Below, one piece after another: positions 1-43,418 of a DNA stretch of 43,418 nt. Each line of letters opens with the position of its first letter. Positions within the stretch are counted from its first letter, which is position 1. The DNA comes from Chitinophagaceae bacterium. Lineage in GTDB: Bacteria > Bacteroidota > Bacteroidia > Chitinophagales > Chitinophagaceae. The stretch lies in assembly GCA_947380605.1 (NCBI GenBank), contig CANCRO010000013.1:1-43418 (forward strand), in the 5' to 3' direction. The notes under the pieces are model-generated. The model saw only the letters and a program-made list of their open reading frames with translations, searched no databases and was not told the origin of the DNA. A program made the position numbers and the translations under genes.

Positions 1-733
1 GTTCACCTATGTTAGTAATATTATGTAAGAACATGCTATTTAAATAAACTACATCACCTGCTTTACAACTTTGTTGCTCATTAGCAATGCGCATTTCACC
101 ATTACCCTCCAACATCAAAATGATTTCTTCATCTGTATGTGTATGGGGATCATGACTTTTTTTACCCGGATTCAATGTAGTTACATGAATATCAAATTTA
201 TTGAGCATTGCAGTGGGTCGATTAAAAAATTGACGAACACCCCCTCGGTCATGTTCTTTAAATACAATATTATTCCAGTCTATAAAAAATGATCCTCCTG
301 CTAAGATTGCCCTTTCTTTATTAACAGGTGCGTAAGAGTGATACAACATTTCATAATAAGAAATGCTTGTTTTGCCAGTATTAGCCACTTTCAAAACATC
401 ACCAGGTAGTAAACAAACAATCGATCCCCGAACTAATTCAGTGACCTTATTATTTAAGGTAAATGATATTGGCCCGTCTTTAACTATAATAAAAAGTTCT
501 GTCTGATTATTATTGGTATAGGCATTTTTTTTACCTTTTTCTATGGTGATCACTTTAATAGAATGCGATGACAATATTGAACCAGCCCCATTAAATATAG
601 ACCTTACACTACCATTTGGATTATTTTCTATCTTACTATTTTCATAGGAATAAACTTTAGATATCAAGGGATTAAGCTGCGAAAAACTGCTTAAACTAAT
701 CAAAATAAAAATGGTAAAAATGAAATTCTTCAT
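1..733 (-). CDS. Secreted bicupin protein (3' end missing)
   Basis: Reading leftward from an ATG at 731-733, the frame stays open to the window edge, so the C-terminus is missing (244 residues seen). The N-terminus is a hydrophobic signal peptide ending near SSFSQ, so the protein is exported. Two cupin folds can be seen. The first (about residues 50-130) lacks clear metal ligands. The second (about 180-244) has a complete motif 1 with H197, H199, E203 and G210, and motif 2 with H237 and N241, so it should bind a metal. Residue pattern alone does not give the substrate; bicupins include sugar-acid and ureidoglycine enzymes as well as sensors. It is the last visible gene of the leftward amino-sugar set, 35 bp after nagP, so a periplasmic sugar-related role is an inference. 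Confidence 0.8.
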   Translation of the reverse strand, partial: MKNFIFTIFILISLSSFSQLNPLISKVYSYENSKIENNPNGSVRSIFNGAGSILSSHSIKVITIEKGKKNAYTNNNQTELFIIVKDGPISFTLNNKVTELVRGSIVCLLPGDVLKVANTGKTSISYYEMLYHSYAPVNKERAILAGGSFFIDWNNIVFKEHDRGGVRQFFNRPTAMLNKFDIHVTTLNPGKKSHDPHTHTDEEIILMLEGNGEMRIANEQQSCKAGDVVYLNSMFLHNITNIGE

Positions 734-768
734 AGACTTATTTATTGAAATAAAATTTAAACGTATGC

Positions 769-2085
769 TTAAATACTTTTCCATCTTCTAATCTTGTGAC
801 CATACATAGCATAAAAAACTAGGTAAATATAGCAGGGTATCAATACTGCATAAGCCATTCTAACATCGATTTTATCTGCGACATAACCGTAGAATAGCGG
901 CATAATAGCATTGCCACTTAATCCCATAATCATAATGGATGCGCCAAGTTTAGTGAATCTGCCAAGACCATCTAAAGCAAGGGGCCAGATGCCAGCCCAT
1001 ACCAATGAATTTGCTAGTCCCAACAACACTACAAACCAAATTGAAATATCACTTTTATGTCCAAGTATTTCAACCCTACCATGAGAAAAAATAATTAAAA
1101 AGCATAAGGCAAGTCCGAGTAAAGTACAAAAACGAAGTGCATTTACCTGGCTAATGAATTTTGGGATAAGAAGGATTCCAGAAATGTATCCAATAATTGT
1201 TGCCGCTAATGTATAGGATGGAAAAGCTTTTGCTTCCAATAAGGGCATATCCATCGAGTTAGCATAACCAATGATTGTATCGATAGAAATAACCTGAGTA
1301 CCTACATGTAAAAAGATAGCAAAAGCTCCTAAAATTAAATGCGGAAAATCAATAATTGATTGCTTGTCTGCATTAGCTGCTGCAAGTTCTGTAGATTCTT
1401 TATCGGTATCAATTTCTGGAAGTGGAGAAAGCCTAACTAACAAACCCAAAATAAATAATACAGTTCCTACAATTGCATAGGGAACAATAACTCGTCTGAC
1501 CAATTCATCAAGGGCTTGCGATTTTTGAATAGCATTCATTGAAGGCAATTGTGCAAAAAGATCTGTGTCGGTTGCTTTTAATACCACTGCAGCAAATACC
1601 AAAGGAGCAATAATACCAGCTCCCTTATTACAAATCCCCATAATACTAATTCGCTGGGCTGCACTTTCTTTAGGCCCCAAAACAGTAATATAGGGATTAG
1701 CCGCAGTTTGTAAAATAGCCAATCCAGCGCCAATGGTAAATAGTCCAATCAGAAAAATTTCATAGGTGCGCGTCATAGCAGCAGGAATAAAAATAATTGC
1801 ACCAAGAGACATGGTCCAAAAGCCTGTCATCATACCTTTTTTAAACCCTGTTTTTTTAAGTAAAAAAGAGGCAGGTACCGACATCACAAAATAAGAAATA
1901 TAAAAAGCGAAGGTAACTAGGTATGCTTTGAAATGAGAAAGCTCACAAGCAATTTTGAAATAGGGTATTAAAATTGAATTCACCCAGGATACAAATCCAA
2001 AAATAAAAAAAAGCATACCAATAATCATTATTGATATCCTAGTTTGACTTTTTGTAAGCGAGCTTATTTCAATTGGGTTTGACAT
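769..2085 (-). CDS. nagP: FucP-type MFS sugar transporter, probable N-acetylglucosamine permease
   Basis: A 438-residue inner-membrane protein with about 12 hydrophobic segments, of the L-fucose:H+ symporter (FucP) branch of the MFS, with the usual length of that family. FucP-type features include the first helix with FGFVSWVNSILIPYFK and the AANPYITVLGP segment after the fourth helix, followed by a conserved QRISIMGICNKGAG stretch. Members encoded beside nagB and nagA in Bacteroidota and Shewanella are called NagP and import GlcNAc. Here nagB ends one base upstream and nagA lies 10 kb away, so GlcNAc is the most likely substrate. The specificity comes from context: glucose, galactose or fucose transporters of the same family would look similar. 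Confidence 0.85.
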   Translation of the reverse strand: MSNPIEISSLTKSQTRISIMIIGMLFFIFGFVSWVNSILIPYFKIACELSHFKAYLVTFAFYISYFVMSVPASFLLKKTGFKKGMMTGFWTMSLGAIIFIPAAMTRTYEIFLIGLFTIGAGLAILQTAANPYITVLGPKESAAQRISIMGICNKGAGIIAPLVFAAVVLKATDTDLFAQLPSMNAIQKSQALDELVRRVIVPYAIVGTVLFILGLLVRLSPLPEIDTDKESTELAAANADKQSIIDFPHLILGAFAIFLHVGTQVISIDTIIGYANSMDMPLLEAKAFPSYTLAATIIGYISGILLIPKFISQVNALRFCTLLGLALCFLIIFSHGRVEILGHKSDISIWFVVLLGLANSLVWAGIWPLALDGLGRFTKLGASIMIMGLSGNAIMPLFYGYVADKIDVRMAYAVLIPCYIYLVFYAMYGHKIRRWKSI

Positions 2086-2086
2086 A

Positions 2087-2824
2087 TTATTTCTTTAGAA
2101 GTAGGGCCGATGATTCATCTAAATGCAAACTGCAATTGGGATGTGTTTGTAAAATACTTGCAGGCAAAAGATTACTCACTTTATTCTCTAAACAGTTTTT
2201 CACTGCTAATGCTTTACGTTCATCAGGAACTGAACATATGATGTGAGTTGATTTAAGAATCTGTTGAATTGACATACTTATCGCCTGTTTAGGAACAGCA
2301 TCAAATGTTTCAAACCATCCTTCACCCCATTGTTGTTTTCTACATGCAGCATCTAAATCTACTATTAGGTAGGGTTCTTCTGTATCAAAATCAGCAGGAG
2401 GATCATTGAAAGCAAGATGTCCATTTTCGCCAATACCTACTAGCGCAACATCAATGGGATGCTGCTTGATCAATTCACCTAATTGAGCACAGGTAGCTGT
2501 AGGATTAGTTTCAGCATCGATCAAATAATACTTACCTAAAGAGGGTACTTTTTTGATAAAACGCTCTTGTAAATATTTTCTAAAACTTGCCTTGTGAGTG
2601 ATTGGCAAGCCTATATATTCATCTAAATGAAACATAGTAACACAAGACCAGTCAATACCTAGTTCTTGTTGCAATGTTTGTAAAGTTGCAAATTGACTAG
2701 TGCCCGTTGCCAAAATAATATTTGAAAAACCTTTTTCCTTAATAGCTGATTTGATTAGCCTAGCGGCTTCCTGTCCTGCTGATTGTCCCAAATTTGCTGC
2801 CGTAGAATGAATCTGTATTTTCAA
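2087..2824 (-). CDS. nagB: Glucosamine-6-phosphate deaminase
   Basis: Converts glucosamine-6-phosphate to fructose-6-phosphate and ammonia in the cytoplasm, the last step of GlcNAc catabolism. At 245 residues it is close to family length. Visible motifs are the phosphate loop ATGTSQF (39-45), FHLDEYIGL (65-73) and GIGENGHLAFNDPP (130-143) with the catalytic His136. Where E. coli NagB has the ring-opening Asp141 (GNDGH), this protein has Asn134 (GENGH). The start codon is TTG (2822-2824): no in-frame ATG lies between it and the upstream stop, and the N-terminus MKIQIHST is family-like. It begins 10 bp after the acyltransferase and ends one base before nagP, so the three are probably co-transcribed. 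A related sugar-phosphate isomerase function is possible but less likely in this context. Confidence 0.9.
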   Translation of the reverse strand: MKIQIHSTAANLGQSAGQEAARLIKSAIKEKGFSNIILATGTSQFATLQTLQQELGIDWSCVTMFHLDEYIGLPITHKASFRKYLQERFIKKVPSLGKYYLIDAETNPTATCAQLGELIKQHPIDVALVGIGENGHLAFNDPPADFDTEEPYLIVDLDAACRKQQWGEGWFETFDAVPKQAISMSIQQILKSTHIICSVPDERKALAVKNCLENKVSNLLPASILQTHPNCSLHLDESSALLLKK

Positions 2825-2834
2825 TTGATTTGTT

Positions 2835-3932
2835 TTATACTTTTAAAAATATTTTCTTTTGATAGAGTAAATATAAGCATACCCACTTAACTAATAGGTT
2901 GCAAATTAACATTGCTAATACATTGTAGGGGTCGCCAATGAGATCACCCACCCAATGAAAGAATCCATCAGTGGCATGAGGCCAATTAATCAATTTACCT
3001 GACAGGTAAATTAAAATAGAATTCATTCCGATGACTTTGAAGATAAAAGCCCAATTTTTATACCCAAGCACATCAATGATATAATAAAAAATAGAAAAAA
3101 GTAAAAGACTCCATCCGGTAGTTATTAATACAAATGAACTAGACCAAAGATTTTTATTGATTGGGAAATCAATATTCCATATTTGTGCCAATAGGATTGA
3201 AGCGATACCCAGTACTACTAATGTTACTACTTGTTTAGATGGAGTAGTGGTTGTCTTTTTTAAATAATTTCCTGTCATGATCCCTGCAAGTGCAGAGCTG
3301 ACAGCTGGAATATTATTGAAAAATCCTACCGTATCGTGAATGCCTCTAGAAAGTTTGCCAGGAAGAATAGACCGATCAACAAATGAAGCAAAGTTTCCTG
3401 GTTCTGTCAAATCACCCATTGGAAAACCAGGAGCACTAGTAAATTTTAAAATTAACCAATAACCAATTAATAATGATGAAAACCAAATGATGTGATATTT
3501 ATCATTCACATACAGGTAAATGATATTTGACAGCAGATAAGAAATACCAATTCTTCCCAATACACTCATGAACCTAAAATCACTAATGGGTCTAATTTGT
3601 AGCCCATTATTGAAAATCATTCCTAAAATAACTAATATCAATCCTCTTCTAATCACCCGCAGTAAAAGGGTTTGTTTAGTTTTACCTTCTTCGAGTAATC
3701 TTCCAATTGAATAAGGAGTAGAAACCCCTGCTAAAAAAATGAACAAAGGAAAGATTAGATCGTAAACGGTGAATCCATTCCATCTAGGATGTTCAAACTG
3801 TGCAGATAAAGATTCCCAAAAAGGGTGATGGGTAATCCTAGCCAATGAATGAAATATTTCCTCAGCACCCATGATCCATATCATGTCGAAACCACGAAGC
3901 GCATCTAAGGAATAGAGTCTTTTTATCTGCAT
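2835..3932 (-). CDS. HGSNAT/YeiB-like membrane acyltransferase (DUF5009/COG4299), first copy
   Basis: A 365-residue multi-pass membrane protein related to heparan-alpha-glucosaminide N-acetyltransferase (HGSNAT). In human lysosomes HGSNAT moves an acetyl group from cytosolic acetyl-CoA to terminal glucosamine on the far side of the membrane. The N-terminal signature SLDALRGFDM (8-17) is present. His48 in EHPRWNGFTVYD is the likely equivalent of the acetylated His, followed by LIFPLFIFLAGV. The C-terminus YQKKIFLKV is typical. It sits directly upstream of nagB and nagP, which supports a role in re-acetylating glucosaminides so that they enter the GlcNAc route. The substrate is inferred. A second copy (10262-11458) lies in the same region on the other strand. 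Confidence 0.8.
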   Translation of the reverse strand: MQIKRLYSLDALRGFDMIWIMGAEEIFHSLARITHHPFWESLSAQFEHPRWNGFTVYDLIFPLFIFLAGVSTPYSIGRLLEEGKTKQTLLLRVIRRGLILVILGMIFNNGLQIRPISDFRFMSVLGRIGISYLLSNIIYLYVNDKYHIIWFSSLLIGYWLILKFTSAPGFPMGDLTEPGNFASFVDRSILPGKLSRGIHDTVGFFNNIPAVSSALAGIMTGNYLKKTTTTPSKQVVTLVVLGIASILLAQIWNIDFPINKNLWSSSFVLITTGWSLLLFSIFYYIIDVLGYKNWAFIFKVIGMNSILIYLSGKLINWPHATDGFFHWVGDLIGDPYNVLAMLICNLLVKWVCLYLLYQKKIFLKV

Positions 3933-3989
3933 AAATCAAATCAAGGTTTTAAAATTTTCAGATAGTTAAGCATCAAATTTTCAAAAAAA

Positions 3990-5339
3990 TTAAAGGGTAG
4001 GTTCCCATCCTTTTTCATATTCTCTGGTCCAGTATTTCATTGCCTCTTGATCATTTATGATGTGACCATTGGTTGGGTCAATATGAAGTGTTCTACCAGA
4101 TCTTTGGGCTATATTTCCTAACTGAACTAGCAATGTACTTTGATGACCACTAAGAATATCTGATATAACCGCCTTACCATTTTTAATACCATCAAAGAAA
4201 TTTTGAATATGCAAGGCATCTAATTCTTGAGCAGGGTCTACCAAATTACTGGTATTGATTACTCGATCATTTTTAACCTCTTTTATAAGATTGTTTTTTA
4301 GATCATGAATCTTGTAAGCATTGCCACTCTCAATTGTTATGCTGCCGTTTTCTCCATAAAAAGTTATCCCAGTACTAGTGCCTTCATTATTTTTTCCATT
4401 GCAGCTTCTTCCTTCCCAAGTAATCATGGCTTTATTTCCAAACTCTATGCTGATCATTTGAGTATCGGGAGTTTGCCAATCATCTTGATATCGAAATCTT
4501 CCTCCAGTAGAACTAACCTTTGTAGGGTAGTCCACTTGAAGTCCCCATCTAGCAAGGTCTACCATATGGGTACCATTATTTAAAGCCTCACCAGTTCCCC
4601 AATGCCAAAACCAATGCCAATTATAATGTATCAGATTGTCTTTAAAAGCTCGACGTGGGGCAGGACCCTGCCATAGATCATAGTTTAACCAATTGGGAAC
4701 CGCCACTTGTTTTCCAGTTCCAATAGATACACGGTTATTGGTATACCAAGTCTTCGCATAGTAAGCTTTACCAATTACACCAGCATGTAATTCTGCAATT
4801 GCCGCTGCTACATTTGGCCAGGAACGACGTTGGTTACCCATTTGTAAAACACGGTTGTATTTTTTTGCAGATTTTACTAAAAGTTCCCCTTCGTTTGGAT
4901 TGTGACTACAAGGCTTTTCTAAATAAACGTGTTTCCCTGCTGAACAGGCAAGCATTGCAGCTGGGGCATGCCAATGATCTGGAGCAGTAACGATCAATAC
5001 ATCGACATTTTTATCTTCTAAGGCATGCCGAAAATCTGGTGTAGACTTAGGTCTTTTATTCTGTATTTTTTCTACAGCATTAATACATTTATCAGCAGCT
5101 CTTGAATCTACATCACAAACATGAATTACTTCCGCATTCATTTGCGCTGCAAAATTGGTAGCAACTGCATAACCTCGGCTATTTACGCCCATTGATGCAA
5201 CAGCGATCTTTTCATTCGCCCCTGCAATACGATTATAATTTTTTGCAGAAAAGCCAGGAAGTATTCCACCAAAAGCAACTGCAGCAGCTGTTGCAGATGA
5301 ATTTTTAATAAACATACGACGAGAGTTATTATTTTTCAT
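3990..5339 (-). CDS. Tat-exported Gfo/Idh/MocA family oxidoreductase (449 aa)
   Basis: An NAD(P)-dependent sugar oxidoreductase-like protein. It starts with a Tat signal (SRRMFIK at 6-12 followed by an Ala-rich hydrophobic stretch), so it should be folded with its cofactor before export to the periplasm. A Rossmann region follows (IAVASMGVNSRG, 45-56), then the family lysine in EKPCSH (141-146) and a C-terminal Gfo/Idh domain containing NNGTHMVDLARWGL. The length suits the large exported Bacteroidota/Planctomycetota subgroup. Substrates of this subgroup are mostly unknown; some members act on sugars or keto-sugars. It lies 25 bp from a second Gfo/Idh gene and 57 bp from the acyltransferase, consistent with one amino-sugar transcript. 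The GH109 glycosidase branch was considered, but its sequence features were not seen. Confidence 0.85.
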   Translation of the reverse strand: MKNNNSRRMFIKNSSATAAAVAFGGILPGFSAKNYNRIAGANEKIAVASMGVNSRGYAVATNFAAQMNAEVIHVCDVDSRAADKCINAVEKIQNKRPKSTPDFRHALEDKNVDVLIVTAPDHWHAPAAMLACSAGKHVYLEKPCSHNPNEGELLVKSAKKYNRVLQMGNQRRSWPNVAAAIAELHAGVIGKAYYAKTWYTNNRVSIGTGKQVAVPNWLNYDLWQGPAPRRAFKDNLIHYNWHWFWHWGTGEALNNGTHMVDLARWGLQVDYPTKVSSTGGRFRYQDDWQTPDTQMISIEFGNKAMITWEGRSCNGKNNEGTSTGITFYGENGSITIESGNAYKIHDLKNNLIKEVKNDRVINTSNLVDPAQELDALHIQNFFDGIKNGKAVISDILSGHQSTLLVQLGNIAQRSGRTLHIDPTNGHIINDQEAMKYWTREYEKGWEPTL

Positions 5340-5364
5340 ACTAGCGTATTAATATTTTAATAAA

Positions 5365-6387
5365 TTAATGAACTGCCTTTTTGAAGACCTCCTCAAGAAG
5401 AATGGCTTGACCCTTATTTCTTTTACTTTCATCCGCTGCCTCCATGAAAGTGTAAATTTCTAGAATTTCAGCTTTGGATACTGGAGGTATTCCTGTTTTA
5501 AAAAATTCAATAATTTGATCTAATAAATTATCATACCCTTTAAAAGGTCCCAATACCAAATTTCCTTTTTCACCGTAGGCAGTTCCGCCATAATCATGCG
5601 AACCAATTCTTGTCCCTCGAAAAGTTCCCACTCTTCCGTCGTTCCAAACGCCAACAACTATATCCGTATTATCAGTACTCGTTCTTGTAATTTGCTTACA
5701 CCCAATACCCATAACAGTATAAAGTATTTCGACCCCATGAATACCATACCAAAAGAAATCAGGATGTGTTTTTTCTAGGGTAGCAGGACTGTATGTATCA
5801 GCCCCTACAATTTTTCCTACTTTACCTTTAGCTGCTTCCTGTGCAGATTCCATATATCTGAGGGATGAACTTGAAAATACAGGAACATGATATTGATCAG
5901 CAGCTTTGAATATTTTAATGGCATCACGCAAAGAACCAGCCACAGGCTTGTCAATAAATAATGTCTTACCTGCTTTTATTACTTGTACTGCTTGATCCAA
6001 ATGAGGTCTACCATCATTGGTTTCTAATAAAACAAAATCAACTTTAGTTAACAATTCTTGAATGGATTGGACAATTTCAACACCCAATTTTTTTACCTCT
6101 TCTGTATAGCCAGGTATTCGTTTAACAGATGATTCAATATCAGCACTACCTTGAGGATAAGCAGCAACAATTTTGAATCCTTTATATTTTTCTGATGGAT
6201 TGGATCCGTTTAATGATTTTGTAAAAGCAATACTGTGGGAAGTGTCCAATCCAATTATACCAATTCTACCTGAAGCAGTAATTTTATGGTTATTCGTTTT
6301 TGCCAGTAATGATTTTGAAAACGTAATTGCACCAGCAGTCAAAGAAGCATCACGAATAAAACGTCGACGATCGTACCTGTTTTTCAT
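5365..6387 (-). CDS. Tat-exported Gfo/Idh/MocA family oxidoreductase (340 aa)
   Basis: The second, shorter Gfo/Idh/MocA paralogue and the first gene of the leftward set. The N-terminus has a twin-arginine motif (DRRRFIRDA, 6-14) followed by a short hydrophobic run, so Tat export is likely. The Rossmann turn is IGIIGLDTSHS (42-52): the third glycine of GxGxxG is missing and an unusual LDTSH takes its place. The catalytic-lysine motif reads DKP (146-148) rather than EKP. This LDTSH subgroup is common in Bacteroidota, but I know of no proven substrate. Cofactor binding may be altered. It is separated from the DinB gene by a 379 bp divergent intergenic region. Confidence 0.8.
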   Translation of the reverse strand: MKNRYDRRRFIRDASLTAGAITFSKSLLAKTNNHKITASGRIGIIGLDTSHSIAFTKSLNGSNPSEKYKGFKIVAAYPQGSADIESSVKRIPGYTEEVKKLGVEIVQSIQELLTKVDFVLLETNDGRPHLDQAVQVIKAGKTLFIDKPVAGSLRDAIKIFKAADQYHVPVFSSSSLRYMESAQEAAKGKVGKIVGADTYSPATLEKTHPDFFWYGIHGVEILYTVMGIGCKQITRTSTDNTDIVVGVWNDGRVGTFRGTRIGSHDYGGTAYGEKGNLVLGPFKGYDNLLDQIIEFFKTGIPPVSKAEILEIYTFMEAADESKRNKGQAILLEEVFKKAVH

Positions 6388-6766
6388 ACCTCAATTTTAA
6401 AAAATTTCTTTAATTAAAACAACCTTAATTAAATTTCATCACTCAAATAACGGTTGCCTTGATTTGTTAAAAATAAGGGTTTTAAGTATTGCTGGCTATT
6501 TTATTAATCCACTTTCTACTAACGATTTATAGTAAAAAAGTACTCAAATTTTCAGTACCTATTCATAACAAAAGATAGAAACTTTCAGTTGATATCATTT
6601 AATCAATGATCGTCTATTTTATAACCGATAATACTTATTAAAATCATTAAAACCCAGAATGAATAATCAAATTCCACTTTTACAGTTGGTCTTAAATTAT
6701 TCGATAATTTTTTGAATTGTTGTATCTTTGAAACGCTTCAATAAGTTTATCAAATTAACATCTATA
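6388..6766. other. Divergent intergenic region
   Basis: 379 bases lie between the oxidoreductase gene (leftward) and the DinB gene (rightward). The right end holds a clear -7 box for the DinB operon. No exact TAnnTTTG match was found for the leftward operon. Two TTAATTAA palindromes (6410-6417 and 6425-6432) lie just upstream of the leftward start but are expected in such AT-rich DNA. No RNA gene or reading frame was recognised. Confidence 0.5.
6723..6730 (+). promoter_or_regulatory. -7 element of the DinB-CDGSH-LLM operon
   Basis: TATCTTTG matches the Bacteroidota -7 consensus TAnnTTTG exactly and is identical to the boxes before rnpB and pdhA in this window. No good -33 TTG lies at 17-23 bp upstream. 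The predicted transcript would start a few bases downstream, which rules out the TTG codon at 6728-6730 as a start and supports the ATG at 6767. Confidence 0.6.
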
Positions 6767-7255
6767 ATGGAAAATCAAGCAGCAGACTTAATGGTAAAAA
6801 TGAATGTAGCGATGTGGGACGGACAGAATAAAAAATTCGCAGAATTAATTGAAAAATTATCTGAAGAACAACTACTCAATGAAACAGCTCCCAATAGAAA
6901 CACAGGAATTTATCTTTTAGGACATATTGTTGCGGTAAGTGATGATCTGTTAAGATTATTTGATTTAGGAGAAAAAATGTTTCCAGATTATCTAGAAATG
7001 TTTATTAAAAGTCCTGACAAGTCGAATAAAACATTTCCCTCCATTGCTGAATTGAAAGCTGCCTACTATTTGGTTACTAAAAAATTAGCTATTCAATTTG
7101 AAAAATATAGTACGCAAGATTGGCTTTCAAAACACGCAGCCGTATCGGAAGAAGATTTTGCTAAAGAACCAACGAGAAATAAACTAAATGTCCTTATCAG
7201 TAGAACGGTTCACCTTGCTAATCATTTAGGTCAGATGGCTTATTTAAATAATTAA
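6767..7255 (+). CDS. DinB-family protein
   Basis: A 162-residue DinB/YfiT-type four-helix bundle, a family of metal-binding proteins that includes thiol-dependent S-transferases. Candidate metal-ligand histidines are in IYLLGHIVAVSDDLL (near residue 46) and in TVHLANHLGQMAYL at the C-terminus, matching the family's spaced His triad. An upstream TTG at 6728 could add 13 residues, but that codon is the end of the -7 promoter box, so the ATG at 6767 was chosen. It heads a rightward set with a CDGSH protein (40 bp on) and a flavin-dependent oxidoreductase. The shared theme may be thiol or redox chemistry, but no substrate can be named. Confidence 0.8.
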   Translation: MENQAADLMVKMNVAMWDGQNKKFAELIEKLSEEQLLNETAPNRNTGIYLLGHIVAVSDDLLRLFDLGEKMFPDYLEMFIKSPDKSNKTFPSIAELKAAYYLVTKKLAIQFEKYSTQDWLSKHAAVSEEDFAKEPTRNKLNVLISRTVHLANHLGQMAYLNN

Positions 7256-7295
7256 AATCATTAAATTAAAATTATAAAACTTAAAAATAAACAAA

Positions 7296-7535
7296 ATGGA
7301 CAACCCAATTATTGCAGGCAAATCACCTATCCCCGTAGAATTAGAAGCTGGAAAAACTTATGCATGGTGTTCATGTGGAAAATCGACTAAACAACCATTT
7401 TGCGATGGCTCTCACAAAGGTTCAGGTTTTGTTCCAAAAATTTTTGTAGCCGAAGAATCTAAAACTGCCTATTTATGTAATTGCAAGCACACAGAAAATC
7501 CTGGATTTTGTGATGGTTCACATAACAACCTATAG
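7296..7535 (+). CDS. Tandem CDGSH iron-sulfur domain protein
   Basis: A 79-residue cytoplasmic protein with two complete CDGSH motifs: CSCGKSTKQPFCDGSH and CNCKHTENPGFCDGSH. Each gives three Cys and one His, the ligand set that holds a redox-active 2Fe-2S cluster in mitoNEET/MiNT-type proteins. There is no membrane anchor, so it is the small soluble tandem form found in many bacteria. An A-rich leader (AATAAACAAA) precedes the ATG, as is usual in Bacteroidota without a Shine-Dalgarno. It lies between DinB and LLM genes and could pass electrons to or from the flavoenzyme; that pairing is an inference. Confidence 0.92.
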   Translation: MDNPIIAGKSPIPVELEAGKTYAWCSCGKSTKQPFCDGSHKGSGFVPKIFVAEESKTAYLCNCKHTENPGFCDGSHNNL

Positions 7536-7559
7536 ATTTTCCTTTTAAATTTTTATTGA

Positions 7560-8570
7560 ATGGAAATTGGGATAGATAGTTTTGCCATTGCGCCAACTCA
7601 TGCAAACATTAGCAATGCTCAAGCAATGAGTGAATTATTGGAAAGAATAGTTTTGGCAGACGAAGTAGGCTTAGATGTTTTTGGAATTGGCGAGCATTAC
7701 CGTAAAGAATTTTTAGATTCTGCACCAGCACTTATTTTGGCTGCTGCTGCTTCGCGTACCAAACGAATTATACTTACCAGTGCAGTTACTGTATTAAGTG
7801 CTGCTGATCCAGTGAGGGTTTTTCAAAACTTCTCTACATTAGATTTAATATCCAATGGAAGAGCTGAAATTGTTGCTGGCAGAGGTTCTTTCATTGAGTC
7901 CTATCCACTATTTGGATTAAACTTAAATGACTATGATGAACTTTTTATAGAAAAATTGGATCTTTTACTCAAGATAAGAGACAATGAAATTATAAACTGG
8001 TCTGGAAAATTTAGACCTGCATTAAATAACCAAGCAATTTATCCTCGCCCTATACAAAAAAAATTACCCATTTGGCTAGGAGTAGGAGGAACACCTGAAT
8101 CCTTTGCAAGAGCTGGTACATTAGGGATGCCTTTGATGGTAGCTATCATAGGTGGTGAAACCCATCGATTTAGGCCTTTGATAGATCTGTATAAATCAGC
8201 AGGTAAGCAAGCAGGTTATACACCAGAAGAATTAAAAGTAGGACTTCACTCATTAGGTTATGTTGCCAATTCTAGAGAGGAAGCTATCAAAGATTATTAT
8301 CCTGGATATGCTGAATTGTTCACTAAAATTGGACAGGAGAGAGGACGACCTCCAGTAACCAAAGCAGCATTTGATAGTCAAAATGGAACACTAGGAGCAC
8401 TGCTAGTTGATCATCCTGAAGCGGTAGCATCCAAAATACTAAGACACAGTGAGGCTTTAGGAGGTATTACAAGATTTACTTTTCAAATGGACGCTGGACT
8501 TTCCCATCAACAATTAATGAAATCAATTGAGTTGATTGGTACCAAAGTTTCTCCTTTGGTTAACCAATAA
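7560..8570 (+). CDS. LLM-class flavin-dependent oxidoreductase
   Basis: A 336-residue luciferase-like monooxygenase with a TIM-barrel fold (COG2141). The N-terminus MEIGIDSFAIAPTH, the FGIGEHYRKEF segment (about 41-51), and the SNGRAEIVAGRGSF and WLGVGGTPESFARAG segments fit FMN-dependent family members. It should use reduced FMN to oxidise or reduce a small organic substrate, which cannot be predicted. It starts 24 bp after the CDGSH gene and ends the operon; the next gene is convergent with a 37 bp gap. Confidence 0.85.
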   Translation: MEIGIDSFAIAPTHANISNAQAMSELLERIVLADEVGLDVFGIGEHYRKEFLDSAPALILAAAASRTKRIILTSAVTVLSAADPVRVFQNFSTLDLISNGRAEIVAGRGSFIESYPLFGLNLNDYDELFIEKLDLLLKIRDNEIINWSGKFRPALNNQAIYPRPIQKKLPIWLGVGGTPESFARAGTLGMPLMVAIIGGETHRFRPLIDLYKSAGKQAGYTPEELKVGLHSLGYVANSREEAIKDYYPGYAELFTKIGQERGRPPVTKAAFDSQNGTLGALLVDHPEAVASKILRHSEALGGITRFTFQMDAGLSHQQLMKSIELIGTKVSPLVNQ

Positions 8571-8607
8571 ATTATACTGAAAATTCATTTCAAGTCTAAG
8601 CATAACA

Positions 8608-9948
8608 CTATTCCTGCCAAGGAACTTTACCACCTTCTTTAATATGTTGAACCATTTCTTTTATTAGTTCTTGATATTTTTTTACTTCGATATCGGCTAG
8701 ATTATGCTGTTCAGATGGATCAGATTTAAGGTTGTATAATTCATAGGGTTGAAAAGGAGAGTTTTGTAAAATTTTCCAATCGCCCGAAATGAGTGCTTGA
8801 GTTGTTTGACCGCCCATTTTGATTCCCCCATCTCGCATTGTAAAAAACAAATTACGAGGTTTATTATTTACTGACTTAGCTGTTAACAGCGGCAGTAAAC
8901 TAACTCCATCAATAGTGGAATTATTTTTAATCCCAATAATATCTACAATAGTTGGAAAAATATCCATAGAAATTACGCGCTCATTAGTTGAAGTATTAGG
9001 TGCAACATGTTTGGGCCAAGAGATGCAGGCAGGAATCCTTATACCCCCTTCATACATTCCTGTTTTTGTACCCCGAAGATCACCATTATTGGAGCCATTT
9101 GAAATTAAGCCTCCATTATCACTCATAAAAACAATTAATGTATTTTCAAATTTTCCAGAATTTTTCAATGACTGGATTACTTTACCAATACCATCATCCA
9201 AATGTTCAATTAAAGCAACTAAGTTGGCTCTAGAATCGGAAATACCGTTTTCTCTTGCCTTTACTTTTGCTAACCATTCAGCAGGGGGCTGAACAGGCGA
9301 GTGAGGAGCATTGTATGCTAGGTATAAAAAAAATGGATTGGGAGTGTTTTTTTGAGCACTAATATAATCAACCGCCCATTGAGTAAATAAGTCTGTAGCA
9401 TGCCCAACAGGATCAATAACTTTTTTATTTTCACGCATAAAATTATTACCATTCCTAAGATGTGTATAATAATCGTTCATCATGTCATCTAAGAATCCAT
9501 GGAAATAGTCGAAACCCTTATCATTTGGTAAATTAGGAGACTTGAGTCCCAAATTCCATTTGCCAATAATGGCGGTATTATAATTAGCCCCTTTAAGATA
9601 TTGAGGAATAAATAAAACTCCTTTTTTCAAAAAAGCAAAATTATCGGAAGGGGTAGAACGAACTAATCCAGGAACACCAATTTGTTCAGGATAACGACCA
9701 CTTAATAGAGAGGCACGGGTAGGAGAGCAGACGGGTGCGTTAGAATAAAAATGATCAAATCGCATCCCCGAAGAACAGATTGCATCAATATTAGGTGTTT
9801 GAAGATATTTTGTTCCATAGTATGAAACATCATGATAGCCCAAATCGTCCACTAAAATAACTAAAATGTTCGGCTTAGAACTATTCTTTACTTGTCCGAC
9901 CATTGTAAGGGAAAAAAGTAGGAATATAGTAGGAAGTGTAAATTTCAT
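8608..9948 (-). CDS. Exported S1-family sulfatase
   Basis: Hydrolyses a sulfate ester, probably on a sugar, outside the cytoplasm. A signal peptide covers about residues 1-20. The metal-binding pair D34-D35 lies in ILVDDLGYHD. The active-site signature C74-S-P-T-R78 gives the Cys that an anaerobic- or FGE-type system converts to formylglycine. At 446 residues it is a standard-length arylsulfatase-like protein. Lying between amino-sugar genes, it may remove sulfate from GlcNAc- or GalNAc-containing glycans, but the subfamily cannot be assigned by eye. No formylglycine-generating enzyme is in the window, so maturation must be encoded elsewhere. It is monocistronic and divergent from the second acyltransferase. 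Confidence 0.9.
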   Translation of the reverse strand: MKFTLPTIFLLFSLTMVGQVKNSSKPNILVILVDDLGYHDVSYYGTKYLQTPNIDAICSSGMRFDHFYSNAPVCSPTRASLLSGRYPEQIGVPGLVRSTPSDNFAFLKKGVLFIPQYLKGANYNTAIIGKWNLGLKSPNLPNDKGFDYFHGFLDDMMNDYYTHLRNGNNFMRENKKVIDPVGHATDLFTQWAVDYISAQKNTPNPFFLYLAYNAPHSPVQPPAEWLAKVKARENGISDSRANLVALIEHLDDGIGKVIQSLKNSGKFENTLIVFMSDNGGLISNGSNNGDLRGTKTGMYEGGIRIPACISWPKHVAPNTSTNERVISMDIFPTIVDIIGIKNNSTIDGVSLLPLLTAKSVNNKPRNLFFTMRDGGIKMGGQTTQALISGDWKILQNSPFQPYELYNLKSDPSEQHNLADIEVKKYQELIKEMVQHIKEGGKVPWQE

Positions 9949-10261
9949 ATTATTTAAATTATGTATAAAAACTATTAAAATTGATTGTAACCAAAGAATA
10001 AGTATTACAATAAAATGAAGAGTTTACAAAAAATCTTTATAGCATTGAAAAAATAAAATCAATTACAATTGATAAATTGTTCATTTCAAAGTTAATCAAT
10101 GAATTAAATATAGTTTTAGAAATATAAAAAATGATTGAAATACCTTACTTTTAATAATAGTAATTTTTGATTAACCTAGGCGCTTTTTATAACAAAATAA
10201 GAAAGACTATACTATAATGTTAACCGTTAATAGTCTATAAAAAATATTAATACCCACAAAA
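9949..10261. other. Divergent intergenic region before the second acyltransferase
   Basis: 313 AT-rich bases between the sulfatase (leftward) and the HGSNAT-like gene (rightward). No exact TAnnTTTG element was found on either strand. The most structured part is a 7+7 bp inverted repeat, AGACTAT (10204-10210) and ATAGTCT (10230-10236), which encloses the small near-palindrome TTAACCGTTAA (10220-10230). It lies 25 bp before the start codon and could be an operator. No gene was recognised. Confidence 0.4.
10204..10236. promoter_or_regulatory. Candidate operator (inverted repeat)
   Basis: AGACTAT and ATAGTCT are exact reverse complements with 19 bp between them, 25 bp upstream of the second acyltransferase gene. 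A nested TTAAC-C-GTTAA lies off-centre within the spacer. The position suits a repressor site controlling the acyltransferase-nagA pair, but no regulator gene is in the window. Confidence 0.3.
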
Positions 10262-11458
10262 ATGGACAATCTAACCAACGCTTCAACCCCTTACAGAGTA
10301 GCATCAGTGGATGTTTACCGTGGTTTTGTGATGTTGCTAATGATGGCTGAAATACTTTCTTTCTCCTCAGTATCAGAAGCCTTACCTGGAAATACATTTT
10401 GGAGTTTTATGGATACCCAACAAAGTCATGTTGAATGGACTTGGCTTGTATTACACGATATGATTCAGCCTTCGTTTACTTTTTTAGTAGGAGTAGTATT
10501 ACCTTATTCTCTTGAGAGTAGAAAAAATAAAGGAGCAAGTTTCGGAAGCTTGATGAGACATACCATTACTCGTTCATTCATTCTTATATTTTTAGGGATA
10601 TTTTTAAGATCGATGTATGCAAGCCAAACCAATTTTACATTTGAAGACACTTTAACGCAAATAGGTTTAGGCTATACATTTTTAGTATTGATAGGATTTG
10701 GTTCTCAGCGAATACAAATCATTTCGTTGATAGTGATTTTAGTAGGTTATTGGCTTGCTTTTGCATTGTACCCACTTCCTGGAGCAGACTTTGATTATGC
10801 TGCCGCTGGAGTAACAGCAGATTGGGAGCATAACCTAACAGGATTTGCTGCTCACTGGAATAAAAACACCAATCTTGCATGGGAATTTGATAAATGGTTT
10901 TTAAACTTATTTCCGAGAAAAGCACCCTTTACAAATAACGGTGGAGGATATTCAACGCTTAGCTTTATTCCTACCTTAGGTACCATGATATTAGGTTTGC
11001 TTGCTGGCAACGCATTACATTCCTCTACATCTCCTAAAGAAAAAATTAATTTCTTTATCAAAATGGGTATTGCACTTTTAGTAGTGGGTGCTGTTCTACA
11101 TTTTACAGGAATTAATCCGATAATCAAACGTATTTGGACTCCAGCCTGGACTATATTTAGCGGAGGTATCTGCTTTTTACTACTGGCATTTTTTTATAGT
11201 ATTGTGGATGTAGCCGATAAAAAGAAATGGTCCTACTTTTTAATGGTGATAGGTGCTAACTCAATAGCAGCTTATGTAATGGCGGACGCAGGCTTTAGAT
11301 CTTTAATCCGAAAATCTTTATTCATTCACTTGGGTAAAAATTTTGATAAAATATTAGGTGATGCATATGCAACATTAATTAGCGGAGGAATAACACTATT
11401 TATACTTTGGCTTATTTTAAATTGGATGTATAAGAAAAAAATATTCATTAAAATTTAA
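10262..11458 (+). CDS. HGSNAT/YeiB-like membrane acyltransferase (DUF5009/COG4299), second copy
   Basis: A 398-residue polytopic inner-membrane protein from the same family as the gene at 2835-3932, but clearly divergent from it. The signature reads SVDVYRGFVMLLMM (15-28). The likely catalytic His56 is in QQSHVEWTWLVLHD, followed by MIQPSFTFLVGVVLPYS. The C-terminus MYKKKIFIKI matches that of the first copy. Compared with the first copy, the HD at 65-66 replaces YD, so the two may take different acceptors. It should use cytosolic acetyl-CoA (or another acyl-CoA) to modify a periplasmic sugar. nagA follows after 67 bp on the same strand, linking it to glucosamine metabolism. The acceptor is inferred. 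Confidence 0.8.
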   Translation: MDNLTNASTPYRVASVDVYRGFVMLLMMAEILSFSSVSEALPGNTFWSFMDTQQSHVEWTWLVLHDMIQPSFTFLVGVVLPYSLESRKNKGASFGSLMRHTITRSFILIFLGIFLRSMYASQTNFTFEDTLTQIGLGYTFLVLIGFGSQRIQIISLIVILVGYWLAFALYPLPGADFDYAAAGVTADWEHNLTGFAAHWNKNTNLAWEFDKWFLNLFPRKAPFTNNGGGYSTLSFIPTLGTMILGLLAGNALHSSTSPKEKINFFIKMGIALLVVGAVLHFTGINPIIKRIWTPAWTIFSGGICFLLLAFFYSIVDVADKKKWSYFLMVIGANSIAAYVMADAGFRSLIRKSLFIHLGKNFDKILGDAYATLISGGITLFILWLILNWMYKKKIFIKI

Positions 11459-11525
11459 GTTGAATAGCAAATTGCTTTTATAAATTATTTTTTCTGATAA
11501 TTTTTTAAAAGAAATATACAAAGGC

Positions 11526-12719
11526 ATGGATGAAAAGCAACTGATAAAAATATTCAACGGAAAAATAATAACCCCCGAGAAAATCATTGACGGAGGAACC
11601 ATCTTAATTCAGTCGAATAGAATTGAGGCAATTAGCAATGGAGACATTGAAGTTGCCAATTGTATTGAAATAGATGCAAAGGGAAAATTTATTTCACCTG
11701 GATTCATTGATATACATATTCACGGTGGTGGAGGTTATGATTTTATGGATGGTAATGAAGAGGCGTTTTTAAAAATTGCAGCAACACATGCAAAATTTGG
11801 CACTACCGCTATGTTACCTACTACACTAACTAGCACAAAAAAAGCAATGCTTCAAATATTAGGCGTTTATGAAACTGCCAATCGAAATAATGTAAAAGGT
11901 GCGCAATTTCTTGGCATGCATTTAGAAGGACCCTATATCGCCATGAGTCAAAAGGGAGCTCAAGACCCTAGATATATTAGAGATCCTTTACCAGAAGAGT
12001 ATGAAGAAATATTATCAAAATTTTCCTGCATTAAACGATGGAGTGCTGCACCTGAATTAAAAGGTGCTATTGAATTCGGGAAATATATAAAATCTAAAGG
12101 AGTACTTCCTGCAGTCGCACATACAGATGCCATTTATGAGGAGGTGGTAAAAGCTTTTGATAATGGCTATACACTAGCCACACATTTATATTCAGCCATG
12201 TCAACTGTTACCAGAAGGAATTCTTTCCGATTTGCAGGCGTGGTAGAAAGTGCCTATATCATTGATGAAATGGATGTAGAAATAATTGCAGATGGAGTTC
12301 ATCTTCCAGCTCCCTTACTAAAATTAGTTTATAAAATAAAAGGTGCTGATCGAACTGCTTTGATTACAGATGCCATTAGACCCGCAGGAACTAATGTAAG
12401 TGAAAGTATCTTAGGAAGTAAAGAGGATGGTTTAAAAGTAATCATTGAAGATGGAGTAGCCAAGCTACCAGATCGGAGTTCTTTTGCTGGAAGCGTTGCT
12501 ACTGCTGATCGATTAGTTAGAACGATGATTACATTAGCTGAAATCCCTTTAGAGGATGCTGTAAAAATGATATCTGCTACACCAGCAAGAATTTTGGGCG
12601 TTCAAGATAAAAAAGGAACCCTTGCTGTTGGTAAGGATGCTGATATATTAATTTTTGATAAAAACATCCAAATTTCGATGACCATGATAAACGGAAATAT
12701 TGTTTATCAAAAACAGTAA
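11526..12719 (+). CDS. nagA: N-acetylglucosamine-6-phosphate deacetylase
   Basis: Removes the acetyl group from GlcNAc-6-phosphate to give glucosamine-6-phosphate, the substrate of NagB. It is an amidohydrolase TIM barrel of 397 residues, the normal length. Metal and active-site residues can be placed: HIH at 64-66, E134 in HLEGPYI, H199 in AHTDA, H220 in THLYSAMS, and catalytic D282 in ITDAIRPAG. A flanking small beta-domain is formed by the N- and C-terminal strands. It is cytoplasmic and probably co-transcribed with the upstream acyltransferase. nagB is about 9 kb away on the other strand, so the two enzymes of one pathway are in separate transcripts. No GlcNAc kinase gene is present in the window. 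Confidence 0.95.
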   Translation: MDEKQLIKIFNGKIITPEKIIDGGTILIQSNRIEAISNGDIEVANCIEIDAKGKFISPGFIDIHIHGGGGYDFMDGNEEAFLKIAATHAKFGTTAMLPTTLTSTKKAMLQILGVYETANRNNVKGAQFLGMHLEGPYIAMSQKGAQDPRYIRDPLPEEYEEILSKFSCIKRWSAAPELKGAIEFGKYIKSKGVLPAVAHTDAIYEEVVKAFDNGYTLATHLYSAMSTVTRRNSFRFAGVVESAYIIDEMDVEIIADGVHLPAPLLKLVYKIKGADRTALITDAIRPAGTNVSESILGSKEDGLKVIIEDGVAKLPDRSSFAGSVATADRLVRTMITLAEIPLEDAVKMISATPARILGVQDKKGTLAVGKDADILIFDKNIQISMTMINGNIVYQKQ

Positions 12720-12911
12720 TCATGTTATCACAAAAAATCTTTTGAAATTTTCATAATTGTTTTTAGCCTTTCTTTCAATCCGTTCCTTAATATACAATCA
12801 ATGACCAAGATCTTCAAATTGTAAATACAAGTTCTAGATACTCTATAGTAAAATAATATGAATATAAGGAATTTTAAATCAATTTAACTACTCCTTACAT
12901 TTTTAAAAACA

Positions 12912-13337
12912 TTACTTATAAACTACCGTAAAACTCTGAGATGCACTATTAGAAGGTGTTGCCACTGACGACATCTTAACAGTTGCAGTGCACCAATGTT
13001 GCTGAGGAAGATTGATAAACTGCAAGTTATTGGCAGCGGATGTACTGGTAACCGCTGCGCTTTGTGAAATGTTTGCACTAGAAGTTTGATCCACTAAAGT
13101 TGTTTCAATGGTAATACCTTTTGAAGAAGGCATTATTGAAGTAAGCGTAGCAGTAACTGCATATCCATTAGTCAATGAAACACTGTTATTAGTAGCATTA
13201 ATGGTAAATGCAATAGGCGTCTCCGATGGAGTCGGTGTCGGCGAAGGGGTAGGAGTAGAACCTCCACCATCCGAAGACTTAGAACAAGAAATAAAAGTAC
13301 CGACGATAATTATAAGGAATGCGATTATTTTTTTCAT
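12912..13337 (-). CDS. Small lipoprotein with PT-rich linker
   Basis: A 141-residue protein with a lipoprotein signal (lipobox TFISC, Cys18). An SS-DGGG stretch and a Pro-Thr repeat linker (about 28-41, PTPSPTPTPSETP) come next, then one beta-rich domain rich in Ser/Thr, about 100 residues, probably an Ig-like or fibronectin-like fold. The gene starts 8 bp after the stop of the large T9SS protein and is the third gene of that operon. Function is unknown. It is likely to sit on the membrane surface with the linker extending the domain, and may bind the large secreted protein or a polymer. Confidence 0.7.
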   Translation of the reverse strand: MKKIIAFLIIIVGTFISCSKSSDGGGSTPTPSPTPTPSETPIAFTINATNNSVSLTNGYAVTATLTSIMPSSKGITIETTLVDQTSSANISQSAAVTSTSAANNLQFINLPQQHWCTATVKMSSVATPSNSASQSFTVVYK

Positions 13338-13345
13338 ACAATAAA

Positions 13346-16300
13346 TTATTTACTTATTATAACCCCCTCTGTTTGATTATAATTATTTCCTGTAATTCGT
13401 ATAAAATAATTACCGGAAGGAATATTATCAATCGGAATGGTTGTCAACCTATCTTTTGTTTTTAACGATTTAATAGTTCGTCCATCATTCGTTACTAAAC
13501 GAATATCAATCGTTGTATTTGGTGACTCTCTAAATTTAACTAGTAAAACTGGAGAAGCTGGATTAGGAAATACACTGGCCAAATTATTAACAGTAGTTGT
13601 TGCTGGATTATTGAGGGCGGTGACTACTAGATTAAAGCTATCACTAATGGTATTGCAACCTTCAGCATTAGTAATTTGAATTTTATAAGATCCAATAGCA
13701 GTAGGTTTATAGCTAACCGTCGTTGCACCAAATAAAGAAACATTATTTAGAAACCATTGGAAAGATGTAGCGCTAGCATTGGTCGACAAATTTGATCCAT
13801 TCCAGCTAATAACAGGTTTTGCTAAAGAAGATTTTAGGGTGACTACAGTTGGAAGAGAACCAGTTTTACATCCTACTGAATTGGAAACTGAATCCGTATA
13901 AGAACCTGCATCTAAAGCGGTAAATGTAGCATTCGTTGCTCCTACAATTAATACATTATCCTTATACCATTGATTTCCTGTAGTTGCATTAGTACTTAAT
14001 AAAACAGAACCTCCCAAACAAAATGTTGTAGCTGACGCAGCAGTGATGATTGGTACAGAAGGCACTGCAGGCTGTGGCGTAACTGTTAATACCGTTGCTG
14101 TACTTGCACATCCAGTAATATTTTTAGCAGTTACACTATAAGTCCCAGCAACAACCCCGGTAAATATTCCCGTAGTATTAGTATATGTAGAACCGTCAAT
14201 ACTAAATGTTAGACTGGTGATTGATGAACTTACCTTAATTGTTCCAGTATTAATAACACAGCTAGGTTGTGCCGTAACACTTGCCGTTGGAGCAGTTGGG
14301 ATTGGAGGCTGTGGTAAAACTGTTACACTAACGGCAGGACTAACAATATTACTTAAACTTTTAGAAGTCACACTATAAGTTCCAGCTGCAACTCCGGTAA
14401 ATACACCCGTAGTGTTTGAGTAAGTTAATCCGTCTATACTAAAGGTCAAATTTGTTGTAGGTGAACTAACCGTAATGGTACCTGTTGCTAAGGTACAAGT
14501 AGGTTGTGCAGTAACACTTGCCGCTAATGGCTGAATGTATACAAATCCATTTATACTTGCAGTACCTACACCTGTTGTAACACTTACGCTTCCGCTAGTA
14601 CCGTTTCCAACGACTGCTGAAATAGACGTACTACTTAATATAGTAAAAGAACTTGCAGCGGTTCCTCCAAAACTAACTGCTGTGGTACCGGTAAAATTTG
14701 TTCCAGTAATGGTTACTGTTTCTCCACTTCTTGAACTGGTTGGAGAAATAGCAGTAAGGGTAGGAGTATTAGCAGCAATAAGCGTAAAACCTGTTTTAGT
14801 AGCCGTACCTAAAGGAGTGGTAACACTAACGGTACCACTAGTTCCTGATCCAACCACTGCTGTAATGGTGGTACTATTTACCACCGTAAAAGATAAAGCA
14901 GCTGTGCCTCCGAAACTAACTGCAGTAGCACCAGTAAGATTAGTACCAGTGATCGTTACTGTTGCACCAGAAGCTGCAGAGGTAGGAGTAAAAGAAGTGA
15001 TTGTAGGGGTAGATTCAGAGAATCCCATAGAAGAATAAAGACCTCTTCCAAAAGTGGCAGCGATTACCATTTTATCTGAAGTTCTCATTTGCAACATATC
15101 TGTTCTTACATTCGAAAATCCAGTATTTCTAGCCGTCCAGGTAGGAGTTGTATTATTGAAATTAGTAGTTCCATAAACACCTAATTCTGTCGCCAAAATT
15201 ACTTCAGTAGATACATGATTAGGATTAAACAGAGCCCATCTAACAGGCATATCTGGAAAATCACCCATCTTGCTAACCCAGGTTGTACCTCCATTAGAAC
15301 TATAATAAATTTTACTAGCTAATCCATAGTTAAAGAAGGTTACCAGCAATTCGTTTTCAGTACTTCCAAATTCAATACATGAAATAGAACCTGTAGGTAG
15401 TGTACCAGTAATATCAGTTTCTGTTGGAGAGCTACCATTCGCATTCGTTAATTTAATAAGCTTTCCTGAGGCAGTTCCAATAAATAAAGTAGTGGAGGAG
15501 GTTGTATAAGGTGAAACTTTGAATGCAGTTACTTCTGAAGTCAAATTAGTTACATTTAAACTATCCAACAATATATTTGGAGCACTCGTAATATTTTTTA
15601 CTCGATAAATACTTCCTCCGGTAGTAGGGTCACTTGATTTATAAGTATACAACACATGTCGATTATTATCATAACATGCGGGGTTAATAAAACTGCCTGT
15701 ATTATCACTCGTAATCAAATCCATCATAGTAGTATCACCGTTCCCATCAGGATAGTACAAGAAAAAATTATTATTTACATAACTTACTACTTGATAATTA
15801 GGGTTTACTTGATCAATAAAACAATAACCTCCATCACCACCATATACTTGAAGAGTAGAATTTGAACTTGCTGAATTAAATTGTTGAGTACCATTATCCT
15901 GAGCACCTGCTAAATGATAATTATTACCAGCAGTAGGATGGATGGCAGCTGAATAAAACTGTGTTACATTATAATTTTTGTTACGAGAAACAATATTTTT
16001 ACTCGTAGCTGATGAAGCAATATTGGAAGAATAAAAAACTCCACCATCGTTTCCAAAAATAACTGTAGTTGAAGAACCTGGTTTAAAACAAATGGCATGT
16101 TGATCAGCATGCACAACCGAACAATTAAGTCCAGTCCAATCCCACCATTTACCAATTTGGCTCCAATTAGCCCCTGCATCTACAGAACTAAATAAATCAA
16201 TCCCTCCAATAAGTAGGTTTTGAGGATTAGCAGGATCTACAGCAATCGCTTGGTCATACCAAGATTGACCACGAGTAAAATCATCTGCAGTAATTCCATT

Positions 16301-17647
16301 ATCGTTATCTACTGGAAGCGTCATGCTTGTCCAAGTAACACCGTTATCAACAGATTTACGAAGAACAATGATGGGTGTTCCACTGCCATTTGCAGTATTA
16401 TTCGCCATAAAACTGTAAATATAATTTGCATCAGAAGGAGCACAAGCTATGGTAACCCTGCCACTAGTTGCATTGGTAAGGGTATTAGAAAGAGTCCAGG
16501 TAGTTCCATTATCAGAATAATATACACGTCCTCCACCTTGGTCAGTTCCACTGTAATTATTTGATTTAGTTCCTACCCATATTCTGTTAGAAGCACTCAC
16601 ACTAATGGAAGCGGGAACATAATTAGCATTATTTGCAGCTGCTGGCATTACTTGCGTCCAGGTAGCCCCAAAATCTGTAGAACGAAATAGGCCCTGGCCA
16701 AATTCATCGAACCAATTATCATAATAGTATCCAATATCAACAGAAGCGTATATTACACCAATATTGCTACCTGAAATACTTTCTCTACGAACGACTAAAT
16801 CATTCATATACCGCATTTTAACAGTAGAAGAAATTTGATTCCAAGTACTACCTCCATCGGTTGTTTTCCAAATTCCTGCACCAATAGATGCTCCTACACC
16901 AAAACCTTCTCCTGTCGCTACATAGGCAATATTAGCATTAGTAGGGTCAAAGGCTATTTTTGTTACAGAAAGTGTTGACCAAAAATCATTGACTTTTACC
17001 CAACCTGAATTCGCATCCGTAATATTGGTATTGTACCAAAGACCACCGCTCGCACCACCTGCCCAAACTTTATTAGCGGTTGTCGGATCCCAGGCTAATG
17101 CTCTTGTACGACCGCCTACATTAGTAGGCCCTAACTCAGTCCAATTAGTAGCCGCACTAGAATTATCACCAGGTAAAGTAGTCGCTTTGGCACCAACATG
17201 ATTATTTTTTTGAATGATCCTAGGCAATATTTCTGGCGTAGGCCTTTTTAAACTAGGATTCATTGTTCTCAAAAAGTCTTGCTGAAAAGCTAGGTCAGGA
17301 CGATCTGGTCTATGTTCTTGTTCCTCTTCGCTTTCATTTTTTGCTGCTCGGTTTTGTTCAACTTCAGCTTCCTGCAGTTCATTTACACGATTATTGAAAG
17401 GATGTTGATGCAAATACAATTCATATTTTTCTCGCTCAGATAGTATCCGATATTTTTTATTAATCTTCTTGACAGACTTGGTTGGATAGGTAGATGCAAC
17501 ATTAGCAGCGCTACTATTTTTAATTAATTTATCTCCTATTAAATCAGTCGCTGAATTAAATAAGGTAGATCGGTAAGCATATATGCCACCTAATAATAAA
17601 CAGGCAATTACTATACAGCTAAATAGGACTCTTCTTTGATTTGTCAT
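13346..17647 (-). CDS. T9SS-secreted BNR/sortilin-like protein with IPT, SprB-like and Ig-like repeats
   Basis: A 1433-residue surface or secreted protein. A hydrophobic segment at residues 8-25 serves as the signal. Residues about 150-870 form a beta-propeller region with several Asp-box (BNR) motifs such as TTDGGSTWNQI, STDFGATWTQV and SSNGGTTWVSK, as in VPS10/sortilin-like and xyloglucanase-type propellers. Two IPT/TIG domains follow (about 878-1036), then two SprB-like 79-residue repeats (about 1038-1196) and two Ig-like domains. The C-terminus is a type A T9SS sorting domain (about 1355-1433) beginning VFPNPASP. It should cross the outer membrane by T9SS and stay on the surface or be released. 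No glycosidase catalytic residues can be assigned with confidence, so enzymatic activity is open; adhesion or polymer binding is equally possible. Confidence 0.9.
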   Translation of the reverse strand: MTNQRRVLFSCIVIACLLLGGIYAYRSTLFNSATDLIGDKLIKNSSAANVASTYPTKSVKKINKKYRILSEREKYELYLHQHPFNNRVNELQEAEVEQNRAAKNESEEEQEHRPDRPDLAFQQDFLRTMNPSLKRPTPEILPRIIQKNNHVGAKATTLPGDNSSAATNWTELGPTNVGGRTRALAWDPTTANKVWAGGASGGLWYNTNITDANSGWVKVNDFWSTLSVTKIAFDPTNANIAYVATGEGFGVGASIGAGIWKTTDGGSTWNQISSTVKMRYMNDLVVRRESISGSNIGVIYASVDIGYYYDNWFDEFGQGLFRSTDFGATWTQVMPAAANNANYVPASISVSASNRIWVGTKSNNYSGTDQGGGRVYYSDNGTTWTLSNTLTNATSGRVTIACAPSDANYIYSFMANNTANGSGTPIIVLRKSVDNGVTWTSMTLPVDNDNGITADDFTRGQSWYDQAIAVDPANPQNLLIGGIDLFSSVDAGANWSQIGKWWDWTGLNCSVVHADQHAICFKPGSSTTVIFGNDGGVFYSSNIASSATSKNIVSRNKNYNVTQFYSAAIHPTAGNNYHLAGAQDNGTQQFNSASSNSTLQVYGGDGGYCFIDQVNPNYQVVSYVNNNFFLYYPDGNGDTTMMDLITSDNTGSFINPACYDNNRHVLYTYKSSDPTTGGSIYRVKNITSAPNILLDSLNVTNLTSEVTAFKVSPYTTSSTTLFIGTASGKLIKLTNANGSSPTETDITGTLPTGSISCIEFGSTENELLVTFFNYGLASKIYYSSNGGTTWVSKMGDFPDMPVRWALFNPNHVSTEVILATELGVYGTTNFNNTTPTWTARNTGFSNVRTDMLQMRTSDKMVIAATFGRGLYSSMGFSESTPTITSFTPTSAASGATVTITGTNLTGATAVSFGGTAALSFTVVNSTTITAVVGSGTSGTVSVTTPLGTATKTGFTLIAANTPTLTAISPTSSRSGETVTITGTNFTGTTAVSFGGTAASSFTILSSTSISAVVGNGTSGSVSVTTGVGTASINGFVYIQPLAASVTAQPTCTLATGTITVSSPTTNLTFSIDGLTYSNTTGVFTGVAAGTYSVTSKSLSNIVSPAVSVTVLPQPPIPTAPTASVTAQPSCVINTGTIKVSSSITSLTFSIDGSTYTNTTGIFTGVVAGTYSVTAKNITGCASTATVLTVTPQPAVPSVPIITAASATTFCLGGSVLLSTNATTGNQWYKDNVLIVGATNATFTALDAGSYTDSVSNSVGCKTGSLPTVVTLKSSLAKPVISWNGSNLSTNASATSFQWFLNNVSLFGATTVSYKPTAIGSYKIQITNAEGCNTISDSFNLVVTALNNPATTTVNNLASVFPNPASPVLLVKFRESPNTTIDIRLVTNDGRTIKSLKTKDRLTTIPIDNIPSGNYFIRITGNNYNQTEGVIISK
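14060..14530 (-). repeat. Two tandem SprB-like repeats (79 codons each)
   Basis: Two 237 bp units encode modules of the form ASVTAQP-C-GTI-V-SS, LTFSIDG-TY-NTTG-FTGV and AGTYSV. This is the pattern of the repeats in the Flavobacterium adhesin SprB. The spacing comes from matching GTAACACTTGCCG copies starting at 14274 and 14511. Confidence 0.7.
14531..15016 (-). repeat. Two tandem IPT/TIG-encoding repeats (81 codons each)
   Basis: Within the T9SS gene two adjacent units of 243 bp encode near-identical IPT domains. Both contain VTITGTN, then AVSFGGTAA, then AVVG-GTSG-VSVTT. The repeat spacing was measured from matching CCAGT(A/G)AT positions at 14703 and 14946. Such duplicated modules are prone to recombination and copy-number change. 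Confidence 0.75.
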
Positions 17648-17656
17648 TACTAGTGG

Positions 17657-18136
17657 CTATAGTTTAGTTTGTGCAAAAATTTCTTTAAAATTTATAACAT
17701 CAATTCTTTTAACACCTTTTTTATCCGAAAAAATAATCCAAGAAGGATAAAATTTTTGTTTGGAAAGAATTGAATCATTAGATACTATTTGAGCAATATC
17801 TTTATGCTCACCAATTGGTTCTCCTACAGTTCGGCTAGGGGCCGACACAAAATAATTGGATTCTAAATAAAGTGTATCGAGAATAGTTCGCATTGAAAAA
17901 TTCTGTTGCCTTCCGCCCAAATAAAATGAATCAACAGCATAATTTCCCCTCATTTCAGCAGGAATAGGGACTCTAAAGATTATTCCCCTTCCAGCACCAA
18001 GGGCGGTATGATAAGCAAAAAAAGTACCCGATAAGGGAGGATCCAATTTTCGTGCTCCGCTATTATTATAGGCACAAGCCGACAATAGCAACAATGCAAA
18101 GGGTAAAAATACTCTCTTCGGAAGGGTAGAAGTCAT
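17657..18136 (-). CDS. Lipoprotein of unknown function
   Basis: A 159-residue protein with a lipoprotein signal peptide (lipobox LLSAC, Cys21). The mature part has no motif I recognise; it is of mixed beta character, with a Gly-Arg-Gly segment (GAGRGIIF) and the ending DVINFKEIFAQTKL. It is the first gene of the leftward operon, 9 bp before the T9SS protein, so it may help anchor or mature that protein, which is an inference. No promoter motif was found in the 211 bp shared with the divergent umuD. Confidence 0.65.
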   Translation of the reverse strand: MTSTLPKRVFLPFALLLLSACAYNNSGARKLDPPLSGTFFAYHTALGAGRGIIFRVPIPAEMRGNYAVDSFYLGGRQQNFSMRTILDTLYLESNYFVSAPSRTVGEPIGEHKDIAQIVSNDSILSKQKFYPSWIIFSDKKGVKRIDVINFKEIFAQTKL

Positions 18137-18302
18137 TATTTCGATTTTAATAAATTCAAAAGAATTTAAATACTTTTTAAAAATTCACTAATTCGGTTAG
18201 CTTAAAAGCATTGTTGTTAAAAATAATAATTTATCGCTTTCAAAAAAAATATAATCTATGTATAATTATTTTTCTTTGTGCTAAAAGATTCCAAAGAAAA
18301 AG

Positions 18303-18331
18303 TTGGGAGACAACAAAAATACTGTAATTTG
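18303..18331 (+). promoter_or_regulatory. Probable umuDC promoter
   Basis: TTG (18303-18305), a 19 bp spacer and TAATTTG (18325-18331) resemble the Bacteroidota -33/-7 promoter, though the -7 box is one T short of TAnnTTTG. The predicted leader would be only about 10 nt. The -7 box overlaps the left arm of the inverted repeat at 18327-18349, which suits direct repression. Confidence 0.45.
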
Positions 18332-18349
18332 CTAAAAATATTAGCAAAT
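18327..18349. promoter_or_regulatory. Inverted repeat over the umuD start: candidate SOS operator
   Basis: ATTTGCTAA (18327-18335), a 5 bp spacer AAATA, and TTAGCAAAT (18341-18349) form perfect 9 bp arms. The site spans the likely -7 box and the first two bases of the umuD ATG. No second copy of the two-armed site was seen by eye in the window. The position fits a LexA-like or self-regulating repressor site. The binding protein is unknown. Confidence 0.5.
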
Positions 18350-18782
18350 GACTAAACTGCATGAGATTAAGCTTATTCAATCAGAGGAGGGAAGTCCCAT
18401 ATTCCTAAGACATTTTCCAGGATATGTACAAGCGGGATTTCCATCACCTGCAGCAGATTACCTAGAGGAGATCATCGACCTAGAGCATCTTTTAAGACCC
18501 AACCCTTTATCCACCTTCATTGTACGCAATATCGGCGATTCAATGATTGATGCGCATATACTTCCCAACTCACTACTAATCGTTGATAAGTCGGTAGTGC
18601 CTTCCAATAATAAAATAGTAGTAGCGGTAGTCAATGGTGAGTTTTTGCTTAAATATTTTATCAAAAACAGTAGCGGAATACGTTTGTTACCCGCCAATAA
18701 AAAGTACCCACCCATCCCCATTACCGAGGGAATGGATTTCAGTATCTGGGGAACCGTAACCAAAATTATTCTTAGCGTATAA
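18348..18782 (+). CDS. umuD: UmuD-type autoproteolytic polymerase V subunit
   Basis: A 144-residue S24-family protein. In the SOS response RecA filaments trigger self-cleavage, and the product joins UmuC to form the translesion polymerase. The cleavage site is probably Ala29-Gly30 (YVQAGFPSPA). The catalytic dyad is Ser65 in GDSM and Lys102 in FLLKYF. There is no DNA-binding domain, so this is UmuD and not LexA. The length is close to E. coli UmuD (139). The ATG at 18348 has no visible Shine-Dalgarno; it was chosen because it gives the family-length N-terminus. umuC follows after 3 bp. An inverted repeat covers the start and probably controls the operon. Confidence 0.92.
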   Translation: MTKLHEIKLIQSEEGSPIFLRHFPGYVQAGFPSPAADYLEEIIDLEHLLRPNPLSTFIVRNIGDSMIDAHILPNSLLIVDKSVVPSNNKIVVAVVNGEFLLKYFIKNSSGIRLLPANKKYPPIPITEGMDFSIWGTVTKIILSV

Positions 18783-18785
18783 GCG

Positions 18786-20054
18786 ATGATTGCACTGGTA
18801 GATTGTAATAATTTTTATGTTTCCTGCGAGCGACTTTTCAATCCAAAGCTCGAGGGTAAACCCGTTATCGTACTGTCTAATAATGATGGTTGTGCGGTGG
18901 CCAGAAGTGAGGAAGCAAAAGCGATTGGTATTAAAATGGGTACTCCATTATTTATGATCGAAGCCTTAGTTAAACAACATAAGGTAGCCGTATTTAGTTC
19001 CAACTATACGCTTTACGGAGATTTGAGTAGCCGCGTAATGGCTACACTAACCAAATTTTCCCCGCAATTAGAAGTATACTCCATTGATGAAGCTTTTTTG
19101 GACATGACTGATATGAAAATGATGGACCTTTTAAAAATAGGCATCAACATTCGTGAAAAAGTAAAGCAAGATATTGGCATTCCGGTTTGCGTTGGAATTG
19201 CACCTACTAAGACACTAGCAAAAATGGCGAATCGCTATGCCAAAAAAAAGTTGCGCAATATCGGTGTTTACTACGCATGCAACGATTCAATGATGGATGA
19301 AATGCTTCGCTATACCGAAGTAGCAGATATCTGGGGAGTGGGCAGAAAATATGCCTCTTTCCTGAATAGCAATGGATTTAAAACCGCCTATGATTTGAAG
19401 CAAGCTCCTGATGAATGGATAAGAAAAAATATGACAGTGCAGGGAGAGCGACTATTGAACGAGTTAAGAGGCATTCCATCGAAAGAATGGGAGTTTGATC
19501 CAAAAAGAAAAAAAAATATTTGTACCTCCAGATCATTTGGAAAATTACTCACCGATAAACGTACCATTCTAGAAGCAGTCAGTAACCATACTGCCTCCTG
19601 CGCCCTAAAATTGCGTAAGGAGAAAAGTTGTGCCAGCGCCATACTTGTATTCATCCATACCAATCCACATAAACCAACTGAACCTCAGTATAGCCGAAGC
19701 GTTACAGTGCAAATAGAAACTGCCACCAATGACACTTCTATACTAATCAAGCATGCGACAATGGGATTAGATATTATTTTTAAGACCGGTTATCGATATA
19801 TGAAATGCGGTGTAATTGTATTAGATATAGTTCCCGATAATGAGGTACAGCTCAGTCTTTTTATGGGTGCCTCAGATGGCAGAAAAAAAAAGATCTTACA
19901 AGCACTGGATCAGGTAAATAAAAGTTTTGGAAAAGATACGTTACGTTTTGCTGTGCAAGGATACCAAAAAGAATACCGATTAAAATCAGCACATTTATCC
20001 AAACATTATACTACTGACATTAATGAAGTATTGGAAATTGGCAAGGTGGGCTAA
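18786..20054 (+). CDS. umuC: Y-family translesion DNA polymerase V catalytic subunit
   Basis: A 422-residue Y-family polymerase that copies past damaged bases with low fidelity. Catalytic acidic residues can be seen: D6 in [14 protein letters not shown], and D101-E102 in [10 protein letters not shown]. The palm, fingers and thumb segments and the helix-hairpin-helix region ([16 protein letters not shown]) are followed by the little-finger domain and the UmuC C-terminal tail. Length equals that of E. coli UmuC (422). Expected to work with cleaved UmuD encoded 3 bp upstream. The SRAP gene 98 bp downstream probably belongs to the same damage response. Confidence 0.95.
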
Positions 20055-20131
20055 AGTGAATGGGCAATATTTTAAATAAATATCATAGACAAAATTCAAT
20101 GAAAAAATTTAACTTTATAAACTAAAAATTT

Positions 20132-20149
20132 CACCATTCACCATTCACC
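20132..20149 (+). repeat. Short tandem CACCATT repeat before the SRAP gene
   Basis: CACCATT is present twice in tandem plus a partial CACC, ending 3 bp before the SRAP ATG. The reverse complement of its core (GTGAATGG, 20056-20063) lies just after the umuC stop, so an RNA stem enclosing about 70 nt could form across the umuC-SRAP gap. Confidence 0.5.
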
Positions 20150-20152
20150 AAA

Positions 20153-20935
20153 ATGTGTTACGACATTTCCTTAATCACTCCACTTACTGCATTAGCTAGT
20201 AATTTTCCAGGAATAATAATGGATGATGAGATTTCGATGGACACTGAAAAAAGTATTCATCTCATAGGACATAGTTATGGTGAGCATCCCATTGTATTTA
20301 AAAATCGAGAAGATCTTCAATTGCACTGCCGATTAATGGAGTGGGGATGTATTCCATTTTACATAAAAGACGAAGCAAGTTTTTTGAAGCAACGTACCTT
20401 TATGCTCAACGCTAGAAGTGAAAGAATATTGGAAGACAAAAATAGCTATTGGCATAAAATTCGTAATCGGCGTTGCCTAGTGCCCATTGATGGATTTTAC
20501 GAGCATCGTAAGGTGCAAGGATTCAAAAATAAAATCCCTTATTACATTACGGTTAAAAAACAACCCCTCTTTTTTTTACCAGGACTGTATTCGGTAGTAG
20601 AATTGCCAGATAAACAAACAGGAGAGCTGCTTCGACGATTTACATTCACTATCATTACTCGTGCAGCCAATAGCCTAATGCAACAGATACACAATGATGG
20701 AGACAACAAGGGAAGAATGCCATTATTACTACCTTTTGACACAGCAAAAAAATGGATGAAAGAAGAATTAACACAAGAAGCGTATCAGGAAATAATAAAC
20801 TTTGAAATGAATCAGGAGGAACTCAATTATAACACTGTGTTCAGCATAAGAACCAATAAAATTAGACCAGATGGAAAGCGAAAAAACGAGCCTTATCAAT
20901 GGGAAGGATTAGAAAAATTTCCACTCATCCAATAA
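20153..20935 (+). CDS. SRAP (YedK/HMCES-type) abasic-site protein
   Basis: A 260-residue SRAP domain protein. The family forms a covalent thiazolidine link between Cys2 and abasic sites in single-stranded DNA, shielding them from error-prone processing. The required Cys2 is present (MCYD), as are the probable active-site Asn86 in LNARSER, Glu117 in IDGFYEH and His180 in MQQIHNDGD before RMPLLL. The family segment CLVPIDGFYEH is intact. It lies 98 bp after umuC on the same strand, which links abasic-site protection with translesion synthesis. Compared with the usual IH-RMP spacing there is a short insertion (NDGDNKG). Confidence 0.92.
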   Translation: MCYDISLITPLTALASNFPGIIMDDEISMDTEKSIHLIGHSYGEHPIVFKNREDLQLHCRLMEWGCIPFYIKDEASFLKQRTFMLNARSERILEDKNSYWHKIRNRRCLVPIDGFYEHRKVQGFKNKIPYYITVKKQPLFFLPGLYSVVELPDKQTGELLRRFTFTIITRAANSLMQQIHNDGDNKGRMPLLLPFDTAKKWMKEELTQEAYQEIINFEMNQEELNYNTVFSIRTNKIRPDGKRKNEPYQWEGLEKFPLIQ

Positions 20936-21121
20936 GTTACAGTGACCAACAAGCTTGTATAAAAAAGTGATGTGAATGTTATTATCAAATTTATTCATTA
21001 AACAATATCACCATGAATCCAATTCTTAAAATAATTTCAATAGGTTATTTGGCTTTATTTAAAAAAGAGTGTATGTTTAATTAATAAGCAAATTTTAACT
21101 CATTGGTCAATCTCAAATAAT

Positions 21122-22012
21122 ATGAAAAATAATTTATCTAGACGTCACTTTATTCAAAATGGAATTGGTGCAAGTCTTGCACTTACTTCAATAGGTAATT
21201 TGCCCGACTTTTCGTCGATAAAACCCAAGGGCATGAGACTAGGATTAGTTACTTATCAATGGGGAAGAGACTGGGACTTGCCTACATTGATTGCTAATTG
21301 CGAAGCAACAGGATATCACGGAGTTGAATTAAGAGTGCAACATGCACATAAAGTAGAAAGTAATTTAACAGCCATTCAAAGAAAAGAAGTTAAAAAAAGA
21401 TTCAATGATAGTAGTGTTCAATGTATAGGTTATGGATCTAATTTTGAATATCATAGTCCCGACCCAGTAATACTTAAGAAAAATATTGATGAGACAAAAG
21501 AATACATAAAACTGTGTAAAGATATTGGTGCTACTGGTATTAAGATAAAACCAAATTATCTTCCACCAGAAGTATCCAAAGAAAAAACAATTACTCAAAT
21601 TGCCCAATCTTTCAATGAGTGTGGAAAATTTGCACAAGATTATGGTCAGTTAGTCAGAGTGGAAGTGCATGGTAATCTTACACAAGAAATTCCAAATATG
21701 AAGGCAATATTTGATCAGGTTACAGAACCCAATGTGAAAATTTGTTGGAATTGTAATGAACAAGATTTGTTACCCCCAGGGCTTGAACCTAATTTTAATA
21801 GTGTAAAGAAATGGTTTGGCGATACCGTTCATATTCGTGAGCTAAATGATGGAAGCTATCCCTACCAACAACTTTTTGATTTGTTTACACAGAGTGGTTA
21901 TAAAGAATGGATCCTACTAGAAGCAAGAACCGAACCAGCAGATAGGGTAGCTGCAATGAAAGAACAATTAGAATGGTTTAATAAAATGAAAGCCAACGCT
22001 AAAAAGAAATAA
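21122..22012 (+). CDS. Tat-exported sugar phosphate isomerase/epimerase-like protein
   Basis: A 296-residue TIM-barrel protein of the xylose isomerase-like family (COG1082). It starts with a Tat signal (LSRRHFIQNG, 5-14), so it is exported folded. The barrel segments LGLVTYQWGRDW, GYHGVELR, KIKPNYLPP, VEVHGN, VKICWNCN and HIRELND contain acidic and His residues in positions used by the family for divalent metal. Exported members are common in Bacteroidota and often occur with Gfo/Idh proteins like those at 3990-6387, but here they are 15 kb apart. The substrate is unknown. The gene stands alone, 186 bp after the SRAP gene and convergent with the DUF3570 operon. Confidence 0.8.
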   Translation: MKNNLSRRHFIQNGIGASLALTSIGNLPDFSSIKPKGMRLGLVTYQWGRDWDLPTLIANCEATGYHGVELRVQHAHKVESNLTAIQRKEVKKRFNDSSVQCIGYGSNFEYHSPDPVILKKNIDETKEYIKLCKDIGATGIKIKPNYLPPEVSKEKTITQIAQSFNECGKFAQDYGQLVRVEVHGNLTQEIPNMKAIFDQVTEPNVKICWNCNEQDLLPPGLEPNFNSVKKWFGDTVHIRELNDGSYPYQQLFDLFTQSGYKEWILLEARTEPADRVAAMKEQLEWFNKMKANAKKK

Positions 22013-22071
22013 CATTCTAATTAAATCGTTAATTCGTTCGCCCGATTTCGATAAAATATTTCAACAGTCAA

Positions 22072-23370
22072 TTATTTAAATTGAAAGGCAAACGAAATAA
22101 TATTCGAAGTCAGTTCGGTAGATTGGCTATAATGTCCATATCGAATATCTAGAGAACTCAGATTAGAATTCCAAATACCACCTGGTGGTGCAATATGAAC
22201 ACCCACTCCATAATACTGACTACTAAAGGCTGAATAAGCATAATTACTAGTATAGTACGCATCCTTAGTAGTATGTCCTTGGCAAGGTTGAAAATACTTG
22301 GCTGCAGTTTGAGTATAGGCTCTAAAAAAAGGTGACACTGAAAAGAAAGGAGTTAGTTTAACAGGTATTTCTAAACTGGCAGTTTGTGCTTTAATTCCCC
22401 AATTATCGGTAAAATATCTGTAGTAAGTACGAATAATAATATTGTCTCCCATAAAATAATTTAATCTAAAACCAATAGGAATTTTATATCTCTGGGAAGG
22501 TAATTTTTCAACGTGATCACTTGAATCAGCAAAATAAACTCTGTGAAAGGGGAGAGACAAATAGCCATTTTGAGCCACCCAATCTACTAATACACTTGCT
22601 TGCAAATTTTTATTAATTATTTGAGAATACACTAAAGATGCTGTGTGCGTATTTCTAGGCGAGGTGGGGATTTCACCAGATGAAACAACGTAACTACCTC
22701 CACCACTAGTAGAAGTAGATCTTCTTCCACTAGCAGTAGTTACTACATTGACTACTGAAGGGCCATTATTAATTACGACAGGAGCAGGTATCAATTCTGA
22801 AGGATAAATCAATTTTACTTGATCAAAATAGCTACTCACTTTTGTACTTAACTCTCCACCACTACCTATTTTATGAGAATAGTTTGCATCTATAGCAAAA
22901 GAATGATAATTATATTCAGTAGAATAGTAGGCGCCCAATCCAAAAGTGGTTCCTTTCGTATTTTCAACAGAATAGTTAATAGAAGGATAAACCCTTGTTC
23001 CACCCGTTTTAGAAGCACCCGTTTTACTAACGTATGCTGAAGAAGCTGAACTATGGTGATCAATTCCCATACTCATGTTGAAAGTATACTTTTTTCCATC
23101 AAGGTCTGTACCAGCAAATTTCAATTCTAATCCATTGGATAAATCTGTAACTGCTTCTGTTCCTACACCACCAGTTACAGCTGAATGATTTCCCTGTTGG
23201 CCGTAATAACTTGACACAATATTTATTTCATCTAATTTAAGAGGTTTGGTAGTATAGGTAGAATTTTCTTCAACAGCAGAGGTAGTTATACTATCTTTCT
23301 TTACAGACTGTGAAAAGCTACTCAATAATAATATATATAGACCGATAACGGTTAAGCATAGTTTTTTCAT
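22072..23370 (-). CDS. DUF3570 outer-membrane-type protein
   Basis: A 432-residue protein with a signal peptide (about 1-20) and a long series of alternating aromatic/polar strands ending in a phenylalanine-containing strand (IISFAFQFK). This is consistent with an outer-membrane beta-barrel. It matches the DUF3570 family by pattern and by context, being last in a thioredoxin-ApbE-DUF4266-DUF3570 operon. A conserved-looking segment SSASSAYVSKTGAS (residues 107-120) lies near the N-terminus. The TGAS in it resembles the [S/T]GA[S/T] sequence that ApbE enzymes modify with FMN, but the usual upstream Asp is absent. Function is unknown. Confidence 0.85.
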   Translation of the reverse strand: MKKLCLTVIGLYILLLSSFSQSVKKDSITTSAVEENSTYTTKPLKLDEINIVSSYYGQQGNHSAVTGGVGTEAVTDLSNGLELKFAGTDLDGKKYTFNMSMGIDHHSSASSAYVSKTGASKTGGTRVYPSINYSVENTKGTTFGLGAYYSTEYNYHSFAIDANYSHKIGSGGELSTKVSSYFDQVKLIYPSELIPAPVVINNGPSVVNVVTTASGRRSTSTSGGGSYVVSSGEIPTSPRNTHTASLVYSQIINKNLQASVLVDWVAQNGYLSLPFHRVYFADSSDHVEKLPSQRYKIPIGFRLNYFMGDNIIIRTYYRYFTDNWGIKAQTASLEIPVKLTPFFSVSPFFRAYTQTAAKYFQPCQGHTTKDAYYTSNYAYSAFSSQYYGVGVHIAPPGGIWNSNLSSLDIRYGHYSQSTELTSNIISFAFQFK

Positions 23371-23386
23371 GAACAGATTTTATTAA

Positions 23387-23611
23387 TTAATTACATCCAC
23401 AGCCTCCACCAGTTTTACCTCCATTAGCCCCTGAAGCACCTTCACGGTAGGACTGAAAATTTAATTCACTCTTCTCGATTTTTCGAATAGAGAGTCCCAT
23501 CTCAGCATCATTTAACTTACTTCTTTGAAAAGCTTTAACGGTGGTGCAAGAACTGACAGCAATAGCAAAAAAGAATGCTATGAATGCAATCCATAAAAAA
23601 TGATTTCTCAT
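23387..23611 (-). CDS. DUF4266 small lipoprotein with Gly/Cys-rich tail
   Basis: A 74-residue protein with a lipoprotein signal (lipobox VSSC, Cys22). A short helical part (DAEMGLSIRKIEKSELNFQ) follows, and the tail ends GGKTGGGCGCN. The two terminal cysteines are the most striking part and could bind metal, form a disulfide with the operon's thioredoxin, or carry a modification. It lies between apbE and the DUF3570 gene with gaps of 12 and 16 bp, so co-transcription is likely. No biochemical role for the family is known to me. Confidence 0.85.
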   Translation of the reverse strand: MRNHFLWIAFIAFFFAIAVSSCTTVKAFQRSKLNDAEMGLSIRKIEKSELNFQSYREGASGANGGKTGGGCGCN

Positions 23612-23623
23612 AATTGGTTGTTT

Positions 23624-24553
23624 TTAATTAAAACGAATATTAGTAGAATGATGTATTTTATCGTAATCATCGATGATGACTGCCTCAATATCTTTCATTT
23701 GATTAATCATATGTAAGCCAGCTTTAACACCCATAATCGTCACTGGTGTCGCCATCGCATCAGCAATTTCAGCATTTTTTGTGATTATTGTTACACTTTT
23801 TATCCCCGTTACTGGTAATCCCGTCCTAGGATCAATAGTATGGGAATACTTTTTGCCATCAATCAGTATAAACTTCTCATAATTTCCAGAGGTGGCTACT
23901 GCCAAACCTGATATCTTTAAAAATGAAAACACCTCGCCTAAAACATTTGGATTAGCAATCCCAACGGTCCATTCTTCACCACTAGGTTGTAAACCCCATG
24001 TAGTAAGGTCACCAGAAGCATTTACAATTCCACTGGTGATACCTAGCTCCTGCATAATATTTTTGGCCATTTCTGCAGCATACCCTTTTCCAATTCCTCC
24101 AAAACCTATTCTCATTCCTTTTTCACTTAAAAAGACAGTTGACTGCGCTCTATCTAAAACAATATTTCGGTAATTGATTAAGCGAACCATTTCTTTTGCA
24201 GTTTCTTTGTCTGGCAAAGACTTCATTTGAGTATCAAAATTCCAAAGACCTTTATCAATAGAACCATAAGTAATATCAAAGGCACCTTGAGTGATGGAGG
24301 AAATCCTTATCGACCTTTCAATTAAATTAAATATCTCTTCACTTACTTTTACTGGCTTAATTCCTGCATTGCGATTGATTAAATTCGTTTCACTACTATC
24401 ATGAAAAGTAGTCAATAGTTTTTCAATCCGTTTAATTTCTTCAATACCTGCATGGATAGAACGATTCGCACTTTGTTCATCATCAGCTACTGCACTAATT
24501 TCAAACTGATTACCCATCAATAAGGTAGCCACCTTGACTATTTTATTTTTCAT
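23624..24553 (-). CDS. apbE: FAD:protein FMN transferase without signal peptide
   Basis: A 309-residue ApbE-family enzyme that transfers FMN from FAD to a Ser or Thr of a target protein. Family motifs are present: GGIGKGYAAE, NASGDLTTWG, HTIDPRTGLP and IADAMATP with the metal-binding residues. ApbE proteins of Gram-negatives are usually periplasmic lipoproteins. This one begins MKNKIVKVATLLMGNQFE with no hydrophobic segment, and a stop codon at 24575-24577 in the same frame rules out a longer start. It therefore seems cytoplasmic, although its three operon partners are exported. The target may be DUF3570 or DUF4266 or a protein encoded elsewhere. Confidence 0.92.
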   Translation of the reverse strand: MKNKIVKVATLLMGNQFEISAVADDEQSANRSIHAGIEEIKRIEKLLTTFHDSSETNLINRNAGIKPVKVSEEIFNLIERSIRISSITQGAFDITYGSIDKGLWNFDTQMKSLPDKETAKEMVRLINYRNIVLDRAQSTVFLSEKGMRIGFGGIGKGYAAEMAKNIMQELGITSGIVNASGDLTTWGLQPSGEEWTVGIANPNVLGEVFSFLKISGLAVATSGNYEKFILIDGKKYSHTIDPRTGLPVTGIKSVTIITKNAEIADAMATPVTIMGVKAGLHMINQMKDIEAVIIDDYDKIHHSTNIRFN

Positions 24554-24561
24554 CGAAGAAA

Positions 24562-25017
24562 TTATTGAGCATGATCAATAACCCATTTAATTTCATCAAC
24601 AAACTCAGTAGTGGAAACCTTAGGATATCCTTCCCATTGTTTTAAAATTTTACCATTCTCGGAGAGTAAGACGGTCAAAGGAAAAATACCTTGTGAATTA
24701 TACCTTTCAGCAATTCCATCATTTATTTTCTGTTGTGCAGCTGGTAATTGATTTTTTTTAAGACGGGGAAAATCAGCATTCACCATCACCAAACTTTTGG
24801 TGGCATAGGTCTGAAATATTTCATTTTCTAAAATTTCCTTGTGGAGTCTTATACATGGACCACACCAATCGGATCCTGAAAAATTCAATAAAATATACTT
24901 ATGTTCTTTTTGAGCTATTTTTTTAGCTTCTTCTAAATTAGCATACCATTTTATTACCGAAAAGGACATGCAAAAAAATCCTATTAAAACAAGTGTTGAT
25001 AATAATTTTATTTTCAT
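24562..25017 (-). CDS. Periplasmic thioredoxin-like protein
   Basis: A 151-residue exported thioredoxin-fold protein with a signal peptide or anchor (MKIKLLSTLVLIGFFCMSFS) and the active site WCGPC within FSGSDWCGPC. A cis-Pro region is present in GIFPLTVLLSENG. It should reduce or form disulfides in the periplasm. A longer reading from a TTG at 25041 is possible, but that codon is part of a -7-like sequence (AATATTTG) and the ATG at 25017 gives a clean signal peptide, so the latter was chosen. It is the first gene of the operon with apbE, DUF4266 and DUF3570. The Cys-rich DUF4266 tail is an obvious candidate substrate. Confidence 0.88.
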   Translation of the reverse strand: MKIKLLSTLVLIGFFCMSFSVIKWYANLEEAKKIAQKEHKYILLNFSGSDWCGPCIRLHKEILENEIFQTYATKSLVMVNADFPRLKKNQLPAAQQKINDGIAERYNSQGIFPLTVLLSENGKILKQWEGYPKVSTTEFVDEIKWVIDHAQ

Positions 25018-25192
25018 GGGTAAGTGTTTTAGAGGTATCAAATATTTAAAATAATTTGCTATTACGATTAATTGGAGAAGTATAAAAAGACTAAATTTTT
25101 ATTAACTAAAGATTAAATAATTTATTGATGAATATAAAATTACTTAATTGCTTGTTAACCTAGCGTTAAAGAGAAAAGATTGATAAGTACCT

Positions 25193-27679
25193 TTAAAATT
25201 TAAGTTTCAAAATTTTCCATCCCTCCATCCATACCGTACTAACCAAAGCAACTATTACGCAAACCGACAAGTCATTTAGGCTCAGGGGAATCAATTGAAA
25301 CAAGTTACTGATAAATGAGCTATTCAATATTAAAAATATCAATAATAAGATAATGCCAATTATCAAGGGAACCAAATTGTTTTGATAACGAAGAGTTGTA
25401 ATCAATGTATGTTGAAAAGACCTATTAATGAGTGTAAGAAATATGTTACTGAATAAAAGTGTGATAAAAATAATTGTTCTAACCAACCATTCATTTTCCC
25501 CTTGTGACATATAATAATAACCAATACCTAAACAACCTGCGGTAATCATTAGGCCCTGAAAAATACTAATCGATAATTGTTTAAAAGTCAAAAAGGTAGC
25601 GCTCATTTTTCTTGGTGGACGAAGCATGGTAGCCTTTTCCATGGGTTCATTTTCATACAAAATAGAACAAGTAGGCCCCATGATTAGTTCCAAGAAAATC
25701 ACATGAACAGGCGAAAAAATATCTGCGAATTGCCAACCGAGTAATAGGGGGAGGGTTACAATCAATAGGATAGGAATATGAATGGATACAATGTATTGGA
25801 TGGCTTTTTTTAAATTGTCATATATTTTTCTACCCAAGGCAACCGCCTCTGTCATATGGGATAAATCGTCATCAGTTATAATCAGTGCTGCAGCTGATTT
25901 AGCAACTTCACTTCCGCGATCACCCATGGCAATTCCAATATGTGCCGCTTTTAAAGCAGGTCCATCATTCACACCATCACCAGTCATCGCCACAATCTCT
26001 CCATTTGCTTTCAATGCTTCGATTACTTTAAGTTTTGCTTCTGGAAACATCCTTGAATAAATATTTACCTGATTAACTTTCTTTTGAAGCGCTTCTTTAC
26101 TAATCGATAAAATATCTTGACCAGTAAGCACTTCATTATTATGAGCTAATTTAATTTGTCGTGCAATCGCTAAAGCAGTCTCTGGATAATCTCCAGTAAT
26201 CATTTTAACTGCAATACCTGCAGCATTAAATGTTTGAATAGTTTGCTCGATATTTTCTTTAGGAGGGTCCTGAAAAGCAATTAATCCTAAAAAGTCCAAA
26301 ACAAAATCGTGCTGCGAGGGTGGCCATACTGATTGATTCCATAAGGATTTGCCCACTCCCAAAACTCGATAGCCCAATTGGGCATATGCATGAGATTGAT
26401 TTTCTATTTTCTTAATATTTTCTTCCGATAAATTACATTGATTTAAAATGGCTTCCGGAGCACCCTTTGCTGCGATGATCACTTGCTCATTGATGTCTTT
26501 AAAAATATGAGTCATCATGGGTGGTTTTCCTCCAATAGGATATTCATGAACTTGCTGAAATCGATTTCTTTTATCTTCAATAGTATTATTTTGATACAGT
26601 GAATGAATAGCTAATTCCATTGGATCAAATGGATTTGTTTCACTACTCCACATAGCATATTCAATTAATTCATTAGGCAGAGAAGTAGGTTGTTTTACTT
26701 CTAGGGAAACATCATTTATAAAATCGTAAAGGAATGCGATACTCATTTTGTTTTGAGTCAGCGTACCTGTTTTGTCAACACAAATTACCGTTGCAGAACC
26801 CAATGTTTCAACATATTGAGGTTGCTTTACAATTATTTTATTGCTTAACAATCGAAAGGCGCCCAATGCTTGAAAAGTGCTAAATGCCACTGGAATTTCT
26901 TCTGGAAGAATACTCATGGCTAATGTAAGTCCTTGTAAAAAGGATTGAATTAAATTACCAGATTGATAATAATTAAAACCTACTACCATTAAAAAGGCAA
27001 TCGCTCCAACCCAAACCATATTGCTAACGAATGAACGAATTTGATTTTGCAGAGGCGTTTTTACAATAGTAATTTCTCTCATTGATCGGCCAATATTTCC
27101 GAATTGGGTTTGTAATCCTACTGCAGAAACTTGTATGGTTGCACTTCCACTCGTAACAAGGGTACCTTTATAAACCTTCGTTTGGTTTTCAGCCGTTTTA
27201 TGAACTACAAAAGATTCACCTGTTAAGATAGATTCATTGAGAGAAAAATCGTTTGCAGCTATAATAATTCCATCTGCTGCTACCACATCACCTTCGGCTA
27301 AAAGTAACCTATCATTTACAACGATTTGCTCTGAGGCGATTAATAAATTTAGTCCATTGCGTATTACTTTAGCAGATGGAGCTGATAGTTTTTTTAAAGC
27401 TAAAACAGCATTTTTACTTCTGAACTCTTGAAAAATCGAAATGCCTGCTACAATAAAGATTGCTACTAACATGATGACTCCTTCCTTAAATTGTCCAACA
27501 GCAAAATAGATAATACCGGCTGCTAAAAGCAGCATGAACATAGGTTCTAAAACTACTTCCTTTAGTACATTTATTAGTACACGATCTTCCTGCAACGCAA
27601 GACTATTAATACCAAAATTTTTCCTAGAAATAATCACCTCTTCATCAGTCAATCCCATCAAAGCATTTTCATTATCCAT
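25193..27679 (-). CDS. P-type cation-transporting ATPase
   Basis: An 828-residue ion pump of the P2 type. The actuator loop TGES is at 153-156, the phosphorylated Asp is D302 in CVDKTGTLTQ, and the hinge is MTGDGVNDGPAL. In the ion-binding helix M4 the sequence is PEEIPV (259-264) instead of the PEGLPA of SERCA-type Ca2+ pumps. This marks a bacterial subgroup whose ion is not settled. About ten membrane helices are present, with four in the C-terminal part. There are no N-terminal heavy-metal domains, so a copper or zinc pump is unlikely; Ca2+, Mg2+ or another light cation is more plausible. The gene appears monocistronic. Confidence 0.88.
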   Translation of the reverse strand: MDNENALMGLTDEEVIISRKNFGINSLALQEDRVLINVLKEVVLEPMFMLLLAAGIIYFAVGQFKEGVIMLVAIFIVAGISIFQEFRSKNAVLALKKLSAPSAKVIRNGLNLLIASEQIVVNDRLLLAEGDVVAADGIIIAANDFSLNESILTGESFVVHKTAENQTKVYKGTLVTSGSATIQVSAVGLQTQFGNIGRSMREITIVKTPLQNQIRSFVSNMVWVGAIAFLMVVGFNYYQSGNLIQSFLQGLTLAMSILPEEIPVAFSTFQALGAFRLLSNKIIVKQPQYVETLGSATVICVDKTGTLTQNKMSIAFLYDFINDVSLEVKQPTSLPNELIEYAMWSSETNPFDPMELAIHSLYQNNTIEDKRNRFQQVHEYPIGGKPPMMTHIFKDINEQVIIAAKGAPEAILNQCNLSEENIKKIENQSHAYAQLGYRVLGVGKSLWNQSVWPPSQHDFVLDFLGLIAFQDPPKENIEQTIQTFNAAGIAVKMITGDYPETALAIARQIKLAHNNEVLTGQDILSISKEALQKKVNQVNIYSRMFPEAKLKVIEALKANGEIVAMTGDGVNDGPALKAAHIGIAMGDRGSEVAKSAAALIITDDDLSHMTEAVALGRKIYDNLKKAIQYIVSIHIPILLIVTLPLLLGWQFADIFSPVHVIFLELIMGPTCSILYENEPMEKATMLRPPRKMSATFLTFKQLSISIFQGLMITAGCLGIGYYYMSQGENEWLVRTIIFITLLFSNIFLTLINRSFQHTLITTLRYQNNLVPLIIGIILLLIFLILNSSFISNLFQLIPLSLNDLSVCVIVALVSTVWMEGWKILKLKF

Positions 27680-28010
27680 ATCATTAATTTTAAAATAATT
27701 GAATCAGCTAAAGTAATAGTAGGATATTAAACCTGTTGTATTTTGAAAGTAAAATAATTATACAGAAATGGCAGATTAAGTAAGGTAAAACAAATGTAGT
27801 AGAATTCTAAATTAATAGATGGCCATACCAATATACATTCCAATAATTTAGTGGGTGCTTTTAGCAAAATAGGGATCATGGTTACCATCAATAATGTAAT
27901 AGGGTAATCGTCAACAGAAAGTTATTTCAAATAACCATTACCAATGCTTCATTTCTTTTGCTAAGTTGACAGTAGCTTGGATTGATATAATTATTTAGTA
28001 AACCTTTTGT
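27680..28010. other. Intergenic region between the ATPase and rnpB
   Basis: About 330 AT-rich bases. The only sizeable leftward frame is a 53-codon open frame (27727-27888), listed separately as doubtful. The right end leads into the rnpB promoter. No RNA structure or repeat was recognised in the rest. Confidence 0.4.
27727..27888 (-). CDS. Doubtful 53-codon hydrophobic frame
   Basis: An ATG frame on the ATPase strand encodes a hydrophobic 53-residue peptide with two possible membrane segments (KLLECILVWPSI and FYYICFTLLNLPFL), ending 47 bp before the ATPase ATG. No family is recognised and no Shine-Dalgarno was seen. It could be a small membrane protein, a remnant of a lost gene, or chance in AT-rich DNA. 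Confidence 0.2.
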   Translation of the reverse strand: MVTMIPILLKAPTKLLECILVWPSINLEFYYICFTLLNLPFLYNYFTFKIQQV

Positions 28011-28018
28011 TATCTTTG
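28011..28018 (+). promoter_or_regulatory. -7 element of rnpB
   Basis: TATCTTTG, an exact TAnnTTTG box, ends 5 bp before the first base of the RNase P P1 helix, which is where a transcript start is expected. The nearest TTG (27982-27984) is 26 bp upstream, longer than the usual 17-23. Confidence 0.65.
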
Positions 28019-28023
28019 TTTTT

Positions 28024-28412
28024 CTATCAGCCAGGTCATCGTTCTCCGTTTATTCGGAGGAAGGAAAGTCCGGACAGCAAAGGGCAACACACCGGTTAAT
28101 CGCCGGGACCCGTATTAGGCGGGAACAGAAAGTGCCACAGAAAATAACCGTCTAGCTTTCATTAGTTGGATAAGGGTGAAAACGTGAGGTAAGAGCTCAC
28201 GATTATTACGGGTAACCGTATTAGTGGGTAAACCTTGTGTGCTGTAATGCCATGTACACCAATGCCATAGAGCGGCTCGCTCAATGTTTTAGGTTAATTC
28301 CTTAACAGCGTTGGAGGGTAGGCAGCAAGATCATAACAGTAATGTTATGGCAAGATAAATGATGGCCATTCCAGTTTACTGGAACTACAGAATCCGGCTT
28401 ATCGGCTGATAG
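28024..28412 (+). ncRNA. rnpB: RNase P RNA, bacterial class A
   Basis: This is the catalytic RNA that trims tRNA 5' ends. The P1 helix is a perfect 9 bp pairing of CTATCAGCC (28024-28032) with GGCTGATAG (28404-28412). The universally conserved core is intact: GGAAAGTCCGGAC at the 5' side of P4, ACAGAATCCGGCTTA at the 3' side, GAGGTAAGAGCTCAC, and GTGGGTAAACC. Length is 389 nt, normal for class A. It has its own promoter box just upstream and a T-run directly after P1. Confidence 0.97.
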
Positions 28413-28419
28413 TTTTTTT
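28404..28419 (+). terminator. Probable rnpB terminator
   Basis: The 3' strand of the strong P1 helix is followed at once by seven T residues (28413-28419), so the P1 stem plus U-run could act as an intrinsic terminator. The next gene (MATE) is convergent and ends 37 bp further on. Confidence 0.5.
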
Positions 28420-28455
28420 CTTCTCTTCTTTGCGTTGACGCTAATAAACACTTGC

Positions 28456-29814
28456 TTAGCTGTCTATTTCATTCTTCCATTTACCCCTTTTGAAAAAGAT
28501 AAAAGAAGCTGAAAATACAAAGATCCAATAAATGATTTCATTACCCCAAGCCACTTCAAGTGATATAAAATTGACTTTCATAAATATCCAAGTGTAACAC
28601 ATGTAAAATAGGATAGCAATAATTTCAATGAGTAGGTTCACCGTTGTCTTTCCTGTACCGGTAACCCCGTTGAGCCAAATATTAGCAATACTCATCACCA
28701 TCAAACCTATTGAAACTACTCTTAGCACTGGAATTCCATCGGTTATAAATTGATTATTCTGACCAAATAAAGTGAAGAATTGCTCAGGAAAAATATTGAC
28801 TATTAAACACATGATTGAGCAACACAAAAAACTTAGGATCATAATTCGATTAATCACTACTACTACTAAATCATTTCGCTTTTGACCAATGATATTACTT
28901 ACCATTGTATTAGAAGTGGCAGCAAATGCCCATACAAATACGCCTACTAATCCAAATACATTGCGCATAGTATTACTGATTGCTTTGGCTTCAGTACCCT
29001 TATCTTCTATAAAAATAAAAAATACCAACCATGTCCCCACGCTAATAACAAACTGAACGATAAGCGGAGCGGCTACTTTTACAATTTCTTTAGTTTTGGT
29101 TTTATCGAAACGATATTGCTTAAATAGTGAATATTCTTTACGCAAACCAGTTTTATATAAAACCAATAATACCACTATAAAACCAATCATTTCAGCAATA
29201 ACTGAAGCTAATGCAGCGCCATTAAATCCCATTGCAGGAAATCCTGCGTGACCAAAAATTAACAAGTAATCCAATAAGATATTTAACAGCGCCTCTGAAA
29301 TAAATCCAATGATAAGGTATCTGCTATTGAGAGAAGCCACCATAAAAGCATTTCCCATTTGAAATAAATAAAGAAAGGGTAGACCAAGAATCCTAATTTT
29401 TAAAAAACTCATTTCTACTGGAAAAGCTCCGGGAGCTACAGTCTTTTGAAGAATGTAAGGAGCGATAAACCAAGTTAACAAAATACCTACTGCAGCAAAT
29501 TGTAAGCTGATTCGAATTCCCTGTGCCAAAATAATTTTAAAAGCCCCCGAATCGCCACTTCCGGCATATTTAGAAAAAACAGATTGCATCGCATTATTAA
29601 GTCCATGGCCAACTACTGCAAAAATTAAATAATAAACACCTGTAATTCCTGCATTCCCCAACGATTCAGTACTCAAATTGCCTAAAAATATACTATTGGT
29701 AAGCATATTAATTTGAGGAATCAGCAATGCTAAAGTGATGGGGACTGCAATAGATAGTATTTGTTGATAGCTAACGGTTACTTTTAAATCTTTTATTGTG
29801 CTAACGCTTTCCAT
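28456..29814 (-). CDS. MATE-family efflux transporter
   Basis: A 452-residue inner-membrane protein with 12 predicted helices in two halves, typical of the MATE (NorM/DinF) family. These antiporters expel drugs or metabolites in exchange for Na+ or H+. Family segments include ALLIPQINMLTNSIFLGNLS in the first helix pair, the inter-half repeat PLIVQFVISVGTWLVFFIF, and VSIANIWLNGVTGTGKTTVN late in the second half. The last of these includes a chance Walker-like GTGKT. The substrate is unknown. It stands alone, convergent with rnpB and divergent from the DUF3822-rsmD pair. Confidence 0.88.
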   Translation of the reverse strand: MESVSTIKDLKVTVSYQQILSIAVPITLALLIPQINMLTNSIFLGNLSTESLGNAGITGVYYLIFAVVGHGLNNAMQSVFSKYAGSGDSGAFKIILAQGIRISLQFAAVGILLTWFIAPYILQKTVAPGAFPVEMSFLKIRILGLPFLYLFQMGNAFMVASLNSRYLIIGFISEALLNILLDYLLIFGHAGFPAMGFNGAALASVIAEMIGFIVVLLVLYKTGLRKEYSLFKQYRFDKTKTKEIVKVAAPLIVQFVISVGTWLVFFIFIEDKGTEAKAISNTMRNVFGLVGVFVWAFAATSNTMVSNIIGQKRNDLVVVVINRIMILSFLCCSIMCLIVNIFPEQFFTLFGQNNQFITDGIPVLRVVSIGLMVMSIANIWLNGVTGTGKTTVNLLIEIIAILFYMCYTWIFMKVNFISLEVAWGNEIIYWIFVFSASFIFFKRGKWKNEIDS

Positions 29815-29857
29815 ATATCAGTAAAATTATCTTATTTTGCTATATTAAATTTAACTT

Positions 29858-30682
29858 TTGAATCCATTATTTCAAATACAGCCGCCGATTATTAATTGTG
29901 CTAATGCTAAACTCTGCTTAGAAATTAGCTCACAGGGGTTTAATTATGTCATAGCCGATAAACAAACGGCAATGGCACTATCCATTTATAATTTCAACGA
30001 TAGACCAACCGACGAACAAGCGGCAGAACAAATTGAACAGATCATCAGCGAACAGTCTCTTTTACAAGAAAATTTTGAGTCTACACATATTATTTATAGT
30101 TACCCATCTTCAGTTTTACTTCCGCAAGAACTTTTTTATAATGCCGATCATAAAGCAATGCTTGAATTAGTATATGGAGATTGCAATAATCAAACTATAA
30201 AGGCTGATTTTATGCAAGCTGATGCTATTCACAATATTTACTGTATACCAGATGTAATTGATCAATTAATTACTCGTCATTTTACTAATGCTAATCATAC
30301 CCATCTCTTTTCTTTATTACCTAACTTGATTTCAGGATGTGAAAATTATTTGTACTGCATTTTTAGTCCAGGTGTAATGAAAACGATATTGAAAAAAGAG
30401 GGAAAACTTCAGGCTACTCAACTATTTGCATTTAAAACACCTGAAGATGCTGCTTATTATTTACTAAATCTTTGTCAGAGCTTTGAAGTAAATGTTAATG
30501 ATTGTGAACTACTATTGAGTGGAATGGTCACTGAAAACTCAGCTTTATATAAAGAATTATACAAATATTTCATTCAAATACGTTTGGAAGGTTTATCTAA
30601 TCAATTTCAATACCCTCAAGAAATCAATAACTATCCTAGTCATTATTTTAGTCATTTATTCTCAGTTGCAGCATGCGTATAA
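29858..30682 (+). CDS. DUF3822 family protein
   Basis: A 274-residue protein of the Bacteroidota family DUF3822, recognised by its place immediately before rsmD and by its layout: an N-terminal strand-rich half (KLCLEISSQGFNYVIADKQ) and a second half with SCENYLYCIF-type segments, resembling an actin/ASKHA-like fold. The role is unknown; its steady linkage to rsmD suggests a tie to ribosome maturation. The start is TTG (29858-29860): an in-frame stop at 29852-29854 blocks a longer version, and the next Met would remove conserved N-terminal sequence. The stop overlaps the rsmD start by 10 bp. Confidence 0.8.
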   Translation: MNPLFQIQPPIINCANAKLCLEISSQGFNYVIADKQTAMALSIYNFNDRPTDEQAAEQIEQIISEQSLLQENFESTHIIYSYPSSVLLPQELFYNADHKAMLELVYGDCNNQTIKADFMQADAIHNIYCIPDVIDQLITRHFTNANHTHLFSLLPNLISGCENYLYCIFSPGVMKTILKKEGKLQATQLFAFKTPEDAAYYLLNLCQSFEVNVNDCELLLSGMVTENSALYKELYKYFIQIRLEGLSNQFQYPQEINNYPSHYFSHLFSVAACV

Positions 30683-31209
30683 TTAGTGGTATTCATGGTG
30701 GAAGAAGGATCAACCCTCCTGCAAAAATGCCCTATACCCGGCCAACTACCGATATTGCCAAAGAAGGACTTTTTAATGTCATTCAAAATAATCTTGACAT
30801 AGAATCACTAGCTGTTTTAGATCTTTTTGGAGGTACTGGATGTATCAGTTATGAACTGGCGAGTAGGGGAGCTGAGGATATTACGATCGTTGAGAAAGAC
30901 AGTTCAATGTATGATTTTATTAAAAAAACGGCCCTCGAACTTAAGTTTAGTAATTTTTTAGTGGTAAAATCAGATGTTTTTAAATTTATTGATACTAGCA
31001 CCAAGCAATATGATTTCATTTTTGCTGGCCCACCTTATGCTTTGGCTACCATTGACCAATTGCCTATAAAAATTTTTGAGAAGAATCTTTTAAAACCAGG
31101 TGGATGGTTTGTTTTAGAACATACTCCTAGAAATGATTATAAAAAATTTGCTAACTACAAGACTGAACGAAATTACGGTACAACCATATTCTCAATTTTC
31201 ATAATGTAA
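30673..31209 (+). CDS. rsmD: 16S rRNA (guanine-966-N2)-methyltransferase, variant motif IV
   Basis: A 178-residue SAM-dependent methyltransferase that modifies G966 of 16S rRNA. The N-terminal RIISGIHGGRRI and RPTTDIAKEGLFN segments and SAM motif I VLDLFGGTG (48-56) are all typical. Motif IV, normally DPPY/F and part of the catalytic site, reads AGPPY (118-122): a Gly at residue 119 stands where Asp is expected. A GAC-to-GGC change would be enough. Either the lineage uses a different residue or activity is reduced. It overlaps the DUF3822 gene by 10 bp, so the two are translationally linked. Confidence 0.9.
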   Translation: MRIISGIHGGRRINPPAKMPYTRPTTDIAKEGLFNVIQNNLDIESLAVLDLFGGTGCISYELASRGAEDITIVEKDSSMYDFIKKTALELKFSNFLVVKSDVFKFIDTSTKQYDFIFAGPPYALATIDQLPIKIFEKNLLKPGGWFVLEHTPRNDYKKFANYKTERNYGTTIFSIFIM

Positions 31210-31266
31210 CAATACCCAATTTTTTTTCATACGTATTTTATATAGGCTAACCAACAGTACTTTATA

Positions 31267-31845
31267 ATGAAAAAAGAAGCTCTCCGAATTCATTTTAAGA
31301 AAAAACGATCCGAATTAACTGCACAAATGAAGTTAAAACTGGATGATTTACTGTTGATTCAGTTTCAAAAATTATTGATTGATATTCCTTCCAATATCAT
31401 GTCTTATTCAATTAAAGAAGATTCAAATGAACTTGATCCTCAATATATTATAGATTACTGCTCATTTAAAAATTTAGATATAAATTTCAGTTTCCCTGTC
31501 ATGTTGAAGGATTTCCATTCAGCAGAAATGATAGCAGTGGATGTAGCTTCTGCTTCAACTTTTATCACCAACTCCTATGGTATTCCAGAACCAAAGGATG
31601 GTCATGAAATCTCCCCAGAGCTAATTGATTTAGTGATCGTTCCTTTATTATGTTTCGATCAATTGGGTAATCGAGTGGGCTACGGGAAGGGTTATTATGA
31701 TCGTTTCTTAAAAAAATGCCGTAAAGATTGTATCAAAATTGGATTTAGTTACTTCTCTCCAATTGAACGCATAGAAGACATCAATGAATTCGATATCCCG
31801 CTTGATTATGGTATTAGTCCAGACGCCATCCATGAATTTCACTAA
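31267..31845 (+). CDS. 5-formyltetrahydrofolate cyclo-ligase
   Basis: A 192-residue enzyme (MTHFS family) that uses ATP to turn 5-formyl-THF into 5,10-methenyl-THF, returning this folate to one-carbon metabolism. The N-terminal basic helix (FKKKRSELT) and the C-terminal nucleotide/substrate signature GNRVGYGKGYYDRFL are present, as is VIVPLLCFD just before it. Length is standard. It follows rsmD by 57 bp on the same strand and precedes lpxK by 57 bp. A TACTTTA sequence just before the ATG may be a weak -7 box. Confidence 0.92.
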   Translation: MKKEALRIHFKKKRSELTAQMKLKLDDLLLIQFQKLLIDIPSNIMSYSIKEDSNELDPQYIIDYCSFKNLDINFSFPVMLKDFHSAEMIAVDVASASTFITNSYGIPEPKDGHEISPELIDLVIVPLLCFDQLGNRVGYGKGYYDRFLKKCRKDCIKIGFSYFSPIERIEDINEFDIPLDYGISPDAIHEFH

Positions 31846-31902
31846 ATTGCACTGTTGGCAGTTGTGTGGCTAAGTATTTTATAAAATTTCAACCTATTCC
31901 TT

Positions 31903-32961
31903 GTGCTCAAAAGCTTTCGATACTTATTCCTTCCTTTTTCACTCCTCTATGGTATCATTCTATATAGTAGAAACTGGTTATTCGATAAAAAGTATCTGAA
32001 GTCGGCTACTTTTAATTTCCCCATCATTTGTGTTGGTAATCTTGCAGTTGGTGGCACAGGAAAGACTCCCATGGTTGAATATCTTATCCGAATATTAGGG
32101 GATCAATATCAACTAGCTACGCTTAGTAGGGGATACAAAAGAAAAACGAAGGGTTTTGGTATAGCTAATGAAAATACTACCGCCCTAGAAATTGGTGACG
32201 AGCCCATGCAATTTCACCTAAAATACCCAAAAACAACTGTTACCGTAGGTGAGGAGAGGTTAGCTGCTATACCAGAACTGCTACAGGAACGTCCCAATAC
32301 CCAGGTTATCATACTAGATGATGCATTTCAACACCGCACAGTCAATGCAGGCTTAAATATACTATTGACGGAAAGAAAGAACTTGTACAGCAGAGACTTA
32401 TTGTTACCAGCAGGTGATCTTCGAGATACTAGACATAGTGCATCTAGGGCGCAAATCATAATTGTTACTAAATGTAAAGATGCACTCAGTACCCAAAAAA
32501 GAGATTTGATAATCAATGAGTTACGACCAAATCCAAATCAAGCTATTTTTTTTACAGAGATAGTTTATGGCAAACCTTATCACCTTTTTAGCAAAGAAAA
32601 TTTTACGATTATTCCTGGAATGGATATGTTGTTGGTTTGCGGAATAGCAAGTCCAAAACCTTTAAAAGAATACCTTACCGCAATCGTCAGCACCTATGAT
32701 ATGCTTCGGTACCCGGATCATCATATTTTTTCAATAGACGATCTACATGAAATCAAAAATCAATTTGATAAACTAAAATCTTCCAATAAGATCATACTGA
32801 CTACTGAAAAGGATAGTGTTCGTTTATTAAAATTTGAAAATGAGTTAAAATCCTACCCAATTTTTGTACTCCCTATCGAACATCACTTTTTATTTAATGA
32901 CGCTGAGCGTTTTTACGGACTTGTAAAAGATTATGTAGACTCCTTTCCAAAAATTCGATAG
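31903..32961 (+). CDS. lpxK: Tetraacyldisaccharide 4'-kinase
   Basis: Adds the 4'-phosphate to the lipid A precursor at the inner membrane. The protein has 352 residues: an N-terminal hydrophobic anchor (about 7-22), then the Walker A motif in GNLAVGGTGKTP (45-56), with the conserved SRGYKRK and DDAFQHR segments following. These are standard LpxK features. The start codon is GTG (31903-31905), which gives the expected N-terminus MLKSFRYLFLPFSLLYG. It confirms an outer membrane with lipid A. Convergent with the DbpA-like helicase gene. Confidence 0.95.
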   Translation: MLKSFRYLFLPFSLLYGIILYSRNWLFDKKYLKSATFNFPIICVGNLAVGGTGKTPMVEYLIRILGDQYQLATLSRGYKRKTKGFGIANENTTALEIGDEPMQFHLKYPKTTVTVGEERLAAIPELLQERPNTQVIILDDAFQHRTVNAGLNILLTERKNLYSRDLLLPAGDLRDTRHSASRAQIIIVTKCKDALSTQKRDLIINELRPNPNQAIFFTEIVYGKPYHLFSKENFTIIPGMDMLLVCGIASPKPLKEYLTAIVSTYDMLRYPDHHIFSIDDLHEIKNQFDKLKSSNKIILTTEKDSVRLLKFENELKSYPIFVLPIEHHFLFNDAERFYGLVKDYVDSFPKIR

Positions 32962-33015
32962 TTTTTGAAAGAGGAAAAGGATTGAATCTAGGATCAAACG
33001 GTACGATTTTAATGT

Positions 33016-34350
33016 TTATTTAGCCACCGCAAACTTCACCTTCTTATTTTTAATCTTTTCATCTTTAATCAATTCCAATAATTCGCCCACTTTAAGCTTT
33101 CTAACGGCTACAAAAGAGAAGAAATCCTTCACCTCAATCAATCCTATATCCTCATTCTTTAGTTTGCCAATTTTAGATAAAAAACCAACAATATCGATCT
33201 TATTGACTTTATCTTTCTTTCCGGCAGCTATGAAAAGGGTGGACCATTTCGGTTTTTCAGGAAGTTCCAACCTTTCGGGCAACTCAATCGCTACAACTTC
33301 TTCGGTGATATAAGCTGGTAATTTTTCCTCTTCAGAAAGAATAAGTACCGATTTTCCACCTGAATCCATTCTGGCCGTACGACCGTTTCGATGCGTATAT
33401 ACATCCGCTGTAGCTGGCAAATGGTAATGAATAATGTATTTAATATCTGGAATATCCAATCCTCTTGAAGCTAAATCTGTGGTTACCAATACATTAGAAC
33501 TGCCATTTTTGAACTTACACATGGCACTTTCACGTTCTTGTTGCTCCATACCACCATGATAAAACACGTTAATAATCCCTTTTTCTTTGAGAATATTACT
33601 CGTCCTTTCCACTGACTCACGATGATTACAAAAAACAATCATCGATTTATTACCAATCATACAAATTAAACGGAATAGGCTATCCGATTTATCCTTGTCA
33701 GGAGATAAAAGAGTCATCACTAATAACTCATCTGCTGCAGGTTTTTCATTGATAACACCTAAAAAGTTCAGTTTGATAGGGTTTTTGAAGCCTATAAAAT
33801 CTGGTATACCAACCGCTTCGGTGGCAGAAGTTAGTATCCTTTTTTTAACGGAAGGCAATGAACCGATAATAAAAGACATTTCTTCTTGAAATCCCAATTC
33901 AAGAGATTTGTCAAACTCATCTAGTACAAGTGTACTAATTTGTTCAAGTTTAAAGTTACTACGTCTAATATGGTCAGCTACACGCCCAGGAGTACCTATA
34001 ATAACTGCTGGAGATTGCTTTAAATTGTTTTCTTCAGTTTCCCTCTTATGGCCACCATAGCAGCAAGTTACCTTGAATCCAGTAGCCATTTTACGAAAAA
34101 CCTCGTCAATTTGGATAGCAAGCTCTCTAGAGGGCACCAAAATTAAAGCTTGGACATTTTTAAGCGATGAATCGAGTAACTGGATCGTTGGAAGTAAATA
34201 GGCTAAGGTTTTACCAGATCCGGTGGCCGACAATAAAAGTATATTGTCATTATTTTCATTCGCTTGGATGGATGCCAATTGCATTTCATTGAGCGAATCG
34301 ATTTTCAAATTGGAAAGTAATCTTTCCAATGAACTAGTATTGTTTTGCAT
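33016..34350 (-). CDS. dbpA: DbpA-like DEAD-box RNA helicase with DEFD motif
   Basis: A 444-residue RNA helicase. Motif I SATGSGKT (41-48), motif Ia PSRELA, Ib TPGR, III SAT (175-177), V TTDLASRGLDI and VI HRNGRTAR can be read. Motif II, normally DEAD, is DEFD (144-147) in VLDEFDKS. The C-terminal about 75 residues (from STLFIAAGKKDK, with KIDIVGFLSKIG and DIGLIEVKDFFSFVAV) resemble the DbpA RNA-binding domain, which recognises 23S rRNA hairpin 92. A role in large-subunit assembly is therefore likely. A good promoter lies directly upstream with almost no leader. The dbpA symbol is by domain similarity only. Confidence 0.85.
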   Translation of the reverse strand: MQNNTSSLERLLSNLKIDSLNEMQLASIQANENNDNILLLSATGSGKTLAYLLPTIQLLDSSLKNVQALILVPSRELAIQIDEVFRKMATGFKVTCCYGGHKRETEENNLKQSPAVIIGTPGRVADHIRRSNFKLEQISTLVLDEFDKSLELGFQEEMSFIIGSLPSVKKRILTSATEAVGIPDFIGFKNPIKLNFLGVINEKPAADELLVMTLLSPDKDKSDSLFRLICMIGNKSMIVFCNHRESVERTSNILKEKGIINVFYHGGMEQQERESAMCKFKNGSSNVLVTTDLASRGLDIPDIKYIIHYHLPATADVYTHRNGRTARMDSGGKSVLILSEEEKLPAYITEEVVAIELPERLELPEKPKWSTLFIAAGKKDKVNKIDIVGFLSKIGKLKNEDIGLIEVKDFFSFVAVRKLKVGELLELIKDEKIKNKKVKFAVAK

Positions 34351-34355
34351 TTCAA

Positions 34356-34385
34356 CAAAAGTAGGTCATGTTGGACGAAGGGCAA
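34356..34385 (-). promoter_or_regulatory. Promoter of the DbpA-like helicase gene
   Basis: On the minus strand TTG (34385-34383), 19 bp, then TACTTTTG (34363-34356) is an exact match to TTG-N19-TAnnTTTG. The -7 box ends only 5 bp before the ATG at 34350, so the mRNA should be leaderless or nearly so. Confidence 0.6.
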
Positions 34386-34811
34386 AATAAGAGAATCAGA
34401 TCTGATGGATTAGTAGATAGCATCCAACTAATTAACCTTTTAATACGTAAATTTATTCTTATAATTAATATTATGTTAAATAGATTATTTCAATTAGAAA
34501 GCAAATATCCTTATACTGTTAGATCGCCTTACTAAAATTTAATGGATTAAGTCTACTCTACGGCATCTACTTTTCGATCCGTTGATGGTGAACAATAAAT
34601 GAAAGATGAAATATTGGAGTTTCACGTAAAAATTTGACTATTAAATAATAAGTAAAATCTATTATAAATTAATATTCAACATTTTATGAAATTAATTAAT
34701 AAAGAAATTTCAATTTTAATTTATTTAAAATTTAAGTAAAAAACATAAGTAAATGATTATTAAGTATATAAACTAAATAATATGAATAATTATCAAAATG
34801 ATCAGCATAAA

Positions 34812-34846
34812 AAAAGAGGCATTATTGAATCAATAATACCTCTTTT
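34812..34846 (-). terminator. Intrinsic terminator of gyrA
   Basis: AAAAGAGGCATTATTG (34812-34827) pairs with CAATAATACCTCTTTT (34831-34846) across a 3 nt loop with a single mismatch. Read leftward it ends in a run of T, 53 bp after the gyrA stop. A/T tracts on both sides mean it could work in both directions. Confidence 0.8.
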
Positions 34847-34899
34847 AAAAATTTATATAAGTAATACTAAATATTGTAAACCATATAGTTAAGTGAAAA

Positions 34900-37542
34900 T
34901 TATTCAGAATCTGGTGAAACTGGTGAATTAGTATCTTCTACTTGTGCAGAATCACTAGTTCCTTCCACATTGATTGACTGATCGCCTTCTTCGATGAGCT
35001 CATCGGGTGCTTCAGGTTCCTCATCAAGTTTAGTAATTGCTGCTATACGATCACCTTCATCTACTTTGATTAATTTTACACCCTGAGTCGCTCTACCTTG
35101 TTCACTCACACTAGCCACACTCATGCGAATGGTAACCCCGCTAACACAAGTGATCATCAAATCTTGCTTTTCAGTAACATCTAGCAAACCAACCAGATTA
35201 CCCGTCTTTTCTGTTACGTTGATTGTTTTAACCCCTTTACCGCCACGATTGGTAATCCGGTAATTGGCTTCTCCAGTTTCAGGATCATCCAAAAACGTAC
35301 GTTTTCCATACCCTTTATCACTTACCACCAAAATAGTACGGGTTTTATCCTCCCTATTAACGCAAACCATACCAACTACCTCGTCGTTTTCATCATCTAC
35401 CTCTATTCCATAAACACCTATACCACCTCGACCAGTTGAACGTACTTTTTCTTCAGGGAAACGAATGGCACGACCACTTTTTATTGCAAGCATGATTTCA
35501 CAATTTCCATCGGTCATTTTTGCTTCTAAAAGCTCATCGCCCTCCTGAATATTAATGGCATTGATACCATTTTGTCTTGGACGGCTGAAATCTTCCAGGT
35601 CAGTTTTTTTAATAACGCCCTTTTTGGTACATAATACGATATAATGAGATTTCAGATATTCCTCATCATTGAAATCCTTCACATCTATAATAGCTTTTAC
35701 CTTATCATCTGGAGGAATTTGAATCATATTCTGCAAAGCACGACCCTTTCCAGTTTTATCGCCTTCCGGTATTTCATATACTTTTAACCAAAAACACCTT
35801 CCTTTTTCTGTAAAAAATAGTAAGGTATGGTGCGTAGAAGCTACAAATAGATGCTCAATATAGTCCTCTTGACGAGTGCTACTACCTTTTGATCCACGTC
35901 CACCTCTACGTTGTTGACGGTACTCTGCTGATGAAGTACGCTTTATATAACCGAGATGCGAAATAGTAACGACTACATCCTCTTCCTCAATCAAATCAAG
36001 CATATTGATCTCATTATTGGCATAAACGATTTCTGTTTTTCGTTCATCACCAAATTTCGCCTTTACTTCAGCCAATTCTTTTTTAATGATATCGTACCGC
36101 ATAGATTCATTAGCCAAAATCTCCTTCAAATGTTCGATTAATTTCATGATTTCGGCATGCTCTTCCCTTATCTTGTCGATCTCCATTCCGGTTAAACGTT
36201 GTAAACGCATTTCCAAGACCGCTTTTGCCTGAATTTCAGACATTCCGAAATTACTAATTAAACCTTCCTGAGCTATAATTGGAGTAGGTGACTCACGAAT
36301 TAATTTGATAACGGCATCTAAATTATCTAAGGCTATAATATACCCTTCCAAAATATGCGCCCTTTCTTGAGCCTTTTTTAACTCGAATTGTGTTCTACGA
36401 ACGACTACTTCATGTCTGAAAAGAATAAACTCACTGATCAGGTCCTTTAAATTCAACACCCTAGGCCTACCCCTCACTAAGGCCACATTATTTATACCGT
36501 AAGAAGTTTGTAACTCAGTTAGTTTATATAGCTGATTGATAACCACTTGGGCAACCACATCTTTTTTCAAATCGATTACCACACGAGTTCCTTCCTTATT
36601 GTTACTTTCGTTATTCACATCAGAAATACCCTCAATCAGCTTATCATTGATTAGTTCACCAATCTTTGCAGTGAGCGCATCTCTATTTACTTGATAAGGT
36701 ACTTCGCAAATAATAATCTTTTCACGCCCCGTTTTGGTAGTTTCTACATTTACTTTACCCCGAAGCACTACCCTGCCTCTTCCCGTATGAAACCCTGCTT
36801 TTACTCCTTCAAAACCATAAATGATTCCTCCAGTTGGAAAATCAGGCCCTTTTACATGCTTAATAAGATCATCAATGGATATTTCCCTATCATCAATATA
36901 GGCTACACAAGCATCTACCACTTCACTTAAGTTATGAGGCAACATATTGGTTGCCATACCAACGGCAATACCGCTTGAACCATTTAATAACAATTGAGGA
37001 ATTCTAGTAGGAAGTACAGTAGGCTCTTGAAGTGAGTCATCGAAATTAAGTTGGTAATCAACCGTATCCTTTTCAATATCTTCCAGCATTGCTTCTGCAA
37101 ATTTTTCCATTCTCACCTCGGTATACCTCATTGCAGCTGGAGGATCACCATCTTGACTACCAAAATTACCCTGGCCATCAATCATAGTATAACGCATAGA
37201 CCAATTCTGGGCCATACGCACCATTGTATCATAAATTGACGCATCACCATGAGGATGGAATTTACCCATTACCTCCCCAACAATACGTGCACTTTTTTTA
37301 TACGCTTTGTTACTGTAGTTACTCAACTCATTCATCCCAAATAAAACGCGCCTATGTACCGGTTTTAATCCGTCTCTTACATCAGGTAAAGCACGTCCAA
37401 CAATCACACTCATCGAATAATCGATGTAGGATGTTTTCATTTGCTCCTCAATATTTACAGGTATAATCCTTCCTCTGTTACTAGCAGCTCCTCCATCGTT
37501 TGGTGGTAGCATTTCGTCATTTAAATTCTCGTTATTTTCCAT
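34900..37542 (-). CDS. gyrA: DNA gyrase subunit A
   Basis: An 880-residue type IIA topoisomerase subunit that cuts and rejoins DNA to introduce negative supercoils with GyrB. The active-site Tyr140 lies in AAMRYTEVRM. The N-terminal YSMSVIVGRALPDVRDGLKP segment is intact. The GyrA box QRRGGRG (within EYRQQRRGGRG) shows it is gyrase rather than topoisomerase IV. In the quinolone region HPHGDASIYD the residue matching E. coli Ser83 is Ala101, while Asp105 (E. coli Asp87) is kept. The C-terminus is an acidic tail (DELIEEGDQ... and TNSPVSPDSE). It has its own terminator. Confidence 0.97.
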   Translation of the reverse strand: MENNENLNDEMLPPNDGGAASNRGRIIPVNIEEQMKTSYIDYSMSVIVGRALPDVRDGLKPVHRRVLFGMNELSNYSNKAYKKSARIVGEVMGKFHPHGDASIYDTMVRMAQNWSMRYTMIDGQGNFGSQDGDPPAAMRYTEVRMEKFAEAMLEDIEKDTVDYQLNFDDSLQEPTVLPTRIPQLLLNGSSGIAVGMATNMLPHNLSEVVDACVAYIDDREISIDDLIKHVKGPDFPTGGIIYGFEGVKAGFHTGRGRVVLRGKVNVETTKTGREKIIICEVPYQVNRDALTAKIGELINDKLIEGISDVNNESNNKEGTRVVIDLKKDVVAQVVINQLYKLTELQTSYGINNVALVRGRPRVLNLKDLISEFILFRHEVVVRRTQFELKKAQERAHILEGYIIALDNLDAVIKLIRESPTPIIAQEGLISNFGMSEIQAKAVLEMRLQRLTGMEIDKIREEHAEIMKLIEHLKEILANESMRYDIIKKELAEVKAKFGDERKTEIVYANNEINMLDLIEEEDVVVTISHLGYIKRTSSAEYRQQRRGGRGSKGSSTRQEDYIEHLFVASTHHTLLFFTEKGRCFWLKVYEIPEGDKTGKGRALQNMIQIPPDDKVKAIIDVKDFNDEEYLKSHYIVLCTKKGVIKKTDLEDFSRPRQNGINAINIQEGDELLEAKMTDGNCEIMLAIKSGRAIRFPEEKVRSTGRGGIGVYGIEVDDENDEVVGMVCVNREDKTRTILVVSDKGYGKRTFLDDPETGEANYRITNRGGKGVKTINVTEKTGNLVGLLDVTEKQDLMITCVSGVTIRMSVASVSEQGRATQGVKLIKVDEGDRIAAITKLDEEPEAPDELIEEGDQSINVEGTSDSAQVEDTNSPVSPDSE

Positions 37543-37558
37543 ATAAAATTATAGTAAT

Positions 37559-37566
37559 CAAAAATA
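37559..37566 (-). promoter_or_regulatory. -7 element of gyrA
   Basis: Minus-strand TATTTTTG matches TAnnTTTG and lies 16 bp upstream of the gyrA ATG. No TTG was found at 17-23 bp spacing, so the call rests on the -7 box only. Confidence 0.4.
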
Positions 37567-37654
37567 CCATTTTTACCTCAATTTTCCCTCTTAAAAAGCC
37601 CCATTTCAGTCAGTATTTTTGCACATTCTGGCAATTTTTGTGGAGAAGGTGGAA

Positions 37655-38071
37655 TTACTTTTTTTCTCCTGCTAATTCCATTATAATCTTCCATTCGGAA
37701 TCGGTTACCGGTTGCACTGATAACCTACCTAAACGAACCAATGCCATCTCACTTAAACGAGTATCTGCTTTTACTTTTTGAAGGCTTACAGGAGACTTTA
37801 ATTTTTTGACCGGTTGCAAATCTACCACTACCCAAGCAGCTTCATCAGTGGTTGGATCTTGATAAGATTCCTTTACTACTTTAGCAATTCCAACAATCTC
37901 TACCCCTTCATTGCTATGGTAAAATAAAACCTGATCGCCTTTCTTCATAGCTTTAAGATTATTTCTTGCTCCATAATTTCTAACGCCATCCCAAAAGGTT
38001 TGCTTATCCTTTACAAATTGATCCCAACTATATTTAAATGGTTCAGATTTTACTAGCCAATAAGCCATCAT
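37655..38071 (-). CDS. EVE domain protein
   Basis: A 138-residue single-domain protein of the EVE (PUA-like, YTH-related) fold. Segments MAYWLVKSEP, FWDGVRNYGARNN and MKKGDQVLFYHSN are the classic EVE signature; the aromatic residues W5, W40-equivalent (in FWDGVR) and Y/H in FYHSN line the pocket. EVE proteins are thought to bind modified bases in DNA or RNA; stand-alone bacterial ones are usually housekeeping, and no restriction partner is next to it. It lies between gyrA and the LutA-like gene with its own gaps of about 112 and 53 bp. Confidence 0.9.
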   Translation of the reverse strand: MMAYWLVKSEPFKYSWDQFVKDKQTFWDGVRNYGARNNLKAMKKGDQVLFYHSNEGVEIVGIAKVVKESYQDPTTDEAAWVVVDLQPVKKLKSPVSLQKVKADTRLSEMALVRLGRLSVQPVTDSEWKIIMELAGEKK

Positions 38072-38124
38072 TAAAATTTTAAAATAATAAACTAAAAAAA
38101 AGAAAATAGAATTTAAAACGGCTA

Positions 38125-38844
38125 CTACCAGCCACTAGCAAGCACATCGGCAATATGCATTGTTTTCAAAGGAAGATTTTTTCCTTTGATATATCCATCG
38201 ATATGCAGTAGACAACTTAGGTCAGTTGAAATAATATATTCAGCTTTCGTAGCCACCGCATTGGTTACTTTCTGATCGGCCATGCCAGTAGAAATCGTAT
38301 CAAATTTTACAGCAAAAGTCCCGCCAAAACCACAGCATGTTTCTACTTCATTCATTTCAACCATTTCTAAACCAGCAACATGAGATAATAACTTACGAGG
38401 GGCTTCTTTAATCTTACACTCTCTCAATGCGGCACAACTATCATGATAAGTTACTTTAGCATTCATTACTGAATCAAATTTTTCAATCTTCAGTATATCG
38501 ATTAAAAATTCAGAAAATTCAAAAGTTCTTGAGGCTATATTTTTTACTTGATGATGATTAGCAGCGTTTTCAAAAAGTTTAGCATAATAATTTCTAACAA
38601 AACCAACACAACTTGCACTAGGTGCTACAATATAATCTGCTGTATCAAAGTCTTGAATAAATTTATTACAAACAGCTCTTGCCTCATCTAAAAAACCTGC
38701 ATTGAATGCTGGCTGACCGCAACAAGTTTGATTCGAATTATACTGCACTTCACAACCTGCTTTCTCCAACACTTTAACCATGTTAAATGCAGTTTGCGGA
38801 TAGAGCTGATCTACAAAACAAGGTATAAAAATTTGCACTTTCAT
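38125..38844 (-). CDS. LutA/GlpC-like (Fe-S)-binding protein
   Basis: A 239-residue protein with two CCG domains: CFVDQLYP... to QTCCGQPAFNAG in the first half, and CAALREC... to ETCCGFGGTFAV in the second. This cysteine pattern is found in LutA/LldE, a part of the three-component iron-sulfur lactate oxidation system, and in heterodisulfide-reductase-type subunits. lutB and lutC are not next to it, so its partners must be encoded elsewhere. A good Shine-Dalgarno (AAGGAGA, minus strand, 38860-38854) stands about 10 nt before the ATG, which is unusual for this window. Confidence 0.88.
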   Translation of the reverse strand: MKVQIFIPCFVDQLYPQTAFNMVKVLEKAGCEVQYNSNQTCCGQPAFNAGFLDEARAVCNKFIQDFDTADYIVAPSASCVGFVRNYYAKLFENAANHHQVKNIASRTFEFSEFLIDILKIEKFDSVMNAKVTYHDSCAALRECKIKEAPRKLLSHVAGLEMVEMNEVETCCGFGGTFAVKFDTISTGMADQKVTNAVATKAEYIISTDLSCLLHIDGYIKGKNLPLKTMHIADVLASGW

Positions 38845-38853
38845 TATTGCACT

Positions 38854-38860
38854 TCTCCTT
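38854..38860 (-). promoter_or_regulatory. Clear Shine-Dalgarno before the LutA-like gene
   Basis: AAGGAGA on the minus strand lies about 10 nt before the ATG at 38844. Most other genes here show only A/T-rich leaders, so this is one of the few starts with strong ribosome pairing. Confidence 0.6.
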
Positions 38861-38925
38861 TAATTATCAGCAAAAAATAAACTTGATGGATTGGAAATAT
38901 TGATTGGAATAAAGATAGTAATTAA

Positions 38926-39417
38926 CTATTTGATAGAACTATTTAAAGCAATCATTTTAAGGGCAGTAATTGCAGCCTCTTCGCCTTTGTTTCCATGAAC
39001 ACCCCCGGTCCTTTCATCGATTTGCTGCTGATTATCTACCGTAAGCACTCCAAAAATAGTCGGTACTGGTAAGGAATTATTCAAGAGCACCACTCCTTCT
39101 GTTACTGCTTTACAGACATAATCAAAATGGGGTGTACCTCCTCTTATCACACAACCGAGTGCAATAAATGCATCTGGCTTATCTTCACGATACTTAAATT
39201 TATCCCAATAATTTTTAATACAAAAAGCTATTTCAAATGCCCCTGGAACAGTTAATATTTTATAAGAAACATTGTTTTCTTCTAATACTTTGATACATGC
39301 CTTTTCAAGCCGATCGATTGTTTCGGCATTCCACTCAGTTCTTACAATTACAATACAGGCATCCTTTGGTAAAAGAATGCCTGTCGTATGATATAATTTG
39401 GATGAATGGGTTGACAT
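38926..39417 (-). CDS. ribH: 6,7-dimethyl-8-ribityllumazine synthase
   Basis: Catalyses the penultimate step of riboflavin synthesis, joining the pyrimidine and the dihydroxybutanone phosphate; it forms large hollow assemblies in the cytosol. The protein has 163 residues, the family norm. Visible active-site parts are WNAETIDRL near the N-terminus, VPGAFEIAF (58-66), ALGCVIRGGTPHFDYV (86-101) with catalytic His97, and the C-terminal RTGGVHGNKGEEAA. It is downstream of the TPR gene and has a promoter of its own. The supply of flavin is relevant to ApbE and LLM enzymes in this window, without direct linkage. Confidence 0.97.
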   Translation of the reverse strand: MSTHSSKLYHTTGILLPKDACIVIVRTEWNAETIDRLEKACIKVLEENNVSYKILTVPGAFEIAFCIKNYWDKFKYREDKPDAFIALGCVIRGGTPHFDYVCKAVTEGVVLLNNSLPVPTIFGVLTVDNQQQIDERTGGVHGNKGEEAAITALKMIALNSSIK

Positions 39418-39465
39418 GAATACCGTTAAATTAAATTAAACAAATCTCAAAACAATTGGTCAAGC

Positions 39466-39497
39466 CAAAATTATTTAAAATCACCTAATCTAGCCAA
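39466..39497 (-). promoter_or_regulatory. Probable ribH promoter
   Basis: On the minus strand TTG (39497-39495), 21 bp, and TAATTTTG (39473-39466) fit TTG-N(17-23)-TAnnTTTG. It overlaps the last codons of the TPR gene and would give a leader of about 43 nt, so ribH could be made independently. Confidence 0.45.
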
Positions 39498-40178
39498 GTG
39501 CTTTTCAATATCACTTACGCGGGTAGTTTTAGGATAAGCTGCTAAATTTTCTTTAAAAAGCTCAATAGCCTCTTTAGATTTTCCTATAGCTTCAGCAAAA
39601 GAAGCTGCTTTATACAAAGCCTCTGATGTCATGAATTCATCTTTTTTATTGACATCGGTTGCTTTTTTGTAATTAGCAAAGGCCTCTTCATTTTTATTTA
39701 ATTCAGCATAAGCATCTCCTATCATACTATAAGCTACAGTTTGAATCTGTGTAGCAGTAGTTGAAAAGGCAGATAAATATTTAATAGCTTTATCAAATTC
39801 TTTATTATGTAAGTAACAAGCTCCAGCAATAAAATTAGCTCTATTTCCAGCATCTGTTCCACTGTAATTAGCTGCAATTTTAACTACTCCAGTAGCTATT
39901 CCATTACCACCATTTAAAACTAGATTAATTGTATCCTTATTAAAACCAGTTTGAGTCATTTTATCAAATAAATGTTCAGCAGGAAAAATTGCATCCGCAG
40001 ATTTTTCTTCCTTAGGAATCAATACTAAATATTTATAACTGATAAAACCTCCAGTTAACAAGATAAAGGCAGCACCTATATAAATAATTATTTTGCTGTA
40101 TTTAGCCCAAAAACCAACGGCCTGGTCCAAGATTTCATTTTTTTCTTCCACAATTACTGGAGCTTGCTTGTCTGTCAT
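39471..40178 (-). CDS. Membrane-anchored tetratricopeptide repeat protein
   Basis: A 235-residue protein with an N-terminal cytoplasmic part, one membrane helix (about 28-52, IIIYIGAAFILLTGGFISYKY) and a periplasmic region of TPR-like helix pairs such as EFDKAIKYLSAF, AYSMIGDAYAELNKNEEAFANYKKA and AIELFKENLAAYPKT. This layout resembles YfgM, which joins the Sec translocon and periplasmic chaperones in E. coli, but equal function is not shown. It commonly sits between ribH and recF-region genes in Bacteroidota. It is 53 bp from ribH and 81 bp from pdhA. Confidence 0.8.
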   Translation of the reverse strand: MTDKQAPVIVEEKNEILDQAVGFWAKYSKIIIYIGAAFILLTGGFISYKYLVLIPKEEKSADAIFPAEHLFDKMTQTGFNKDTINLVLNGGNGIATGVVKIAANYSGTDAGNRANFIAGACYLHNKEFDKAIKYLSAFSTTATQIQTVAYSMIGDAYAELNKNEEAFANYKKATDVNKKDEFMTSEALYKAASFAEAIGKSKEAIELFKENLAAYPKTTRVSDIEKHLARLGDFK

Positions 40179-40259
40179 TTTTATGTTGTTTTACTGTTAC
40201 CTTCTTTCCTATTCATCTATTCAAGGAAAATATAAATATTAAAAATTCTATTTAATAAT

Positions 40260-41252
40260 TTAATCCATTATAAAGGGATAATCTTCTTGCTTATACACAT
40301 CTTTAAGCAATTCATCATCACTAGGCCATGGGCTTTCTTCGGCAAATTGAACACAATCTTCTACCTGTAATTTTACCCTATTATTCATTACCTCAATATC
40401 TGCATCAGAAACTTTAAATTCAGTTTTTAGCACATTCAAAACATGATCTATAGGATCTCTTTCTTTGTACTCTTCCACTTCATCTTTAGTACGATATTTT
40501 TGAGGATCACTCATACTATGACCTTTATAACGATACGTTTTAACTTCTAACAAAGTTGGTCCGCCTTTTTCACGAGCTCTTTTAACAGCTCTAACAATAG
40601 CATCGTGAACATCTTCAGGACTCATTCCATCCACACTATCACCGGGCATATCGTATGCATCAGCAAGTTTATAAAGATCCAATACATTACTAGTACGGGC
40701 TACCGAAGTACCCATTGCATAGTTATTATTTTCACAGATAAAAATAACGGGCAATTTCCAAAGCATCGCCATGTTAAATGTTTCATGCAACATTCCTTGT
40801 CTTGCAGCACCATCGCCAAAAAAACAAAGTGCTACATTATCCGTTCCCTTATATTTTTCAGCAAAAGCTAATCCTGCTCCAGTACCAATTTGTGCACCCA
40901 CAATACCATGACCTCCGAAAAATCCAACATCCACACCAAAAAAGTGCATGCTACCCCCTTTACCTTTACTACAGCCGGTAGCTTTACCATATAACTCTGC
41001 CATACAAGCCCTTGGAGTAACTCCTTTAGCAATTGCAAGAGCATGATCCCTATACGCCGTAATAAATTTATCCTCTGGATTGGTAGCTGTCATACATCCA
41101 GCAGCTACAGCCTCTTGTCCGATATACAAATGACAAAATCCTCTAATTTTCTGCATTCCATACAATTGTCCAGTTTTTTCTTCAAAACGGCGCAATAAAA
41201 GCATTAATTCGTACCAATATAAATAGGTCTCTTTTGAAAACTTTGTAGCCAA
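40260..41252 (-). CDS. pdhA: Pyruvate dehydrogenase E1 component, alpha subunit
   Basis: Decarboxylates pyruvate with thiamine diphosphate, passing the acetyl unit to the E2 lipoyl domain. The protein has 330 residues. The ThDP/Mg2+ motif runs from GDGAARQGMLHE to ENNNYAMGTSV; the regulatory-loop residues around YRYKGHSMSDPQKYR and the N-terminal YWYELMLLLRRFEEK helix are typical. The E1 beta, E2 and E3 genes are not in this window. The start codon is TTG (41250-41252): an in-frame stop at 41265-41267 prevents extension, and the N-terminus MATKFSKETYLYWYE agrees with the family. A good promoter lies about 20 bp upstream. Confidence 0.95.
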   Translation of the reverse strand: MATKFSKETYLYWYELMLLLRRFEEKTGQLYGMQKIRGFCHLYIGQEAVAAGCMTATNPEDKFITAYRDHALAIAKGVTPRACMAELYGKATGCSKGKGGSMHFFGVDVGFFGGHGIVGAQIGTGAGLAFAEKYKGTDNVALCFFGDGAARQGMLHETFNMAMLWKLPVIFICENNNYAMGTSVARTSNVLDLYKLADAYDMPGDSVDGMSPEDVHDAIVRAVKRAREKGGPTLLEVKTYRYKGHSMSDPQKYRTKDEVEEYKERDPIDHVLNVLKTEFKVSDADIEVMNNRVKLQVEDCVQFAEESPWPSDDELLKDVYKQEDYPFIMD

Positions 41253-41272
41253 GGTATAGTAATTTTAGGGGG

Positions 41273-41306
41273 CAAAGATAAGGGAGAAATCGTGAATTTA
41301 TAACAA
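41273..41306 (-). promoter_or_regulatory. pdhA promoter
   Basis: On the minus strand TTG (41306-41304), 23 bp and TATCTTTG (41280-41273). The -7 box is identical to those of rnpB and the DinB operon. The predicted leader is about 15 nt before the TTG start. Confidence 0.55.
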
Positions 41307-41491
41307 GGATAATGGAAGCTTTTTGACAGTTATTCAACGATTTAAAGAGCAAATCAGCAAATTAATAGCTTAATTACACAATTTTAATAGGTCAGAATGT
41401 CAAAAAGAGCATTTTTACAACCAATATAATCCCCATTCAAGTTAGATTCATAAGCCTGACGTCTTAGTCCTTTTTAGTACCTTGCAGCTGA

Positions 41492-42604
41492 ATGCTACGG
41501 CTTACCAAAATATCAATTACCCAATTCAAGAATTATAGTCTATCGGCATTTTCTTTTGACGAAAGAGTCGTGGGAATCTGCGGTTTGAACGGCATGGGAA
41601 AAACCAACCTATTAGATGCCATCCACTATTTATGCTTCACAAAGAGCTACTTTTCAAAGTCAGACACTGCCTTTATTCAATTCGAAAAGGATGGTTTCAG
41701 ATTGGAAGGTGCGATTATCACCCCTTTACCCAACAGTAATCAAATATCAGATTTCACCGAAAAAGACCAAATAGTTTGTGTTTTCAGAGGAGTGGGCAAA
41801 AAAGATTTTTCATTAAATGGAGTGCCTTATGTTAAATATTCAGAACATATTGGAAAGTACCCCTGTGTTATGATTGAACCAGATGACATTAGTTTGATCA
41901 CAGGAGGAAGCGAGGAAAGAAGGAAATTTTTAGATACCCTACTTTGTCAAATTGATGCGCAATATCTTCAACAACTCATCAATTATAATAAGATTTTACA
42001 ACAGCGAAATAGTTTGTTAAAAAGGTTTGCAGAACAAGGGAAATCAGACGAGTCATTGTTGGAAGTACTGGATCAACAATTGATACAACCTGGCAACTAT
42101 ATCTACGCTATTAGAAAAGAGTATACTACCAAAATCATACCCTTAGTCCAACAATTTTACAAACAGATTGCCAATAATGATGAGCAGGTCACCTTACAAT
42201 ATGATAGCCATTTAAATCAATCCAGCTTTGAAACTATTCTTAATCAATACCGTGATAAAGATGGTTTTCTTCAACGGACGAATGGTGGAATTCATAAAGA
42301 TGATATTAGTATTTCATTAAATGGGCAGATTTTTAAAAACATAGCTTCTCAAGGTCAGCGAAAAAGTATATTATTTGCTTTAAAATTAGCTGAATTTGAA
42401 ATCCTTACAATTAACAAAGGTTTCGCTCCTCTCCTTTTGTTAGACGATGTGTTTGAAAAGTTGGATGACTTAAGAATGCAAAATTTGTTGCATTGGGTAT
42501 GCAAAGAAAATGATGGACAAGTATTCATTACCGATACGCACAAAAAAAGACTAGAAGATGCTTTTATTGAACTAGGAGCTGATTACCAAATTATAGAACT
42601 TTAG
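41492..42604 (+). CDS. recF: DNA replication/repair protein RecF
   Basis: A 370-residue SMC-like ATPase that helps load RecA at gapped DNA through RecOR. Walker A GLNGMGKTN, the signature region ITGGSEERRKFLD, the Q/S segment SQGQRKSILFALK and Walker B PLLLLDDVFEKLD are all present, with the D-loop following. Length is normal. The ATG at 41492 is preceded by a weak TACCTTG -7-like box. It is divergent from pdhA and followed after 40 bp by the DUF721 gene, a common pairing in Bacteroidota. Confidence 0.96.
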   Translation: MLRLTKISITQFKNYSLSAFSFDERVVGICGLNGMGKTNLLDAIHYLCFTKSYFSKSDTAFIQFEKDGFRLEGAIITPLPNSNQISDFTEKDQIVCVFRGVGKKDFSLNGVPYVKYSEHIGKYPCVMIEPDDISLITGGSEERRKFLDTLLCQIDAQYLQQLINYNKILQQRNSLLKRFAEQGKSDESLLEVLDQQLIQPGNYIYAIRKEYTTKIIPLVQQFYKQIANNDEQVTLQYDSHLNQSSFETILNQYRDKDGFLQRTNGGIHKDDISISLNGQIFKNIASQGQRKSILFALKLAEFEILTINKGFAPLLLLDDVFEKLDDLRMQNLLHWVCKENDGQVFITDTHKKRLEDAFIELGADYQIIEL

Positions 42605-42644
42605 GTCGTAGAAAAAATAGTAAATAAAAAGATAACTTTACTTC

Positions 42645-42926
42645 ATGGGAGAATTTTCAATGCAGGATGCAATCAAACAATTTTTAAAGCAAAGCCGAAT
42701 TAAGGGAGGCATACAAGCTTTACAAATTGAAGAAGTGTGGGAGCAAATTATGGGTAAAACAATTGCTAGATACACCGACAATATCCAGATTATTAATCAA
42801 ACTTTATTTATAAGTTCTTCAGTGGCGCAATTAAAAAATGAATTACTTTATCAAAAAGATAAAATTATAGAAAGAGTGAATGAGGCGCTAGGTGACAAAG
42901 TAATCAATGAGGTAGTTATTAAGTAA
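42645..42926 (+). CDS. DUF721 / DciA-like protein
   Basis: A 93-residue protein of the DUF721 family, related to DciA, which loads the replicative helicase DnaB in bacteria without DnaC/DnaI. The pattern QIEEVWEQIMGKTIARYTDNI followed by LFISSSVAQLKNELLYQK is the family's compact KH-like domain. The length is typical of the short Bacteroidota forms. Its place next to recF supports a replication or repair role. A TAACTTTA box ends 4 bp before the ATG. It is convergent with the permease gene with only 4 bp between the two stop codons. Confidence 0.88.
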   Translation: MGEFSMQDAIKQFLKQSRIKGGIQALQIEEVWEQIMGKTIARYTDNIQIINQTLFISSSVAQLKNELLYQKDKIIERVNEALGDKVINEVVIK

Positions 42927-42930
42927 AACA

Positions 42931-43418
42931 TTATTTCTCCCCTATTCTTGGATCAATTATTTGATATAGTTTATCGGATAACAAGTTGATCACAATAAAA
43001 ATACAAGCACTCAGTAGCACAGCTCCCATCACCACAGGATAATCTAATTTACCTAAAGCGTCAACCGTTATTTTTCCAATACCCCGCCAACCAAAAATAT
43101 ACTCAATAAAAAAAGCACCAGCTAATAATTCTGCGAACCATCCTGTAATAGCAGTCACAACAGGATTCAATGCATTAGGAAGGGCGTGAATTAAAACAAC
43201 CTTTATTTTGGGTAAGCCTTTAGCGTAGGCAGTTCGGATATAATCTTGATCTAATACATCTAACATTGAACTTCGGGTAAGTTGAGTAATGATAGCAAGA
43301 GGTCGCAAACCCAATGTAATAGTAGGGAGAATAGCATTTTTAAGGGTAAGGTATTTTTCACCTGTCACTTCATCTATATCAAACCAACTTCCCGTTAAAT
43401 GTAAACCAGTATAAGGAT
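42931..43418 (-). CDS. DppB-type ABC transporter permease (5' end missing)
   Basis: The C-terminal 162 residues of an inner-membrane permease from the peptide/nickel (DppB/OppB) family. The frame stays open to the window edge, so a GTG at 43366-43368 inside it is not the start. The permease EAA-type loop can be read as TAYAKGLPKIKVVLIHALPN, followed by helices with ELLAGAFFIEYIFGWRGIGK and the family's ending (YQIIDPRIGEK). Upstream genes for the partner permease, ATPases and binding protein would lie beyond the window. Peptide import is the most common role. Confidence 0.93.
   Translation of the reverse strand, partial: PYTGLHLTGSWFDIDEVTGEKYLTLKNAILPTITLGLRPLAIITQLTRSSMLDVLDQDYIRTAYAKGLPKIKVVLIHALPNALNPVVTAITGWFAELLAGAFFIEYIFGWRGIGKITVDALGKLDYPVVMGAVLLSACIFIVINLLSDKLYQIIDPRIGEK

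Follow-up and report, generated by a model that had tools for sequence, protein, structure and literature searches.

The window analysed here, a 43,418-nucleotide stretch of DNA from a Chitinophagaceae bacterium, contains four leftward open reading frames (minus strand, 25017-22072) for a thioredoxin-like protein, an ApbE-type FMN transferase, a DUF4266 protein and a DUF3570 protein, separated by intergenic gaps of 8, 12 and 16 bp. The tight spacing claimed in an earlier sequence-only reading of this locus was borne out by both the frames and the gaps, and the four-gene operon is confirmed as real. All four products match their Pfam families above the family cut-offs, and the same Pfam search returned no cytochrome family for any of them. 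The thioredoxin gene (24562..25017, minus strand, 151 aa; an alternative TTG start is possible at 25041) encodes a Thioredoxin_7 protein (PF13899, 47.5 bits) with a CGPC active site and an N-terminal signal peptide recognized by eye. The ApbE gene (23624..24553, minus strand, 309 aa; PF02424, 274.5 bits) encodes a protein devoid of such a signal. The DUF4266 product (23387..23611, minus strand, 74 aa; PF14086, 63.6 bits) is a small putative lipoprotein with a lipobox-like VSSC (23546..23557, minus strand), the cysteine of which (Cys22) is invariant in 14 aligned members, and with a conserved C-terminal tail ending exactly in GGGCGCN (23390..23410, minus strand), which contains a CXC thiol pair. 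Finally, the DUF3570 protein (22072..23370, minus strand, 432 aa; PF12094, 80.7 bits) combines a signal peptide, a predicted outer-membrane beta-barrel and two predicted flavinylation motifs: DHHSSAS (Ser110; 23041..23061, minus strand), located in an alignment of 68 DUF3570 proteins, and VSKTGAS (Ser120; 23011..23031, minus strand), assigned from the same alignment and from the available text of PMC8238504. A different contig of the same genome carries a further DUF4266-DUF3570 pair, with no adjoining ApbE gene.

The operon is a member of an already described cluster type. Gene clusters of this kind, including the CXC tail of DUF4266, were reported by Meheust et al. 2021 (PMC8238504), so that the earlier description of the module as uncharacterised was wrong. 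Its assignment to flavinylation or redox chemistry at the outer membrane was a fair reading, with DUF3570 a predicted barrel. The accompanying picture of an assembly line, with a factor produced and then displayed at the surface, is superfluous, since the known flavin carrier is the DUF3570 barrel itself. Our literature search (preprints were outside its scope) returned nothing beyond PMC8238504 for DUF3570, DUF4266, PF12094 or PF14086, nor for flavinylation joined with thioredoxin and DsbD, and found no paper joining flavinylation, ApbE, the outer membrane and a barrel. The word "barrel" is absent from the main text of PMC8238504. On the other side, Huang et al. 2024 (PMC11334425) count outer-membrane proteins among the confirmed substrates, with DUF3570 unnamed in the portion of that paper at hand, and its authors may therefore already know the location. 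What the present analysis adds is a barrel model with a conserved outer half, an ApbE without a signal peptide and a survey of green sulfur bacteria.

The survey of genomes for DUF3570 and DUF4266 alongside apbE and the thioredoxin, which the sequence-only reading had called for, showed that the families do co-occur. Among 296 genomes of the phylum DUF4266 was found in 83 and DUF3570 in 86, all 83 of the former falling within the latter (as compared by eye), and ApbE was present in 83 of the 86 (absent from G181, G213 and G276); with such counts, the association of these genes is not due to chance. We fetched 60 loci, comprising 40 listed DUF4266 loci from outside the green sulfur bacteria (excluding that of the window genome) and 20 hand-chosen green-sulfur loci. 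DUF4266 lies at most 200 bp from DUF3570 in 56 of them, and the 4 kb around it contain an ApbE in 56 loci and a thioredoxin with a CxxC motif in 50; a close DUF3570, an ApbE and a CxxC thioredoxin occur together beside DUF4266 in 48. In a plasmid collection the window DUF3570 matched two Hymenobacter plasmids, and no match to a green-sulfur DUF3570 was found there.

The AlphaFold (AF2) model of the window DUF3570 is a barrel (pLDDT 89, pTM 0.83) of 16 strands by DSSP count with broken strands merged, with loops of 9, 17, 2, 49, 29, 4, 27 and 3 on one side and 5, 5, 3, 2, 3, 2 and 10 on the other. It thus has the features of an outer-membrane barrel, namely an even number of strands, both termini on one side and long loops opposite. 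The 50 structural neighbours listed, with Z from 21.2 down to 15.3, are barrels of the outer membrane whose alignments run from one end to the other; these being generic barrels, no function can be derived from them, and a PDB sequence search with the DUF3570 profile gave nothing at E up to 1. Overall, these results predict an outer-membrane barrel for DUF3570. Of the 249 positions in the inferred outer half, 18 are conserved across 95% or more of the 68 aligned proteins, against none of the 141 in the inner half (Fisher p 3e-4), with the comparison limited to strands falling short of significance (p 0.053). Both predicted flavin serines are on the inferred outer half, in a loop that is poorly modelled (blocks with pLDDT 78 and 55). 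Ala109 and Ser110 are kept in 97% of the 68 sequences; the window protein has TGAS at 117-120, and its aligned first site is SSAS rather than SGAS, a form common among the Bacteroidia rows. The DUF3570 proteins of L081, L082 and L090 have neither motif in the form searched. According to the accessible part of PMC8238504, the Chlorobium luteolum DUF3570 is flavinylated by its cognate ApbE at two [S/T]GA[S/T] motifs, and upon co-expression in E. coli most of it was found in the pellet of lysed cells, so that a folded state of the modified protein is not implied.

All 140 DUF4266 frames examined have CGC within their last 6 residues, 135 of them ending in CGCN. The AF2 prediction gave a low-confidence helix and a loose tail with no confident fold. 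DUF4266 looks like a thiol relay. Its tail is so strongly conserved that DUF4266 could instead, in a variant of the sequence-only reading, be the product of the operon, with the thioredoxin keeping the CXC pair reduced and the barrel displaying or exporting the protein, for example for metal binding. Genes for VIT1 are found near 16 of 142 loci and heavy-metal-RND-like frames near 20 of 142, both being raw counts taken without a background control. The window tail also has EGAS, and a looser likeness to a flavinylation site is seen in 58 of the 140 frames, which would allow for a flavin on DUF4266. However, the [ST]GA[ST] motif is missing from all but one (L232) of the 140, and we think DUF4266 an unlikely target of ApbE. 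A DUF4266 product would, moreover, leave the flavinylated serines of DUF3570 unexplained, and the conserved end of the barrel is the outer one, which suits a cofactor site better than an export gate. We consider this explanation decidedly improbable.

The ApbE of the operon brings an odd feature: the transferase itself seems to stay behind in the cell, and its apparent target is exported. Unlike the usual, exported form of ApbE (PMC12052999), it has no N-terminal signal peptide or lipidation signal, which the sequence-only reading left unmentioned: just 13 residues precede the conserved LLM|GN motif, and the stop-to-stop frame is 316. Using hydrophobicity and inspection by eye rather than a trained predictor, we judged ApbE to be signal-less in 39 of 57 DUF3570-linked cases from the fetched loci of the phylum and in all 70 of the nearest named DUF3570 loci, while each of the 43 ApbEs unlinked to DUF3570 has a signal peptide. 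Only 3 changes are required on the tree of ApbEs to account for the absence of a signal peptide, and an independent-pairs test of DUF3570 linkage versus signal-peptide loss gave a median p of 1 with no power (3 pairs on starred branches).

The green sulfur bacteria provide a clean contrast. Their 49 DUF3570 genomes carry 50 ApbEs, 49 of them signal-less, and FMN_bind is found in 1 of the 49, compared with 9 of the 11 genomes without DUF3570, in which 9 of 11 ApbEs are lipoproteins. The one genome with both substrates, G075, matches each substrate type with its own ApbE type: a lipoprotein ApbE, the sole exception among the 50, adjoins FMN_bind, and a signal-less ApbE adjoins DUF3570. In G040 and G209, also green sulfur bacteria, a signal-less ApbE is present and neither DUF3570 nor FMN_bind was found.

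Could the signal-less enzyme serve a cytosolic protein, as the cytosolic ApbE of Klebsiella does with fumarate reductase, leaving DUF3570 to another, exported ApbE? Cytosolic ApbEs with cytosolic targets are indeed known, as stated in the available text of PMC12052999, and the window genome encodes two further ApbEs with hydrophobic N-termini. One of these, however, carries a DUF2271 target domain of its own as a fusion. Among the 46 green-sulfur genomes that have DUF3570 together with ApbE, 45 have no ApbE but signal-less ones, as do G012, G017 and G033, and a search of these for FMN_bind as another substrate found none. We hold this division of labour to be very unlikely.

A periplasmic ApbE, reaching that compartment by another export route or carried with the thioredoxin and modifying the barrel between Sec and BAM, is still improbable, though less markedly so. 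In L075 an exported thioredoxin, with its signal peptide, and ApbE form a single in-frame fusion, and 17 DUF3570-linked ApbEs retain a signal peptide of their own; judging by these cases, flavinylation in the periplasm seems to occur within the family. The ApbE gene, furthermore, often overlaps or abuts that of the thioredoxin. The signal-less ApbE of the green sulfur bacteria, however, is located downstream of DUF3570 or DUF4266 rather than of the thioredoxin, and in L180-L182 ApbE precedes the thioredoxin, so that piggy-backing on the thioredoxin is not general; in addition, most ApbE stop-to-stop frames are too short upstream to accommodate a signal. A programmed frameshift yielding an exported thioredoxin-ApbE fusion, suggested by the many gene pairs that overlap by about 14 nt, was set aside because the window gap is 8 bp and the gene order differs in the green sulfur bacteria and in L180-L182.

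We return to flavinylation inside the cell. A dedicated signal-less ApbE would modify the unfolded barrel precursor before it leaves the cytosol, FMN would stay on the protein through Sec and BAM, and the result would be a haem-free wire of flavins and thiols across the outer membrane in Bacteroidota and green sulfur bacteria; this we put forward tentatively, at somewhat less than even confidence. The lumen of SecY can open up to 2.4 nm for substrates with rigid tails, as reported in the accessible part of PMC6028853.

For the operon as a whole we lean slightly towards an outer-membrane outlet for electrons that is built on flavins. ApbE would place FMN, a cofactor derived from vitamin B2, on two serines of one DUF3570 loop while the precursor is unfolded, most likely in the cytosol because the window ApbE has no export signal; Sec export and folding by BAM would then bring the flavins to the outer end of the barrel. 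The exported thioredoxin, presumably reduced by a DsbD-type protein encoded elsewhere (the single DsbD match of the genome, PF02683, is on contig C15 (G000:C15), outside the window), would reduce the CXC tail of DUF4266, itself held by a lipid anchor, and from there electrons would move to the barrel flavins and on to a surface acceptor, perhaps ferric iron or another metal. How electrons would cross the barrel from DUF4266 to its outer end is left unexplained by this proposal. Sequence or model shows that the signal peptide is absent, and likewise the pair of motifs, the barrel and its conserved outer end; where flavinylation takes place, in which order and direction electrons travel and what accepts them are inferred.

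With the direction so derived, electrons might also flow inwards, the barrel flavins oxidising outside Fe(II) or thiols and the thioredoxin or a quinone-linked partner accepting the electrons. A Rieske protein is encoded within 2 kb on the same strand in 13 of 142 loci and a cytochrome b561 beside 15 of 142 (again raw counts without a background control). On the other hand, 17 of the 20 fetched green-sulfur loci have a gene for DsbD, which sends electrons outward, close to DUF3570, and PMC8238504, in the text available, puts DsbD forward as the electron donor of the system. We regard inward flow as unlikely. If the flavins are at the outer end of the barrel, they would provide a haem-free electron route across the outer membrane. 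If ApbE does act in the cytosol, flavinylation of exported proteins would not always be extracytosolic, and surveys that demand export of ApbE can overlook it or assign it wrongly. The outer-end flavins and the cytosolic ApbE are both directly testable.

Porin-cytochrome conduits of the MtrCAB type use a barrel in the outer membrane to bring electrons to the surface, as the window barrel would. These conduits use haems, whereas the route proposed here would use covalent flavins and thiols, with no multihaem cytochromes in the operon, and we claim no relation between them. In mammalian thioredoxin reductase a mobile Gly-Cys-Sec-Gly tail, with a thiol/selenol pair, shuttles electrons between flavin and thioredoxin; DUF4266 would use its C-terminal thiol pair in the same manner, but it is a separate lipoprotein and no homology is claimed. 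The clusters of PMC8238504 have the same four families and a DUF3570 substrate of ApbE with two sites, which are predicted for the window protein, the first in the form SSAS. In contrast to those with DsbD, the window cluster has no adjoining DsbD, and we file it with the DsbD-less group, as 316 published clusters likewise have no linked DsbD according to the available text. The window ApbE is signal-less, a point we found without discussion in that text. The cytosolic ApbE of Klebsiella (PMC12052999) is likewise signal-less and attaches FMN to a soluble fumarate reductase in the cytosol; its target, as described in the accessible part of that paper, remains there, whereas the apparent target of the window enzyme is exported to the outer membrane.

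The four leftward genes proposed in the sequence-only reading are present on the minus strand of the window as described, at 25017-24562 (thioredoxin), 24553-23624 (ApbE), 23611-23387 (DUF4266) and 23370-22072 (DUF3570), with gaps of 8, 12 and 16 bp. All four products score above the Pfam cut-off (Thioredoxin_7, ApbE, DUF4266, DUF3570), and NCBIfam returned only below-cut-off matches, for the thioredoxin and ApbE. A P-type cation ATPase gene (25193-27679) lies upstream on the same strand, and the operon's end faces a convergent gene for a TIM-barrel protein (21122-22012). The same reading had called the module uncharacterised, a view superseded by Meheust et al. 2021 (eLife, PMC8238504), which covers both DUF3570 and DUF4266 and in the portion available already presents the cluster type, the flavinylation of DUF3570 and the CXC tail of DUF4266. 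That portion lists 285 DsbD-linked flavinylation clusters (DUF3570 in 227, DUF4266 in 221, a PF13899 thioredoxin in 183) and a further 316 clusters without DsbD that combine ApbE, DUF3570, thioredoxin and DUF4266; the window operon is therefore a further member of this described type and belongs with the DsbD-less clusters. The only DsbD match in the window genome is on contig C15. According to the same text, the C. luteolum DUF3570 carries flavin when co-expressed with its own ApbE, is then found mostly in the pellet, and loses the flavin only if both motif serines are changed.

A survey of co-occurrence had also been proposed, and the families do co-occur. The sample of 296 genomes from the phylum has DUF4266 in 83, DUF3570 in 86 and ApbE in 192; by-eye comparison placed DUF3570 in 83 of the 83 DUF4266 genomes and ApbE in 83 of the 86 DUF3570 genomes (as the genomes are related, the Fisher p values computed here are not probabilities of independent events). 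In 60 loci fetched from 55 of these genomes (phylum loci), DUF4266 lies within 200 bp of DUF3570 in 56 and, within 4 kb, ApbE is present in 56 and a CxxC thioredoxin in 50; all three partners occur in 48. The best 80 of at least 585 loci returned for the DUF3570 alignment (named loci) gave 76, 70, 63 and 57, respectively, but the two sets are not independent because some named loci repeat the sample (e.g. L085 and L219 lie on contigs of equal length and share an identical ApbE start).

The window ApbE starts 13 residues ahead of the conserved LLM|GN motif. For all ApbEs of the fetched loci this N-terminal stretch was measured and scored for a signal peptide, with a hydrophobicity rule and visual inspection. 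Among 57 ApbEs linked to DUF3570 (56 from the phylum loci plus the window), 39 are signal-less, 17 have a hydrophobic signal and one is a fusion; at L075 (6003-7433) an exported thioredoxin is fused in frame to ApbE directly upstream of DUF4266-DUF3570. Every one of the 18 green-sulfur enzymes is signal-less, as are 21 of the 39 from elsewhere, and by our scoring none of the 70 linked ApbEs of the named loci has a signal peptide. Two genes (L126 in the phylum loci, L232 in the named loci) that pass the hydrophobicity cut only via an upstream frame extension were scored signal-less. All 43 unlinked ApbEs (two from the window genome, 40 fetched separately and one in L224, encoded some 1.5 kb from a DUF3570 on the other strand and scored unlinked) pass the cut, L164 narrowly. 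A quick tree of 108 ApbEs shows three changes of signal state and two wholly signal-less clades: the green-sulfur linked enzymes (18 rows) and a Bacteroidia clade (29 rows) that includes the window. The lack of a signal goes with DUF3570 linkage as an association rather than a proof, because the unlinked controls belong mostly to other subfamilies. The two other ApbEs of the window genome have hydrophobic N-termini; one of them is fused to DUF2271, with a PepSY_TM-like protein next to it (L010, 5419-7535). A search of this genome for FMN_bind, like DUF2271 another ApbE substrate domain, found none.

The family coded f17 in our sample represents green sulfur bacteria, since the FMO antenna protein is present in each of the 19 f17 genomes examined for it. 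By our count 49 f17 genomes have DUF3570, and FMN_bind was found in none of the 12 searched first and in one of the other 37. ApbE occurs in 46 of the 49, in 50 copies, 49 of them signal-less by the rule and by eye (L286, the L126 gene again, was scored the same way). The remaining copy belongs to G075, the only one of the 49 genomes in which FMN_bind was found: a lipoprotein-type ApbE lies there about 1.4 kb from FMN_bind, and 450 kb away a signal-less ApbE directly adjoins DUF3570. Another 11 f17 genomes have ApbE and lack DUF3570; nine of these carry both FMN_bind and a lipoprotein-signal ApbE. In the remaining two, G209 (L278, 3842-7316) and G040 (L279, 4678-7383), where neither DUF3570 nor FMN_bind was found, DsbD and an RTX-repeat protein adjoin a signal-less ApbE; the RTX-repeat protein of L278 bears an ISGAT motif resembling a flavinylation site. 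A few assemblies have ApbE and DUF3570 on separate contigs (e.g. G044, G098, G256, G295), and G012, G017 and G033 each have one signal-less ApbE, with FMN_bind not found. In searches covering ApbE, DUF3570 and FMN_bind, the signal-less ApbE is thus the only candidate enzyme found for DUF3570 in these genomes. One green-sulfur cluster (L117, 4257-12534) holds four DUF3570 genes, two DUF4266 genes and a single ApbE, and in G197 DUF3570 was matched nine times, in part by fragments of a single gene.

Neighbour counts over 142 clustered loci, raw and with no background control, point to redox and metal handling. They include DsbD in 18 loci (17 of them among the 20 green-sulfur loci), the VIT1 family in 16 (25 clusters in the available part of PMC8238504), Rieske proteins in 15 (13 on the same strand within 2 kb), cytochrome b561 in 15, heavy-metal-RND-like ORFs in 20 (some fragments) and P-type ATPases in nine (the window and eight other DUF3570 loci, some fragmentary or far). 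Pfam was used to check a single member of each of the DsbD, VIT1, Rieske and b561 groups, and RND and two-component names were read from the sequences. At L080, L084, L089, L096, L101, L105, L230 and L234 a response-regulator-like ORF lies at most about 35 bp from the DUF3570 end or overlaps it, with a sensor-kinase-like ORF next, which suggests a dedicated two-component regulator. On contig C5 of the window genome (L008, 5573-7571), a second DUF4266-DUF3570 pair with no adjoining ApbE is preceded by a Rieske protein; the C-terminal residues of its DUF4266, SYREGASGANGGKTGGGCGCN, are identical to those of the window copy.

The predicted flavin sites of the window DUF3570 are DHHSSAS (Ser110) and VSKTGAS (Ser120). 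In 97% of 68 aligned DUF3570s, one of them from the window, the first site retains its Ala and Ser; it usually reads [ST]SAS in the Bacteroidia rows and is SGAS or TGAS in the green-sulfur rows. Neither site was found in the searched form in L081, L082 and L090. AlphaFold2 with 66 relatives modelled the protein confidently as all-strand (mean pLDDT 89, pTM 0.83), with 16 strands once broken ones are merged. The listed structural neighbours are outer-membrane barrels whose alignments span almost the full chain (Z scores: a BamA model 21.2, the polysaccharide outer-membrane secretin 4y25 20.4, PelBC 19.9, cellulose synthase subunit C 18.7, OmpG and porins about 15 to 17), and a sequence search of the PDB found no solved relative. 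The topology was derived from strand counts and these end-to-end alignments. As a rule, strand 1 of such barrels begins in the periplasm; on that footing the outer loops include ones of 9, 17, 49, 29 and 27 residues, the inner turns have 2 to 10, and the flavin loop (mature residues 86-102, block mean pLDDT 78 and 55) is predicted to connect strands 3 and 4 on the outer side. Of the 249 positions in the outer half, 18 are conserved in at least 95% of the 68 aligned sequences, against 0 of 141 in the inner half (21 and 3 at 90% or more); for strand residues alone the difference is not significant (p 0.053).

A loop destined for the far side of the outer membrane would be accessible to ApbE only before the barrel folds. 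ApbE would flavinylate DUF3570 in the cytosol, where FAD is made, which would explain its loss of a signal; a folded periplasmic FMN_bind domain, by contrast, would need an exported ApbE. Sec export of the FMN-bearing chain is possible, since the SecY lumen reaches up to 2.4 nm for substrates with rigid tails (work cited in the accessible part of the review PMC6028853). The thioredoxin would be exported via its own signal peptide. The DUF4266 lipoprotein ends in CGC in 140 of 140 ORFs and is modelled by AlphaFold2 as a low-confidence helix with a loose tail, features that would suit a tethered thiol shuttle; as a guess, the tail might thread into the barrel lumen from the inner face to reach flavins at the outer end. 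Overall, the mechanism is probably flavinylation before folding, with electrons relayed via thioredoxin and DUF4266.

The operon is real and belongs to a described system. ApbEs that are cytosolic and modify targets there are known (PMC12052999, in the part available), and the accessible text of Huang et al. 2024 (PMC11334425) hints at an outer-membrane flavinylation substrate, giving no name. Relative to this literature, and as far as our searches show, what appears new is a dedicated DUF3570 ApbE predicted to lack a signal peptide and, in the model, the position of the flavin loop, at the barrel's conserved outer end.
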